Positions 1 to 64,000 of a stretch of 64,000 nt of DNA are shown one piece after another. Positions within the stretch are counted from its first letter, which is position 1. Each line of letters starts with the position of its first letter. This stretch comes from Armatimonadota bacterium (GTDB lineage Bacteria; Armatimonadota; Chthonomonadetes; Chthonomonadales; Chthonomonadaceae). The notes below the pieces were generated by a model. The model saw only the letters and a program-made list of their open reading frames with translations, searched no databases and was not told the DNA's origin. Where the stretch lies: the NCBI GenBank assembly GCA_028871815.1, contig JAGWMJ010000004.1, positions 62,001 through 126,000 of the forward strand. Direction: 5' to 3'. Both the position numbers and the translations under genes were made by a program.

Positions 1-77
1 TCCACAGGCGTGAACATCGGGGCGATAACGCCGGTGAGAAACTCCGGGTGGTGCATGCGGTCGGCTACTTCGGGCAT
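1..77 (-). CDS. DapA-like (dihydrodipicolinate synthase family) protein, N-terminus only
   Basis: Reading the minus strand from an ATG at 77 gives about 25 residues running off the window edge. They end in GVIAPMFTPV, which resembles the first beta strand of the DapA/N-acetylneuraminate lyase family (typically a hydrophobic strand followed by TPF or TPV). It is divergent from lepA, sharing a 60-bp spacer. Only the first strand is visible, so the family call rests on one short motif; a second DapA-like gene lies at 35534-36412. Confidence 0.4.
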   Translation of the reverse strand, partial: MPEVADRMHHPEFLTGVIAPMFTPV

Positions 78-114
78 CGGCTCAATCCCTCGCCAGCGTG
101 CGCGGGCGGTATGC

Positions 115-120
115 TATACT
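115..120 (+). promoter_or_regulatory. possible -10 element of lepA
   Basis: TATACT lies 17 bp before the lepA ATG. I see no convincing -35 hexamer at 16-18 bp spacing. GAGGA at 121-125 could serve as ribosome binding site, although its 12-bp spacing is long. Confidence 0.3.
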
Positions 121-137
121 GAGGACCTAACGCTTCC

Positions 138-1949
138 ATGAGTCACAATTCTCCGCAGGCCGGTATCCGGAACTTTTGCATTATCGCGCACGTGGATCAT
201 GGCAAGTCCACTCTTGCCGACCGGCTTCTGGAGACGACCAACACCATTAGCCAGCGCGCTATGCAGGCGCAGATGCTGGATACGATGGATTTGGAGCGCG
301 AGCGCGGCATCACCATCAAGATGACTGCGGTACGGCTGCGTTATACCGCGCTTGACGGCCTGGAATACCAGTTCAACCTCATCGACACGCCGGGTCACGT
401 AGATTTTACGTATGAGGTTTCACGCTCTTTGGCAGCCTGCGAGGGTGCCCTGCTGGTTGTGGATGCCGCGCAGGGAGTTGAGGCGCAAACCCTCGCGAAC
501 GTGAATCTTGCGTATCAGCATCATCTAGCCCTTATTCCGGTCATCAACAAGATAGACCTGCCTGCCGCAGACCCGGAGCGCGTTCGGGAAGAGATCGAGA
601 ACGTGCTGACGCTCGACGCGTCCGATGCCATACTCGCCAGCGCCAAACAGGGTGTGGGAATCCCCGAGATCCTAGAAGCGATTGTGCACCGCATTCCGCC
701 TCCATCCGGGAATCCGGTTGCGCCCCTTCGCGCCCTGATCTTCGACAGCAAGTTCGATGCCTATCTGGGTGTCGTGTGCTACGTCCGTGTGGTCGATGGC
801 GCCCTGGAGACGGGACAGCGTATTCGCTTCGCCGCATCCGGCGCCGAGTTTGAGGTTGACGAGGTGGGAACGTTTGCTCCGGAGCGAGTGATCGGCCGGC
901 GCATCAATACCGGCGAGGTTGGCTTTGTGGCTGCCGGAGTCAAGACGATCGGCGATGCCCAGGTGGGTGACACGATCACGGAGGCCGGAAATCGCGACGT
1001 GCAGCCGCTGCCCGGCTACCGCACGGCAAAGCCCATGGTGTTTTGCGGCCTCTACCCCGTGGATGGCGCCGATTACCCAGACCTGAAGGAGGCGCTGCAG
1101 AGACTGCAGTTGAATGACGCTGCGCTCTCATTCGAGCCGGAAACTTCCGCCGCACTGGGTTTCGGCTATCGCTGCGGCTTCCTGGGACTTCTGCACATGG
1201 AGATTGTGCAGGAGCGGCTGGAGCGCGAGTTTGAGTTAGCGCTCATAGCAACATCGCCATCCGTGATCTACCGAATCTATCGCACCGATCAGAAGGTGCT
1301 GGAGATCGACAATCCGGCGCACTTTCCGAATCCCACCGGGATCACGCGGCTCGAGGAGCCGTTCGTGGCGGCGACGATACTGATGCCCAAGGAGTATGTG
1401 GGCACGATTATGGATCTTTGCCGCGATCGCCGCGGCGTATTCAAAAAGATGGAGTATCCCGCCACGGACCGCGTGATGTTGAGCTACGAACTCCCGATGG
1501 CCGAGATACTGATGGACTTCTTTGATCAACTGAAGTCGAGAACTCGCGGCTACGCCTCGTTTGATTATGAGCCGGCGGAGTATCTGGAATCGAACCTGGT
1601 GAAGATCGACATCCTGCTTAACGGGGAGCCCGTGGATGCGCTTTCGTTTATCACCCATCGTGACAAGGCGTACGGGCGCGGGCGGCAGTTTGCTGAGAAG
1701 TTGCGCGAGGTGGTGCCGCGCCAGCAGTTCGAGGTGCGGATACAGGCCGCAATCGGCGGCAAGGTGATAGCCGCCGAAACGGTCAAGCCCTTCCGCAAAA
1801 ACGTGATTGCAAAGTGTTACGGCGGTGACATTACGCGTAAGCGCAAGCTGATGGAGAAGCAGAAAGAGGGCAAGAAGCGGATGAAGCAGGTAGGCAGCAT
1901 CGAGATTCCGCAGGAGGCCTTCCTGAGTGTGCTGAAGATCGGCGGCTGA
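138..1949 (+). CDS. lepA: elongation factor 4 (LepA)
   Basis: This is a membrane-associated translational GTPase of 603 residues that acts on stalled or mistranslocated ribosomes. The GTPase motifs are clear: [13 protein letters not shown] (P loop, about residue 18), RGITIK (switch), DTPGHVDF and NKIDLP. These are followed by the EF-G-like domains and the LepA-specific C-terminus rich in Lys and Arg ([19 protein letters not shown]). The length matches the family (about 600). It is followed 25 bp later by asnS on the same strand, so co-transcription is likely. Nothing looks broken. Confidence 0.97.
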
Positions 1950-1974
1950 CTGGCTGCGACCGTAAGAGAGAACG

Positions 1975-3372
1975 GTGATGATTCGCAAAAGTGAGACGAT
2001 CAGCGGCATCCTGAGTGCGCAGCCTGGAGCGATTGTAACGGCGCATGGGTGGGTGCGAACACGGCGCGACAGCAAAGATGTGAGCTTTGCGCAGTTGAGT
2101 GATGGCAGCACGGCGCGGCACCTGCAGGTGGTTTTCGAGCGCGGATTCGAGCAGCAGGAAGAGCTTCGGAGCCTCACCACCGGCGCAGCTGTTGTGGTTA
2201 CCGGTGAACTGGTGAACTCGCCATCCGGTGGCCAGCGAGTTGAGCTGCGCGCCTCTTCGCTGAGCGTGGTTGGGCCGGCCGACCCGACAACGTACCCGCT
2301 CCAGAAAAAAGGGCACACCATGGAGTTTCTGCGCGAGATTGCCCACCTGCGCACACGCTCCAACACCTTTGGCTCCGTATTTCGGGTTCGAAACGCGCTG
2401 GCCGCAGGTATCCACCGGTTTTTTCAGGATCGCGGTTTTTTGTACGTGCAGACGCCTATCATTTCAACTTCCGATTGCGAGGGCGCCGGCGCCATGTTCG
2501 GCGTTACCACCCTGGACCTTTTGAACGTTCCCCGCGAGGCCGGGGCCGGCTCGGTGGATTACGGTCGCGACTTTTTCGGTAAACCGGCGTGGCTCACCGT
2601 CAGCGGCCAGTTGGAGGCGGAGATTTTTGCGCTGGCCTTTACCAACGTCTACACTTTCGGGCCTACGTTCCGGGCGGAAAACTCCAACACTCCACGGCAC
2701 CTGGCCGAGTTCTGGATGATTGAGCCGGAGATGGCCTTTTGCGACCTGGATGGTGATGCCGAACTCGCGGAAGAGTGTCTGCGGTGGGTTCTGCAGTACG
2801 TGCTGGATTCGTGCCTGCCCGATCTGGAGTTCTTTGATCAGCGCATCTGCCCAGGTGTGCTGGACACCGTCCGCCACGTAGCCGAGTCGACATTCGAGCG
2901 CCTCACCTACACACAGGCTGTGGAGCTGCTGGCAGCCAGTGGCCGCAACTGGGAGTTTCCGGCCCATTGGGGCGCCGATCTGCAAAGTGAGCACGAGCGG
3001 TACCTCACCGAGGAGGTGTGCAAACGTCCGGTGATCGTTACCGATTATCCCAGGGAGATCAAGGCGTTTTACATGCGTGCCAACGACGATGGACGCACGG
3101 TGCGGGCCATGGATGTGCTGGCACCACGAATCGGCGAAATCATCGGCGGAAGCCAACGCGAGGAGCGGTATGACGTGCTTCTGGAGAAGATCCGGCAGGC
3201 AGGCCTGGACGAGCGGGCTTACTGGTGGTATCTGGAGCTCCGCAAGTACGGATCTGCGCCGCATGCCGGCTTTGGGTTGGGGTTTGAGCGGCTGATGCTC
3301 TATCTCACCGGAATGGCGAACATCCGGGACGTGATCCCGTTTCCACGGGCGCCCGGCTCCGCGGAGTTTTAG
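1975..3372 (+). CDS. asnS: asparaginyl-tRNA synthetase
   Basis: Class IIb aminoacyl-tRNA synthetase, 465 residues, charging tRNA-Asn in the cytoplasm. The N-terminal OB fold (about residues 15-110) is followed by the catalytic core. Motif 2 is [20 protein letters not shown] and motif 3 is [15 protein letters not shown], followed by IRDVIPFPR, which is typical of AsnS. The start is GTG at 1975 or ATG at 1978; the two overlap in GTGATG and both lie just after an AGAGAG purine tract. It ends 18 bp before the stop of the convergent peptidase gene. Confidence 0.95.
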
Positions 3373-3390
3373 CCCGGGCCCGTCAGGCGA

Positions 3391-4707
3391 TCAGGCAAAC
3401 ATCCGCTCCACCTCGTCGGGTGCAATCGGCAGAGGCGGCCCAAGCCGCTGCAGGCCGGACTGCGTCACCAGGTAGTCATCCTCAAGGCGGATTCCAATGC
3501 GTTCCCGCGGCAGGTACAGCCCGGGTTCGATGGTTACCACGGCGCCTGGATAGAGGGCGTCGGTGCGAGCGCCCGGGTCGTGCACCTGCACGCCGAGGTG
3601 ATGGCAAATGCCATGTGGCAGAAACCTATCCAGTGTCTGTTTTTCGCCCGAGGCATTCTCTGCCCGGAGGCCCGATTCGCGGTAGAACTCCTTACACCGA
3701 TCCTCCAGGTCGAGAGGGCTGTCGATTCCGGCCACCGCACTCCCAACGACGCGCCGATGGGCCTCGGCGACGAGGCTGTACAACTCTCGCTGCCGCGGCG
3801 TAAAACGGCCCGAGATTGGCCATGTTCGCGTCACGTCGCCACAGTACCCGTGGAAGCGGGCGCCAATATCCAGAACAAGCAGGTCGCCGTCCTGCAGCGG
3901 CGCATCGTTCCTGTGGTAGTGGAGCACTGTGCCGTTTCGGCCACTGCCGACGATGGACGGAAAGGCCGGCCAGGCGTTGTGGCGCCGGTAGGTGGAGTAG
4001 ATCAGGCCATCCAGTTCGGCTTCATTGGATACGCTTTTGGCTGCAAGCTCCTGCACAACGGCCCGGTGCGCTTCACCGGTGATGGCCACCGCTCGCTCGA
4101 TCAGCGCAACTTCCGCGGATGACTTCAGCTTGCGCAGCTCCGTCAAGGTTGTGGTGGCGTCGCGCCAGCGAACCACCGGTGCGATTTCCGTAGTGCGGCG
4201 CATCATGGCGAATTCGCGTGTCAGGTTGGCGTGCGGACCGAAGGGCGTAACCGTGGCCAGCGTCTCATATTGAGCGGCCAGGGCCTGAAGCACGGCCCAG
4301 ATGGAGCTCGAGTCGAGCGAATGTTCAATGCCTGTAGCGGCGGACGCGGATTTACCCGGCGAGAGTTGCGGTCCGGTCCACTGCTCCGCTGCAGCGCTGG
4401 CGCCCGGTAGAAAGATGACCTCGCGGACGGCTGCCGGCAACTGCCTGCTCAGCTTGCGCGTATCGGCGCCGGCCGGCAATATCAAGAGCCACGTGTCGGG
4501 CGTGTCGACGCCTGTTAGGTACTCCATAACGCTATTCTGGAGCATACCCGGCAGTGCTCCATCCAGCGTCTCGTCTGCCGCCACACCACGGAAGACAGCC
4601 GGCCATGGCGCCACGGCGGTGCGCACCGCGTCGCGCCGCGCAGCGTATTCAGCCGGACGGATGCGTCCCGGTTCTTCCGTGTTTTTCTGCGCGGTCAAAG
4701 TCGCCAT
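3391..4707 (-). CDS. M24 family metallopeptidase, aminopeptidase P-like
   Basis: A 438-residue protein with an N-terminal creatinase-like domain (residues 1 to about 180) and a C-terminal pita-bread fold. The dinuclear metal ligands of the M24 family can be followed: LDIGARFHGYCGDVTRTWP (two Asp), HGICHHLGVQVHD (His), IEPGLYL (Glu) and RLEDDYLV (Glu). Aminopeptidase P removes an N-terminal residue preceding proline. There is no signal peptide, so it is probably cytoplasmic. The gene is convergent with asnS and monocistronic. Prolidase is a less likely alternative, because the N-terminal domain and length fit PepP better. Confidence 0.88.
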   Translation of the reverse strand: MATLTAQKNTEEPGRIRPAEYAARRDAVRTAVAPWPAVFRGVAADETLDGALPGMLQNSVMEYLTGVDTPDTWLLILPAGADTRKLSRQLPAAVREVIFLPGASAAAEQWTGPQLSPGKSASAATGIEHSLDSSSIWAVLQALAAQYETLATVTPFGPHANLTREFAMMRRTTEIAPVVRWRDATTTLTELRKLKSSAEVALIERAVAITGEAHRAVVQELAAKSVSNEAELDGLIYSTYRRHNAWPAFPSIVGSGRNGTVLHYHRNDAPLQDGDLLVLDIGARFHGYCGDVTRTWPISGRFTPRQRELYSLVAEAHRRVVGSAVAGIDSPLDLEDRCKEFYRESGLRAENASGEKQTLDRFLPHGICHHLGVQVHDPGARTDALYPGAVVTIEPGLYLPRERIGIRLEDDYLVTQSGLQRLGPPLPIAPDEVERMFA

Positions 4708-4794
4708 GCATCAATCTCCGGTCCGATTATACGGCGCAGTCGTATCGGCTTCCTGCTGTTCGGCGCGGATCGGTCCGCCGAAGCGACGCCCGCG

Positions 4795-4872
4795 CTGCTA
4801 TCGCGCTTGGCGCTGGGGTAGGCGTCCGCCAGATGGGACCAATGCGACATATAGGACATATAGGCCCAGACA
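4795..4872. repeat. 78-bp direct repeat, copy 1
   Basis: Identical by eye to 4973-5050. It begins CTGCTATCGCGCTTGG and ends in GGCCCAGACA. Its distal half contains three consecutive 9-mers: GACCAATGC, GACATATAG, GACATATAG. The sequences flanking the two copies differ, so the repeat has sharp boundaries. Confidence 0.9.
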
Positions 4873-4972
4873 CGCGTGGCCGGCAAGCGGAGTAGCGGCG
4901 CTTGGCTGTGCGCAATGCTCCGGTTCCGAACCGCACAAGGCCTATCTATAGCATTTCAGCAAGCGTCCTGCC

Positions 4973-5050
4973 CTGCTATCGCGCTTGGCGCTGGGGTAGG
5001 CGTCCGCCAGATGGGACCAATGCGACATATAGGACATATAGGCCCAGACA
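4973..5050. repeat. 78-bp direct repeat, copy 2
   Basis: Second copy of the element at 4795-4872, in the same orientation, 100 bp after the end of the first. No inverted termini or target-site duplication are visible, so it does not look like an insertion sequence. Confidence 0.9.
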
Positions 5051-5134
5051 GCCGTTTTCGGTCCCGCCTCAAGTGCGACCATCTCGTGCGGTTGTATTCC
5101 GACAAAGCTCTTTTACCTTTATTGTCCAAAAGCC

Positions 5135-5163
5135 TTGACGGCGCGAAAAAGGCGTTGTAGAAT
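5135..5163 (+). promoter_or_regulatory. sigma70-type promoter for the matrixin protease region
   Basis: TTGACG (5135-5140), a 17-bp spacer, then TAGAAT (5158-5163) is close to the housekeeping consensus. Transcription should begin near 5170 and run into the protease gene and the four open frames downstream of it. Confidence 0.65.
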
Positions 5164-5329
5164 AATTCACATAGTGGCAAGTAAACATACGGCGTGCGGC
5201 GCCTCCGATTTCAACCGACCAAAATGACGGGCGGCACAACCGCCGTACGCAACAGTCACTCTCTTCTCTGAGAACAACAGCCGAGCTGGATGGTTTTCGC
5301 CGGGACACCTGGAGTCCTGGTGCGCCACG

Positions 5330-6097
5330 GTGAGCGCCGGCGTACCAGCGCAGGTGCTCGTCGGCGCCACGATCAACTTCACGCTCCTGAACCCTGTCGG
5401 AGCTCCGATCAATCTCAGCACGAACAGCGCCTTGACCAATAGCTGCGGCCAGGCAATCGTAACAGCCAGCGGATCCGCCCAAGGCGTAGCGACGCTACAG
5501 GCATCCTGGACTGGCCCGGACGGTACGGTGTACACGCAAGCCGGCGACGCGTATTGCCTCACCGCAACAACTAAGGACAACAGCGGGCCCGACGGGGAAC
5601 TGTACCCACCGCTGACGGACCTTTGCGACGTCTGGTGGGCCTCAGAATCCAAATTCACCGCCGACATTGAGACCGCGCTGGAAAACTGGTATCTCAGCAC
5701 GTGGGGGGACTTCTACTATGTGAATGACTACGACCCGTGGAACATTCTGTACTTCGACCAATGCGACGACAAGCTGAACGCCTACGCCAACACTACAGTG
5801 TCGGGGGTCGACCAGCGGAGTGTGGAGGTCAACACGCTATGGCTCGATCCGTGCGCAACCGGGGGCGGTGACGGCTGCCTGGCTTTTTTTCCGCCGGCCA
5901 GCGCCCGTCACCATCTGGTAGAGCTGTTCGCCCACGAGACCGGGCACGCGCTGGGCCTCGCGCACACCACCTATCCGACCGATCGGGCGGCGCTCATGTG
6001 GCCCGACATCTCCAACTGGTTTCTCTGTGGTACGGATGGGCCCGAGCCGGACGAAACGATGGGCATGCAGGCGCTGTACGGGCAACCGTGCCCGTAA
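5330..6097 (+). CDS. matrixin-type (M10) zinc metalloprotease, apparently 5'-truncated
   Basis: Two parts are visible: an N-terminal Ig-like beta domain (to about residue 75) and a C-terminal protease domain with the metzincin zinc motif HETGHALGLAH, a Met-turn region (ALMWP) and the terminal helix DETMGMQALYG typical of M10. The GTG at 5330 is the first usable start. The frame is open from 5228, however, and the residues before 5330 (for example TVTLFSENNS) continue the Ig-like domain. No signal peptide is encoded, although such proteases are secreted. An in-frame GTG at 5174 is cut off by TGA at 5225. The gene has probably lost its 5' end or starts at a non-standard codon. The next gene starts 17 bp later. 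Confidence 0.75.
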   Translation: MSAGVPAQVLVGATINFTLLNPVGAPINLSTNSALTNSCGQAIVTASGSAQGVATLQASWTGPDGTVYTQAGDAYCLTATTKDNSGPDGELYPPLTDLCDVWWASESKFTADIETALENWYLSTWGDFYYVNDYDPWNILYFDQCDDKLNAYANTTVSGVDQRSVEVNTLWLDPCATGGGDGCLAFFPPASARHHLVELFAHETGHALGLAHTTYPTDRAALMWPDISNWFLCGTDGPEPDETMGMQALYGQPCP

Positions 6098-6114
6098 CCA
6101 AAAGGGGGACTCTG

Positions 6115-7263
6115 ATGAAGAAGAAGCAACACGCTGTCGTTACCCTTGTGACCGGCGTAGCCGCTGCATTGGTTGCGTACGCCGCCGCCGCGAACCAGCG
6201 GGTGGGCACCGTCACGCCGGCGCCACCGTGGCGCATCGCGGTGGCGTTCCAGCGGACCCCTACGGGCTGGCGGTATGCCGGTGCGGCGGCGTTGTCGCCG
6301 CACCGCGATTACGCCGGCCTGCCGGCCGGGCGCGTTGTCGCCGACAACCTGCTCGAGCCACGGCCCGCGCGAGCCGATTATGAGGTCTGGTTGGAACGCG
6401 AAGGCGCTACGGGTATTGTGGACTGCGACTCTCACACCGGCGAGTGCCGGGCGCTCGTGGCCGGTGCGCACTGGCAGCCCGATCCGTGGCACATCGACCA
6501 TCTGCTTGCCAGGCTGGCGCCAACCGTGGCCGGGCCGCCCCGGGCGGTCTCCCCGGCACTTAGTTCGGCCGAACTGCAGGCTCCGCCACTGAGTCTGGCG
6601 GAAGCCGTGTCGGACGCAGATGTGGTAGTTTCTGGGACGTTCGCAGCGCAGCTGTGCCAGCACCATGATCCGCGCGGATCCGGCTCGATCGACCAGAGTA
6701 CCGTATATCTCCTGGCAGTCGATACGGCTATGAAGGGCTTTACGCGACCGCCGCCGTGGGTAATGAAAGTATCGGTGCCCAACGGCGACCTGCCGTGGAC
6801 ATTTATCCGCAATTCTGGAGCGGGCAGGCTGTTCGTGGACATGCCCGAGCCTGCTTTGGGCCGCCGGTACGTGGCGTTTCTGGATCGGGTCGGCGGCGCC
6901 TACGCCATGATGGGCATGTACGATCGGCTGGGATACATTCCGGGCGGCCGGCCCGGAAGGGAAGGTCGCGACGCCGAGTTGGACGAATACATCGTCGCGG
7001 ACGCTGTCGAGGGCCTGGTGTTGGTGGAGCATGGGCTTGCCGTCGCCGCGCCGCTGCCGCAAGGGCGTGAGACTCTGCAGTGGCGATACGACATCGGGCC
7101 GCAACTACTCGGTCTACCGGTACAGTTTGCTTGCGAAAGGATTCGCGGTGCGGTGCGGGAGAACGCCGCAAAGGCGCGCGCACTCGACGCGGCCGCGCAG
7201 AACCATGTGCCCTCGGCGAGCGGTGCCAGCGGCGCGACCGGGATCCGCAAGCCGGGACGGTGA
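6115..7263 (+). CDS. secreted protein of unknown function
   Basis: A 382-residue protein beginning MKKKQHAVVTLVTGVAAAL, a clear Sec signal peptide (about 25 residues, cleavage near YAAAA). The ATG at 6115 is preceded by AAAAGGGGG at a good distance; the frame is open further upstream but overlaps the protease gene. I recognise no catalytic domain. It follows the protease by 17 bp and its stop overlaps the RHS fragment ATG by 1 bp (TGATG), so translational coupling is likely. Its role may be tied to the protease, but that is only inferred from position. Confidence 0.7.
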   Translation: MKKKQHAVVTLVTGVAAALVAYAAAANQRVGTVTPAPPWRIAVAFQRTPTGWRYAGAAALSPHRDYAGLPAGRVVADNLLEPRPARADYEVWLEREGATGIVDCDSHTGECRALVAGAHWQPDPWHIDHLLARLAPTVAGPPRAVSPALSSAELQAPPLSLAEAVSDADVVVSGTFAAQLCQHHDPRGSGSIDQSTVYLLAVDTAMKGFTRPPPWVMKVSVPNGDLPWTFIRNSGAGRLFVDMPEPALGRRYVAFLDRVGGAYAMMGMYDRLGYIPGGRPGREGRDAELDEYIVADAVEGLVLVEHGLAVAAPLPQGRETLQWRYDIGPQLLGLPVQFACERIRGAVRENAAKARALDAAAQNHVPSASGASGATGIRKPGR

Positions 7264-8093
7264 TGCGAGGCCGGCTCGCATCATGGCCGGAGGGTTCGAG
7301 CGCGCTCTCGGCCGACTACGGTGAAGACGGTCACCTGCTGAGCCTGGCCGTGGGCGGCACAACCGCCTACGAATATGGCTATGCCTTCGACGGTGGACGG
7401 CGCTGGAAGAAAGACATTTCAGCTGCCGTCTGGACCTGGTTCCCATGTGGCGTCGCCTGCAGCGCCGGTGACCTGGTGGAGCAGACGAGCGACCTCACGG
7501 GCCAGTCATGGTCAACCAGCGCGGTCTACCTCCGCGGCATGGGCTGCGGCTCATCCATCTACAGGCGCAACTCGGAATGGCACCTCTTCGACGCCGGCGG
7601 AACGGCCGGCGTCATCACCGATGGCTCCGCCAACGTACTCAGCAACAACCTGTACGACGCGTTCGGCGTATTGATGTATGTAAGCGGCTCGGCCGCCACG
7701 CAGTGGCGCTTCGAGGGCCGGTTCGTTGAGGAGGGGCTGGTGGCAAGCGCCGGGGGCCGTGCGGACGTGTTGGTGGCGAGGGGAGCGGGAATCGGTGACC
7801 AACATCGCAACTGCCGCGGACTTTCGCAAGGTGCATGTTACGCGTGTGAGATGGCTCGAATGGCAGGCAAGGTGGACCCGACCTTGGCGTGCCTCGTCGC
7901 GAACCTCCACTGCGGCTCATGCAGACTGCACCCCACCGCCGGCGGCGGTGGGCTGCCGTTCGACAAGCTCAGATGCATGGGCTGGTGCGCAGAAGAGTGC
8001 GCGAGAAAATATCCGGTCGGACCGGCGTCCCTGTATGCGTTGTGCGTTACTTGGTGCTTTTGGCGCGAATGCGGGGTAACCGGCGATGCATAG
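7263..8093 (+). CDS. RHS-repeat tip fragment with cysteine-rich C-terminal domain
   Basis: A 276-residue product. Residues 20 to about 160 read as the terminal part of an RHS/YD protein: YEYGYAFDGGRRWKKD, DLVEQTSDLTGQSW, YLRGMGCGSSIYRRN, then NNLYDAFGVLMYVSG and WRFEGRF. The usual large upstream RHS shell is absent. From about residue 185 the sequence changes to a tail with 12 cysteines, including CYAC, CGSC and CMGWCAEEC. This position corresponds to the variable toxin domain in RHS polymorphic toxins; the activity of this tail is unknown. It overlaps the preceding stop by 1 bp and is followed by a small unrelated gene and a second RHS tip. Confidence 0.65.
   Translation: MRGRLASWPEGSSALSADYGEDGHLLSLAVGGTTAYEYGYAFDGGRRWKKDISAAVWTWFPCGVACSAGDLVEQTSDLTGQSWSTSAVYLRGMGCGSSIYRRNSEWHLFDAGGTAGVITDGSANVLSNNLYDAFGVLMYVSGSAATQWRFEGRFVEEGLVASAGGRADVLVARGAGIGDQHRNCRGLSQGACYACEMARMAGKVDPTLACLVANLHCGSCRLHPTAGGGGLPFDKLRCMGWCAEECARKYPVGPASLYALCVTWCFWRECGVTGDA
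7450..7629 (+). repeat. 180-bp RHS duplication, copy 1
   Basis: Matches 8843-9022 at 170 of 180 positions by direct comparison, without gaps. Nine of the ten differences are synonymous in the RHS reading frame; the tenth is Val versus Leu. Confidence 0.9.
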
Positions 8094-8179
8094 ACGCCGA
8101 CACACCGAACATCGATCCCAAAATGGCGCGCGGTCACGCGGCTTGACCGCCGACTTCCACCGTCTGGGGGCTACACCGT

Positions 8180-8836
8180 ATGAAGCAACAATGCGACGTT
8201 TTCGCGTCGTTTGAACCGATTGACGACGGATTCCTTAGGCGCGACTGGACGGTCGCTCAGCTGCCAGCTTCCTGGCTGGCCGAGTCCACCGAGCTCGCCG
8301 TTCAGCGCACACAGGAGCCGGCTGCGCGGCTTGACGTTCCTGTGCCGGGTGCTGCGCATCGACTGAACTGGCTCGCCGATGCGCTTCCGTCTATGGCGGT
8401 CCGGTTTCCGTGCGAGACACCGCCGGAGGAGCGGATGCCCGCCGACGTGTTGGCCGCGGTCCGTGGCATCACGCTGCGGCTCTTCCCCGACGCGCGGCCG
8501 GAAGAGTTATCCGATTCTGCGATGCTTGAGAATCTGGGCTGGCCCGATGTGTTCGAGTTAACTGCGGACATCGGCCGCGTCAGCCAGAGCATGGTATTCC
8601 GCGACGAGGCGGCGCTGCGGCACGCGGAGGGCGCGCTGAGCGGCTTGCTTGTGCACGGCCCGCTTACGGGTCCGACGCCGGCTGTACGCACCGCGCGTAG
8701 CCGCAAATTCACGTGCTTGGTAAGCGAGGCCATACCATGCGTGGTTTCGGTGTTGGCGCTATGCATGCCCACACCCCTTGCCGTCGATCTCGGACCGGTG
8801 TGGGCGGCGCTCGCGGCCGGAATTCTGCTAACGTGA
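8180..8836 (+). CDS. uncharacterised protein with C-terminal membrane hairpin; candidate immunity protein
   Basis: A 218-residue product. The first 170 residues are soluble and acidic with no recognised family. The last 45 form two short hydrophobic stretches (EAIPCVVSVLALCM and GPVWAALAAGILLT), suggesting a membrane anchor. The ATG at 8180 follows a GGGGG tract. It lies between two RHS tips: 86 bp after the first, and with a 4-bp GTGA overlap into the second. In RHS loci this is the position of the gene protecting against the upstream toxin tail, so immunity is a reasonable inference from context only. Confidence 0.55.
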   Translation: MKQQCDVFASFEPIDDGFLRRDWTVAQLPASWLAESTELAVQRTQEPAARLDVPVPGAAHRLNWLADALPSMAVRFPCETPPEERMPADVLAAVRGITLRLFPDARPEELSDSAMLENLGWPDVFELTADIGRVSQSMVFRDEAALRHAEGALSGLLVHGPLTGPTPAVRTARSRKFTCLVSEAIPCVVSVLALCMPTPLAVDLGPVWAALAAGILLT

Positions 8837-9285
8837 GCGGTCGCGTCGCCTGCAGCGCCGGCGATCTGGTGGAGCAGACGAGCGACCTCACGGGCCAGTC
8901 ATGGTCAACCAGCGCGCTCTATCTCCGCGGGATGGGCTGCGGCTCATCGATCTACCGGCGCAACTCGGAGTGGCACCTCTTCGACGCCGGCGGAACGGCC
9001 GGCGTCATTACCGACGGCTCCGGCCGGCACGCCGTCATGCCGCGTGCGACAATCCGGACTGCCCCTTCGATCAATGCCGCCTCCTGGCGATGTGCGACGA
9101 CGCGGCAAGCGGACGGAATGGCGCCCGCACATGCAACCAGCGATGGCTGTGGTGAGCCCCATATGCCAGACACAAAAAGGTCCTTCATGCTGCCTGGCCG
9201 CCCCTGCGCCGCGAAAGCGACACAACCCCGCTCCGTCACGCATCCCCTCCTCGGTCATCCCGCGCGACGTCGCGCGCGCTGGTGA
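8833..9285 (+). pseudogene. orphan RHS tip, probably frameshifted
   Basis: It starts at GTG 8833, overlapping the previous stop (GTGA), and immediately enters the RHS segment RVACSAGDLVEQTSDLTG. Homology to the first tip stops at about 9022. The same frame then runs on as low-quality sequence to 9285. The third frame from about 9025 to 9155 instead reads a plausible Cys-rich tail (ACDNPDCPFDQCRLLAMCDD), so I infer a frameshift near the end of the RHS homology. The arrangement is that of a displaced RHS tip module with its tail. Confidence 0.55.
8843..9022 (+). repeat. 180-bp RHS duplication, copy 2
   Basis: Partner of 7450-7629 (94 percent identity). The similarity begins right after the GTG start of the orphan tip and ends at DGSG, where the two tails diverge completely. 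Confidence 0.9.
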
Positions 9286-9538
9286 TCGTCCCGGCGCCGC
9301 TGCCGGCCGGATAGACGGGTAGGCTGGCGCGCCGTCAAGTTAAATCGGGAAGGAATCCCGGTACATCCTCGCAAAATCTCTGCCATGGGGTCGCGTCCTG
9401 CCGGAAAGAGTGGCAGCTACACGGCTTCATTGAGACCGGCCGTGAGTTGTGCCGGCCCGGCCGTGCCGTGCCGCTTGAATACGCCTGCCGCAGGCGGGCG
9501 CCTCTACCGGCAGAATGCACCGGCAGGAGGAGATTGGT

Positions 9539-10909
9539 ATGAAAAACGCCACACCGTGCGCAGTTTTTGGGGCACTGCTCTTCGTGGTTCTGCCATCGAT
9601 AGCTCGTGCGGCGCCGCCACCGCCGCTCTACTCCGTCATCAATGTGAATCCGGTCGGGTCGTCAAGCGTGCTCGCATATGATCTCAACGACGACTATCAG
9701 GTTGTTGGTTACGGCTTCGCCGGCGCCAATGAACGTGGGTTCCTCTGGATGCCCGGCGTGCCATCTTTTGCTTACGACACGATCTCAGGCGACACCAAGT
9801 ACGGCGCATACGCGATCAACGCCCTGGGGCAGATCGCAGGCGCCGGCTACAACTCCACGCTTAACAATGCGGCAAATGCAACTATCTGGGATCCCGTTGG
9901 ATACCTGAGCACAGGCTACACAAAGGCGGTTGACCTCGCAGGCACGGGAACGTTTGGCTCAGCTTTTCACGGAATGGACCAGTTTGGTGAGGCCGTCGGC
10001 TGGCTCAGCGCAAGCAATACCACCGCAAACTCGCTCCTGTGGGCCAGCAACGCAGCCTCGCAGGGCGTGGCTGCCTATCGTCCATATGCCGTCAACTATT
10101 CCTATTTCGCGTCGTGTGGCTATAATCCGACCACAGGTCAGGCAACCTGGGCGCCGTCGCTCCAGTCGCCGGCGACCCCTACTCCGCTCACAGGCGGTAC
10201 GTTTGGCGGCAGCACGTTCGCAAACTACTCCTATGCCTGGGCGCTCGATGAGGCAAACGATGTTGTTGGCGATTGCTTCAACAGCACGACAGCCGGCTAC
10301 CAGGCGTTCGCATGGAACGGGATGACGGGCGCGCCATACGGCCCCCTCGGAAACCTGCCGAATACCAATACATCGCAGGCAGATGGCATCGATTCTGTAA
10401 CCGGCCAGGTCGTCGGCCAGTCCGGCTACCACGCCTTTCTCTGGCAGGGAGATATCACCACCCCCTCCACCGGGACGATGACCGATCTGAACTCACTGAT
10501 TGAAAACAACAGTGGCTGGCTCCTGGTGCACGCGTATGCGATCAACGACTATGGCGCCATTGTCGGGTATGGGTACTACCAGCATGCGGAGGCCGCTTTT
10601 CTCGCCATACCGGTGGTTGTCAGCAGTCTCACCATGGCCTCGCCATCCGTAGTTGGCGGCAATACGATTTCAGGTACCGTCACGCTGGACGCGCCGGCTC
10701 CGTTCGACATGAATGTCACCGTGAGTTCATACAGCTCCAAGGTGAACTTCGGCGCCGGCGTCTACTCAACCGGTGTGGTGATCTACTCCGGCAACACAAG
10801 CGCGGACTTCGTGGCGAACACCAGTACCGTCACGAGCGACACGCCGGCTGTACTGAAGGCCACGTTTGGCGGCTGGCGCCGGTACGCTACCATCCACGTC
10901 CTCCCTTAG
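9539..10909 (+). CDS. secreted HAF-repeat protein, paralog 1
   Basis: A 456-residue protein. The ATG at 9539 follows AGGAGGAG by 6 bp. The Sec signal peptide runs MKNATPCAVFGALLFVVLPS to about ARA. The body contains HAF-type repeats, short units pairing a phrase like LNDDYQVVGYG or AINALGQIAGAG with an aromatic phrase such as GFLWMPG, AFAWNG or AFLWQGD; these probably form a propeller-like fold. The last 95 residues are a beta domain (SGTVTLDAPAPFDM to ATFGGWRRYATIHVLP) shared with the paralogs at 19210-20568 and 27183-28559. It is probably extracellular or cell-surface; the ligand is unknown. A GC-rich inverted repeat (9482-9496) precedes the gene. Confidence 0.85.
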   Translation: MKNATPCAVFGALLFVVLPSIARAAPPPPLYSVINVNPVGSSSVLAYDLNDDYQVVGYGFAGANERGFLWMPGVPSFAYDTISGDTKYGAYAINALGQIAGAGYNSTLNNAANATIWDPVGYLSTGYTKAVDLAGTGTFGSAFHGMDQFGEAVGWLSASNTTANSLLWASNAASQGVAAYRPYAVNYSYFASCGYNPTTGQATWAPSLQSPATPTPLTGGTFGGSTFANYSYAWALDEANDVVGDCFNSTTAGYQAFAWNGMTGAPYGPLGNLPNTNTSQADGIDSVTGQVVGQSGYHAFLWQGDITTPSTGTMTDLNSLIENNSGWLLVHAYAINDYGAIVGYGYYQHAEAAFLAIPVVVSSLTMASPSVVGGNTISGTVTLDAPAPFDMNVTVSSYSSKVNFGAGVYSTGVVIYSGNTSADFVANTSTVTSDTPAVLKATFGGWRRYATIHVLP

Positions 10910-11487
10910 CTCCCCGATACGGGTGATCACGGCTACGCCGTCATCATGTGCCGTGCGGCCGAGTTGTTCCGTCTGCGCCATAGCGCGCGATGGCTCTGGT
11001 GGCCGATCGAATCCGGCTGGCCCCCTCCGCGTCCGACAGCCGTCGCGGCAGTATAAGCTGGCGCTGCCGCTTGTGACAGGCGCGCATTCATGGCAAAACA
11101 GAGGAGCGCTCACGGGCCCCCGCGAACGGCTCCTCAGCATGGTGACCCGCCAAGAGATCGTGCGTATCGGCCGGGGCGTGCCGACCGAGTAGGGAACATC
11201 ATGGTGCCCGCATGGAATACCGACTCGGTCACTGTAGTGTGCGTTGCTGCCGCTGTGTCGGCCACTTGCTATCGGTCATGCCCATCCGTTATCAAGGCGA
11301 TCACCGTACGGGCAGGTGCCTGGGCTGCCCGTCACCGCGCCTTCACAGTGCGCACAGCATCGGTAACGGCAGACATGGCGAGTGCACCCAGCAGCCTCGT
11401 CACCGCGAAAGTACAGCACGGCAATCCGTTATCCAACGCCGCGGCCTCGGTTCGGCGTTCGGCTTCGCTATATGTGCGCAGGCGTCG
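10910..11487. other. intergenic region, no gene recognised
   Basis: 578 bp between the first HAF gene and the convergent URO-D-like gene. Several open frames exist on both strands, but none has a ribosome binding site, a domain or sensible composition. I see no RNA gene and no repeat. Confidence 0.5.
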
Positions 11488-12576
11488 TCAATGCGCCAGA
11501 TTCGTGGCGCCATACTCCTTGGCAGCTTCAACCAGCGCTACGATATTTCCGAACGGCACATCGGGTTCAACCATGTGCGTTGGCGCCAGCAAGAGACCAC
11601 CTCCGCGGCCGACGGACTCGATTCGTGCCCGCACCTCGCGCCGCACGTCGGCCGGTGTGCCGAATGGCATGGTGGTCTGTGTGCCGATCGTGCCCCAGAA
11701 GGCTAGATGGCCGCCATAGTGTCGCTTCAGCTCTGCCGGGTTCATGCACTCCGGCTGTACGGGATTGAGAATCTCGACGCCAATCTCAATGAGATCGGGG
11801 ATGGCGTCGCGGACGTCGCCGTCACTGTGGTAGAAGATGAGGACATCCGGGCGTGCCGCGCGCGCCTCGGCGATCACCCGGGCAAGGCGAGGTTTGAGCC
11901 ATCGGCGCCACATGGGAAGGCTCATCAACAGCCCACGCTGCGAGCCGATGTCGTCGCCGAACTGAACGATATCAACACCAAGTTCTGCGTACCGGCGTGC
12001 CTGGATCGTGCGCTTCTCGGTTATGCGGTCAAGGAGCGTTTCGGCGAACGCCGAGCCGTCCGAGAAGTCCATCAGCAGTCGCTCCATACTCCGCATATAC
12101 CAGGCAACCTCAAAAACCGTACAGTGCATCATGGCGGAAACGGGAAACCCGGCCGCGTGCAGCTGTTCGATCTGCGCCGGCAGGTGAGCGTAGCGGTATT
12201 CGGCCTCGAAATCGGGAAGTGGGTAGTCGAGAGCGTCCTGGCGGCTCTGGAGATGAAGCATCGGGTAGAGGAAGCCGTCAAGGTGGGAGTGTCCCAACGC
12301 CTTGCTCTCCGTCGGCAGGTGGCCGATCCCCCACTCGTCAATCGTCGCGCGCGGCGGTAGATCGCGAAAGTAGCCGCGGAAGTCGGTTTGCAGCCGCGTC
12401 CGCGCTATGCCTACCGACCGGTGATCGGAGTCGAACCAGGCATTTGGGTCCGACTGTCCGGTGCGCCGCCGAAACTCCTCCAGCGCGGCTGGTGCGAAAC
12501 CCAGACTGAAGTCGAACGGAACGCGGTCCGGCTCGAGGCGTCTCATCGCTCGGAGCACACGTTCCCGGTGACTCAT
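11488..12576 (-). CDS. uroporphyrinogen decarboxylase-like (URO-D/MtaA superfamily) protein
   Basis: A 362-residue TIM-barrel protein of the URO-D superfamily, which includes HemE and the corrinoid-dependent methyltransferases MtaA and CmuA. The opening SHRERVLRAMRRLEPDRVPF is the usual N-terminal signature. Later landmarks are FGDDIGSQRGLLMSLPMWRR, LIFYHSDGDVRDAIPDLIEI, EILNPVQPE and a GGGLLLAPTHMVEPDVP segment near the C-terminus. These fit the large non-HemE subgroup common in Armatimonadota and Planctomycetes, whose substrates are mostly unknown. The frame extends to GTG 12615, but the ATG at 12576 with AAGG upstream is preferred. It is the only such gene here and has no corrinoid partner nearby. 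Confidence 0.8.
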   Translation of the reverse strand: MSHRERVLRAMRRLEPDRVPFDFSLGFAPAALEEFRRRTGQSDPNAWFDSDHRSVGIARTRLQTDFRGYFRDLPPRATIDEWGIGHLPTESKALGHSHLDGFLYPMLHLQSRQDALDYPLPDFEAEYRYAHLPAQIEQLHAAGFPVSAMMHCTVFEVAWYMRSMERLLMDFSDGSAFAETLLDRITEKRTIQARRYAELGVDIVQFGDDIGSQRGLLMSLPMWRRWLKPRLARVIAEARAARPDVLIFYHSDGDVRDAIPDLIEIGVEILNPVQPECMNPAELKRHYGGHLAFWGTIGTQTTMPFGTPADVRREVRARIESVGRGGGLLLAPTHMVEPDVPFGNIVALVEAAKEYGATNLAH

Positions 12577-12968
12577 GGCGCCTTGCAGTTTATCCAAGGT
12601 GGGCCGCTTCCTCACATGCGAAAAGATTGCGGTGGCGTCCCAGACAAAGCGGGACTCGCAGGGCCGAACGCGCCACCGGGATGACCGACACTACATGCTG
12701 TGCCGATAGCGGCGAAAAAGCCATCCGCCAAATGGCCGATTCTGCGCGAGGCGTAGCCATCCGGCATCCGCCACGATGACGACCGCGATTGCTCCTTGGC
12801 GCCGAGCCGCGCTGGAAGGCACACCGGTGGCGGCTTATGTGGGAGACTTGTGCGGCGCCGGGCCGATAGCCATTGCCATCGAATGGGTGTACGCGACGCC
12901 GGTCGCACTCACCATGTCCCGTTGCTGCTTGTTGCGGCCGCCCACCCATCAACCCAAGGGGCGGTCGG
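12577..12968. other. intergenic region, no gene recognised
   Basis: About 390 bp between the GH116-like gene and the URO-D-like gene, both read leftwards. No convincing ORF, RNA or repeat is seen. It may contain a terminator and the promoter of the URO-D-like gene, but no consensus elements stand out. Confidence 0.45.
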
Positions 12969-15900
12969 CTAGCTCCACAACCGGATCGTCAGGCGCCGTC
13001 CGGTATCGGCCGTCACGACCTCGCGCAGCGTAACCAGCGTGCGGCCCTCCGCGGTCGCCGAGGTGGCCGCCACCAACGTCCCGCCAATGTGGACCTCGGC
13101 ATGGTCCCAGTCACCAGGCAGTCGAACCGTTGCCAGCCGCAGCCGTCCGTACTTCACATCCAGTGTGGCAAGCAGGCTCCTTGATGTCCGACGCTGGCTG
13201 TACGTTCCCCAGCCTTCGGCTGCCGTGAACGGCGCCCGGAAGTCTGCTCCGGGCATCCTGGGATCGAAGCCGATATGCCGTCGCGGGCCGCTGTATTCAA
13301 AGCCGCACGCGGTGATAAACGAGCCATAACTGGCCATCGCTCGCGAATAGTGGTCGCTGCACTCCACTTCGTTGAACGGATTCCGCCTGGCAGCGTGGTA
13401 CCGGTCATGGATGGCGCGCGTAACCGCCAGCCCCTCGGTAAGCATGCCCTCGGCTATCATATGGCTGGCCGCTTGATGCTCAAATCCGCTCATGCACTCG
13501 TTGAAGTAGCCAAACTGCCAGGCGTTCGGATCGCCGAAGGCGTTGGGCGTATCCTGCGGGTTCGTCGCCATTATAAGCCCGGCGTCGCCCGCGAGCGCAT
13601 AGGGCCGCCCCGCGGTGTACTTGCGGCGGAACGGGCCCACGTCCGGCGCGAAGTTGTAACGCCATAGCGAGCGGAGCGCGCTGACCGTTTTTTCGCGGTT
13701 CAGGATGCGTCCCAGGGCAACCTGCCAAGCCCAGCTCTGCCCGTGAACCTGGTCGATATGGCAGGTCTTGTACGTTCCCAGCGCGCCGGGATGCTCCGGG
13801 TCGGGAAGCTGGATGAAGTAGCGGCCATTGAACAGCTCGCTCTCCAGTGAGTTCCGAACCTGGTCGATCCTCTGTCGACACTGAGCAGCGAATTCACGAT
13901 CCTGCATGTCGTCTGCCATGGCCTCGCCGGCATGCAGCGCGGCCAGGTAGAGTGAGCTGATCCATGCAATCTTGCCGAACCAGGCGGCGTCCAGCGTGTT
14001 ATCTTGCGCGCCGCACAGCAGGCCATCGGTGCATGTACGCTTTTCCAGATACTCGATCGCCAGCTTCACATGCGGCCAAATCCGCGTCAGGAAACCACTA
14101 TCCGCACTCATCTGGTGCTCGCGCAGGGCGCCGAGTATACGGCCAGCCTGACCATCCACTGCCTGGCCGGTGCCTTCACCGCGGTAGCCGATCATGCCGG
14201 TTCTGGTATCGAATGCCACGCCGAAATCGACCCGTTCCCGCGTGATGCGCTCCAGTTCGGGAAAGATTCGACCCATTGCCTGGGCGTAGTGCCACACGTG
14301 GCAGCAGGTCCCCTGGCAGCAGCCGACGCCCTCCCACGCCCAGAACCTTCCGCTGCCGAACCGGTGCGCGGTGCTTGTCGCCAGCGTGCAGGTGTTGCTG
14401 AATGTGCGCTCCAGGAACCACCATGGCAGCGTGGAGTTGTACCAGGTTCGGTTCCACGACATCGTGTCACGACGCAGTCGCCGGTATTCGCGCGCAACGT
14501 AGGCCGCGGCGGCGCCGGAATCGGCAAACCGCGCGGCATACCAGTTACCCGTCTCGGCATCGGTAACGGGCAGCCGCGTGTTCTTGAAGTGCCAGGTGAC
14601 GGCAAACGACGCTGTACGCGTTGCGCCCGGCGGGATCCGCAGCTCGCTCGTGACCGCGCCGACCGGTCCTGGTGCGTCTGCCTGGCGTGAGGTTGTGTCG
14701 GCAGCCTCGTGGGCGAACAGCGCCGCCGGATCGGCGTCAGCGGTGGCGGTTCCACCGGATAAGCCGACCAGCGTCATCGTCCCCCAGTCGTGGCGAGCAG
14801 GTAACTGAAGGGGTGGGGCAGGACGATCGGTCTGCACGATGTCATCCACGCCAACGTTCCCCCAGCCGCCGGTTCCCGTGTCGTAAACCTGGATAACCGC
14901 CTCTTGCCCGGCAAACTCGGTGACGTCGAACTGAGCGAGCTGCATCTCGTTGGAATCGTGCCCCGAAGCCTGGCGTACGGTCTTGCCGTCTACCAGCAGG
15001 CGGATTCCTTCGTGGTTGGCGTCGGATCCGCCGCCGATGTAAAATGTGATGAAGTTGCGCTCGATGGTGAATGGCGGGCTGGTCAGCATGCCGGTCGCGG
15101 AGTCGCGCTGCTCCACGGTGCTGCCCGGCGCCGATGCGTGCGAATTGACCACGCGCGCGCCGATCCCGCCCAGGTTGCCCTGATACGCGGGTACGCTGGT
15201 TCGAAGAATAGGCCCCGATCCGAACGCGGCGCCTTCCACGTGCCACCTGCCGTAACCTTCGTGCTGAAAGTCGTCGATCGTCACGTCACGGCGGGCATTG
15301 ACGCCTTCCGGCGGTGGTGGCAGCTCGAACCGGCATTCCAGCGCCGGCCTGTTGGCGATGGTGCGCGCCTGGTTTACGCGTTGGCCGCTGCCGGCTCTCG
15401 CGCTGTAACGGCTGCAGGCGTTCTGAAGCCAGCCGCCGACACGCACCGTAGTGGCGACCGCAGAGTGGTTGGTAACGGCAAACTCCATCACCGTCACCGG
15501 TAGCGACGAGTCGGCGGTGTTCAGCGGAATGAACGGTGTCCACGCGTTGAGCTTCACCGTCACCGGGCAGTCCGGGGCGGAGTACTCCACTTTGCCGGTG
15601 GGGTATTGGCCCTGGAATGTGATCTCACGCCAGTCCCCAGCCTCAAATCTGCGAAGGTGGCCGTCCACTTCAATCGCGAAGCCCTGATCGAATGGCGACT
15701 GCTCCAGGTGCGGCGCAACATAGGCGGCGCCGCTTCCGGCATCCACAGTTTCCATGTGTCCGGGCCGCGGATTATAGCCCGGCCATTTAGCGGTGCCGGG
15801 AATAACACCGAAAGGGTTGGCGTTGAAGACGTCCCAGTTCCACAAACGCCCGTCGCCGCCAAGGTACACCGTGCCGCAGCACAACCCGCCGACCGGCATA

Positions 15901-16145
15901 CCGATATATCGCAGCTCGTTGCGGCTCAGCCGGTACGTGGTCGGCTCGCCGCGAGCATACAGTGCGCGAACCCAATCCGGATGCAGCTTCTTCTCCGGTG
16001 GGATCAGCGCGGCGAAGTCGGCGGCCTCAAACGGTCCCGCCATCACCGGCATCTTCAGCGCAGCCATCGACACGGCCGCTCCGCCCAGCTTGACAAAGTC
16101 TCGTCGTGGCATGCCAGACCGTTCGTTGTTGTTGCCTTCTTCCAT
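12969..16145 (-). CDS. GH116-type glycoside hydrolase (GBA2/DUF608-like), Tat-exported
   Basis: A 1058-residue protein. The ATG at 16145 is preceded by AGGAAG. The N-terminus contains [18 protein letters not shown], a twin-arginine motif followed by a hydrophobic stretch, so export folded by Tat is expected. After [18 protein letters not shown], typical of the GBA2 N-terminal beta domain, comes an inserted beta domain at about residues 330-460 ([23 protein letters not shown]) resembling the ligand-binding modules of levanase-like proteins. The C-terminal half is the alpha/alpha-barrel ([50 protein letters not shown]). Family members are beta-glucosidases or glucosylceramidases. I cannot confirm the catalytic acid pair from sequence alone. 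It is divergent from gcvP. Confidence 0.8.
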
Positions 16146-16233
16146 TGCTGCACTTCCTACCGAATGCGCCAGGGCGCCATCGGGTACTATGCGATTTGCC
16201 GAACCTCTCCAATCCCACGAAGGAGCCAGCCGA

Positions 16234-19116
16234 ATGACGACCGTGAGCGCCGACCCGATCGCACCATCCACCCAGTCCGATTCCCGCGAGTTTGAACGGC
16301 GACATATTGGCCCACGGCCCGCGGACGTGCAGCAGATGCTGCAGGCGCTCAACCTCGAATCGCTCGACGATCTGATCGCCGCGGCCATTCCACAGGATAT
16401 TCTCCACGCCACGGTCCCGTACATGCCTGCAGTGGGAAACGGCATGTCGGAAGCCGAGAGCCTTGAGGAACTGCGCGATCTCGCCCGTCAAAACTCGGTG
16501 TGGACCAGTTGTATTGGCGCTGGATACAGTGGGACCATCACGCCGCCGGTTATCCAGCGGTGCCTCATCGAAGACCCACGCTGGTATACGCCATACACGC
16601 CCTATCAGGCGGAGGTTGCGCAAGGACGCCTGGAAGCCCTCCTCAACTTTCAGCAGATGGTGATGGATCTAACGGCCCTTCCGGTCGCCAACGCATCGCT
16701 GCTGGATGAATCGACAGCAGCCGCCGAAGCGATGGCGATGTGTCACGCGGTTTCGCGCAACAAAGATGCCCCGTTTCTCGCCGATATCGGGTGCCATCCC
16801 CAAACGTTGGCGGTTTTGCAGACCCGAGCCGATGCGCTCGGCCTGGAGCTGCTGGTTCGCAAGTTTAGCGATCGTCTGGACGAGCCGGCTTGCGGCATTT
16901 TGCTGCAATATCCTGCAACCGACGGAGCAATATACGACTATCGGGCGTTGATCGCCGATGCACACGAGCATGGCGCTGCGGTCGCCATGGCCTGTGACCT
17001 CCTGGCGCTCACCCTGATCACGCCGCCAGGTGAGCTTGGAGCCGACATAGCGATCGGCAGTGCCCAACGCTTCGGTGTGCCGCTGGGCTACGGTGGGCCA
17101 CACGCCGCCTTCATGGCAGCAGCCGACGCGCTGAAGCGCCACCTTCCGGGACGCCTCGTGGGCGTCTCGCGTGATACCGAAGACCGGCCGGCTTTACGCC
17201 TGGCGCTCCAGACGCGTGAACAGCATATCCGGCGGGAAAAGGCCACCAGCAACATCTGCACGGCACAGGCGCTGCTCGCCAACGTGGCATCGATGTACGC
17301 CGTCTGGCACGGACCTGAAGGACTTAGAACCATCGCCGAACGCACTCGCGGTCTCGCGGTGAGCCTGGTTGCGGCGCTGCGAGGCGCCGGCATGGCGGTA
17401 ACGAGCGAGCCCTTCTTTGACACGGTTCGCGTCGATATGGCGCACGAGGAGGCTGATCAGGCAGTGTTCCGGGCACACGCCATGCGCATCAATGTGCGCC
17501 GCCTTGGCCCAACCGCACTTGCCGTGGCGCTTGACGAGACCTCCGATGGCGAGCTGGTGGAGACTCTGATAAACGTGTTCACGGGCTGCCCGGTAGAAGC
17601 TTTGCCGGCAGCCTCACTTCCACTGCCGGAGTGGGCAGTCCGCACCTCGCCATTCCTCACACATCCCATCTTCAGCAGCATCCGGTCGGAGTCGGAGATG
17701 ATGCGGTATCTCAACAGGTTGGCAAATCGCGACATCTCGCTGGCCGACTCGATGATTCCGCTCGGCTCGTGCACCATGAAGCTGAATGCAGCCGCTGAAA
17801 TGCTGCCGATCACCTGGCCGGAGTTTGGCGCTGTTCACCCCTTCGCGGCAGAGGACCAGGCGCGAGGTTACGCCCGGCTGATCAAGAGGCTGGAGACGAT
17901 GCTGTGCGAGATCACGGGCTTTGAGGCCTGCTCGCTCCAGCCGAACGCGGGTTCTCAGGGTGAATACGCCGGCCTGCTGGTCATCCGGAGATACCACACG
18001 GAACGTGGACAGGGTAACCGCGATCTCTGCCTGATTCCTGCCTCCGCGCATGGCACCAATCCGGCTTCCGCCGCCATGGCCGGCCTCCGGATCGTGGTGG
18101 TGAAAACCGATGCGGACGGAAACGTGGATATGGCGGATCTGAGAGCCAGGGCGGAAGAGCATCGAGAAGACCTGGCGGCGCTGATGATCACCTATCCATC
18201 TACCCACGGTGTGTTTGAGACCGGCATTCGCGAAATCTGCAGCATCGTGCACGCGTGCGGCGGGCAGGTCTACATGGATGGCGCAAACATGAATGCGCAG
18301 GTCGGTGTCTGCCGTCCGGGTGAGATTGGGCCGGATGTGTGTCACCTCAATCTGCACAAAACCTTCTGCATTCCCCATGGCGGCGGCGGACCCGGTATGG
18401 GACCCATCTGCGTGGCCGCCCACCTCGCGGCGTACCTGCCTTCACACCCCATGGCGGAAGTTGGCGGTGATAAGGCGATCGGCGCGGTCTCGGCCGCGCC
18501 CTGGGGAAGCCCCGGCATCCTGCCGATCTCTTACGCCTACATCCGCATGATGGGCGCCGAAGGTCTACGGACGGCCACGGCCACAGCCATTCTCAATGCC
18601 AACTACATGGCTGCCCGGCTGCAGCCGCACTACCCGGTGCTCTACCGCGGTCACCGCGGATTGGTGGCGCACGAGTGCATTCTGGACGTTCGTCCACTCC
18701 AGGATCGCTCCGGTGTGGACGCCACCGACGTCGCGAAGCGGCTTATGGATTACGGGTTCCACGCGCCAACAGTCTCGTTTCCGGTGGCAGGCACCCTCAT
18801 GATCGAGCCGACGGAAAGCGAGTCGAAAGAAGAGATCGATCGATACTGTAATGCGTTGATTGCGATTCGGAGTGAAATCGAGGAGATCGCCAACGGAACG
18901 GCCGATCGAGACGACAACCTGTTGAAAAACGCGCCGCACACCATGACGCAGGCCGCGGCGGACAACTGGACGCATCCGTATTCGCGCGAACGCGCCGTTT
19001 TCCCCACAGACTGGACCCGGCGGCACAAATACTGGCCGCCCGTTAGCCGGGTCGACGGGGCGTATGGCGACCGTAATTTCGTTTGCGCTTGCCCGCCGAT
19101 TGAAGAGTACGAGTAG
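16234..19116 (+). CDS. gcvP: glycine dehydrogenase (decarboxylating), P-protein of the glycine cleavage system
   Basis: A 960-residue PLP enzyme, the single-chain form in which the GcvPA and GcvPB halves are fused. It decarboxylates glycine and passes the aminomethyl group to lipoylated H-protein. The start at ATG 16234 follows AAGGAG. The N-terminal signature is [17 protein letters not shown]; the PLP site is [19 protein letters not shown] with Lys at about residue 709. The frame is open upstream to 15793, but that part overlaps the divergent GH116 gene and is not coding-like. gcvT and gcvH are not in the window. I see no glycine riboswitch in the 88-bp divergent spacer. Confidence 0.96.
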
Positions 19117-19209
19117 CGTTCTCTTCAGATTTGCTCCGGGCGATTGTGCCGGCCACGCGCGTTCCGGCTTTGCCGCGCGCTCGGTGGCGCAAGCCGCCAA
19201 CGTCAGCGC

Positions 19210-20568
19210 CTACGGTATTACCACGATGTGGGCATACTGCCGCCAACCACCAAACGTTGCCTTCAGTGTGACCGGCGTCGGTGCGGTAACCGTCGTAGTG
19301 CCGGCGGCGAAGCCGGCGCTGGTATCGCCTGCGTTTATGATGACGGACGTCGAGTAGATCCCGGCGCCGAAGTTCACCTTCGCGTTGTATGTCGTCAACG
19401 TGACGCTCATGTCAAACGGCGCCGGAGCGCTGAGCGTGATCGTGCCAGTGAAGGGCGATCCCTCGATCACCGTCGCTACGCTCAGCGTCATGCCATTGAG
19501 TACGGTGGGTATTGCCAGGAAGCCTGCCGGCGCCTGGTGATAGTATCCGGTGCCAACGATATCGCCGTAGTCATCAAGCGCCGTGGCGCGCCTCAGCAGC
19601 CAGCCGCTTCTGGGCTGGACCAGCGTGTTCAAATCGGTCATCGTTCCGGCAGTCGGATTGGTGAGGTCTCCCCGCCAGATGAACGCACGCTCGCCGGAAG
19701 ATCCGACTACATAGCCGGCAACATCGTTCACGGCGTTGGCTTCGCTATCCGGAGCATGCGGCAACAACCCCAGCGGCCCATACGCCGCGAGCTGCAAGCC
19801 ATTCCACGCATAGGCCTCCGGCTGGGTCGTGGTCAGGTTGTTCTGGTAACCTACAATGTCGTCGGCGGCGTCAATGCCTGACGACCGCGACGGCGCTGAG
19901 TAGGCGTTTCCGTTGAACGTACCGCCTACCGGCAGATCGCGGATTGCCGGAGTCGTGAACATATTGAGGCTGAATGCGGCCACTTCGCCGGTTGTATCAT
20001 CCTGGATTGCAAGATCCTCATATACCGGGCTAACCCCGGTTGCCGTGCCGTACGGTCCTGTGACGACGCTCCCGGGTGGGACTTCAATCGTAGCATGCCC
20101 GTCAGCGTCCGAACTATCGGAAATCCTGCCTGCCGCCCAACCGTCGTCGTTGATCGCGAAGAAGGCACCCGGCGTGCCCGTGGTGGTGAGAAAATACCGC
20201 ACCGCCAGCGAGTAAGCGGTTGAAAGATAGGCGGATGGCGCCCAGAGTGCTGGCTCGTATGTGGTCGCATTGAGCTCCGCGCCGCCGATCGTCCCCAGAT
20301 TGTTGATCGCGTCGGCGGACCACTGTGTGGCGCCATCGGTATCGAAGTGGTACGACGGTACGCCAGGCATCCATACGAAGCCCTTTCCGGAGCTGTCGGT
20401 GCCCACAACCTGGCAGTCGTCATTGATTCCCGCCGGGGTGCCAACGAGGCCCACCGGGTTGATGTTGATAATCGAGTACTCCGGCAGCGCCTGGGCAAAC
20501 GCGGACCGCGACAGCGCAGCCGCGGCAAGCAGCACAACGGCAAATGCCAACGCGGATTGCGATTTCAT
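19210..20568 (-). CDS. secreted HAF-repeat protein, paralog 2
   Basis: A 452-residue protein; the ATG at 20568 is preceded by AAGGAGT. The signal peptide is MKSQSALAFAVVLLAAAALS to about AFA. The opening YSIININPVGLVGTPAGIND and the HAF units (CQVVGTDSSGKGFVWMPG, AINNLGTIGGAE, GDIVGTGYY) match the other two paralogs. The C-terminal domain again ends in ATFGGWRQYAHIVVIP. The frame extends upstream to 20976, but nothing before 20568 is conserved with the other paralogs. It is convergent with gcvP across a 93-bp gap. Confidence 0.85.
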   Translation of the reverse strand: MKSQSALAFAVVLLAAAALSRSAFAQALPEYSIININPVGLVGTPAGINDDCQVVGTDSSGKGFVWMPGVPSYHFDTDGATQWSADAINNLGTIGGAELNATTYEPALWAPSAYLSTAYSLAVRYFLTTTGTPGAFFAINDDGWAAGRISDSSDADGHATIEVPPGSVVTGPYGTATGVSPVYEDLAIQDDTTGEVAAFSLNMFTTPAIRDLPVGGTFNGNAYSAPSRSSGIDAADDIVGYQNNLTTTQPEAYAWNGLQLAAYGPLGLLPHAPDSEANAVNDVAGYVVGSSGERAFIWRGDLTNPTAGTMTDLNTLVQPRSGWLLRRATALDDYGDIVGTGYYHQAPAGFLAIPTVLNGMTLSVATVIEGSPFTGTITLSAPAPFDMSVTLTTYNAKVNFGAGIYSTSVIINAGDTSAGFAAGTTTVTAPTPVTLKATFGGWRQYAHIVVIP

Positions 20569-20757
20569 GCTAAGGACTCCTTTCAACACCGCGCTGCGCG
20601 CGGAGCGCTGGTCGGCAGCTTCCATGCGGCAGGCTCCTGGCGATGCGGTACCTGCCGCGCGTCGGCCATCCATCGCCGTTTGACGACAACTGCGATAACC
20701 GCATTCTACTTTAGCGCAAATGTAGCGCCGAACAGCACAAACCGCTGCAGCATTGCG

Positions 20758-20763
20758 TATACT
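20758..20763 (+). promoter_or_regulatory. possible -10 element giving a near-leaderless mRNA
   Basis: TATACT ends 10 bp before the ATG at 20774, so transcription would start almost at the start codon. No -35 consensus is seen. The same hexamer precedes lepA. Confidence 0.3.
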
Positions 20764-20773
20764 AGACCTACGT

Positions 20774-21301
20774 ATGATCAAAGTTCGTACAGTCGGTCGT
20801 CGGCCCGTAGTGTTGCGCATTTCCGCCGCCTGCCTGGCGACCGCCACCGTGGCAATGGGAATGCCATCACGCGCTGCGGTCTTGCAGTGCCCCGACGGCA
20901 CGCGCTGCACGCCGCAAATGGCGTGCCGGCAGAGTCCGTCAACTTGCTCGATACCCGTGCGCACGCCGCGCTGCACGTGTACCTCTGCGGCACAAATGGG
21001 CGACTGCCCGAAATGCCATCCGTCTGCTGCCTATCACAACAGCAGCCGCGTTCAAGCGCGGGCCGAAGCGCGCCGTGGCTGTGTCTGTGTCGTTCGTCTG
21101 CCCCGCTCGCGCCAGCCGGCCTGGCTTAATGTTACCGGCCGGCTGACTGCCATCGCACTGCGCTATGCGCCCCTGCCGCAGCAGCCCTTCGCCTGCATCA
21201 CGGGCAAGACAGTACGGTCGCCGGTTCGACCTCGCGCTCCGCCGGGAAACCGGTCTCGCCCCGCAACCGCCGCCCCTCCGCGCGCCCCGCCCACCCTGTA
21301 A
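20774..21301 (+). CDS. small exported Cys- and Pro-rich protein, function unknown
   Basis: A 175-residue product. A hydrophobic segment after RTVGRRPVVLRISAACLATA looks like a signal peptide, followed by a cysteine-dense part (LQCPDGTRCTPQMAC, CTCTSAAQMGDCPKC) and a Pro/Arg-rich tail. The CPDGTxC...C spacing suggests disulfides or a small metal site. There are no catalytic motifs and no recognised family. It sits between the divergent HAF gene and the RND adaptor (158 bp downstream), so a link with metal efflux is conceivable but unproven. Confidence 0.5.
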   Translation: MIKVRTVGRRPVVLRISAACLATATVAMGMPSRAAVLQCPDGTRCTPQMACRQSPSTCSIPVRTPRCTCTSAAQMGDCPKCHPSAAYHNSSRVQARAEARRGCVCVVRLPRSRQPAWLNVTGRLTAIALRYAPLPQQPFACITGKTVRSPVRPRAPPGNRSRPATAAPPRAPPTL

Positions 21302-21459
21302 GGCAGCTGACGGCTGATTTGCCGCGCCACCAACGGCTGCGACTGTATCACCTTGCTGCCTATCTGCACGATCGAGTCTATCCTCGCTCTTTGCCGGTCT
21401 CGCTACCACACCTGGCCTGCGGAGTGCGGCAGAGTGCGGAAGCACAGGGGGCCCGTTGA

Positions 21460-23292
21460 ATGGGAACATCAGCACCGGAGAAAAAATGGCATCCATGGCG
21501 CACCGTTTTCGGTATCGCCATGCTGCTGGTTGCCTGGTTTGCCAGTGAATGGTTGGTAAAACGCTATACGCCGCCTGGCCACACAGATGTGATTGCCGCA
21601 CAGGCGATGGACATGAGCGCCATTAGGCCGTCGACAGGCGCTGCTCCTGTGACGGTATCGACCGTCGTCTCAGGGTCGCTAGGCGCTACGGTCACCTACA
21701 CGGGAGAGGCGCATAACGAAGCCTCCGTCATGATCGCCGCGCGCGTCGACGGCACGCTCACCGAGATGCCCTGGTATCCCGGCATGCACGTGAATGCCGG
21801 CGATCTGCTGGCGCGCATCGATCCGCGCGAGCTCGACTCACGCGTGCAGCAGCAGATCGCAGCCCTTTCGATGAGCCGGCACGAAGCGTTGATTGCCGGG
21901 ATCAACGCTCGAGCCGCCCTGGCGACCAGCGCCGGCGCAGCCGCGGCCGTGGACACCGCGAAGGCAGAAGAAGCCCAGGCAGAGGCCGGAGTTGCCAATG
22001 CTCGGGCAGAGGCGGCCGCCGCGCTTTCCGATGTTTCAGCGGCGGAAGCGGCGCTTACCGCCGCAAAGACGGGAACGGTGAGTGCCCGGGCGGGCGTAAA
22101 GGCGGCGGCTGCCGCCGCACAGTCGGCAGCCGCTCAGGCAAGCCGCATGACGCTCCTCGTTGGGAAGGGCGTTGTATCTCAGCGTAAAGCCGACGTCGCG
22201 GCCGCCGAGAACGCCGACGCGCAGGCACGGCTGACACAAGCTACCGATGCTGTGGCGACCGCCGACGCATCGGTTGCGTCTGCAGCTGCGCAGGTGGCGC
22301 GCGCGAGAGCGATGGCGAAGGCTTCTAGTTCATCGGTTTCGGCTGCGCTTCAGGCAGGCGCATCTGCTCAAGCAAAAGTTCGGCAGGCGCGCGCTGCAGC
22401 CAGTGCAGCCCGCCAGAACGCGGCTGCCGTCGCACACGAGGTGCCACATACGCAGGCCGCCATCGCGCAGTCAGCCGCCAATCTGAACACCGCCAGCATT
22501 ATCGCGGGCTACACGGTTATCCGTGCTCCGTTCTCCGGCGTGGTAACGGACCGCGATCTGGCGCAGGGAGCGCTGGTGCAGGCCGGCGCACCAATTCTGG
22601 ATATCGCGCAGAACAGCATGATGCGCCTGCAAGCGAACGTCGCACAAAGCGACGCCTGGAGAATCCGGCCCGGCGACATTGTAACCGTCGATCTTCCGGG
22701 CGGCGGCGCACCCATTTCCACGCGGGTGAGCACGATCTTCCCGATCGCCGATCCAACGGCGCATACCTCGGTGGTGGAAGCCCTGGTACCCAATCCACAG
22801 GGTCGCATCCGATCCGGCGACTTCGTCACGATGCATATTCAGTTAGGTGAGGCGCGCACGGCTCTGTTGGCTCCGCTCTCCGCGATTGTGAAGGTTCCGG
22901 TCGCAACGACGCCCGTCCTGGCTACCGGTACGACGGCGGCCGTATGGACTGTGGTAGAGGGCAAGGCCGCCAAAACCATTTGGACCTGCTCGATGCACCC
23001 GCAAATCCGCGAGAACCACCCGGGCAAGTGCCCGATATGAGGGTGGAAGCTCATCCCACAGGCTGTGGGAGGAACGTTATCGGCGAAGTTGGTGCCCGTC
23101 ACGCTCGGCAGCCATAACGGGAGCTTCGTGGATATACTGTCCGGCCTGGTGGCAGGGCAATCGGTGATCACGAGCGGCTACCGGAACCTCAAGGATGGAG
23201 ACGCGATCACCACGGCCGGCGCGTCGGCGCCGCCACCGGCGGATCTGAAACGAAATACCCCAATGCCGGGAATGGCTGGGATGTCACAGTGA
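21460..23292 (+). CDS. RND efflux periplasmic adaptor (HlyD/CusB-like) with inserted heavy-metal-binding domain and in-frame UGA
   Basis: 610 codons including an internal TGA at 23038-23040. Residues 17-33 form a single membrane anchor (VFGIAMLLVAWFASEWL). The lipoyl half (VTYTGEAHNEASVMIAARVD to LLARIDPRELDSRV), a long Ala-rich coiled-coil hairpin (residues 130-330), the second half (YTVIRAPFSGVVTDRDLAQG) and a beta barrel follow. Within the membrane-proximal region a heavy-metal-binding motif is inserted (WTCSMHPQIRENHPGKCPI), then TGA, then GWKLIP in the same frame. The family sequence is CPICGM-LVP, so UGA stands at the second Cys of CPIC. The frame stays open with adaptor-like sequence (KLVPVTLGSHNGSFVDILSG) to 23292, overlapping the pump start. 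If UGA terminates, the product is 526 residues and lacks the end of the membrane-proximal domain. Confidence 0.8.
23038..23073 (+). promoter_or_regulatory. in-frame UGA followed by hairpin: candidate bacterial SECIS element
   Basis: The UGA at 23038-23040 is followed by an inverted repeat TCCCACA-GGC-TGTGGGA (23054-23070): seven pairs with a 3-nt GGC loop, plus two more pairs outside an A-G mismatch (23052-23072 and 23051-23073). The loop begins 20 nt after the UGA and starts with G. Both features fall within published rules for bacterial SECIS elements (loop 16-37 nt downstream, G among the first two loop bases). The hairpin could also be accidental or serve another purpose. Confidence 0.4.
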
Positions 23293-26200
23293 GTAGAGCA
23301 CCGAACCCGCGCCGCGGTACCGGCGGCCTGAGTCGCATACCGCAGTGGTCCATCGAGCACCCGTATGTGGTAGTGCCGTTTTACGTTGCGGTGATCGCTG
23401 TAGCGATATTGTGCGTCCGGTCGGTGATACCGCGCAGGTTCGCGCCCTACGTCCCCAGCCCGGAGCTGGGCGTGGTGACTGCGATGCCCGGTCTCTCTGC
23501 CAAAGAGATGGAGCTTCAGGTTTCGGGCCCGCTCGAGCAGCAGCTCATCGACGTCCAGAACCTGCACTATGTGCGCAGTATCTCGGAAAACGGGATATCC
23601 ATCGTTATTCTGGAGTTCAACTACGGCACCGATATGTCGAAGGCGCAGGCGAGCGTGCAAACGCTGCTTAATGTCGCACAGGCAAACCTGCCGGTCACCG
23701 GCGCCAACCTGAAGCCATCGTTCATCATCCCGGTTGATTCGTTGAATCTGCCGGTGATAACGTTCTCCCTCACCGGCGACGCGTCCCAGGGCTGGACGAT
23801 GGCGAAGCTGCGTGAATTCGCCGACAACACGGTTGTAAGAAAGCTCAAGGCGCTTTCAGATGTCTTTGCCGTGGTGACGTTCGGCGGTTACCGCCGCCAG
23901 ATCCAGGTGATCGTCGATCGAAACAAGCTCGCCGCATATGGTCTCTCCATCCTGAACGTTCGCGACGCCATCGATACATATAACGTCAGCGAGCCTGCAG
24001 GCACCATCACCACGAGCGCCACCGAGAGCATCATTCGGGTCGACAGTCGGGCGCGCTCGGCGGCCGACGTGGCAGCGTATCCGCTGACTGCGCACAACGG
24101 CGCCATTATACGTGTTGGTGATGTGGCCCATGTGGTCGATAGCTGGTGGGAACGGAAGAGCGCCTACAACTACCTGAGCCACGCGCCGGGAACAGCCGGC
24201 AGCGTAACGCCCTCCATCGAGGTCTCCGTTATCCAGAATCCGGGCGCCAGTTCGTATCAGGTGGTTCCCGGCGTCAACCGTGTCATTCATCAGGTGGAGC
24301 ACCTGTATCCCGGCACACATTTTGCCGCCGCTTACGACAATGCCCACTTTGTCAACATCCTCTTCAACAACGTTTGGGAAGAGCTTGGCCTGGCCGTACT
24401 CCTCACGGCTTTGGTGGTGGTCTTCTTCCTCGGCGAGTGGCGGGGAACACTGATCGCGCTCATTACGCTGCCAACGGCGCTCGCTATGGCTGTATTGATG
24501 CTCGTTCCGTTCCACATGACGTTCAACAGCGGCACGCTCATTGGGCTGCTGCTTTCCATCGGACGCCTTACCGACGACACCATCATCGACATCCATTCTG
24601 TGGAACGGCACCTGAGAATGGGCAAAAACGCCAGAACGGCGACCATAGACGGCATTGCCGAAGTGCGGATGGCTGTGATCGGGTCCACGGTGGTGTTGAT
24701 CCTCGCGCTATCGCCACTGCTGGTCTGCGGCGGCATCACCCAACTGATGTTTGTGGAACTGGTCTGGCCGATCATCTTTGGCCTGCTGGCTTCCATGCTC
24801 GTTTCATTTACGCTTACCGCGCTGCTGTGCGCCAACTGGCTGCGCCCCGAATCGGCGCGTGATGCCGACCGGAAGCACTGGCTGCTTCGGTGGCTCTACC
24901 TGCCGCTGGATCCGTTTCAGCACATGCTGGACCGGCTCGAGAAAGCCTATACACGAGCCATCCGGTCGCTGCTGCGCAACCGGTTCCTGAATGTCGCCGC
25001 CATCGGCGTCACCGTCATCATCGGTCTTACTGTCTATCACTTCATCGGCTCTGAAATGATGCCGCTGGCCGATGTGGGGCAGGCAAGTGGTGTGCTGGAG
25101 ATGAAGCCGGGAACCAGCTTTGAGGCCACCGAAAACGCGGTCCACCAGCTGGAGCAGATTATGTTGAAGTACCCCGAGCTTCAGCGCGCCTCCATCGAAA
25201 TCGGTACGGAAAACATGTTCGAGAGCTTCAGTCCCTACTTTACAGGGTATCAGATGCCGCAGGCCGACGGCGCTTCCATGATGCTCACTTTCATCGATAA
25301 GGATCAGCGACGCCGCAGCATCTGGCAGCTGATGGACGGTATACGGAAGCAGGCGCTCGCTACCATCCCCGGCATACGAAGGCTTCAACTCAAAGAGATG
25401 GGCGCCGACGTGATGGCTACGTCGGACGCGCCGGTTGATCTGATCATCTCGGGACCGAGCCTCAAGGAGCTTGCCGTGCTGGGGCGGCAAACCCGCGACA
25501 TCGCCCGGCATACTCCGGGCCTGGTGCAAACCGCAACCACCTGGGCGATGGGTGTACCAGACTATGTGGTGCATGTGGATCCCGCGCGCGCGCAACAGGT
25601 GGGGCTTACGCCGGCGAGCATCGCGGAACAGACGTACTACGCCATGCATGGCGGAGTAGCGAGCCAGTTCTTCCAGCTGCCCAATATCCGGCAAGATACG
25701 ATCGATATCCGTTACCGCGGGTCTCAGCGACTGACGCCGGATCAGTTGGGCCTGATGATGCTGGCCACGCCATCGGGAACCACAATCCCGCTTAAGGCGG
25801 TTGCAAGTGTGGAACTTCAGTCGGCGCCGACCGCCATCGAGCACGATGGCCTGCAGCGCGTCATCGGCGTTACCGGCTACTACCGCAAGGGGGGTCCGCC
25901 ATCCATGGACCTGGCGATGAGCGTGATGATGAAGGCTATGGATACGCTGAACTTTCCACCGGGCTACAACATAGCGATGCGTGGCGATATGACGCAGATG
26001 ATGGAGAGCTTCCGACGGCTGCTGTACGGTCTGCTCTTCGCACTGGTGCTGATGTATCTGGTTCTGGTTGCGCAGTTCCGTGGATTCCTACAGCCGCTCC
26101 AGATGCTGGCTTCGTTGCCGCTCGAACTCTCTGGTGTCTTCTTCGCGCTCTGGATTGCGCATCAGGCATTTTCAACTGTATCCATAATGGCCATCATAGT

Positions 26201-26582
26201 ACTAAGCGGCATGGACATGACCGCGGCCATCCTCATGATCGATCTCGTGTCGAAGTACCGGGACCGCGGCATCCCGCGCGACCGGGCGATCGAGGAGGCA
26301 TGCCCGCAGCGGCTGCGGCCCATCCTGATGACCGCGCTCATCACCATCGTGGTTATGGCGCCGGTGGCGCTGGCGCCCCGCACCGGTTTGGACGCTTATC
26401 AGCCGCTGGGCACCACCATTCTCGGCGGCCTCACGGTGGGCACACTCCTCAGCCTGTTCGAAATACCGCTGATGCACACGTACGTCGACGACCTGGTGAA
26501 ATGGATCCAGAAAGTCTTCCTCAAACGTGACTGGACGTGGCCGGTTATCGATGAGAGCGCTGAAGAACGTGAAAGCGGGTAG
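23289..26582 (+). CDS. RND-family efflux transporter (AcrB/CusA superfamily)
   Basis: A 1097-residue inner-membrane pump. The GTG at 23289 overlaps the adaptor stop by 4 bp. Topology is the usual 12 TM with two large periplasmic loops. TM1 follows WSIEHPYVVVPFYVAVIAVA. TM4 carries the paired acidic residues of the proton relay in IGRLTDDTIIDIHSVERHL. In TM10 the segment is LSGMDMTAAILMIDLV, without the Lys that AcrB has there, so this half differs from drug exporters. Because the adaptor contains a heavy-metal-binding insertion, metal-ion export is the likely role. No TolC-like outer-membrane partner is present in the window. Confidence 0.88.
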   Translation: MSRAPNPRRGTGGLSRIPQWSIEHPYVVVPFYVAVIAVAILCVRSVIPRRFAPYVPSPELGVVTAMPGLSAKEMELQVSGPLEQQLIDVQNLHYVRSISENGISIVILEFNYGTDMSKAQASVQTLLNVAQANLPVTGANLKPSFIIPVDSLNLPVITFSLTGDASQGWTMAKLREFADNTVVRKLKALSDVFAVVTFGGYRRQIQVIVDRNKLAAYGLSILNVRDAIDTYNVSEPAGTITTSATESIIRVDSRARSAADVAAYPLTAHNGAIIRVGDVAHVVDSWWERKSAYNYLSHAPGTAGSVTPSIEVSVIQNPGASSYQVVPGVNRVIHQVEHLYPGTHFAAAYDNAHFVNILFNNVWEELGLAVLLTALVVVFFLGEWRGTLIALITLPTALAMAVLMLVPFHMTFNSGTLIGLLLSIGRLTDDTIIDIHSVERHLRMGKNARTATIDGIAEVRMAVIGSTVVLILALSPLLVCGGITQLMFVELVWPIIFGLLASMLVSFTLTALLCANWLRPESARDADRKHWLLRWLYLPLDPFQHMLDRLEKAYTRAIRSLLRNRFLNVAAIGVTVIIGLTVYHFIGSEMMPLADVGQASGVLEMKPGTSFEATENAVHQLEQIMLKYPELQRASIEIGTENMFESFSPYFTGYQMPQADGASMMLTFIDKDQRRRSIWQLMDGIRKQALATIPGIRRLQLKEMGADVMATSDAPVDLIISGPSLKELAVLGRQTRDIARHTPGLVQTATTWAMGVPDYVVHVDPARAQQVGLTPASIAEQTYYAMHGGVASQFFQLPNIRQDTIDIRYRGSQRLTPDQLGLMMLATPSGTTIPLKAVASVELQSAPTAIEHDGLQRVIGVTGYYRKGGPPSMDLAMSVMMKAMDTLNFPPGYNIAMRGDMTQMMESFRRLLYGLLFALVLMYLVLVAQFRGFLQPLQMLASLPLELSGVFFALWIAHQAFSTVSIMAIIVLSGMDMTAAILMIDLVSKYRDRGIPRDRAIEEACPQRLRPILMTALITIVVMAPVALAPRTGLDAYQPLGTTILGGLTVGTLLSLFEIPLMHTYVDDLVKWIQKVFLKRDWTWPVIDESAEERESG

Positions 26583-26587
26583 GGCAA

Positions 26588-26611
26588 GCGCCGGCCACCC
26601 GTTGCCGGCGC
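26588..26611 (+). terminator. hairpin after the RND operon
   Basis: GCGCCGG and CCGGCGC form a 7-bp stem with a 10-nt loop, starting 6 bp after the pump stop. No U-run follows, so it is a weak candidate terminator or mRNA-stabilising hairpin. Confidence 0.35.
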
Positions 26612-26730
26612 AGCGTTGTCGTCAATGATTCGGCACCGGCCGCCTTACGTCTTCGCTTCGCTGCCCTGCGGCGGTGCTGGACCGTAGCGCTGCGCCCGGC
26701 CCCGCGCAAAACCGCTCGCCTTAAATCTGC

Positions 26731-26757
26731 GACCGATCCGACCGATTGGACCGATCG
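26731..26757. repeat. three tandem 9-mers (GACCGATNN)
   Basis: GACCGATCC, GACCGATTG and GACCGATCG are consecutive. The period and the GAC start match the three 9-mers inside the 78-bp repeats near 4.8-5.0 kb. Confidence 0.75.
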
Positions 26758-27182
26758 CGGTTACGCCCGTGTGTGGGGTTACCAGATATGTGAGACGGCA
26801 ACCACTCTGCCCGCTTCTGCGCCTGAGTTGCGATCGCCGCCGCGAACCAATCTCAGCGGCATCGGTGCAGCGGAGGCAGGGCAGCCTTGCTCGGTCGTCC
26901 AGTTTCTGGGCGGTCATCACAACCAACACAGTTGGATCAACCGCTGATCGTTCCCTCGAGGCGCGCATCCCCAAAACAGCTTCCGGATGGCATGGCGATA
27001 ACCACATCAGATACCGCGAGTCGCCAACGTCCGGGGAGGACAACACGGCGGCAATCTGGAACCGTACCTTTGCGCCGCCGTTCGGCTTCGGCGCCCGGTA
27101 TTATCGGCACTCGCCACTCGCGGCCTTCGGTATCGGTATTCGCTGCCGCAGCCGTTTGCTGTTTAGAAAGGAAATCGACACC

Positions 27183-28559
27183 ATGAAGTTTCGAAGACTT
27201 GGAACACTCATTGCTGTTGCCCTTGCGGCCATCGCAATTCCGCGCCCTGGCATCGCCCAGCAGTACTCGATCATCAATGTCAACCCGAGCGGCACAATCG
27301 GCACGCCAACCGGGGTCAACGATGACTACCAGGTTGTCGGGAACGATGGCACCGGTAAAGGGTTCGTCTGGATGCCGGGTGTGCCGTCGTTCCATTTCGA
27401 TACGACCGTGTCGCATACACACTACTACGGCTATGCGATCAACAATCTGGGGGAGATCGGTGGAACCGCCTGGAACGCCACTGTGAGTGCCGCCGTTGCC
27501 CTCGGCGTGTGGGCTCCGATCGCGTACTTTAGCACCACGTATACGGTCGTTGAAAACCTGGGCGGCAGCAACGCTACGGATTGGCCCGGGGCCGCTCTCG
27601 GGATAAATGACGATGGCTACCTTTGCGGGACCATTCAGGATACCGCCAGGACGCCGGACACGTTCGATGGCATTGAATTCGCACCAGACACCAGCTACGC
27701 ATACTATTTTGCGAACGATCAGTACACCGGCGTCTCGAACATATTTGAGGATATGTGCGGTACGGATATCGGCGTTACCCCGGCTCAGGCGGTATTCAGC
27801 TCCAACTTCTTTACCAAGGGATTCGGCGCCGTAGCGCTGACCGGAGGCAGTTTTGGCGGCGTGACGTACACCACACCCTCCACGGCAACCGGAATAGACG
27901 ATTCCGATGACGTAGTCGGAAGCGCGCAGAGCAGCGTCACCGGCGCTGCCGAGGCATTTGCCTGGAATGGGCGGACGGGCGCGCCGTACGGTCCGCTTGG
28001 TTACCTGCACAACACCGACTACAGTGTAGCGAACGCCATCAATACGGCGAGTGGCATTGTCGTGGGACAATCGGGTAAGCATGCCTTCCTCTGGTCTGGT
28101 GATGTTACCAACCCGTCCGCAGGCACCATGACCGACCTGAACACGCTTGTAGAGAACAGCAGCGGCTGGCGCCTCGTCAACGCAACGGGTCTGAACGACT
28201 ATGGCGCTATTGTAGGCACCGGTTACTATCAGCAGAAGCAGGCCGGCTTCCTGGCAATACCGGTAATCATCAGCAGCATCTCCACGACTTACCCAACCGT
28301 GGTAGGCGGCCAGACCATCAGCGGAACCGTAACGCTCGACGCACCCGCACCGTTCGATATGGACGTAACGGTGACGTCTTACAGCGGCAAACTGAACTTC
28401 GGCACCGGAGTCTACTCCACCGGCGTGCTGATTTCGGCCGGCAATACGAGTGCGGACTTTGTGGCAAATACCAGCACCGTCACTACCGACACGCCGGTTG
28501 TCCTCAAGGCTACGTTTGGTGGATGGCGGCGATACACCACGGTTCACATTCTGCCTTAG
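27183..28559 (+). CDS. secreted HAF-repeat protein, paralog 3
   Basis: A 458-residue protein. The ATG at 27183 follows GAAAGGAAA. The signal peptide is MKFRRLGTLIAVALAAIAIP to about GIA. The body starts YSIINVNPSGTIGTPTGVND and carries HAF units such as YQVVGNDGTGKGFVWMPG, AINNLGEIGGTA, AFAWNGRTGAPYGPLG and HAFLWSGD. The C-terminal domain is very close to paralog 1, including NFGTGVYSTGV, NTSADFVANTSTVT and KATFGGWRRY. Paralogs 1 and 3 share the same start of the C-terminal domain (VVGG-TISGTVTLDAPAPFDM), suggesting a more recent duplication between them than with paralog 2. Confidence 0.85.
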   Translation: MKFRRLGTLIAVALAAIAIPRPGIAQQYSIINVNPSGTIGTPTGVNDDYQVVGNDGTGKGFVWMPGVPSFHFDTTVSHTHYYGYAINNLGEIGGTAWNATVSAAVALGVWAPIAYFSTTYTVVENLGGSNATDWPGAALGINDDGYLCGTIQDTARTPDTFDGIEFAPDTSYAYYFANDQYTGVSNIFEDMCGTDIGVTPAQAVFSSNFFTKGFGAVALTGGSFGGVTYTTPSTATGIDDSDDVVGSAQSSVTGAAEAFAWNGRTGAPYGPLGYLHNTDYSVANAINTASGIVVGQSGKHAFLWSGDVTNPSAGTMTDLNTLVENSSGWRLVNATGLNDYGAIVGTGYYQQKQAGFLAIPVIISSISTTYPTVVGGQTISGTVTLDAPAPFDMDVTVTSYSGKLNFGTGVYSTGVLISAGNTSADFVANTSTVTTDTPVVLKATFGGWRRYTTVHILP

Positions 28560-28634
28560 CATAGGACAGGTGTAAGCGCCTGATCCTTCGGCAGTCGATT
28601 CAGCGGCAGCTCGATGGATGGTGCATCGCCAGTA

Positions 28635-28667
28635 CGATGGCTCGACCGGGGTTCGGGCGAGCCATCG
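28635..28667 (+). terminator. 10-bp-stem hairpin after HAF paralog 3
   Basis: CGATGGCTCG and CGAGCCATCG pair perfectly around a 13-nt loop, about 75 bp after the HAF stop and before the kinase promoter. No U-tract is present; it is a plausible boundary element between the two transcription units. Confidence 0.4.
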
Positions 28668-28727
28668 ATCTCAAATGTCGCGCCTGAGTCCTCAGGCAGG
28701 CGCCGGCGCGTCACCTCCCGTCTGTTC

Positions 28728-28756
28728 TTGACCGGCTAAACCGCCTGTGTTATAAT
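28728..28756 (+). promoter_or_regulatory. strong sigma70-type promoter for the kinase-dut operon
   Basis: TTGACC (28728-28733), a 17-bp spacer, TATAAT (28751-28756). The -10 hexamer overlaps an ATG at 28755 that is in frame with the kinase, which means that ATG cannot be the translation start for transcripts from this promoter. Confidence 0.7.
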
Positions 28757-28814
28757 GGAACGGCGGGCCACTCGTGCTGCATTGAGCGAGATTTCCTCAG
28801 GAGCCTTTGAAACT

Positions 28815-30575
28815 TTGACACAGGCCACCGTGTTTGACAGCGAGGATCAGCCCGGTCGTAGAATCGCCGAGCTGGAAGCGCAACTGGAGGAGGCCCGCCA
28901 TCGCATGGCGGAGATGGAACGGGCAAGGCGCGCCGACGATGTTGGCGACTACACCGTGCCCATCAGCGAGTTCGAAGAGACGCTCCGCCGGCTGGTCCAG
29001 CGAACCGCCATGATCGTACAAGCTGAAAAGTGCGTGATCATGGTGCGCGATCGCGAAACCGGTGATTTGATAGCCCGGTCGCCGGCTTTCGGCATGACCG
29101 ATGAAGAGGTGCGCACGTACCGTGTGCCGGTTGATATGGGCGTCTCCGGTATGGTGTTCCGCACCGGCGAGCCGACCATCTTCCACGATACCAACCACGA
29201 CGACCGGCTGCTGCAGGAGCTGGTCGATCGCCTCAAAATACACAACGGCGTTACTGTTCCCCTTCTCGTGGAGCGGCGTGATGCCAGTGGAGCAACTGCG
29301 GAACGCATCGCCATCGGAGTGCTTCACTGTTTCAACAAGCGGTACGACGCGGAGTTTATCGACGAGGACGTGCGGCTGCTTGAACGCCTGTCGCGCAACG
29401 CGGCGTCGGTTATTGCGAACGCACAGGCATTTCGGGATGTACTCGAAGAAAAGCAGCAGCTGGTCCATACGCTGGAGAGCCTCACCGCGGGATTACTGCT
29501 GATCAACCACCGCGGGCGCATCGGCCAGATGAACGCCAAGGCGCGCGCCATGTTCTGCGTGGATGAGGCCATTGAGCCCATCGGCCGCGACTATCGGGAA
29601 CTGATCCACCACGATGAGTGCCTCAGGATTCTCGACAATCTCCTGCAGCGCGCCGGGCTGCCGGCCGTAGCGCAGGAGCTGGACGACGACGGCAGCCGCC
29701 ATGTAGATGAGATCACCGTAACAGGAGAAGAGGAGCAGTACTTCTACCAGGTGCATGCCGCCAATGTACGGGGCGATAACGATGAGGACATTGGCACCGC
29801 GTTCATCTTCAACGACGTGACCGACATTCGCAACGTGGAGCGCATGAAGACCGAGTTTGTCTCGATTGTATCGCATGAACTTCGCACACCACTCACCCCG
29901 ATGAAGGGCTTCGTGAGCACGCTGCTCCAGGATCCTGATGAGGAGTTCTATACGCGCGCGGACCGGCGTGAGTTCTACGAAATCATCGATCAGAATGTTG
30001 ACCGGCTGCGCCGGCTCATCGATGACCTCCTGAACGTTTCACGCATCGAAAAGACCGGAATCGCCGGGATCGAGATGACGTTCGAGATGGCCGATCTGCG
30101 CCAGGCCACCGACGAGGTTTTGGCAATTCAACGTGGGATGACCGACCGGCACACGCTCATCGCCGATTTTGATCCCGAACATATCCTGGCGGAGGTCGAC
30201 CCCGACAAGATTCAGAACATCCTGCAGAACCTGGTCTCCAACGCCATCAAATACTCACCCGCTGGGGGCGAAGTGCGCGTCACCTGCAGGCTGGAGGCAG
30301 AAACGGAAACCGTGCTCATCGGCGTGAAGGATGAAGGCACCGGGATAGCGGAAGCCGCGCAGAAGAAGCTGTTCCAGAAGTTCTACCGTGTCGATAATAA
30401 GAGTACGCGCAAGGTCGGCGGCACCGGAATTGGCCTATTCCTGGTGAAAAACCTCGTGGAGGCTCACAACGGGTCTATCTGGGTGGATAGCAAGGCTGGC
30501 TGTGGATCCACGTTCTGGGTGCGCCTGCCCGTCCACCAACCCCGACCGGAAACCACCGCCGCAGCAGGGCAATGA
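28815..30575 (+). CDS. sensor histidine kinase with GAF and PAS domains
   Basis: About 586 residues, soluble (no membrane segment). Order: a short coiled coil (RIAELEAQLEEARHRMAEME), a GAF domain (about residues 50-220: EKCVIMVRDRETGDLIARSP, VGVSGMVFRTGEP-like core), a PAS domain (LLINHRGRIGQMNAKARAMF), HisKA with phospho-acceptor His at about residue 354 (FVSIVSHELRTPLTPMKGF), and HATPase (NLVSNAIKYSP, KDEGTGIA, GTGIGLFLVKNLVEAHNG). The TTG start at 28815 is chosen because AGGAG lies 11 bp upstream and the in-frame ATG at 28755 sits inside the -10 box. No response regulator is adjacent. The stop overlaps dut by 4 bp. Confidence 0.88.
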   Translation: MTQATVFDSEDQPGRRIAELEAQLEEARHRMAEMERARRADDVGDYTVPISEFEETLRRLVQRTAMIVQAEKCVIMVRDRETGDLIARSPAFGMTDEEVRTYRVPVDMGVSGMVFRTGEPTIFHDTNHDDRLLQELVDRLKIHNGVTVPLLVERRDASGATAERIAIGVLHCFNKRYDAEFIDEDVRLLERLSRNAASVIANAQAFRDVLEEKQQLVHTLESLTAGLLLINHRGRIGQMNAKARAMFCVDEAIEPIGRDYRELIHHDECLRILDNLLQRAGLPAVAQELDDDGSRHVDEITVTGEEEQYFYQVHAANVRGDNDEDIGTAFIFNDVTDIRNVERMKTEFVSIVSHELRTPLTPMKGFVSTLLQDPDEEFYTRADRREFYEIIDQNVDRLRRLIDDLLNVSRIEKTGIAGIEMTFEMADLRQATDEVLAIQRGMTDRHTLIADFDPEHILAEVDPDKIQNILQNLVSNAIKYSPAGGEVRVTCRLEAETETVLIGVKDEGTGIAEAAQKKLFQKFYRVDNKSTRKVGGTGIGLFLVKNLVEAHNGSIWVDSKAGCGSTFWVRLPVHQPRPETTAAAGQ

Positions 30576-31054
30576 GCGACGAAACGGCTAAGCCACCGCG
30601 CCTGGCGGTGCTCCGCGAAGCGTCGGCCCACGACTTGCAGCTGCCACGCTACGCAACGGCCGGCTCCGCTGGAATGGATCTCTGCGCCGACGTGCCGCGC
30701 GAAAGCCCCGTTGAGCTCCAGCCCGGCGAGTGGTGCACTGTCTCCACCGGCCTCCGAGTCCAGGTTCCTGTGGGCTTTGAGGCACAGGTTCGGGCACGCA
30801 GCGGCCTTGCGTCGCGGTCCGGTATCGGCCTGTTGAATGGGATCGGAACTATAGATTCCGATTATCGCGGCGTAGTTTCCGTCATCCTCATGAACTGGGG
30901 CCGAGAGAGTTTCGTAGTAAACCGTGGCGACCGCATCGCGCAGCTGGTTCTGGCTGCCGCCCCACAGGTCGAACTGGTAGAGGTAGCGGAACTCGCCGAC
31001 ACCAGTCGAGGCGATGGAGGCTTTGGCAGCACCGGCTGCGCCTCGCCGCGTTAA
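30572..31054 (+). CDS. dut: dUTP diphosphatase
   Basis: A 160-residue trimeric dUTPase hydrolysing dUTP to dUMP and pyrophosphate, limiting uracil incorporation and supplying dTMP synthesis. All five motifs are visible: AGSAGMDLCAD (1), RARSGLASRSGI (2), GIGTIDSDYRGVV (3), RGDRIAQLVL (4) and the C-terminal RGDGGFGSTG (5). The ATG overlaps the kinase stop (ATGA), so translation is coupled. Confidence 0.95.
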   Translation: MSDETAKPPRLAVLREASAHDLQLPRYATAGSAGMDLCADVPRESPVELQPGEWCTVSTGLRVQVPVGFEAQVRARSGLASRSGIGLLNGIGTIDSDYRGVVSVILMNWGRESFVVNRGDRIAQLVLAAAPQVELVEVAELADTSRGDGGFGSTGCASPR

Positions 31055-31076
31055 AACCAGCCTCCGGATCAAACCA

Positions 31077-32237
31077 ATGCCAGCCTCCAACCGCTGCACG
31101 CAATGCAGTTCCACCAACGATGTTGACGCCGCGTTCTGTTCCCGTTGCGGCTCGCCTCTTACCGGCGGGGCGGGAACGACCGTTTCGGCAGGCCGGCCTG
31201 CTGTTGATGTTGCGGCAATTCTCGCCGCGGCAAATCTCAGCCGCGTCCGCAAAAGCTATCCGGAGGCCGTGGACCTCTGTGTGAACCTGCTGGAGGTCGC
31301 GCCTACAGACCGCGCTGCACACTCGCTGCTGGGCGACATCTACCGTGACATGGGCCGCCACCACGAAGCACAGAGGTGGTACCGGATGGCCGTCGACCTG
31401 GAACCGACAGACGGAGACCGCCGCAAACTGGCGGCAGCCGAACGTCGGGCAGGAATGGAAGCCACGACGCCGACGCCGGACTCGCTGAGCCGCATGGTTG
31501 CCGCAGATGGCTCGGTTATTGGCGGCACGGCGGCGCTGATGGGGCTGCCTCCGCAGCGGTGGTTACGGATTATAACTATTGCAGCTATAGCATTTTTAGC
31601 CACAATCGCCGTGATGATTCTCGTCATGGCGCCGAAGCAGAGGGCGGCGGCGCCACTGCCGCACGCGCTGGACCTTGCGCCATCTGGTCCGCCCATCATC
31701 GTCGGCTCGACAGGCACCGAAGGAGTAACCGCTCCGGACGATAACCAGCGTGCCGGCAGCAGATATTCGGCCGGCGGGTCCGGATTCGCACCGGATAGCG
31801 GGCCGCCAAACGGTGAGCAGCCGTCGGTGCAACCAGGCGCCGGCACGCCGGTTACCGCCGGCTCTGGCGCAGTCTTGCAGCCAGTCGCGCTACCGCAGGG
31901 CGTCACGATCACCTCACAGCGGACAGATAGTGGCGGACACACCACCAACATCACTGCCGAAGTGCAGGGGGTAACGCCGGATAGCATTAACGGCGCTCAA
32001 CTGGCGCTGGCGCAGGGAGCGTTTGCCTGCGCCAGGAACGTGCTGTCGCAGGATCCTACGCTGCAATCGGCCGCGATTTCACTGGTGACACCCGCAGAGC
32101 CGGCCGGTAACCGGCTGCTGCTGAGCGGCACGATCAGTCGCGCTGCCGCTGCTTCAAACTTCCAGCAAATGACCGCCGACGCGCTGCTGGCACAAATCGA
32201 CAACCTCCAATGGGGCAGCGGCGGGGAATCACCCTAG
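31077..32237 (+). CDS. zinc-ribbon, TPR and single-TM protein of unknown function
   Basis: A 386-residue product starting at ATG 31077. Residues 6-25 form a zinc ribbon (CTQCSSTNDVDAAFCSRCG). A TPR-like pair follows (YPEAVDLCVNLLEVAPTDRA and LLGDIYRDMGRHHEAQRWY). One membrane helix (RIITIAAIAFLATIAVMILVM, about residues 160-180) comes next. The remaining 200 residues are Gly/Pro/Ser-rich, ending in a compact segment (LALAQGAFACARNVL). The topology implies a cytoplasmic zinc ribbon and TPR with an exported C-terminus. It lies 22 bp after dut and is probably in the kinase operon. The frame is open upstream into dut but has no better start. Confidence 0.7.
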   Translation: MPASNRCTQCSSTNDVDAAFCSRCGSPLTGGAGTTVSAGRPAVDVAAILAAANLSRVRKSYPEAVDLCVNLLEVAPTDRAAHSLLGDIYRDMGRHHEAQRWYRMAVDLEPTDGDRRKLAAAERRAGMEATTPTPDSLSRMVAADGSVIGGTAALMGLPPQRWLRIITIAAIAFLATIAVMILVMAPKQRAAAPLPHALDLAPSGPPIIVGSTGTEGVTAPDDNQRAGSRYSAGGSGFAPDSGPPNGEQPSVQPGAGTPVTAGSGAVLQPVALPQGVTITSQRTDSGGHTTNITAEVQGVTPDSINGAQLALAQGAFACARNVLSQDPTLQSAAISLVTPAEPAGNRLLLSGTISRAAAASNFQQMTADALLAQIDNLQWGSGGESP

Positions 32238-32249
32238 CAGGCAGCCAGC

Positions 32250-32612
32250 TTACGGTTCGTCGCCAGCATCGCTGTCGGCAACTCCCGGAATATCCAGCAA
32301 GTCGCCTTCCGACACCTCTTCCTCAGTATCCTCGTCGGTGTGAAGCCCGGATGCTACCCCGGACTCTAAGACAACGTCGGCTTCGTCCGCCACATCATCC
32401 GGGCTGGCGACGTGAGGAACCGGCGCCGGCATCGTCAGCAGCGCAGGACGTTCGGGCAGCGGAGGCAGGCCCGCTGCCGAGGTGTGTCGCTGCCGGACCT
32501 CCTCGCAGACGAACTTTACCTTCACGTCGGCCATCCATTGCGGAATCTTCGGCATCGCCTTGCCGGTTTCCGAGCACTTGACCTCTTTAACCTCTTTATC
32601 CGGTTCACGCAT
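32250..32612 (-). CDS. small zinc-ribbon-like protein of unknown function
   Basis: 120 residues; the ATG at 32612 has CAGGAGA upstream. The core VKCSETGKAMPKIPQWMADV then KFVCEEVRQRH resembles a short bacterial family in which two Cys pairs bind a metal. Here the second pair reads CEEV rather than CEEC, so only two cysteines remain. The last 60 residues are acidic and probably disordered. It is convergent with the zinc-ribbon/TPR gene and probably belongs to the operon of the small membrane protein upstream. Confidence 0.6.
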   Translation of the reverse strand: MREPDKEVKEVKCSETGKAMPKIPQWMADVKVKFVCEEVRQRHTSAAGLPPLPERPALLTMPAPVPHVASPDDVADEADVVLESGVASGLHTDEDTEEEVSEGDLLDIPGVADSDAGDEP

Positions 32613-32636
32613 CTACCAGCATCTCCTGCAATGCGG

Positions 32637-32909
32637 CTACTTGCCGCGGACCTCTGTACCGTGCGCCGACGACTTGTCGCTGCTGACCCCACGTGCCTGC
32701 GGCGCGGATGGCGATTTGGCCGTGTGTGTCATCGAAAGATAGCCATTCAACAGCATCAGCGCACCGCCAAACAGATACACTATCGAACTCCAGGCGTCTA
32801 CCGGGCGTCCGGGCGACTCAAGAAACTTTCCGCCGGTTGCAAAACTGATAAGGCTAATGGCTATTAAGGCAACACCAATAAGAACAAAGATATTCAGGTA
32901 ACGCAGCAT
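32637..32909 (-). CDS. small membrane protein, two TM helices
   Basis: 90 residues; the ATG at 32909 follows GGCGGAG. Helix 1 is NIFVLIGVALIAISLISFA; helix 2 is SIVYLFGGALMLLNGYLSM; the C-terminal 25 residues are polar. No family recognised. It lies 24 bp upstream of the small zinc-ribbon-like gene and 42 bp after the FAD oxidoreductase gene. Confidence 0.55.
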   Translation of the reverse strand: MLRYLNIFVLIGVALIAISLISFATGGKFLESPGRPVDAWSSIVYLFGGALMLLNGYLSMTHTAKSPSAPQARGVSSDKSSAHGTEVRGK

Positions 32910-32951
32910 CTACTCCGCCTCGGACACAACTCGGGCACACATCGGCACAGG

Positions 32952-35537
32952 TTATTGTACCCTGCCGGCGCCCTCTGGCGCGCGATACGGTTTGGCCGGC
33001 GACTCCCGCTTACGCATTGGTTCACCGGATGGCCAGGCGGCCCAGCTATCGGCAGGCCGATCGAGGAACAGCGGTCCCAGGCTCTTTTGCGCCACATAGA
33101 TGGCGCCGAATGCCTCATCGCGCGTTACCGGTTCGTTGGGCTGCAGCAGTAGATGGCCGTTGGGCGTCAGGGCGCTCCATGCGTCCCATAGCTCCGAGTC
33201 GATGCCCAGGCGCTCCAGTTCGGCGCCGGCGCGCGCGGTGGCCTGGTCATGAACGTCGGCGTACAGCGATGTGTCGACGCCGGCGCTGCTGAGGGCAAGG
33301 GTGGATGCAAGTTCACGCATGAACAGTGCGCGGGTCACAATCCCGGCGCCGCCGGGCCCCTGCAGCAGACGCACTGCCGCGGCGTTGGAAAGTGACTGCA
33401 TCGGCCAACTTCCGCCATTCCACGCATCCGGAGCCGATCTGCCAAAGCCGTGCGCTGCAAGCACCCAAAGCAGCCGACCCAGCTCATGCCGCGTCAGGTT
33501 TGCGTGTGGCCGAAAGGCCGAGCCGGTGATCCGGAAGCCACGCACCGAGAGGCGCTGGATGGCGTCGAACCAGGGATCCTGGGGGGACACGTCGCGGTAG
33601 TACACCAGCCGCGCATCGGTTGCGCGTCCCGTCTCCGCCGCAGGCTGCAGCAGAATGTCCTGCACCTGTCGCGCCGGAACGCGGCATATCGGCAGCCCGT
33701 ACCTCAGCGCCAGCCACGCCATTGCGCCGGCCGCATCGCCGCACTCCATGCGCACCATCTCCAGGCGATAGGTGCCAAATGCGGGATGTGTGGCCGAAAC
33801 GGCTGTGGTGACCACCACGTTCTCCAGGTCGCGCGGAATAAGCATGCCCATCGGAAGCTCATGTACCGGCGTGTAGCGGTAGAGCCAGTACTCTCCCTCT
33901 CCCATGTCGGGCCGGGACCAGTCTGTCTTGGGCTCCACAGCATGGGAATCCATCGGATAGTCACCGATGCCGATACTGTCGCTGCGATCAAACTCGTTCG
34001 AGTCGGTCACATCCCATTCGTGCACCGTCTCTTCGCCTGCGATGCGACGGCCCTCGCGTACATAGAGCAGCGGCGGAAAACCTCCGCTGTCACGGTACTC
34101 ATCGTCCGGCAGACCCAACTGCTTAAGGCCGAGCGCGGTCTGAAGATAGTAGAGGTAGCCGAGCATGTGCTGCCTGTAGATTGCCTCGATTCGCGCACGC
34201 TCCTGATAACTGCCGGCCGCATAGCCGTAATTGATGGCTTGAAGGTCGTTTCCTTGCGGATGCTGATTGAGCTCGAACTTGCCGTTTGGCATCCTCCCCG
34301 AAGTTACCGCCCACGATTGCTTCCATGGCGGCGTATGGATGTAATCGGCTTCGTGATAACCCGGCGGCTCCGGGATGGTGTGGTCCGTGCCGCTTCCGTA
34401 GTCCTTCACGGTGAGCAGATAGGCGTACGACATGATCCTGGCATCTGCAGCGCCGGTTGTGCCCGCCTCCAACCGGTCTGCCGCTCTGTCGTAGTAGATG
34501 ACGCCATCGTGGGGGTCCAGCATGGAAGCTGCTTCGCGCCCGATGCGGAATCGAGCGCCGGCCATAGCGGCCAGGTCGCCACAGTCGGTTGCATCAACAA
34601 ACACTCCGGCCTGCAGCAGCGCTCGTTGGCCGGTCGGCCTGCCGTCGGACCCAAGCTGCTGAATCACCACGCCGGTTACCCGGCGCCTTGGCGCCGGCGG
34701 CACGGTACGCTCTAACGAGTCAAACCACTCCGACGGCTCGCCAGAGGGGCTGCAGGCTCTCCGCAACTTCCTCCGGCCGAAACTGGATGTCTCTACCGAC
34801 TCAAGCCGGGCAAGACGGTAGATCGTGATACCCGGCGTACCGTACAGAAGCGATTTCATCGCCTGCTGCGCTACACGCGGCTCGTACGAGAATCCGTTCG
34901 TGTGGATACCTTCAGCGGCGTAGATCCGCCGCACGCGCCTCGTAAACCGCAAAAGAAAGCCGGCGGCGTGGTAGTTTCGCCGGATATCGGTCGCGCTCAG
35001 TCCATTGACAGGCATGCCACCGAGCCGTGTTGTTGGCTCAACCAGCGCTACCTTCAAGCCCAGCTGCGCGGCCGAGATGGCTGCCGCCACGCCGCCTGAA
35101 GAGGCCTGCACAACTACTACGTCGAAGTGACGTGTGCCCATACGTCCGTGAGTTGCCGCCGGAAACTCCGCAAAGGTACGCTCTTCGTAGAGGGCCGGCG
35201 TGCTCCGCCCGTCGACGCCCTGCGCCGCGATGCAATATGTGTGCGTCGATCCGGGCGCCAATCCTTCGTCCGTCCAGATTCTGGCGCTGGACGGGAGGTG
35301 CGCCACTGTGCGTCCATCGCGAGTTATAACGTAGTCTGTCGCGCCGGCGTCGGCCGCCCAATAGAGGCGGATTTGCGTAGGAGAGGCAGCTATCGCTTCA
35401 AACTCGGCTGGCTGAGCGGGCGGCGCCGGCTGACCCCGAGCGCCGGCTGCAGCAAGCGGCGTCAACGCACCGAGGATTGCAACGGTGCGCTGGAGCGTTC
35501 GCGTCGAACCTGCGTGCATACCGGTGCGGGCTATCAC
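32952..35537 (-). CDS. secreted FAD-dependent oxidoreductase with FnIII and SLH-like domains
   Basis: An 861-residue protein. The N-terminal region is a signal-like stretch (TVAILGALTPLAAAGARG). A fibronectin type III domain follows (about residues 40-125: SPTQIRLYWAADAGATDYVI). Then comes an FAD-dependent oxidoreductase core (about 135-640; LGLKVALVEPTTRLGGMPVN, VFVDATDCGDLAAMAGA, HELPMGMLIPRDLENVVV). The final 200 residues carry two SLH-like repeats (YRDVSPQDPWFDAIQRLSVR, LYADVHDQA), suggesting attachment to the cell surface. The dinucleotide-binding motif reads VVVVQASSGGVAAAIS, with Gln where the first Gly of GxGxxG is expected. It is coupled to the DapA-like gene by a 4-bp overlap, so the two probably act in one catabolic pathway. 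Confidence 0.78.
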   Translation of the reverse strand: MIARTGMHAGSTRTLQRTVAILGALTPLAAAGARGQPAPPAQPAEFEAIAASPTQIRLYWAADAGATDYVITRDGRTVAHLPSSARIWTDEGLAPGSTHTYCIAAQGVDGRSTPALYEERTFAEFPAATHGRMGTRHFDVVVVQASSGGVAAAISAAQLGLKVALVEPTTRLGGMPVNGLSATDIRRNYHAAGFLLRFTRRVRRIYAAEGIHTNGFSYEPRVAQQAMKSLLYGTPGITIYRLARLESVETSSFGRRKLRRACSPSGEPSEWFDSLERTVPPAPRRRVTGVVIQQLGSDGRPTGQRALLQAGVFVDATDCGDLAAMAGARFRIGREAASMLDPHDGVIYYDRAADRLEAGTTGAADARIMSYAYLLTVKDYGSGTDHTIPEPPGYHEADYIHTPPWKQSWAVTSGRMPNGKFELNQHPQGNDLQAINYGYAAGSYQERARIEAIYRQHMLGYLYYLQTALGLKQLGLPDDEYRDSGGFPPLLYVREGRRIAGEETVHEWDVTDSNEFDRSDSIGIGDYPMDSHAVEPKTDWSRPDMGEGEYWLYRYTPVHELPMGMLIPRDLENVVVTTAVSATHPAFGTYRLEMVRMECGDAAGAMAWLALRYGLPICRVPARQVQDILLQPAAETGRATDARLVYYRDVSPQDPWFDAIQRLSVRGFRITGSAFRPHANLTRHELGRLLWVLAAHGFGRSAPDAWNGGSWPMQSLSNAAAVRLLQGPGGAGIVTRALFMRELASTLALSSAGVDTSLYADVHDQATARAGAELERLGIDSELWDAWSALTPNGHLLLQPNEPVTRDEAFGAIYVAQKSLGPLFLDRPADSWAAWPSGEPMRKRESPAKPYRAPEGAGRVQ

Positions 35538-36412
35538 ACAGCGATGCCGTCCATGGTTTGGTGCCAGACGCGTGTCAACTCTGCCTGTTCGGCTGTTGTC
35601 GGCGGCCCGGCGCCGTATACCGCTGTGCCGACAGGCAGTCCGCGCATTGCAAGCAGGTACTTGATCGCAGCCACGGTTCCAAGTGGCTTAACCGCGTCAC
35701 GCAACGCGGTCAGGCGGGGCTGCAGATTCCTTTCGCCGCTCCAGATACGCGAAACTAGCTCGGGAGCCACATTGGCCAGCGCCGAGATGAACCCCGCGGC
35801 TCCCAGCTCTGCAGCGCGGGCACAGAAGTGATCGCCGCCCGCGAATACGCGCGATCGCTCTCCGAACTTTTCAATCAACGTCGCCACTCGCCGTTCATCG
35901 CCTGATGAGTCCTTGATCCCGCTTAATATGCCGTCATCCGTCAGGCGGCCATAACTCTCCAGCGAAATGCCATTGATAGCCTGCTGAGGAATGTGGTACG
36001 CGAACACCGGCAGCGCGGCTGCGGCGGCGGCATCTGTGTACCACCGGTACACGTCGCAATCATCAACGGGATAGTAGATTGGGGGCTGCAGGAAGAGCGC
36101 GGCAGCGCCGGCGGCGGCCGCGGCCTGCGCAACACGGATCACGCCCGGCATGGTCGGCTGCCAGATGCCGGCGATAACCGGCACATTCGCCCCGGCAACA
36201 GCTACCAGCGACTGGTAAAGCCTGTACCGATCATGCTCATGTACAGCCAGGAACTCGCCGCTGCTGCCGCACGGGCACAGACCCCGCACGCCGCGCTCGA
36301 GGAGCCAGGAAGCATGTTGTGCTGCCGCAGAGCAATCCGCGGCCTCGCCATCAAATGGCGTCACAATCGCGGCATAGCAGCCGGCAAACCGGAACGGGTC
36401 GGAGTAGCTCAT
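35534..36412 (-). CDS. dihydrodipicolinate synthase / N-acetylneuraminate lyase family aldolase
   Basis: A 292-residue class I aldolase of the DapA family. The ATG at 36412 begins at the conserved YAAIVTPF strand; a longer upstream frame has no conservation. Family landmarks: CGSSGEFLAV (GTTGE-type pyruvate-binding loop), the Tyr of FAYHIPQQ and the Schiff-base Lys of SGIKDSSGDE. In an operon with an exported FAD oxidoreductase and next to a divergent sugar ABC importer, a role in catabolism of a sugar acid is more likely than lysine synthesis. The substrate cannot be read from the sequence. Confidence 0.85.
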   Translation of the reverse strand: MSYSDPFRFAGCYAAIVTPFDGEAADCSAAAQHASWLLERGVRGLCPCGSSGEFLAVHEHDRYRLYQSLVAVAGANVPVIAGIWQPTMPGVIRVAQAAAAAGAAALFLQPPIYYPVDDCDVYRWYTDAAAAAALPVFAYHIPQQAINGISLESYGRLTDDGILSGIKDSSGDERRVATLIEKFGERSRVFAGGDHFCARAAELGAAGFISALANVAPELVSRIWSGERNLQPRLTALRDAVKPLGTVAAIKYLLAMRGLPVGTAVYGAGPPTTAEQAELTRVWHQTMDGIAV

Positions 36413-36618
36413 CTCGGTTCTGTCTGTTCGCGCGCCGGAGGCGCGGTTCCTGCACGGCCAGGCGCGCCCCGCCGGCCGGTTCCGGCCAGTCCAGCCGGTA
36501 AAATAAGCGCCAAGGCGCCACAGGCTCAAGCGGCCAAACTTTGTGGTTGCGCCAGGTGGGAAGCGATGCCGATCACGCAAAGGTACGGGGTTCGGGAGGA
36601 GCGTCGCTGCCGCCGGCC

Positions 36619-37950
36619 ATGCTCGCTGGCCGCTTGAAAACGGCTGCTGCCGGCCGCATCGTCCTTCGTGTCGCAATCGGCCTTGCGGCAGCTTCCTCTC
36701 TGTTCGGCGCCGGGTGCAGCCCGCGTCGGTCTACCCCCGCCGGCACGTCGTTCACCGTCTGGTCGATGTGGAGTGGCCAGGAGGAGCGCAATTTCGAGGC
36801 GGTGCTCCAACGGTATGAACAGCTGCACCCCGGCGTGCACATCCGAAACCTGGGCGCCGTCGCAGACGACACCAAGACGATACGCGCGATAGTAGCGGGT
36901 GTGCCGCCCGACCTGTTCACACTCTCGGATCCCTCTTACCTCGGTCCGCTGGCGCGGGACGGCGCCCTGACACCGCTCGATTCGCGCTTTGCCGCATCCG
37001 GCATCAAAACTCACGACTATGTGCCGGCATCGCTGCGCCTGTGCATGTACAACGGCCATCTCTACGGCATTCCTTTTCTCATCGACGATGAGGCGCTGCT
37101 CTGGAACAAGGCCGAATTTCGCGCAGCAGGACTGAATCCCGACCGGCCACCACAGACACTGGGGGAGCTCGCCAACGACGCGGTACGGCTTACGAAGCGC
37201 ACTCCCGCGGGCGCTATTGGCACGCTGGGAATGCGGCCCGTCAGCGATCTCTACACCATCTGCGCGCTCTTCGGTGGGCGGCTTGCCGATGCTTCCGGTC
37301 GGACGATAACGGCTGCAGACACAGGCAATATCGCTGCATTGACCTGGTACAAAAGGCTGGTTGATCGTGAGGGCGGCGCGGAGTCTGTGGACGCGTTCGC
37401 TACGGGATTCGGCAGCGATCAGGGCGGCAGCAATCCGTTCTTCACCGGCAAGGTAGCCATGATGATCAACGGCGAATGGAACCCCTACTGGATTTCGCGT
37501 TACGCTCCGAGCCTGGACTACGGTGTTGCACCGATTCCACCTCCGGCCGCCGATCCGCAACGGCTCGGAACGACCTGGGTGGGTGGCAACGTCTTTTGTA
37601 TACCAAAGGAGAGCCGCCATCCACTGGCTGCCTGGCGGTTCCTGGTGTGGACGCAGTCGCGCGAGGCGCAGGTAATGTTCGCCCGCAGGATGAACAATGT
37701 GCCCAACATCCTGTCGGTGCTGAGCGATCCTGCGCTGCGTACCGGTGCGCCATTCCGCAGTCGTTACGCCATCTTTCTCAACCTGGCCGCTGGATCACAA
37801 ACACTCTGCTTTCCACCCATGCCAGTGGCCAGCCTCTATAACAACCAGATGAGCAACGCGATTGAGCGCGTGCTTCTCGGAGATCTGTCGCCGACCGCAG
37901 CGCTTCAAGGTGTTCAAACACGTGTTCAGAGCGAGCTGAACCGCTCGTGA
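36619..37950 (+). CDS. sugar ABC transporter substrate-binding lipoprotein
   Basis: About 443 residues, family 1 solute-binding protein. Signal and lipobox-like sequence VAIGLAAASSLFGAGCSPR; Cys at about 33 is the likely lipidation site, although Gly at -3 is not ideal. Mature landmarks: FTVWSMWSGQEERNFEAVLQ, GVPPDLFTLSDPSYLGPLA, LYGIPFLIDDEALLWNKAEF and FFTGKVAMMINGEW. ATG 36619 is used; GGAGGAG at 36595-36601 would fit a CTG at 36607 better, and the frame reaches TTG 36541, so the start is uncertain. It is coupled to the permease by GTGA. Confidence 0.85.
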   Translation: MLAGRLKTAAAGRIVLRVAIGLAAASSLFGAGCSPRRSTPAGTSFTVWSMWSGQEERNFEAVLQRYEQLHPGVHIRNLGAVADDTKTIRAIVAGVPPDLFTLSDPSYLGPLARDGALTPLDSRFAASGIKTHDYVPASLRLCMYNGHLYGIPFLIDDEALLWNKAEFRAAGLNPDRPPQTLGELANDAVRLTKRTPAGAIGTLGMRPVSDLYTICALFGGRLADASGRTITAADTGNIAALTWYKRLVDREGGAESVDAFATGFGSDQGGSNPFFTGKVAMMINGEWNPYWISRYAPSLDYGVAPIPPPAADPQRLGTTWVGGNVFCIPKESRHPLAAWRFLVWTQSREAQVMFARRMNNVPNILSVLSDPALRTGAPFRSRYAIFLNLAAGSQTLCFPPMPVASLYNNQMSNAIERVLLGDLSPTAALQGVQTRVQSELNRS

Positions 37951-38882
37951 CCACCGTGCCGGCACGGCGAACCTCCTCGCGGTCGGGGCAAGATGCCCGT
38001 GCGCTGCGCATTGGTCTTGTCTTCGTTTCGCCGTGGATCATTGGGTTTCTGATCTTTACGCTCTATCCGATTCTTGCATCGCTGTACTACAGCTTTTGCC
38101 AGTACCGTGTGCTTACCCCTCCGCACTGGGTTGGCGTGCGAAACTACGTCGATCTGTTCACCGATCGCGAATACTTCCTCCAGTCGCTCTGGAACACGTG
38201 CTTCATGTTTCTGGAGTTGCCTTTGTCGCTGGTTTTTGGTTTGGCGATAGCGCTGCTCCTCAACCAGAAGCTGAAAGGCATGGCCTGGTTTCGCACGCTG
38301 TACTACCTCCCTTCCGTGGTGCCAACGGTAGCCTCATCCATCTTGTGGCTGTGGTTGCTTAACCCGGAGTACGGCCTTGTTAACAAAACGCTTCAGGTGT
38401 TTCATATTCAGACCACCGCGTGGTTGGCAGACCGGATGTGGGCCAAACCCGGCTTTATTGTGATGGACTTGTGGTCCGTTGGCGGTGGAATGGTGATCTA
38501 CCTCGCATCGCTTCAAGGCGTTCCCCAGCACCTTTACGAAGCCGCCGAGCTGGACGGCGCATCGCCCTGGCAAAAGCTGCTCAATGTGACGCTGCCGTCG
38601 ATATCCCCCGTGATATTCTTTAATCTGATCCTTGGCGTAATTGGCACTTTTCAGTACTTCACGCAGGCCTTCGTGATGACCGGTTCGAACGGCAATGCCG
38701 GCGGGCCGGCGAACTCCACGCTGTTCTATGCCCTGTACCTCTACCAGAATGCGTTCCAGTACTTCCGCATGGGCTATGCATGCGCGATGGCATGGGTGCT
38801 TTTCGTTATCACTCTGGTTGCCGCATTGATCGTTTTTCGAACGTCGGCCAGATGGGTCTACTACGAAGGAGGTGGACGTTAA
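37947..38882 (+). CDS. sugar ABC transporter permease (MalF/UgpA-like)
   Basis: A 311-residue inner-membrane protein with six predicted TM helices (first IGLVFVSPWIIGFLIFTLYP). The EAA loop contacting the ATPase is YEAAELDGASPWQKLLNVTL. The GTG at 37947 overlaps the binding-protein stop. The expected second permease (MalG-like) and the ATP-binding subunit do not follow. The next gene encodes an FHA protein, so the partners must lie elsewhere or the importer is incomplete. Confidence 0.9.
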   Translation: MTTVPARRTSSRSGQDARALRIGLVFVSPWIIGFLIFTLYPILASLYYSFCQYRVLTPPHWVGVRNYVDLFTDREYFLQSLWNTCFMFLELPLSLVFGLAIALLLNQKLKGMAWFRTLYYLPSVVPTVASSILWLWLLNPEYGLVNKTLQVFHIQTTAWLADRMWAKPGFIVMDLWSVGGGMVIYLASLQGVPQHLYEAAELDGASPWQKLLNVTLPSISPVIFFNLILGVIGTFQYFTQAFVMTGSNGNAGGPANSTLFYALYLYQNAFQYFRMGYACAMAWVLFVITLVAALIVFRTSARWVYYEGGGR

Positions 38883-38902
38883 CCGCACCGGCGGAACGTG
38901 TA

Positions 38903-39316
38903 ATGCTGCGCTTCCTGGTGAAACAATTCAAGAAGGCCGCGCTTGGCGCCCGGCTCGCCGATGCCCTGGAAGAGCGCAACGGCCACGTTCGTCCTGCACC
39001 ACCGGCGCCTGCCCGCACCGGCGTGGCGCCGCCGCTCGGCCGCGTAGAGGCGGTCGCCGGACCTCACGCCGGCGAGGTATTTCCGCTTCGACAGGGCGCC
39101 ATCGTCGGCCGAGCCGCGGAGGCGCAGATATCGCTCTGCCGCGATAACTCCGTGAGCCGGCGCCACGCACGGATCATCGAGGAAGAGGGCCAGTGGCTGA
39201 TCCAGGACGGCAAGAGTACGAATGGACTCTATGTAAACGGTGAGCGTGTCGCGGAGCACTGGCTGCGGTCGGGAGATCGCGTGACCATGGGCGTTACCAC
39301 CCTGGTGATCACATGA
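38903..39316 (+). CDS. FHA-domain protein
   Basis: 137 residues; ATG at 38903. After a basic N-terminus and a Pro-rich linker (PAPPAPARTGVAPP), residues 50-137 form a forkhead-associated domain: GAIVGRAAEAQISL, DNSVSRRHARI and DGKSTNGLYVNG hold the conserved Gly-Arg, Ser-Arg-Arg-His and Asn-Gly that bind phosphothreonine. No kinase is adjacent. It lies between the sugar permease and the TMEM175-type gene with 20-bp and 7-bp gaps. Confidence 0.85.
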   Translation: MLRFLVKQFKKAALGARLADALEERNGHVRPAPPAPARTGVAPPLGRVEAVAGPHAGEVFPLRQGAIVGRAAEAQISLCRDNSVSRRHARIIEEEGQWLIQDGKSTNGLYVNGERVAEHWLRSGDRVTMGVTTLVIT

Positions 39317-39323
39317 GGGAGAC

Positions 39324-39995
39324 GTGAAGCGGCCGGCCGACCCAACCCGGGAAGGCACTGAGCGAATCCAGGCGTTCAGCGACGGTGTCTTCGCCATTGC
39401 CATCACGCTGTTGATCCTGGATATCCACGTGCCCACTTTGCCAGCGAACGCGCCGCCGCATGCGCTGGCGCGGGCACTGGTCAACCAGTGGCCGGCGTAC
39501 GGCGCCTACATCTTCACTTTCGTGATGATCGGCATCTACTGGGCGAACCACCACTACATTTTCCGCCTCTACGTCCGTACCAACCACGCCTTCAATCTGC
39601 TCAACGTGCTGTTTCTGATGTGCATCTGTTTTCTGCCATACCCCACGGCCGTGGTAGCGCAGTACTTTGCCGCGCCGAGCCAGCAAAGCGCCGCGGTTAC
39701 CCTCTATGCGATCGGGCTGCTGCTGCCGGCAGCTACGTGGCTGCTCTGCTGGCTCTACGCCACGTCACGTCGCCGGTTGATTGATAAGCGCCTTACGCAG
39801 GGCTTTATCCGGCAGATGACCGTTCAATTCTGCGCTTCGTGCGCCGTATATGCGGTGGCGATTGCCGTGACGCAGGTAAGCCCTGGGGCCGGAATTGCCA
39901 TTGCCCTGGGATTGACGCTGATCTACCTGCTGCCGCCACGCCCGCCGGAGTACGCCGGTTCAACCGTCGACGCCGGCGCCGGGCGCCCGTCGTAG
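39324..39995 (+). CDS. TMEM175-type (DUF1211) membrane protein, probable potassium channel
   Basis: 223 residues, six hydrophobic helices. The first helix carries the family signature RIQAFSDGVFAIAITLLILD, in which FSDG lines the filter region of bacterial TMEM175 channels. Bacterial members have one six-TM repeat and assemble as tetramers conducting K+. The GTG at 39324 follows GAGGGAGAC. It ends 11 bp before the convergent DUF1080 gene. Confidence 0.85.
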   Translation: MKRPADPTREGTERIQAFSDGVFAIAITLLILDIHVPTLPANAPPHALARALVNQWPAYGAYIFTFVMIGIYWANHHYIFRLYVRTNHAFNLLNVLFLMCICFLPYPTAVVAQYFAAPSQQSAAVTLYAIGLLLPAATWLLCWLYATSRRRLIDKRLTQGFIRQMTVQFCASCAVYAVAIAVTQVSPGAGIAIALGLTLIYLLPPRPPEYAGSTVDAGAGRPS

Positions 39996-40005
39996 ACCGG
40001 TCACC

Positions 40006-41268
40006 TCAGGGCAGACGCCGGATGTAGATATTCTTGAACCACAACTGTGAGCCGTGGTGCTGCAGCTCGATCTGTTCTACCGGATAGATCGGCTTGCTGC
40101 GCTCCCAGTAGTTCTCCATCACAACGTTGTTGACCACCAGTTTGTGGTTCAGGTAGACCGTCACGCGGTCACCCACCATCACGATGCGGAAGTGGTTCCA
40201 CTGGCCGATGGGATGATCGGCGAATACCAGCGGGTTGCTGGGTCCCTTGATGTTGTTGTAGAGGCCGCCCGATCCCAGCGGATTGTCCCAAATCTGAACC
40301 TGCGGGCTGCCGCGCAGGTAGATCCCGCTGTCACCCTTTGGGGGTATCTTCCAATCCACCATCATCTCAAAGTTGCCATACTGCTTGACGGTGCACAGGT
40401 TATTGTTGCGCCCGTCATACGTGATGGCCCCGTCTGCCACTTTCCAGTGCTGAAACGCCACGGCGGTCGCTTTCTTAGTGGCAGCGGCAAGCGCTTCGGG
40501 CGTCATCTTGTGCCGCGTTGGTGGATCTGCGACGAGGCCTTTCCAGCCGCGTAAGCTGTGCCCATCGAAGAGCGCCTTGAATCCTGCCGGCGGATGGTTG
40601 TCGCGCATCTGGTGGCCCAGGTCCTGCAGGTAGACGTTGCGAAACCATACGGTGCTTGGGCCGTGACCGAGGAAGCCAATGTGGCCTTGCGACCTCAGCA
40701 TGCCGGGATGATCGGCCATCGTCTGTGGGTCCGTTACGCGGTTCAGCCATGCGTCCACCGTTGTGATGCCGTTGACGATTACCCGGATATGGCGGCCCTT
40801 TGCAACGATCTCTTCGGAGTTCCACTGGCCAACCGGGCGTTCGGCGCCACGCTTCGCCGGCCACACCTTATAGATGGAGCCGTGGTACTGCCCGGGCTCA
40901 AGGTGCGCGTAGTCCGGCGACGAGTCGTCTAACACCTGCACTTCCATACCCATGTAAGCCGCATCGCCCTGGAACGGAGCGCGAATGCCAATTCCGTTAT
41001 TGCCGGCGGGGCTCAGCTTGAACTGGAAGCGAAACGCGAAGTCGCTGTAGTTCTTCTCGGTAAACAGGTTATCGTTGCAACCTGCCGGACACTCCAGCAC
41101 GCCGCCGGGATCCACCTTGTAGGTGACCGCCGAGCCGCCGACCTCGCGCCAGCCGGCAAGGTCAGTGCCATTGAAAACGTGCACCCAGGGATGCTGCGCC
41201 GCAGCTGCGCTGCAGCAGGCGACCAAACACGCACCTGCCGCCGTCACGGCTCTCCAAAGACGAACCAT
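40006..41268 (-). CDS. secreted protein with two DUF1080 (3-keto-disaccharide hydrolase-like) domains
   Basis: 420 residues; the ATG at 41268 follows AAGGAG. The signal peptide is VRLWRAVTAAGACLVACCSA. Two concanavalin-like DUF1080 domains follow: residues 28-205 (VFNGTDLAGWREVGGSAVTY, SPAGNNGIGIRAPFQGDAAY, SIYKVWPAK) and 215-420 (LFDGHSLRGWKGLVADP, MVDWKIPPKGDSGIYLRGSP, VVNNVVMENYWERSKPI). Such proteins act on glycans outside the cytoplasm; some family members hydrolyse 3-keto-glycosides. The gene is 13 bp after the HD-domain gene and is the last of the presenilin-like/tgt operon. Confidence 0.85.
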   Translation of the reverse strand: MVRLWRAVTAAGACLVACCSAAAAQHPWVHVFNGTDLAGWREVGGSAVTYKVDPGGVLECPAGCNDNLFTEKNYSDFAFRFQFKLSPAGNNGIGIRAPFQGDAAYMGMEVQVLDDSSPDYAHLEPGQYHGSIYKVWPAKRGAERPVGQWNSEEIVAKGRHIRVIVNGITTVDAWLNRVTDPQTMADHPGMLRSQGHIGFLGHGPSTVWFRNVYLQDLGHQMRDNHPPAGFKALFDGHSLRGWKGLVADPPTRHKMTPEALAAATKKATAVAFQHWKVADGAITYDGRNNNLCTVKQYGNFEMMVDWKIPPKGDSGIYLRGSPQVQIWDNPLGSGGLYNNIKGPSNPLVFADHPIGQWNHFRIVMVGDRVTVYLNHKLVVNNVVMENYWERSKPIYPVEQIELQHHGSQLWFKNIYIRRLP

Positions 41269-41281
41269 ATCTAAACTCCTT

Positions 41282-41986
41282 CTATAGCTCTGCGCCATTG
41301 ACTATCAGGGCAAACCGGCACCCAAGTTTCTGGGCGGCCTTACGGCACATCGTCATTCGCATCACAAATATCTCAAAATACTCCATCACGGTAGCTTCAC
41401 GGGTGTCAATATCCAGCCGCAAGCTCAGCAAGCGCTCGGAGCGGTTGACATCCATGTGCGACTTGCGGACAGCGAAGTTCACGCGATCGTGGATGTCGAA
41501 TGTAGCGCGGTCCGGGTTCTGCACGCGCGTATAGTGCACGTCACTCTTGTCGGCCACAATCACCGCTGCGGCGATGTCCGTTATTGGCTCACCCTCCGGC
41601 TCCTCGTGATTTCCAATGGCTCCGATGATGGATGCCGTTTCGTAGGCCATCATAGCCATACCATCAAGCAGCTGAAACGCCATTACGGCGCCAATCTGCG
41701 GGTGGTATACGCGGTGTACGCAGTTGCCGATATCGTGCAGGTAACCGGCGATGCCGGCCAACTCGGCCTCGCGTTCCGCCATACCCAGATCGAGGCAGAT
41801 GTTCCGCGCGATACCGGCAACCAGACCCGCGTGACGCAGCCCGTGCTCCGAGTAACCGATGACTGCCATTTGCTCGTTCGCCTTCTCGATATAGGCGTTC
41901 ACCTTTCGACTGGAACGTACCTGTCGCAGCGTGACGAGGTTTGATGCCGCGTTCGGGACAGCATCAGCTGCTTCGTGCGATGTCAC
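41282..41986 (-). CDS. HD-domain phosphohydrolase
   Basis: 234 residues. Metal-site residues of the HD superfamily can be followed: HGLRHAGLVAGIAR (first His), GYLHDIGN (HD pair) and a later IGNHEEPEGE and VIVADKSDVHYTR (Asp). The family hydrolyses nucleotides or cyclic nucleotides; the substrate here is unknown. It begins 2 bp after the tgt stop and is in the same operon. Confidence 0.82.
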   Translation of the reverse strand: MTSHEAADAVPNAASNLVTLRQVRSSRKVNAYIEKANEQMAVIGYSEHGLRHAGLVAGIARNICLDLGMAEREAELAGIAGYLHDIGNCVHRVYHPQIGAVMAFQLLDGMAMMAYETASIIGAIGNHEEPEGEPITDIAAAVIVADKSDVHYTRVQNPDRATFDIHDRVNFAVRKSHMDVNRSERLLSLRLDIDTREATVMEYFEIFVMRMTMCRKAAQKLGCRFALIVNGAEL

Positions 41987-41988
41987 AG

Positions 41989-44186
<2,198 letters not shown>

Positions 44187-44432
44187 CGAGCGGGCGGACC
44201 GGGTTTGGGCTAACCAACGGGCGCGGGGCGCAGCCGCAAAGTGTCAGGCGCGTTCGGTGCTGGCGACCGGCGCCAGCAGGCATGGCCGTTCCGGCGGGCC
44301 GTCATCGCCGGCGGCCTTGCCTGTCTGCGCGCATCGGCCCCGCGATATGGCCCGAGTGATGACTCTTCACGTTGCCGTAAATGCTGCTATTTCACGGTGC
44401 CCGCGACACGAGCTTCGCATGTCGCCTTCGTG

Positions 44433-45173
44433 CTAGTCTGAAGCGCCTCCAAGATTGAAGAGCCGAGCAGCGTTGTCATGCACGATGCGGCGCATATCGG
44501 TCTCGGAGATCTCCGAATCGGTGAGCAAACCCAGCGCGGCCGCTGGATCGCAGTCGGGCGCTCCGCTTCCGAACAGGATCCGATGCGAACCCAGGGCAGC
44601 CACTGCGGCCGGAACCTTGGCGCGGTCCATTGGTCCGGATGTTTCCAATGTGATATTCACCGATTGGTGTGCTGCGGCGATGGCCGAGCGCCAGTCGGCT
44701 CCGCCCATGCCGAGGAAAACAAAGCGGTGCATGCTGTACTGCTTCGCCAGCTGCAGCGCCACTTCAACCCCCCTCGCATCGGCTGTCGGCACCAGAATGG
44801 GCTTCTGGAATCGGCGGCAGGCATTCAGGACTTCATCGGCAACCAGAACCGGCAGCGGTTCGCCCGGATGCGCCGGCTGCAGCGCCACCGCCAGAAACCG
44901 TCGACTGCCCAGCAAATCCCGAATGGCAATTACCGAATCCTCTACGCGGTTCAAATGAGCCACCACGCAACCGTACAGGCCCTCGGCGTGTTCCAGCATC
45001 GCATTCAGTATCCGATTTCCGGCGACCGGATCGGCCCACATGGCTCGACGTGAGGCGACGAGTGCCTGGTTCACGCCGGCATCCTTCAAAAAGGAGTTGA
45101 GCTGCTCCAGCGTGTTGGCCACGCCGTCGAGCGCATAGCCCTCAACTACGGTGTGGCAATCGAAAACCGCCAT
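44433..45173 (-). CDS. amidohydrolase-superfamily TIM-barrel protein (1 of 2)
   Basis: 246 residues. The fold is suggested by the N-terminal MAVFDCHTVVEG, the strand KPILVPTADARGVEVALQLA, and the C-terminal RILFGSGAPDCDPAAAL followed by IVHDNAARLFNL, as in amidohydrolase_2 enzymes. The usual first metal motif HxH is reduced to one His (DCH), so hydrolytic activity is uncertain. It starts 18 bp after the stop of a related gene in the gltX operon. Confidence 0.65.
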   Translation of the reverse strand: MAVFDCHTVVEGYALDGVANTLEQLNSFLKDAGVNQALVASRRAMWADPVAGNRILNAMLEHAEGLYGCVVAHLNRVEDSVIAIRDLLGSRRFLAVALQPAHPGEPLPVLVADEVLNACRRFQKPILVPTADARGVEVALQLAKQYSMHRFVFLGMGGADWRSAIAAAHQSVNITLETSGPMDRAKVPAAVAALGSHRILFGSGAPDCDPAAALGLLTDSEISETDMRRIVHDNAARLFNLGGASD

Positions 45174-45191
45174 GGGGTCGCCTCCTTCGGA

Positions 45192-45950
45192 TCAAGCGTC
45201 CAGTTTTAGAATGCGGCGTGCGTTGCCCGCTGCGATCTTTTGCGTGTCGCCTGGCGGCAGGGCTGCGCGCAGCAGAGCTGTCGCGGCGGCAGCCACGGGC
45301 TGCGCGGGAGCGCCGGTACCGAACACAAGGCGGTCCGCACCCAGTTGTTCCGCGAGCGCGGCGATCAGCCCGGTCGCGTGGAGCTGAGAGGTCTCAATGC
45401 TCCATGTCGGTTTGTCGGCAAGTGCAGCCACGGCTTCCGTCGCCAGCCTGAGGTCGATACCCACGAGAATGACGTCGCCGGTGCCGCCGACGGTGCGGGC
45501 CAGGTCACTCACCATGCCCGGCCGGTCTACCTGCACGGCAATCGGCAGCCCCTGCGCCGCTGCCTCGCGTGCCAAACCGGCGAAGGCCACCGAAGTTACC
45601 GGCCAGCCCTGTATATTTGGATAGAAGCGCAGCAACCGGAATCCCTGCTGCTTCAGACTTCGCACGGCTGCTGCGTTCGCCGTAAGGTGAGTTGGGTCTA
45701 GAGATGTGGCGGGCACCAGTTCCGAATGCTCCTTGCAGGCGGCGCCCGTAGCGGTATTACCGATCGCTGCATCCAGCAATACGGCCAGCGTCGACAGCGT
45801 GCAGGCGCGCTTGACACCGTGGCGCGCCATCAGTTGAAGCAGGCTGGCAGCAGTCATGTCGGCGCTCGCGATCGGCCACGGTCCAAACAGCGTGCTGATA
45901 TCGATCAGGTCGGGTGCGATGGCGGCCAGCGCTCCGGGCTCTGTAGTCAT
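45192..45950 (-). CDS. amidohydrolase-superfamily TIM-barrel protein (2 of 2)
   Basis: 252 residues, related to the next gene: HRFVFLGMG-type strands and the end DRLVFGTGAPAQPVAAAATA then IAAGNARRILKLDA. The N-terminal segment DLIDISTLFGPWP lacks both histidines of the metal site, suggesting a non-catalytic or altered enzyme. The ATG at 45950 overlaps the gltX stop by 4 bp, so expression is tied to glutamyl-tRNA synthetase. Confidence 0.65.
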   Translation of the reverse strand: MTTEPGALAAIAPDLIDISTLFGPWPIASADMTAASLLQLMARHGVKRACTLSTLAVLLDAAIGNTATGAACKEHSELVPATSLDPTHLTANAAAVRSLKQQGFRLLRFYPNIQGWPVTSVAFAGLAREAAAQGLPIAVQVDRPGMVSDLARTVGGTGDVILVGIDLRLATEAVAALADKPTWSIETSQLHATGLIAALAEQLGADRLVFGTGAPAQPVAAAATALLRAALPPGDTQKIAAGNARRILKLDA

Positions 45951-47458
45951 GCGTCTCCTCCGGCCTCTACGGTGTCGGCACCGAGCGGAAGTTGTGATTG
46001 TACCGCAGCAAGTCGGCGGAGAACTCGGTCCCTCCCCAGTACGTCGAGGGTATCGAACAGTCCGGGACCTGTGGTTCTACCGGTAGCGGCTAACCGTGTG
46101 GTGTGCACCACTGGGCCAAATGGGAGGCCGAGGCTTTCCGCCGAAGCGTGCGTGATCTCCTCTAGGCGCTCAGGTGTCCATTCGTCGACCGCTTTAAATC
46201 CAAGCATCTGGCGCTCAAGAATGGATCCGGCAGAATCGGCCTTTAGCCACTTTCTTACGCCTTTGTCATCAAACTCGGCGGGAAACGCCGGTTCTTTGAA
46301 GAAGAACCGTACCAGGTCTGTGATCTCGCCGATTGTCTTGAGTCGCTCAATCTCTAGAGGCACCACCCGCCGTACATACGCTAACTCTTCTTCGGTTGGC
46401 CGGTCGGAGACGAGCCCGGCTTGGGAAAGATACGGCAGGCAAAGGCCAATGATGCGGCCGGGTTCGCTGGCTCGGATGTATTGACCGTTCATCCAGCGCA
46501 GTTTGTCGTAGTCGAAAACCGCGGGGTGTTCGGATAATCCCTCCAGACCGAACCGCTCGATGATCTCGGGCACAGAGAGCAGCTCAACCTGTTCACTACC
46601 GGGCGACCAACCGAGCAGCACCAGGAAGTTGAACAGCGCTTCCGGAAGGTAGCCGTCCCTTACGAATTCAGCGAACTGCGTTGAGCCGTGGCGCTTACCC
46701 AGCTTCTTGTGGTCGGGACCAACTATCAGAGAAGGATGGGCGAGCGGCGGCGGCTCCCAACCCAGCGCCCGAGATACCTGGACGAATTTCGGCGCGCTCG
46801 AAAGCCAGTCATCGCCCCGGATTACGTGCGTAATACCCATCAAGTGGTCGTCAACCACGCAGGCCAGAAAGTAGGTGGGGTATCCATCCGACTTTAAGAG
46901 CACCTGGTCGTCCTGCGATCGGTTGTCGTACCGGATTTCGCCGCGGATCAGGTCGTGAACCACCGTCTCGCCGTCCAACGGCATCGCCAATCGCACCACG
47001 GAGGGCGTGCCGGCTTTATCGAGGCGCGTGCGCTCTTCGACCGACAGGTTGCGACACCGCCGATCGTATCCGGTCGGCTGCTTCATCAACTGCTGCTCGG
47101 TGCGCATCGCTTCCAGCCGTTCGCGGGTGCAGTAACAGCGATATGCGCCGCCGCTTTGCAGCAGCTGTTCCGCGTACCCCAGATAGATGGGAAGCCGGCG
47201 GCTTTGCACGTAGGGCTCGTGTGGGCCTCCGGAAACCCACCACTCGTCCGGCACGATGCCGAGATACCGCATCGACGCCTCGAGGTCCCAAATACCCTCC
47301 GGCGAATAACGCTCTGCGGAGCGATCGGTATCCTCCAGACGCGCGATGAAGGTTCCCCCCATCTTTCGCGCGTACAGCCAGTTGTAGATCGCCGTGCGAA
47401 CGTTGCCGACATGTGCCAGACCGGTTGGGCTCGGCGCGTACCGAACGCGAACCGTCAA
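45947..47458 (-). CDS. gltX: glutamyl-tRNA synthetase
   Basis: A 503-residue class I synthetase charging tRNA-Glu. The HIGH-type signature is SPTGLAHVGNVRTAIYNWLY near the N-terminus; the KMSKS-type loop is KKLGKRHGSTQFAEF. The length and the C-terminal anticodon-binding helices fit discriminating or non-discriminating bacterial GluRS; I cannot tell which. It follows the winged-helix gene by 52 bp and overlaps the first amidohydrolase-like gene. Confidence 0.95.
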   Translation of the reverse strand: MTVRVRYAPSPTGLAHVGNVRTAIYNWLYARKMGGTFIARLEDTDRSAERYSPEGIWDLEASMRYLGIVPDEWWVSGGPHEPYVQSRRLPIYLGYAEQLLQSGGAYRCYCTRERLEAMRTEQQLMKQPTGYDRRCRNLSVEERTRLDKAGTPSVVRLAMPLDGETVVHDLIRGEIRYDNRSQDDQVLLKSDGYPTYFLACVVDDHLMGITHVIRGDDWLSSAPKFVQVSRALGWEPPPLAHPSLIVGPDHKKLGKRHGSTQFAEFVRDGYLPEALFNFLVLLGWSPGSEQVELLSVPEIIERFGLEGLSEHPAVFDYDKLRWMNGQYIRASEPGRIIGLCLPYLSQAGLVSDRPTEEELAYVRRVVPLEIERLKTIGEITDLVRFFFKEPAFPAEFDDKGVRKWLKADSAGSILERQMLGFKAVDEWTPERLEEITHASAESLGLPFGPVVHTTRLAATGRTTGPGLFDTLDVLGRDRVLRRLAAVQSQLPLGADTVEAGGDA

Positions 47459-47510
47459 GGCGAGTACACTTTGGGCCCGACCATCGCTTGAATTGCGGCT
47501 GAGCCCGTCA

Positions 47511-49373
47511 TCATTGGTGGTCGACCTTGGCCACGTACTTCCTCTTCGACTTGTCGAAGCCCTGTGGCAGCTTCTTCAGGTCGAACACCCAACCGTTACC
47601 CCGCTGGACAAAGCACTGGTATTCGGAAAGCAGCGATGCGGTCAGGCGTCTACGCACGCGGCGAACCACATTAAGTTCGGCAAACAGAGTGCCAAACTCC
47701 GTTCCTTTTTTGTTGTGCTCCAGAATCTCGCGTACGATGTTAAAGGCGGGCATACCCTCGGCATCGGCGCGCTGCTGCAGTTCCAGAAGTTCAGTCAAGC
47801 GGTTCCGGCTGATAAACAGCGAGTGCTCGGACTCGTCGTTGTAGCTCACCCGGTACCGATCCGGCGCTTCCCGCTCCAGCATGAATGTGGCGCCGGAATC
47901 CATCGGAATAGACTTGAACCAGTCGAGGAGGCCATACGCGAGGCGCGTTTCATTATTGATATACACCTGAACACGATGGCCACCGCCCAAAAGGAATGTA
48001 GCCTCGATAATACTCGGCTCCGGTGGAAAGAATCCGGATGGGAACTGACACATCGGCATGGTGCCTAATTGCTTGTGATGATACTTGACCACCGCACGGG
48101 CGTTGGTCGGCGGATTTGGATCCGGCGGCGGCGGCGCCTCCTCGTCCAGCACATCCTGGCAGAATGGATCCAGAATCTCGCGCTGCAGGCCTGCTTCCAG
48201 CCCTTCATCATGCAGCAGGATGTCGACCGGCTGGCCTTCCGCATCCAGATATGCGGTGTCGGGAATGCGCAGCAACTGCGGCACACCGAAAACGTATGGT
48301 GGCACCACGCCAGGCTTGACGAATCGATCCGCGCCAACCCACGAGATACGCTTATCCTCTTGCAAGGCGCCAATCACAGTCTTCATATCGGTGGGATAGA
48401 TGCGATAGTCCGGCGTGATCTCGAATACGTCCTCGAGAATCTGGCTTGCCGGCACCGACGTCTCGCTGTCCAGGATGATGCGCACGATCCGTTCTCGATC
48501 GTCGGGTGTCAGCTCCAGGGGGCGTGCGGCCTGTTCCGCCTCAGCTTCTGCAGCCTCGCTGACCTCCAGTTCGGAGAGCCGCGCAAATTCTGCCTCCAGC
48601 CGTGTGCGTAACTTCGACCCAATCCAGTGGCCGCTTGAAAGCAGGCTAATACCGGGAGCCAGCCACAAGGTTTGGTACAGAGCCTCGGCGTCAAACTCTG
48701 CCTGAAGATGTCGCCACGAAAGGGCCTGAAGTACCTTGTTGCTTACGGGCCGGTCCAGGTCATCCACCAACCGCGCTGTTGAGTCCGGCATAGCCGCCTG
48801 CCAGCCCAGCGCGTCTGCTTCACCAAGCAGCGCATCCATGGGCTCGTCCTCAAGAAAGTTCTCGAAGAGGATCTGATCCCAGGCAGCTTCCGGCTCCATT
48901 CCGGCAGCGCATTCCGTGTTCAGCAGCCAGGAACCGAGAGCCAGTTCGCCGCCGGGCATTACAAAAAACTGTCTGGATGTGCTCGCAAGGCGCTCCAGCA
49001 TCGTCTCCAGTACTTCGACGGGTCGGCCATAGATGTGTCGCAGCTGACTCGCGATCAACGTCACTGCAAGCGGTACACCGGCCTCTTCCAGAATGCCGGT
49101 AATCGCGTTGTGAACGCTGGTCTCTCTAGGTACATCGCTGGCCCGGGTGCACCACTTGCGGTCGACGAGGCGGATCCGCCGATCCACCACAAGAGCAACC
49201 CGGCACAGGCGTGCATCGATCGCGGAGTTGTTGAGCGACCTGGCGATGTCACCTGTTTTTGCGATACCGTACAATTCCAGAACGGTATGATACACCTGAT
49301 CGCCGACGAGCGTCAGCGCCAGAGCATCCAATGCGTCTACCGCCTCTGCGGTTTCTCGAACGGCTGTTGGCAC
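47511..49373 (-). CDS. large winged-helix-containing protein of unknown function
   Basis: About 620 residues. GTG 49373 is preferred because GAGGAG lies just upstream; the frame is open into the rimO region but that part overlaps the previous gene. At least three small helical modules look like winged helices: residues 15-75 (HTVLELYGIAKTGDIARSLN), about 90-150 (ITGILEEAGVPLAVTLIASQ) and about 300-360 (ILDSETSVPASQILEDVFEI then DKRISWVGADRFVKPG). The C-terminal half has a beta-rich region and ends in a basic segment. No enzyme motif seen. Conserved placement between rimO and gltX would suggest a nucleic-acid-related role, but this is a guess. Confidence 0.65.
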   Translation of the reverse strand: MPTAVRETAEAVDALDALALTLVGDQVYHTVLELYGIAKTGDIARSLNNSAIDARLCRVALVVDRRIRLVDRKWCTRASDVPRETSVHNAITGILEEAGVPLAVTLIASQLRHIYGRPVEVLETMLERLASTSRQFFVMPGGELALGSWLLNTECAAGMEPEAAWDQILFENFLEDEPMDALLGEADALGWQAAMPDSTARLVDDLDRPVSNKVLQALSWRHLQAEFDAEALYQTLWLAPGISLLSSGHWIGSKLRTRLEAEFARLSELEVSEAAEAEAEQAARPLELTPDDRERIVRIILDSETSVPASQILEDVFEITPDYRIYPTDMKTVIGALQEDKRISWVGADRFVKPGVVPPYVFGVPQLLRIPDTAYLDAEGQPVDILLHDEGLEAGLQREILDPFCQDVLDEEAPPPPDPNPPTNARAVVKYHHKQLGTMPMCQFPSGFFPPEPSIIEATFLLGGGHRVQVYINNETRLAYGLLDWFKSIPMDSGATFMLEREAPDRYRVSYNDESEHSLFISRNRLTELLELQQRADAEGMPAFNIVREILEHNKKGTEFGTLFAELNVVRRVRRRLTASLLSEYQCFVQRGNGWVFDLKKLPQGFDKSKRKYVAKVDHQ

Positions 49374-49413
49374 GATTCTTCTCCTCTCGCTCTTTTCCGC
49401 GCCGAACGGCACT

Positions 49414-50802
49414 TTATGCCGCCGCGCAAGCTGCCGCCGAATCCGCTCTGTGCGGCAGAGCCGCACATCGGATATCGTAAGGGCCAGCTTCTGTTACTCG
49501 AACGCGCACAAATGTTCCGGGCGCCGCGGTGCAGCCGGTTACCAATGCTGAGCCATCTACTTCCGGAGCATCGCGCCACGTTCTGCCGATCCGGCAGCTC
49601 GGGTTGGCTGCATCGATGGCCTCAATCAGGACCTCCACCTCGGAGCCGACGAGAGCCTGGTTTCTGCGAAGTGAGATGGTTTGCTGGAGGCGCATAATGG
49701 CGCTGCGCCGTCGATGTTTCTCACGTGCGGGTACTCGTGGACGCAGCATCGCCGCAGGCGTGCCTTCCTCCACAGAGTACTCGAAGACACCCGCGTGGTC
49801 GAACGCCGCCTCCTCCACAAAACGCTCCAGCGTGCTGAACTGCTCCAGTGTTTCACCTGGAAAGCCCACGATGACCGTGGTTCGAAGCGCGATGTCCGGC
49901 ACTGCCGCCCGCAGGCGCGCCACCAGCGCCAGGTTTCGCTGGTAGGAAAGCGGCCGACGCATGGCTTTCAGCACCGCGTCATCCGCATGCTGAAGTGGCA
50001 TATCCAGGTAGTGGCAAACGTTTGGCACCGTGGCCATTGCGTGGATGAACGCCGCCGTAACGCGAGACGGATACGCGTAGAAGATTCGGATCCATCGAAT
50101 CTGGTGGATGCGCCCCAACTCCTGCAGCAGCTCCGGCAGGCGCGGCTTGCCGTAGCGGTCGTACCCATATTGGGTTGTGTCCTGCGCGATGAGGTTGATC
50201 TCCCGAGCGCCGGACTCTGCGAGTGACGCAGCTTCCTGAACGATTACTTCGAATGGCTTGCTCTGGTGTTTGCCACGGAACGACGGGATGGCACAAAACG
50301 TGCATGCGTGGTCGCACCCCTCGGATATCTTCAGCCACGCGGACCACGGCGCGCCTATCCGGCGCCGCGTTGGAACATCCAGCCAGCGGTGATGCGGCAG
50401 CTCCGGCACGCCGGCGATAGCGTCCAACCGAATGAGCGTCGGTTCGGCAGCTGCAGCTGCGGCCTGCATTTGGCCCGTGCCTACAAATGCGTCAACCTCC
50501 GGCAACTCGGCGGCCAGGTCACGCGCGTACCGCTGCGCAAGGCAGCCGGCAACCACAACCCTACCAACCTCCCCACGCTTCTTCTTTTCTATCGCCTCAA
50601 GAATGGTATCCACGCTCTGCTGTTGCGCAGCGCGAATAAACGCACAGGTGTTGATAACCAGGGTATCGCAGTCGCCCTCGATGGAGGAGACATCATCGGC
50701 CGGTGTTGCCGCGTGTCCTGCCGCCTCCATGAGGCCAAGTATCTCCTCGGCATCTACCTCGTTCTTGGCGCATCCCAGATTGATCAGGCGAATTCGTGCC
50801 AT
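49414..50802 (-). CDS. rimO: ribosomal protein S12 methylthiotransferase
   Basis: 462 residues, radical-SAM enzyme that methylthiolates Asp of ribosomal protein S12. The N-terminal cluster cysteines are in LINLGCAKNEVDAEEILGLM, VINTCAFI and VAGCLAQRY. The radical-SAM cluster is CDHACTFCAIPSFRGKHQSK (Cx3Cx2C). A C-terminal TRAM domain follows (VGSEVEVLIEAIDAA). The LGCAKNEVD start and FCAIPSFRG favour RimO over MiaB. It lies 2 bp after the DprE1-like stop. Confidence 0.93.
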   Translation of the reverse strand: MARIRLINLGCAKNEVDAEEILGLMEAAGHAATPADDVSSIEGDCDTLVINTCAFIRAAQQQSVDTILEAIEKKKRGEVGRVVVAGCLAQRYARDLAAELPEVDAFVGTGQMQAAAAAAEPTLIRLDAIAGVPELPHHRWLDVPTRRRIGAPWSAWLKISEGCDHACTFCAIPSFRGKHQSKPFEVIVQEAASLAESGAREINLIAQDTTQYGYDRYGKPRLPELLQELGRIHQIRWIRIFYAYPSRVTAAFIHAMATVPNVCHYLDMPLQHADDAVLKAMRRPLSYQRNLALVARLRAAVPDIALRTTVIVGFPGETLEQFSTLERFVEEAAFDHAGVFEYSVEEGTPAAMLRPRVPAREKHRRRSAIMRLQQTISLRRNQALVGSEVEVLIEAIDAANPSCRIGRTWRDAPEVDGSALVTGCTAAPGTFVRVRVTEAGPYDIRCAALPHRADSAAACAAA

Positions 50803-50804
50803 GG

Positions 50805-52259
50805 TTAGTGTGCCAACAGACCAATGCGATGCGCCAGCGCCGATTGCAAAACGGCGCCGGGATCCAGTGCCTGTTTGTGTGCCAGGAACTGCCCCAGCGC
50901 TGCGTCGCCCAGCCAGGCGCGGGCCGCTGCCGGCGTGAGCGTGCTGTCCTTTGCCAGATAGAAGCGGCCATTTGCCTTTAGCACCGTTTCATTGAGCGCA
51001 TCGGCCAGGCGCGCTAACCGGTTCCAGTCGGCGGGCACCGCGATGTCCAGCGCCAGCGAATACCCGTCAACACCGTGGCTGAGCAAAAACGAGTCGGCGC
51101 GGTGGCGTTTGATGACGCCAAGCCATGGCTCAAGGCGCAACCTGTGGCACACTTCGATCTGACGGCGAAAGCATGCGGCGGCCTCGGCCAGTGGAATGAA
51201 ACTCTGGTACTGCACCAGCCCGCGCGCTCCATATATCCGCTTCCAATTCGGCACGTAGTCCAATAGGAATGCAAATGCTGCGTGCGACTGCCGGTAGCTG
51301 TTGGTCTTACCATGTGCGGCGCCAAAGCGCGCCGCGTTAAGTGCGCGGACACCCAGGCGGTTTGCCATTGGCCGCATCAGCCGCCACATCAGTGACTTGG
51401 GTAGCACTCCAAACAGCGTATCGGGCAGGTTCTGGCTGTCAATGCGCAGTGTTTGTGCCGGCTCTCGGTCCAGGCCCTCAGGCAGGTGCGCTGCTTCGTG
51501 CGCCAGCGTCCTGCCTGCGTGTGCGCCCGTTGTGAAGCAGTCGACCCAGCCTACCAGGTAGTCGGCCCGATCCAGGCGAGCCTCAAACGCGGCGATCGTC
51601 TCCTCAAAACTTCCGGTGGCGAATGGCGTTACGTGCAGCATGCCGGAATGCACGCGCTTCATCTGGATGCGCAATCGCGTGAACAGGCCAAGCAAGCCCG
51701 CGCCGCCGATGGCCGCACGCATCAGCGCCGATCCAGCGGCGCTGTCGAGGCTGTGAATGGTGCCATCCGGCGAAAGTAGGTCGGCCTCCAGGATGTGTTC
51801 ACCAAATACGCCGGTACGCCAGTTGTTCTTGCCATGGATATTCATCGATGCGGCGCCACCGGCCGTTACGGCCATGGTGCCCGGTACCACGGGCGGCCAC
51901 CATCCGTCACCTATTGAGGCGGCCCACATCGCCGCGAAGGTCACGCCCGGTTCAACATCCATAACGCCGGTTGTTGGATCCCATGCGAGTATGCGCGCCA
52001 TGCGCGTTGTGTCGAGGCAAATCGCCTCAGCCAGCAGCGATGCGTCTCCGTAGCTGCAGCCGCCGCCGCGAAGAACCACCGGTATGCGGCGCCTTGTTGC
52101 AAGCTGAAACAACTCTCCGGCCGCTTCAACGGTGGATGGGCGGAATACGTACGCCATCGCGCTGGCATTATTACCCCACGAGTTAATCCGCTCCAGCCGG
52201 TCCACCGGTACGGCCCTGTTTCGCTCCACGCACGCAACTCCAGGTCTGGCCGGCATCAT
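50805..52259 (-). CDS. DprE1-like FAD-dependent oxidoreductase
   Basis: About 484 residues; ATG 52259 or 52256. The FAD-binding half of the vanillyl-alcohol-oxidase fold is clear: VVLRGGGCSYGDASLLAEAI, VPGTMAVTAGGAASMNIHGK (equivalent of the IHGKNHH region of mycobacterial DprE1), GLLGLFTRLRIQMKRV, then WKRIYGARGLVQYQSFIP and NGRFYLAKDSTLTP. DprE1 oxidises the 2'-OH of decaprenylphosphoryl-ribose. The DprE2-like reductase is immediately upstream, so an epimerase pair is likely. At the position of the benzothiazinone-reactive Cys of DprE1 (NICVD) this protein reads SLALD, by alignment from memory. Arabinono-lactone oxidase is the alternative. Confidence 0.78.
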   Translation of the reverse strand: MMPARPGVACVERNRAVPVDRLERINSWGNNASAMAYVFRPSTVEAAGELFQLATRRRIPVVLRGGGCSYGDASLLAEAICLDTTRMARILAWDPTTGVMDVEPGVTFAAMWAASIGDGWWPPVVPGTMAVTAGGAASMNIHGKNNWRTGVFGEHILEADLLSPDGTIHSLDSAAGSALMRAAIGGAGLLGLFTRLRIQMKRVHSGMLHVTPFATGSFEETIAAFEARLDRADYLVGWVDCFTTGAHAGRTLAHEAAHLPEGLDREPAQTLRIDSQNLPDTLFGVLPKSLMWRLMRPMANRLGVRALNAARFGAAHGKTNSYRQSHAAFAFLLDYVPNWKRIYGARGLVQYQSFIPLAEAAACFRRQIEVCHRLRLEPWLGVIKRHRADSFLLSHGVDGYSLALDIAVPADWNRLARLADALNETVLKANGRFYLAKDSTLTPAAARAWLGDAALGQFLAHKQALDPGAVLQSALAHRIGLLAH

Positions 52260-52328
52260 CGTGACCGAATACCTGCATGGATGCCCATAGCCAGGCAAGA
52301 TGAAGGCATCACGACCTGATGACGCAAG

Positions 52329-53090
52329 CTAAATGCTCAGCTTTCGAAATACCGGCGAAGGGATAATGCGCAGCACCGGCGTCAAGGCGCCCCAGGCACG
52401 AGGCACGTACGCCTCGCGGCTGCGGCCATGCGCCGCCCGAAGTATCTGTTTTGCCGCTACATCGGCAGGAATAATTAATGGCAATTTTCCCATTCCCTCG
52501 GTCATCGGCGTGGCAACCGGGCCGGCTTTGATCGTCACCACGTTTACTCCGTAGCGCGTAAGGCTGTTTCGGAGCGACTCCAGGTATTGCGTAAGTGCGG
52601 CTTTCGCGGCGCCATAGGCGCGACTGCCTCGCCGTCCGCGCTCACCGGCCACGGAGGAGATGCCGATGATGGTGCCGGCGCGCGCAGCCTGAAAGCGAAG
52701 CGCCGCTTCGTTTAGCCATGCCATCGCGCCTAACAGGTTCACCTCCACCGCCTCTCGATCGATCTCGAAATCGTACTCGTCCGCACCAGTTACGCGCAAA
52801 ACGCCGGTCGAGTAAATCACCATGTCCAGACCGCCAAGTTCGCGAGCGATCTCCTGAAACAGCCCGGGTACCTCGTCGAAGTGCCGGACGTCGTGAGAGT
52901 GCACAAACAGACGGCTGGTTCGGGAACGGGTAGAGCAGGCAGCTGCAACGAGGTCCAACTCAACCTGTCGCCGGGAGACCAGGGCGAGGTCGCATCCGCT
53001 ATCTGCCAGCTGCAGCGCAAGCTGCTCGCCGATTCCGGACGAGGCGCCGATGATCAGGCATCGCTTCCATGCGGCGCTACCGGCAGGCAT
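52329..53090 (-). CDS. DprE2-like short-chain dehydrogenase/reductase
   Basis: 253 residues. The NAD(P)-binding motif is LIIGASSGIGEQLALQLADS, the catalytic Ser is in IGISSVAGERG and the YxxxK pair in SRAYGAAKAALTQYLESLRN. The C-terminus (VATPMTEGMGKLPLI, ILRAAHGRSREAYVPRAWG, IPSPVFRKL) resembles DprE2 and related reductases that return the 2-keto intermediate to arabinose. ATG 53090 follows GAGAGG. First gene of a minus-strand operon running to 44433. Confidence 0.78.
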   Translation of the reverse strand: MPAGSAAWKRCLIIGASSGIGEQLALQLADSGCDLALVSRRQVELDLVAAACSTRSRTSRLFVHSHDVRHFDEVPGLFQEIARELGGLDMVIYSTGVLRVTGADEYDFEIDREAVEVNLLGAMAWLNEAALRFQAARAGTIIGISSVAGERGRRGSRAYGAAKAALTQYLESLRNSLTRYGVNVVTIKAGPVATPMTEGMGKLPLIIPADVAAKQILRAAHGRSREAYVPRAWGALTPVLRIIPSPVFRKLSI

Positions 53091-53149
53091 TTTCGAACCT
53101 CTCTCTAGAAAGCGCCGTGCGCTCTGGCTTAACCACTGTGTAACCGTAC

Positions 53150-53155
53150 ATTATA
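53150..53155 (-). promoter_or_regulatory. possible -10 element of the dprE2-like operon
   Basis: The minus strand reads TATAAT here, about 60 bp before the ATG at 53090. No -35 consensus at 16-18 bp is apparent. Confidence 0.35.
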
Positions 53156-53289
53156 CCCGTCCGTGGATTCATCGTGCTTTAGATACGTTACGTACCACAC
53201 CGCCCATGGTACGCCTGCGGTAAAATGAAGACGGTACCGCTTTGCTTCAGGCGCGCAGCCTGCGCGCCGACGCATACCCCGCCTTTCCA

Positions 53290-54672
53290 ATGCCATCTTT
53301 CACGCGATTTCGCGCGAACTTCGTCCTTCCGATTTCACAGCCGGCTCAGCGTGATGCCGAAGTGGTGGTGGGCAACGGGCTCGTTCACGCCGTACGGCCG
53401 GTGCAGCCGGCCGGCGCCGATGCGGTCGTGGATTTTGGCGATGCGATGCTTCTTCCCGGCTTGGTGAACGCGCACACGCACCTCGATTACACCGCGATGC
53501 GCGGAGCTGTTGAGGACCTGCCTTTCTTTCCCTGGATCCGCAGGTTGACGGCGATGCGAGCGGCGCTGGATCCCGATGACTGGGCAGCGTCGGCGGCGTG
53601 GGGCGCTTTGGAAGCGCTCACAGGCGGAGTAACTTCCGTCGGCGACTGCAGCCCAACCGGTGCGGCTGCGGATGCCTTGCGGAGCGCCGGGCTGGGCGGC
53701 GTTGTGTTTCACGAGGTGTTTGGTATTGGCAGCAAGGCTGGCATCCACGAAGCGCTCGTGCAGGTGGCAGGCGACGTGGAGCGTCTTCAGCGCACCACTG
53801 CTGGAACCGGAGTACAGATCGGCATCTCGCCGCACGCGCTCTATACGGTGCCGGCGGCCTGGTTCGGTGCGCTGCAGCAGTTTGCCGCCGGCCGTGGCTT
53901 GCGCGTCTGCACCCATGTGGCGGAATCGGTTGACGAATGTCGCCTGATACGCAGCGGAGAGGGCGAGTTCGCGACTATGCTGTCGCGGCGCGGATTCACG
54001 ATTCAGCCGGGAGGCGGTACCTGCGTGGAGTATCTGGACGCCCACGGCGGAATCGGGCCGACCACGCTGCTCGTGCACGGCGTCCAGCTCTCAGAGCGGG
54101 ATGCCGAAATCTGCCGGGGTAGCGGCGCCACCTGGGTGCACTGCCCGAAGTCGAATGCCAAGCTGGGAGCCGGCACCGCTTCGCTGGCGCTGCTTCGGCG
54201 GGCATCTTCCGGCGGTCCGGCCCTTGGTACCGACAGCGTGGTGAGCAATAACGGTATGGATATGTTCGAGGAGATGAGGTTCGGCGTGCTGGCGCAACGA
54301 GCCGCCACGCGGTGCGCAGAGTCGCCATCGCCGTCCGAGTTCCTGGAGATGGCGACGATCCATGGCGCACGCGCACTGGGCTTTACCGATCGTGGAACCC
54401 TGGACGCCGGAAACCGGGCCGATTTGTGCGCCGTATCGCTGGAACATCCGGGCATGCTTCCGTGCTATTCGCCCGAAGCTGCGCTCGTGTTTGCTGCGAC
54501 TGCGCGCGACGTTGCGGCAGTCGCCGTGGGAGGCGAGATGCTCTATGATGCGAGCGCCGGCCCGAAACATGCGCAGCGGTTTCTGCGCGCCGACGCTCAA
54601 GCCGCCAGGATACGGCTGAACCGTGCGCAGGATCACATCCGTGAGTGGAGGGACCAAAATCGTGGCACATGA
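53290..54672 (+). CDS. metal-dependent amidohydrolase (chlorohydrolase/MtaD-like)
   Basis: 460 residues from ATG 53290; an upstream GTG frame (53242) is not conserved. Metal ligands: GLVNAHTHLDYTAMRG (HTH), CTHVAESVDECR (His), LVHGVQLSERD (His) and GTDSVVSNNGMDMFEEM (Asp). This is the pattern of the TRZ/ATZ and 5'-methylthioadenosine/S-adenosylhomocysteine deaminase group. The substrate is probably an aminated purine or similar ring. The last 11 bp overlap the next gene. Confidence 0.88.
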   Translation: MPSFTRFRANFVLPISQPAQRDAEVVVGNGLVHAVRPVQPAGADAVVDFGDAMLLPGLVNAHTHLDYTAMRGAVEDLPFFPWIRRLTAMRAALDPDDWAASAAWGALEALTGGVTSVGDCSPTGAAADALRSAGLGGVVFHEVFGIGSKAGIHEALVQVAGDVERLQRTTAGTGVQIGISPHALYTVPAAWFGALQQFAAGRGLRVCTHVAESVDECRLIRSGEGEFATMLSRRGFTIQPGGGTCVEYLDAHGGIGPTTLLVHGVQLSERDAEICRGSGATWVHCPKSNAKLGAGTASLALLRRASSGGPALGTDSVVSNNGMDMFEEMRFGVLAQRAATRCAESPSPSEFLEMATIHGARALGFTDRGTLDAGNRADLCAVSLEHPGMLPCYSPEAALVFAATARDVAAVAVGGEMLYDASAGPKHAQRFLRADAQAARIRLNRAQDHIREWRDQNRGT

Positions 54673-55708
54673 AATCGTCCGGGACCGGGAGGCGCCGCTG
54701 AGCGCAGTGATCGCCGGGTGCGGCTGGTTCGGCGGCGTTCATCGAGATCGCCTGGCGCACTTGCCGGGCGTGGAACTCGTTGGCGTCTGCGATCCCGACC
54801 CGACGGCGATGAGCAAGATGCTCTCACAGGGCACGGGTTCTTCTACCGGCAACGTGGTCACGACCACGAGTTATGATCAACTGCTGGACCTTGCGCCCGA
54901 TTTCGTTTGCATCTGCACGCCAAATCCGTTTCACGTGCCGCAGATACTTGCCGCGCTCAAGCGTGGCATTCATGTCCTCTGCGAAAAGCCGCTCAGCCTG
55001 GATCCGGAAGAGGCACTGCAGGTGGTGACGGCTGCCGGAGAGAGCGGATTGCTGGTTGCCGTGTCGTACCAATCCCGGTACCGGCGCGCCGCCCGGTTAC
55101 TCAAGGCTGCAATAGATTCAGGCAGGTGTGGGCGTGTAACCTCGGTGACGCTGTATGCCTCGGAGAACTGGGTTACGCCGAATGTAGGCACGTGGAGGCA
55201 CGACCCGGAGAAGTGTCCGGGCGGCTACTTCGGCGATGCCAACGGCCACCAGATTGACGCGACGCTCTGGATGACCGGGCTGCACGCCACCGAAGTCCGC
55301 GCCGAGACGCACGGGCGTGGCACACCGGTGCCCATTTACACGATGGGCGAGGCCCGTCTTGCGGGGCCGCATGCCTGTCCCGCAGCACGGGCCTCCTTCG
55401 CGTTTGTTGGCGATGCGCGGATGTGGCGTGAGGAGATTGCTATACAGACGGAGGCTCTGGATTTTGTGATGCGTGACGGTTCGCTGTTGTTTAGCGATGG
55501 CAGCAAGCGCCTGGAACCCTATGACGGCTCCGCCAACGCACCGGCGCCGGTGGAGAGTAGCGACGAGCCCGACGAAGCGTTTGTTGCCGCGTTGCGCGGT
55601 GGTCCGGCGGTGCTTTCGCCGCCGGAATCTGTACTGCCGGTTATCCGTTTCACGCAGGCAGCGCTGACCTCAGCGCGGACCGGCGCAGATTGGACGCCGG
55701 CTGGTTGA
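54662..55708 (+). CDS. Gfo/Idh/MocA-family oxidoreductase
   Basis: 348 residues. GTG 54662 is chosen because GGAGGG lies just upstream; the frame extends to 54623. The Rossmann motif is AVIAGCGWFGGVHRDRLAHL, followed by VCICTPNPFHVPQI and the conserved LCEKPLSLDPEEA. The second domain holds GGYFGDANGHQIDATLWMTG with the probable catalytic His. These enzymes oxidise or reduce sugars, inositols or their derivatives with NAD(P). It overlaps the amidohydrolase gene, so both are probably expressed together. Confidence 0.88.
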   Translation: MAHEIVRDREAPLSAVIAGCGWFGGVHRDRLAHLPGVELVGVCDPDPTAMSKMLSQGTGSSTGNVVTTTSYDQLLDLAPDFVCICTPNPFHVPQILAALKRGIHVLCEKPLSLDPEEALQVVTAAGESGLLVAVSYQSRYRRAARLLKAAIDSGRCGRVTSVTLYASENWVTPNVGTWRHDPEKCPGGYFGDANGHQIDATLWMTGLHATEVRAETHGRGTPVPIYTMGEARLAGPHACPAARASFAFVGDARMWREEIAIQTEALDFVMRDGSLLFSDGSKRLEPYDGSANAPAPVESSDEPDEAFVAALRGGPAVLSPPESVLPVIRFTQAALTSARTGADWTPAG

Positions 55709-55790
55709 TGGCTGCGAAACCGGCGCCATGCGCATTGCGTACCAGTATTGGTAGCGTTAACGGGTCAGAGGGGATGCGACGACGAACACG

Positions 55791-56381
55791 CTGGGTACTG
55801 CCACAGATGCGGATCTCGTAAGGCAAACGCTGTGCGGTGCGAGCACCGCCTACGACTGCCTGATGAAGCGCTACCAGCGCCAGGTATATAATCTGGCGTT
55901 TCGCATGATCGGCAATGCCGAGGACGCGGGCGACCTGGTCCAGGAAACGTTTCTCCGCGCTTACTCTGCCCTGCCGTCCTTCCGTCAGGATGCCAGCTTC
56001 CTGACATGGCTGTACAAAATCGCCTCCAACCTCTGTATCGACCACCTGCGCTCACGCAAAACGCGCAGCGCTCTCTCACTCGACGTGGAGGTGGAAGAGG
56101 GTAGGGAACCCGCCGCCGACTCGCGCTCATGCGGGCCCGAGGATTGCGCCGTACGAGGCTCCATCCAGGAGATCGTTCAGCACGAGGTGCTCAACCTACC
56201 GGAGAAGTACCGTCTCGTAGTAGTGATGCGCCATTTGCAGGATATGAGTGTCGAGGAGATTGCCCAGGTGCTGGAGATACCGACGGGCACGGTTAAAACA
56301 CATCTGTTTCGGGGACGAGATCTGCTGCGCAGCCGACTCCGCCCGATACTCGGAGGCGACGTGGATGGCCAATCGATTTGA
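55791..56381 (+). CDS. ECF (RpoE-type) RNA polymerase sigma factor
   Basis: Region 2 is MKRYQRQVYNLAFRMIGNAE then AGDLVQETFLRAYSALPSFR; region 4 is LPEKYRLVVVMRHLQDMSVE then TGTVKTHLFRGRDLLRSRL. The first ATG is at 55863, but in-frame sequence before it (TDADLVRQTLCGASTAYDCL) is the normal start of region 2. The frame opens after TAA at 55758 and has no ATG, GTG or TTG; CTG at 55791 is the best candidate. An ATG at 55774 lies in another frame. The start is therefore uncertain. The anti-sigma gene overlaps by 17 bp. Confidence 0.85.
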   Translation: MGTATDADLVRQTLCGASTAYDCLMKRYQRQVYNLAFRMIGNAEDAGDLVQETFLRAYSALPSFRQDASFLTWLYKIASNLCIDHLRSRKTRSALSLDVEVEEGREPAADSRSCGPEDCAVRGSIQEIVQHEVLNLPEKYRLVVVMRHLQDMSVEEIAQVLEIPTGTVKTHLFRGRDLLRSRLRPILGGDVDGQSI

Positions 56382-56832
56382 ACATGGGTCGCAGGAGGAC
56401 CAAAACGCCTGGGGCAACTACGCCAGCCAGCCGGTTTATGGACTCGGCGCGGCCGCAAACTCCGAACATGCACTGTCGCTGTGTCTGCGTGTGAGCGAAT
56501 TGCTGCCGGCGCTGGCGGAACAGGATCAACAGATTCGACCGGAGATGAGAAGTGCGCTGCTGGGCCACCTGGCAGTCTGCCCGGCCTGTACGCTGGAGTT
56601 TAACGAGATAAACCGGGTGATTCATCTCCTCTCCAGCGTTTCGCCCCTGCCCACGCCAACCGACTTTGCTTCAATAGTATCTGCGCACATCCGGTCGGAG
56701 TTCGGACCGATGGGCGGCGCCACTCACCCGTGGTCCGGGCTCCCGTCAGGCGCCGCGTACACAAGCGTCGCCGCCAAGCTCGTTGCCCGCCTTGCAGGCG
56801 CACTCAAGAAGGCCGGGCGACAGAGGCCTTAA
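56365..56832 (+). CDS. zinc-type (ZAS/zf-HC2) anti-sigma factor
   Basis: 155 residues; ATG 56365 preceded by GGAGG. The Hx3Cx2C core is GHLAVCPACTLEFNEINR at about residue 70, typical of zinc-binding anti-sigma domains that hold ECF factors inactive. There is no clear membrane helix, so it is probably a soluble, possibly redox-sensitive form. The overlap with the sigma gene supports partnership. Confidence 0.75.
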   Translation: MANRFEHGSQEDQNAWGNYASQPVYGLGAAANSEHALSLCLRVSELLPALAEQDQQIRPEMRSALLGHLAVCPACTLEFNEINRVIHLLSSVSPLPTPTDFASIVSAHIRSEFGPMGGATHPWSGLPSGAAYTSVAAKLVARLAGALKKAGRQRP

Positions 56833-56885
56833 CCCCTTTGGTACGGCAGTGAGTCGCGGATTAGCCGGGGCCAACAACGTTCGGG

Positions 56886-58091
56886 TCACGCGAGGAGTGC
56901 GTACGGGGACTCCAGTACTTTCTTGAACTCCTGTAGGAACCGGGCGGAGACAACACCATCCAATACGCGGTGATCGGATGAGAGCGTCACCTTCATTATT
57001 GAGCGGAAGGCGACACCGGACTCGGTCTCCACAGCGGTGCGCTGCACGCCGCCGACCGCCAGGATCGCCGTCTCCGGCGGATTAATAATAGCTGTAAAAG
57101 CATCTACACCCATCATACCAAGGTTGGATGTACTGAACGTGCCCCCGCTGTACTCTTCGGGCTTCAACTGGTTTGCAAGCGCCTTCTTTTTCAACTCTGC
57201 CGCGTCCGCCGAGATTTGACGGAGCGTCTTTGCTTCACAGTTGCGTATAACGGGGATGATCAGCCCGTCTGGAATTCCGACCGCCATGCCGATATGGGCT
57301 GCGTGGTATTGGCGGACCACGCCCTCTTCGGAGATGGTGCTGTTGATGCGCGGTTCTGCACGCAGCGCCATGGCGCATGCCTTGATGATGGCGTCGTTGA
57401 TAGTAACCTTTCCGGTCGACGTGTCGGCGTTCAGCTCCACCAGCATGGAAAGCGCGCGGTCCATATCAACGGCCATCGTCACGAAAAAGTGCGGTGCATT
57501 TTGAGCGCTCTGTACTGTGCGGCGGGCAATCGCCTCGCGCATCCGCGACGGCTTCACCTCGACATACTCCTCGGTCGCGACTTCGCGCCGGCTGGCAGCC
57601 GCCTGGTGCTCATGGCGCTCGACGGGCAGCGCCGTAAGGTCGCGCTCTACAATCCGTCCATTCGGTCCGGTTCCGGCGACGCCCGACAGGTCGATGCCTA
57701 ACTGCTCAGCGATCTTACGCGCCAGAGGGGATGCCTTGACGCGTGCGGCAGCGACTTCGTCGTCTGCCGGCCGTGCTTTGATCGGCTGCGCGGCAGGCTC
57801 CGGAGCTGCATCGGCTGGCGCGGCTTTGCGCGGAACGGCGGCTTTGCGGGAAGATCCTGCGGTCTTGAATTCCGCGATCGTGGCGCCGACTGCTGCGATT
57901 TGACCGACAGTGACCACAATCCGGCCGAGCACGCCCGTCTCCTCCGCCGGTATCTCTACATTCGCCTTGTCGGTCTCAATCTCAGCGATCGACTCACCCT
58001 GAGTGACCGAGTCGCCTTCGTGCTTCAACCACTTCAGGATAGTGCCTTCCTGCATTCCGTCGCCCATCTTGGGCATCAGGATGTCGGCCAT
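56886..58091 (-). CDS. pdhC: dihydrolipoamide acetyltransferase, E2 of pyruvate dehydrogenase
   Basis: 401 residues. A single lipoyl domain (IETDKANVEI, lipoylated Lys at residue 42), a Pro/Ala-rich linker, a peripheral-subunit-binding domain (VKASPLARKIAEQLGIDLSG), another linker and the catalytic domain, which ends with the active-site motif SSDHRVLDGVVSARFLQEFK. It transfers acetyl groups from lipoamide to CoA. It lies downstream of pdhB with a 40-bp gap. No E3 gene in the window. A branched-chain or acetoin complex cannot be fully excluded. Confidence 0.9.
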   Translation of the reverse strand: MADILMPKMGDGMQEGTILKWLKHEGDSVTQGESIAEIETDKANVEIPAEETGVLGRIVVTVGQIAAVGATIAEFKTAGSSRKAAVPRKAAPADAAPEPAAQPIKARPADDEVAAARVKASPLARKIAEQLGIDLSGVAGTGPNGRIVERDLTALPVERHEHQAAASRREVATEEYVEVKPSRMREAIARRTVQSAQNAPHFFVTMAVDMDRALSMLVELNADTSTGKVTINDAIIKACAMALRAEPRINSTISEEGVVRQYHAAHIGMAVGIPDGLIIPVIRNCEAKTLRQISADAAELKKKALANQLKPEEYSGGTFSTSNLGMMGVDAFTAIINPPETAILAVGGVQRTAVETESGVAFRSIMKVTLSSDHRVLDGVVSARFLQEFKKVLESPYALLA

Positions 58092-58131
58092 TATGTTTCC
58101 TTCTTGTCCGGAGTGTTATCAGTTGGCAAGG

Positions 58132-59124
58132 TCAGTCCGTGGCGCGTCGGACCGCCGCCACAACATCCATCTCACCGGGTATCGCTAAGCGCTCCAGAGG
58201 CTTGGAGTAAGGCATGGGAACGTACGGGCCACCGACACGCTCAACCGGCGCATCCAGATCGTCAAAGCTCGTTTCGTATATACGGCTTGCGAGCTCAGCG
58301 CCGAATCCGCACTGCTTCCAATCCTCGTGAACCACCACGGCTCGATGCGTTTTCGCCACGGAGGCGGCAATCGTGTCGATATCCAGCGGTACCAGCGTGC
58401 GAATATCGATCACCTCGCACTCAATTCCGTGCTGATCGGCCAAAACCTCTGCTGCCGTCAGACACTGGCCAACCGCGTGGGAGTATGTCACCACAGTTAC
58501 ATCACTGCCGGTGCGCCGCACCGCGGCAACCCCGAACGGTACAGTAAAGTCTGCGTCGTCCGAAACTTCGCCCTTCTGTGCATAGAGGCCGGCGTGCTCC
58601 ATAAAGATCACGGGGTTGTCATCTCTTATCGCACTCTTTAGCAGGCCCTTGGCGTCTTCAGGCGTTGCCGGCATGACAACTTTGAGGCCCGGCATGTGCG
58701 TGTACCAGCACTCCAAACTCTGCGAGTGCTGGGCCGATAGCTGGTTGCCCGTGCCTGCCGGTCCGCGCAAGACCACCGGGACGTTGACAGAGCCGCTGCT
58801 CATGTAGCGGATTTTGGCGGTATGGTTGGCAATCTGATCCATTGCTACGAGCGCGAAAGACCACGTCATGAACTCAGCGACCGGCCGAAGCCCAGTCATG
58901 GCCGCGCCGGTAGCCAGCCCAACGATTCCCGCTTCGCTGATCGGTGTGTCCAGAACGCGCATCCCACCGCGCTCCGCCTGAAAATGGTCTGCCAGGCCCT
59001 CCGTCACGCGAAACGTTCCCTGGTACTGCGCAACCTCTTCGCCGCAGACAAATACATTGGGGTCGCGCTCCATCTCTTCCCGCATGGCGACGCGCAGCGC
59101 CTCCAGATATCGCATCGTGGTCAT
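58132..59124 (-). CDS. pdhB: pyruvate dehydrogenase E1 component, beta subunit
   Basis: 330 residues. Typical beta-subunit signatures: FVCGEEVAQYQGTFRVTEGL, DTPISEAGIVGLATGAAMTG, QLSAQHSQSLECWYTHMPGL and DIRTLVPLDIDTI. With the alpha subunit it forms the TPP-dependent E1 that decarboxylates pyruvate. It follows pdhA by 19 bp. Confidence 0.92.
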   Translation of the reverse strand: MTTMRYLEALRVAMREEMERDPNVFVCGEEVAQYQGTFRVTEGLADHFQAERGGMRVLDTPISEAGIVGLATGAAMTGLRPVAEFMTWSFALVAMDQIANHTAKIRYMSSGSVNVPVVLRGPAGTGNQLSAQHSQSLECWYTHMPGLKVVMPATPEDAKGLLKSAIRDDNPVIFMEHAGLYAQKGEVSDDADFTVPFGVAAVRRTGSDVTVVTYSHAVGQCLTAAEVLADQHGIECEVIDIRTLVPLDIDTIAASVAKTHRAVVVHEDWKQCGFGAELASRIYETSFDDLDAPVERVGGPYVPMPYSKPLERLAIPGEMDVVAAVRRATD

Positions 59125-59143
59125 GGTGTGTGCCTACTGCCTT

Positions 59144-60154
59144 TCAGTTGCCGGACAAGACGTTTTCGAACAGGCTGTCCGGCGATGGGAATGGCGACTC
59201 TTCCGCAAACCTTATCGCTTCCTCCACGACGGCTTTTGCCTCGGCCTGCATCCGCTTGAAATCCGCTTCGGTGATATCACCGTGCTTCTCCATCAAGTGG
59301 TACAACTGGTCAATGGGATCGCGGTGGCGATACGCGTCAATCTCCTCGTCGGTGCGATAGAACTTCTGTTGCTGGGCATTGTCGGCAAAGCCGTGGCCGG
59401 CATACCGGTACGTAACGGCCTCCAGAAAGAACGGGCGCCCGTCTTCGCGCATCCGCTCCATTACCCGTTCGCCGGCAGCTCGTACTGCAAGAACGTCCAT
59501 TCCGTCTACGCGCTCACCCTCGATGGCGTAGCCGTTGGTGACGCGCTTCACGAAATCGGTCTCTGCGGCATGGCGAGAGACGGAAGTCCCCATCGCATAG
59601 CCGTTGTTCTCGAGTACGAACAGGCACGGAACGTGGTAGAGTCCGGCCATATTCATGGCCTCGTGCACGGCGCCCTGTTCCATGGCGCCATCACCCAGAA
59701 AAGTAATGCACAGGTTTGGCATGTTGCGGTACTTGAGCGCGAACGCCGAACCAACCGCCAGCGGCACGCTGCCACCGACGATGCCGTAACCTCCGAGGAA
59801 GCCACGCGCCACGTCGTACAGGTGCATCGAGCCGCCTTTGCCGCCGGCACAACCTGTCGCCTTTCCGAACAACTCGGCCATGATCGACTGCGGCGAGGTT
59901 CCCAGGGCCAGGGCGTAGCCGTGGTCGCGATATGCTGTGATCATGGTATCGCCATTGCGGAGCAGCGGCACAAGCCCGGTGGCTACTGCCTCCTGCCCGT
60001 TATAGTAGTGGACATAGCCGCCGATTTTACCAGCGCGGTATTGCTGGTCGCATGGCGCCTCGAACTCGCGAATCAGCACCATCATGCGCAGCATTTCGAG
60101 TGCGCTGTTGCACTCCACGTGCGGCTTAGCCTGTTTTACTGCAACCGTTCCCAT
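59144..60154 (-). CDS. pdhA: pyruvate dehydrogenase E1 component, alpha subunit
   Basis: 336 residues. The ATG at 60154 follows AGGAGGT, preferred over the longer frame from 60175. The thiamine diphosphate motif GDG...NN is visible as FLGDGAMEQGAVHEAMNMAG then LFVLENNGYAMG; other signatures are MITAYRDHGYALALG, GCAGGKGGSMHLYD and YRYAGHGFADNA. It is the first gene of pdhA-pdhB-pdhC and lies 54 bp after the mfd stop. Confidence 0.92.
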   Translation of the reverse strand: MGTVAVKQAKPHVECNSALEMLRMMVLIREFEAPCDQQYRAGKIGGYVHYYNGQEAVATGLVPLLRNGDTMITAYRDHGYALALGTSPQSIMAELFGKATGCAGGKGGSMHLYDVARGFLGGYGIVGGSVPLAVGSAFALKYRNMPNLCITFLGDGAMEQGAVHEAMNMAGLYHVPCLFVLENNGYAMGTSVSRHAAETDFVKRVTNGYAIEGERVDGMDVLAVRAAGERVMERMREDGRPFFLEAVTYRYAGHGFADNAQQQKFYRTDEEIDAYRHRDPIDQLYHLMEKHGDITEADFKRMQAEAKAVVEEAIRFAEESPFPSPDSLFENVLSGN

Positions 60155-60208
60155 ACACGCACCTCCTGGCGCCACCTTACGGCGTGCGCCGGCGTTCCTG
60201 TCGCTCGT

Positions 60209-63200
60209 CTAGTCGTTTCGGGCGAGTGAGCCGGTCCGGCCCGCGGCCATCAACACGTTGTTGGCGAGACGCGCTGCCGCGTCACTTTTGTTACCATTGT
60301 TCAGCGCTCGATCGTCATCGCTGTTGTTCGGAAGCAGGATGCTGTCGAGCAGGTCGATCACAGCTTGCGTTTGGGTCATAGCGCTGTCGCTTCGGACCTG
60401 TATCGAAAAGCCGTCCTCGGTGAACCGATGCCCGCGAAATGCGTGAGCCAACCGGTGCACCTGACCCGCATCCAGCATCGGCATAATGGCAAAACGTACC
60501 CGGAGAATCTCGTCCTTGTGGCGGATGGATGATACGCCGAGCCTGCGGCACTGCACGCGCATCCGAAGCACCGTCAGCGCGGTTTCCAACTCGGTGGGCA
60601 GCTTTCCAAATCGGTCGAGCAGCTCCTGCGCTATTTCGTCGATCTGTTCGCGAGTGCGGACCTGGGTCAGCTGGCGGTAGAAGTAGAGACGCTCCACATC
60701 GCCGGGTACGTAAGAAGGCGGTATGTTGGCCGTGACCGGCACATCGATCTCGGGCAGCAGCCGCAGCGGCGCCGTCTGTCCCTGCTCCTTGAGCAGCTCC
60801 TCCGACACCATGTCGCAGAACAGCTCGAATCCTACCTGCGCCATCACTCCGCTCTGCTCCCGGCCGAACAGATCGCCGGCGCCGCGGATTTCGAGGTCAC
60901 GCATGGCCAACTGGTAACCGCTTCCCAGCGTGGCGAACTCGCGGATCGCCGTCAGTCGCAAATCGGCCGCCGGCCCTCGGGTGTCACGATGGTACATCAT
61001 AAACGCGTATGCCTGCCGGTCGGACCGGCCGACTCGACCGCGAAGCTGGTGGAGCTGGCTGAGGCCAAGCTTATCGGCATGGTCGATGATGATGGTGTTC
61101 GCGTTGGGAATATCGAGGCCATTTTCGATAATCGTTGTGCAGAGCAGCACGTCGATTTCGTGATGGTAGAACTGATACATCACGCGCTCCAGCTTTTCCT
61201 CATCCATCTGGCCGTGGCCCACGCCAATCCGCGCGGCCGGTACAATTCGGCTGAGCTTTTGCGCGACAAAATCGATGCTCTCCACTCGATTGTGAACCAG
61301 GTAGACCTGACCACCGCGCTCCATTTCGCGCAGGATGGCGTCGGCAACGATGTCGTCGTCCCATCGACGTACTATGGTGTGAATGGGAGTTCGGCCCTCC
61401 GGCGCATCCGATATGACGCTCATCTGCCGTATGCCGGTCAGCGCCATTGAGAGCGTACGCGGAATCGGTGTCGCGGAGAGCGTCAACACATCGACCTCGG
61501 TGCGCAGCTGCTTGATACGCTCCTTGTGCCGAACTCCAAAGCGCTGCTCCTCATCCACAATCAGCAGTCCCAGGTCATCAAATACAACGTCCTTGCTCAA
61601 GAGCCGGTGCGTGCCGATGGCAATATCTACGCGTCCGTCGGCCAGGCCGGCGACGGTTTCGGCGATCTGCTCCCTTGTTCGGAACCGGCTCAGCAGGTCG
61701 ATCTTCACCGGGTAGCCGGCCAGTCGTTCGTTAAATGTAACGTGATGCTGAGCTGCGAGTACCGTGGTCGGGCAGAGCACAGCTACCTGGCGGCCCGATG
61801 TGACGGCGATCATCGCCGCACGTACGGCGACTTCCGTCTTTCCGAAGCCGACATCGCCGCAGATAAGCCGATCCATGGGCCGCGCGTTGCTTAGATCCAG
61901 CTTTACGTCGGCAATCGCTCGCCGCTGGCTTCGCGTCTCGTCCCAGGGGAAAAGACTCTCAACCTCTTTGACCCACGGCCCGTCCGTGTCGTAAGCCGGC
62001 CTCTCGGTAGCGCTGCGAGCGGCGAACAGGCGGAGCAGCTCACCGGCCATCTCCTGCGCATGCTTCTGGACGCGCGCCTTGGTGCGTTCCCAGTCGCGCC
62101 CGCCAAGCCGATTGACTACCGGCACAGTGCCCTCAGTAGCCACGTAGCGCTGCACGCGGTCCACACAATCCGCCGGAACGAACACTTCCCCATTCTCATA
62201 TGCGATCTTAAGGTAGTCGCGCTCGAAGCCCGCTTTGGACTCCCGCGTCAGACCCTGATAGAGACCGACGCCGTGATGGATGTGTATCACGTAGTTTCCG
62301 GGCGCCAGATCGAGTAGCGACGATGTCGCTACGCCACCTGCCGTGCGTCGTCGCGTGGATACAAACTGCGCTCCCTCAAACAGTTCGTGATCCGTGACAA
62401 CGCAAATGCGGAGTGCATCCAGCTTGAATCCGTCGGAGAGCGCGGTGCCGGCCAGCGTTACGCGCTCGGAATGTTCGTCGCCTTCCACGCTCAACGGGAT
62501 GGCAAGTTCAGCACAAAGATCGGCGACACGCGCCGGCCGGCTCGTGCAGATCAACACGCGACAGGCGTTCTGAAGCCATGTGCAAACATCGCTACCGAAT
62601 ACGTCCAACGCACCGGAATACTTGGGCGTGGCGGCAACATCAATGGCCACCGTGGCGCCGGCAAGAAACGGCCTGGAATTGAGCGCAAACGCCATGCTGG
62701 GTCGACATGCGGCGGCTCGCTGCAGCACTTCATACGGCTGCATCCGGATCGCTGGATCCAGAGCGTCACCCCGCTCCCACCGCCGAGTTCGCGCAGCCTG
62801 CAGCTCCGAAACAACCCGGTCGGCATGGATAAGGCACTGCTCAGGCTCGTCGAAAACGATCACCGCTCCGGCAGAGAGGTAATCCAGCGCACTGGTCACG
62901 GCTGGGTAGATGTATCCGAGGTAATCCTCAAGGCCATCAAAGTACGCACTCTGCGCGACGCCGACAAGGTCCGACTCCACGCGCTCTGTGAGTGTTACCA
63001 GCGCCTCTCGGTTTTGCTGCTCACGCAGTTCGGAGCACCGCGCTTCAAATGCGCTGCGTATCGCCGCGACCGCCTTTGCCGAGCGTTCCGCCTCCATGCG
63101 AACCTCGCGGGCCGGCCCGACGGTGGCGCTGGTAGTCGAGCGGACACTGCGCTGCGTGGTGACGTCGAACTCGCGAATCGACTCGATGGTATCTCCGAAC

Positions 63201-63799
63201 AGGTCGATGCGGATCGGAGCCAGTGCGCTGCCGGGAAAAACGTCGAGAATGCCGCCGTGTCGGGCAAACTCTCCGGGCCTGGTCACGGTGGTGGCACGGG
63301 TGTAGCCCATGGCCACTAGGCTGTGAAGAGCGGCAGCGCTGTCGAATCGTTCGGCCACCGCGGCCGAAATCAGATGCGGAGTGATGTCGCAGGGGGGCGC
63401 CGTCTGCTGCAGAATAGCTTCGGGTGTGGCAATCACCACGCATGGCCGACCGCTGCTGAGCGCCATCAATGCCCGGATTCTCTCACCGATCTCGCGACTG
63501 TCGGTAAACGGATCATCCAGAAGGGCCGATTGGGAGACCGGCAGCTCCAGGGCTTGCTCCGGCTGCAGCCCGAGTCGCGTGAGCGTATCGGCGATGTGAC
63601 CGACGCGCTCCGCTTGCCATGTAACCACCAGAATCGGCCGCTCCAACCGCTGCATCAACCGCGCGAGCACCAGCGCGCGCACAGGGTCTCGCGTGCCGGT
63701 GACACCGACGTGCACCGGCCCGGAGAGCTTGCCGACGAGCGTTTCAAACGCCGGTAAGGCGTCGAGCTCAGTGGGAAGGCCGGAGAGTGTTATTGCCAT
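60209..63799 (-). CDS. mfd: transcription-repair coupling factor
   Basis: A 1196-residue ATP-dependent DNA translocase that removes stalled RNA polymerase and recruits UvrA. Order: UvrB-like N-terminal domains (VVIATPEAILQQTAP, RHGGILDVFPGS), the RNA polymerase interaction domain (LLDLAPGNYVIHIHHGVGLY), helicase motifs (CGDVGFGKTEVAVRAAM, LLIVDEEQRFGVRHK, LTLSATPIPRTLSMALTGIR, IDHADKLGLSQLHQLRGRVG) and the C-terminal autoinhibitory domain (VERLYFYRQLT). ATG 63799 is chosen; TTG 63841 would add 14 non-conserved residues. Confidence 0.96.
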   Translation of the reverse strand: MAITLSGLPTELDALPAFETLVGKLSGPVHVGVTGTRDPVRALVLARLMQRLERPILVVTWQAERVGHIADTLTRLGLQPEQALELPVSQSALLDDPFTDSREIGERIRALMALSSGRPCVVIATPEAILQQTAPPCDITPHLISAAVAERFDSAAALHSLVAMGYTRATTVTRPGEFARHGGILDVFPGSALAPIRIDLFGDTIESIREFDVTTQRSVRSTTSATVGPAREVRMEAERSAKAVAAIRSAFEARCSELREQQNREALVTLTERVESDLVGVAQSAYFDGLEDYLGYIYPAVTSALDYLSAGAVIVFDEPEQCLIHADRVVSELQAARTRRWERGDALDPAIRMQPYEVLQRAAACRPSMAFALNSRPFLAGATVAIDVAATPKYSGALDVFGSDVCTWLQNACRVLICTSRPARVADLCAELAIPLSVEGDEHSERVTLAGTALSDGFKLDALRICVVTDHELFEGAQFVSTRRRTAGGVATSSLLDLAPGNYVIHIHHGVGLYQGLTRESKAGFERDYLKIAYENGEVFVPADCVDRVQRYVATEGTVPVVNRLGGRDWERTKARVQKHAQEMAGELLRLFAARSATERPAYDTDGPWVKEVESLFPWDETRSQRRAIADVKLDLSNARPMDRLICGDVGFGKTEVAVRAAMIAVTSGRQVAVLCPTTVLAAQHHVTFNERLAGYPVKIDLLSRFRTREQIAETVAGLADGRVDIAIGTHRLLSKDVVFDDLGLLIVDEEQRFGVRHKERIKQLRTEVDVLTLSATPIPRTLSMALTGIRQMSVISDAPEGRTPIHTIVRRWDDDIVADAILREMERGGQVYLVHNRVESIDFVAQKLSRIVPAARIGVGHGQMDEEKLERVMYQFYHHEIDVLLCTTIIENGLDIPNANTIIIDHADKLGLSQLHQLRGRVGRSDRQAYAFMMYHRDTRGPAADLRLTAIREFATLGSGYQLAMRDLEIRGAGDLFGREQSGVMAQVGFELFCDMVSEELLKEQGQTAPLRLLPEIDVPVTANIPPSYVPGDVERLYFYRQLTQVRTREQIDEIAQELLDRFGKLPTELETALTVLRMRVQCRRLGVSSIRHKDEILRVRFAIMPMLDAGQVHRLAHAFRGHRFTEDGFSIQVRSDSAMTQTQAVIDLLDSILLPNNSDDDRALNNGNKSDAAARLANNVLMAAGRTGSLARND

Positions 63800-64000
63800 A
63801 CGGTTCGACAGGCCAACGGAGCTTCCAGGTGAAACGCACAAAAAGACCGATCACCCGCGGCGTCTGCGTCGGCGCTACGTGTGGTCGGCAAAAACTGGAT
63901 GCTTCGCCAACCAGTATTCTACCCCGAGCACGGCGCTTCGTGCAGCAGAAACAGTGCCTCAACAAGAGCCAGGTCCACGGATTGGGGCGCAGACGTCGAA
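63800..64000. other. upstream region of mfd to the window edge
   Basis: No complete gene or clear promoter. A minus-strand open frame (63768-63965) overlaps the mfd start, is basic and Cys-rich and looks accidental. The last 60 bp may belong to a gene continuing outside the window. Confidence 0.4.

Follow-up and report, generated by a model that had tools for sequence, protein, structure and literature searches.

The question raised by this locus is whether an in-frame UGA in a gene for an RND periplasmic adaptor (membrane-fusion protein) ends translation or is decoded as selenocysteine (Sec) and, if it is decoded, what a Sec residue might do in such a protein. The gene lies in a 64,000-nucleotide stretch of DNA from an Armatimonadota bacterium, which is referred to here as the window. 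The original prediction was that the UGA may specify Sec at a metal site, with a single-base nonsense mutation or a sequencing error as the competing view. The adaptor frame opens with an ATG, reads GKCPI up to the TGA in question, resumes with GWKLIP and remains open until the TGA at 23290–23292, so that with the UGA read as Sec the product is 610 residues long. Our translation, in which every coordinate was checked, reproduced this frame, the KCPI/TGA/GWKLIP reading and the positions as originally described, as well as the 4-bp overlap between the adaptor gene and the pump gene that follows it (Table 1). The product was recognized as an RND adaptor by the TIGR01730 RND_mfp profile (160.6 bits, cut-off 94.9), it had Pfam matches to HlyD_D23, HlyD_3 and HMBD, and its gene adjoins one whose product matched ACR_tran at 628 bits. 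Searches of NCBIfam with the read-through protein returned generic adaptor families only. As is expected of a selenoprotein gene, homologous coding sequence was present on both sides of the UGA. The adaptor ends in a Met-rich tail, as does its closest homologue from another genome (MPGMSMPSQ).

Table 1. Features of the adaptor-pump locus, in window coordinates
Feature	Position	Strand	Basis or remark
Small Cys-rich ORF, probably exported (QCPDGTRC...MGDCPKC), upstream of adaptor	20753..21301	+	
RND periplasmic adaptor (membrane-fusion protein) gene	21460..23292	+	translation, TIGR01730, Pfam
HMBD heavy-metal-binding domain codons (residues 508–533)	22981..23058	+	PF19335, PDB matches
Proposed selenocysteine codon, in-frame UGA (residue 527)	23038..23040	+	
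Apical SECIS-like hairpin TCCCACA/GGC/TGTGGGA	23054..23070	+	fits bSECIS model
Met-rich C-terminal tail of adaptor (TPMPGMAGMSQ)	23257..23289	+	
RND permease gene	23289..26582	+	starts GTG 23289, 4-bp overlap with adaptor

The UGA falls within a heavy-metal-binding domain. With Sec taken as Cys for scoring, PF19335 (HMBD) matched with an E-value of 1e-11 and 45.0 bits against a gathering cut-off of 23.6, which agrees with the earlier proposal that the UGA stands for the second Cys of a CPxC motif. The domain is located past the barrel region of the adaptor and ahead of a C-terminal segment that aligns with MacA 307–332, and its PDB matches, 8ovl and 3rfu, are copper ATPases. The same YTCxMHP...PGxCPxC domain is found in those ATPases and in other HMBD adaptors, whereas the window protein would have Sec for the second CPxC Cys and has Trp for the next Met, giving a predicted site of Cys510-x13-Cys524-Pro-Ile-Sec527-Gly-Trp529. 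In an alignment with the N-terminal metal segment of Escherichia coli CusB (sequence from NC_000913.3, numbered as the mature protein), Sec527 fell at Met36, Trp529 at Met38 and Met512 at Met21. Cu(I) is bound in CusB by these three Met residues, M21, M36 and M38, as was shown using selenomethionine-labelled protein (PMC6235853). CusB, the Cu(I)/Ag(I) efflux adaptor, is likewise an RND-pump adaptor with a homologous metal-binding segment; however, that segment is N-terminal in CusB and follows the barrel in the window adaptor, where the predicted residues are Cys/Cys/Sec, with Trp in place of Met38, and where the partner pump is not CusA-like.

A search for the selenocysteine genes, suggested as a check in the original prediction, recovered all four of selA, selB, selC and selD in the window's genome. 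The tRNA-Sec (69.9 bits, cut-off 47), identified by ARAGORN as tRNA-SeC(tca), is encoded 2.3 kb past the end of the window, and SelA (464 bits, cut-off 268), SelB (353 bits, cut-off 242) and SelD (349 bits) likewise scored above their cut-offs, all four cut-offs being curated ones. The selD gene has one in-frame TGA of its own, at the Sec site (CAG-U-AAK), so that Sec insertion is required in this genome for a gene other than the adaptor. Judged by its gene content, the cell is able to decode UGA as Sec. That UGA has not been globally reassigned is indicated by the adaptor gene itself, as it terminates at an ordinary TGA.

Additional data came from a comparison of 201 genomes, comprising the window's own (G000) and 200 relatives. 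The best match outside the window's own genome was in G002, a single-contig genome, 99% complete, from a different genus within the same family. The adaptor encoded there shares ~40% identity with that of the window and has a UGA at the identical codon (HPGKCPI-UGA-GW), and G002 has selB (376 bits), selA (529 bits) and tRNA-Sec (64.8 bits) over their cut-offs. Over the 80 codons that precede the UGA, identity between the two genes at the first, second and third codon positions was 0.57/0.69/0.26; over the 60 codons that follow, it was 0.50/0.67/0.30. The constraint is therefore alike on both sides of the UGA, and the downstream part evolves as translated sequence. As sequence evidence, the in-frame UGA, its homologous continuation and its sharing with a second genus are together far beyond chance. 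In all the remaining HMBD-bearing homologues that were read, the position is occupied by TGC or TGT, so the alignment of homologues proposed earlier gave Cys as the usual residue and the same UGA in a distant homologue from a Sec-decoding genome. Three of the genomes with Cys (G005, G020 and G025) lack selA; two others (G008 and G027) have the Sec machinery. A search for related loci found distant HMBD or adaptor relatives only, and among the further matches listed, those judged by eye to be HMBD-like were in G000 and G002 only.

The adaptors of G000, G002 and G008, together with locus L049, formed one clade (SH-aLRT 98, in a tree with long branches made by a quick method). The G008 gene (L023, L187) is in the same operon arrangement, has the CPI-x-GW context and is accompanied by a pump 65% identical to that of the window, but its codon is TGC, the model hairpin is absent and it carries an additional N-terminal YtkA domain. 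Pump identity was 65–66% among the three genomes, and for that reason the operons are probably orthologous. The original prediction named a close relative with a sense Cys codon and without the hairpin as evidence that would count against Sec, and with its TGC, G008 touches on this in part. G008, though, represents the Cys form in a Sec/Cys orthologue pair of the ordinary type, and it does not correct the window sequence. Either there was a single Cys-to-Sec change with G008 reverting, or Sec arose twice. We also observed that in G008 (L187:6375-8726, minus strand) the YtkA-like domain, which contains Met-rich stretches, is fused to the N terminus of the adaptor.

A scan of 395 genomes from the phylum of a Desulfobacteraceae locus yielded one more genuine-looking UGA in an HMBD, on contig C148 (L203) of genome G512. 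There, a CusB-like adaptor reads YTCGMHPFIISDKPGNCPI-UGA-GMALTKIEG in its N-terminal part, with the UGA at the same HMBD position and a Pfam HMBD score of 50.3 bits. This segment is followed by a second CusB-like metal segment, of the Met type, and then by adaptor-like sequence to the end of the contig. In the selD of G512 the Sec site is again occupied by an in-frame TGA; a search of ~0.93 Mb (~37%) of the 2.5-Mb genome did not recover selA, selB or tRNA-Sec, which says little. G512 is a single fragmentary case, and its UGA could be an error. An apparent double-UGA HMBD in G540 was rejected as a chance occurrence, its frame being full of stops.

The hairpin that follows the UGA was as originally described with regard to its position, its 7-bp stem (23054–23060/23064–23070) and its GGC loop, which begins 20 nt after the UGA. 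It satisfies all four bSECIS constraints quoted in PMC13188914, and weaker pairing lengthens it to ~23043–23084, at −13.7 to −15.5 kcal/mol. The SECIS argument of the original prediction was weaker than stated: 9.6% of synonymous-codon randomizations yielded a model hairpin of equal or greater stability. Similarly, in four window genes, 3–7% of codon positions gave a model hairpin at least equally stable, and global RNA stability after the UGA was not above the synonymous expectation in any homologue. A strict contiguous-stem SECIS scan of the G002 gene gave a very weak hairpin only. Both UGA genes have an AGGC apex at matching positions, 19 nt after the UGA, with differing stems, two sequences being too few for covariation; the folds were −13.7 kcal/mol for the window and −12.2 kcal/mol for G002, whose AGGC hairpin needs a bulge. 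An Rfam scan of the two UGA regions returned nothing relevant. The hairpin is thus compatible with Sec insertion, at the strength of a weak indication: it is not proof, and it is not significant alone.

Overall, the complete sel machinery, the UGA shared with G002 and the equal codon-position constraint around it support the reading originally put forward, and we consider it very likely that the adaptor is made in full length with Sec at the UGA, insertion itself being what these sequences would imply. Under this reading, SelA would make Sec-tRNA-Sec using selenophosphate from SelD, the stem-loop just past the UGA would guide SelB, which delivers the Sec-tRNA-Sec, and the adaptor would be translated through to its true stop at 23290. 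Sec527 would then most likely coordinate a thiophilic metal ion in the periplasm, as a soft ligand that loses its proton readily. Compared with a thiolate or thioether, a selenolate is both softer and more acidic as a ligand, which would make Cu(I), Ag(I) and Hg(II) the natural candidates. The metal might be passed to the adjacent RND pump, or its binding might switch the pump on, in a manner comparable to that of CusB Met36. Given Sec decoding, a role for Sec527 as a metal ligand is reasonably probable; that the metal would be Cu(I)/Ag(I) is about an even bet.

Whether such a metal would be the cargo of the pump is a separate matter. The permease is nearer to HAE-type than to CusA-type models, with multidrug permease models outscoring the CusA/CzcA model, and at 330 bits it fell below the cut-off of 701 for TIGR00914, which sets it apart from the HME-type (CusBA/CzcBA) pumps. 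Its TM4 carries DD. CusA residues Met573, Met672, Glu939 and Lys984 are not conserved in it, and of the CusA-type residues compared, the Met623 position alone is Met, within a gapped region. The CusB/CzcB-type label given to the adaptor in the original prediction therefore applies to its metal-binding domain and does not extend to its partner pump. Since these residues are not conserved, the pump offers no support for a metal cargo, and because it is without CusA metal and proton-relay residues, we favor a metal-binding Sec site, for sensing or loading, on an RND adaptor over simple metal cargo.

The upstream Cys-rich ORF possibly encodes a partner metal-binding protein. Similar Cys-rich ORFs (W/LQC..GT.C ... 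C..C) precede the adaptor in G002 (L186:5182-5646) and G008 (L187, ~9492-9635, minus strand). Neither the window copy nor that of G002 had a Pfam match; the G002 and G008 ORFs matched at 2e-7 in a small database, and the window copy matched weakly (E 0.05). The adaptor-pump pair is flanked by two similar long ORFs, one on each side, at 19210–20976 (minus strand) and 26769–28559 (plus strand), which share repeated stretches of the SIINVNP/GIND type and resemble each other in the C-terminal half.

Of the alternatives, the one that survives best has the Sec insertion step in common with our reading and differs in the role of the residue. CPIU is also a CxxU motif, and Cys524 and Sec527 might form a selenenylsulfide that acts as a redox switch or reductase in the adaptor. 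Among inventoried selenoproteins, CxxU is a redox motif that recurs (PMC13188914), and a pump without the CusA metal-path residues would suit such a role; however, the host domain is a heavy-metal-binding domain that aligns with the copper-binding segment of CusB, and a thioredoxin-like domain was not found in the adaptor. We regard the redox role as rather unlikely.

That the UGA is instead a nonsense mutation, leaving a pseudogene or a programmed truncation that lacks the C-terminal segment and the last part of the HMBD, is in our view very improbable. UGA does serve as a stop in other window genes, a change from TGC or TGT requires one base, and the hairpin evidence is weak, yet G002 has kept the same UGA at ~40% protein identity, codon-position constraint is unchanged past it, the overlapping pump is intact and the Sec machinery is present. 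A UGA globally reassigned to an amino acid, or read unspecifically by a near-cognate tRNA, would also leave the frame open, but the normal TGA at the end of the adaptor gene and the cognate tRNA-Sec and SelB of the genome make this highly implausible. The window is drawn from a 22-contig assembly, and even so an error in a Cys codon is barely credible with the identical UGA in an independent genome, G002, and another in an HMBD adaptor of a different phylum. The shared UGA and the equal two-sided constraint are left unexplained by the competing view of the original prediction, whether as a nonsense mutation of this gene alone or as an error in the assembled sequence.

A 2026 inventory of prokaryotic selenoproteins holds 119 families or subfamilies, several of which are in metal transport (PMC13188914). 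Among those families there is no RND adaptor or HMBD protein. The inventory's mercuric transport protein, E1-E2 cation ATPase, SO_0444 family Cu/Zn efflux transporter, MbdU and YHS protein resemble the window adaptor in their predicted roles in metal transport, binding or resistance (PMC13188914); they differ in belonging to other families, none being an RND adaptor or listed with an HMBD. Our search of the open-access journal literature found no RND or HMBD selenoprotein, and it returned nothing relevant on selenocysteine in Chthonomonas or on selenoproteins in Armatimonadota. The UGA adaptor therefore seems to represent a selenoprotein family that has gone unrecorded, although its kind is familiar. 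To the broader proposal, that HMBD adaptors of two or more phyla took up Sec independently, each time at the same metal-ligand position, and constitute such a family, with selenium as a periplasmic soft-metal ligand gating or loading a non-CusA-type RND pump, we would assign equal chances of being right and wrong.

If true, the RND adaptor and the HMBD domain would join the selenoproteins, with Sec aligned to the Cu(I)-holding Met36 of CusB. Ordinary annotation would shorten the UGA adaptors by 84 residues, to a 526-residue product, and so lose the end of the metal site. For many of the predicted Sec proteins that handle metals a mechanism is missing, and the window adaptor has a well-studied paralogue, a natural Cys orthologue and a small, separable domain. 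Because of these, the effect of Sec on metal affinity, transfer or redox sensing would be directly testable in this family.
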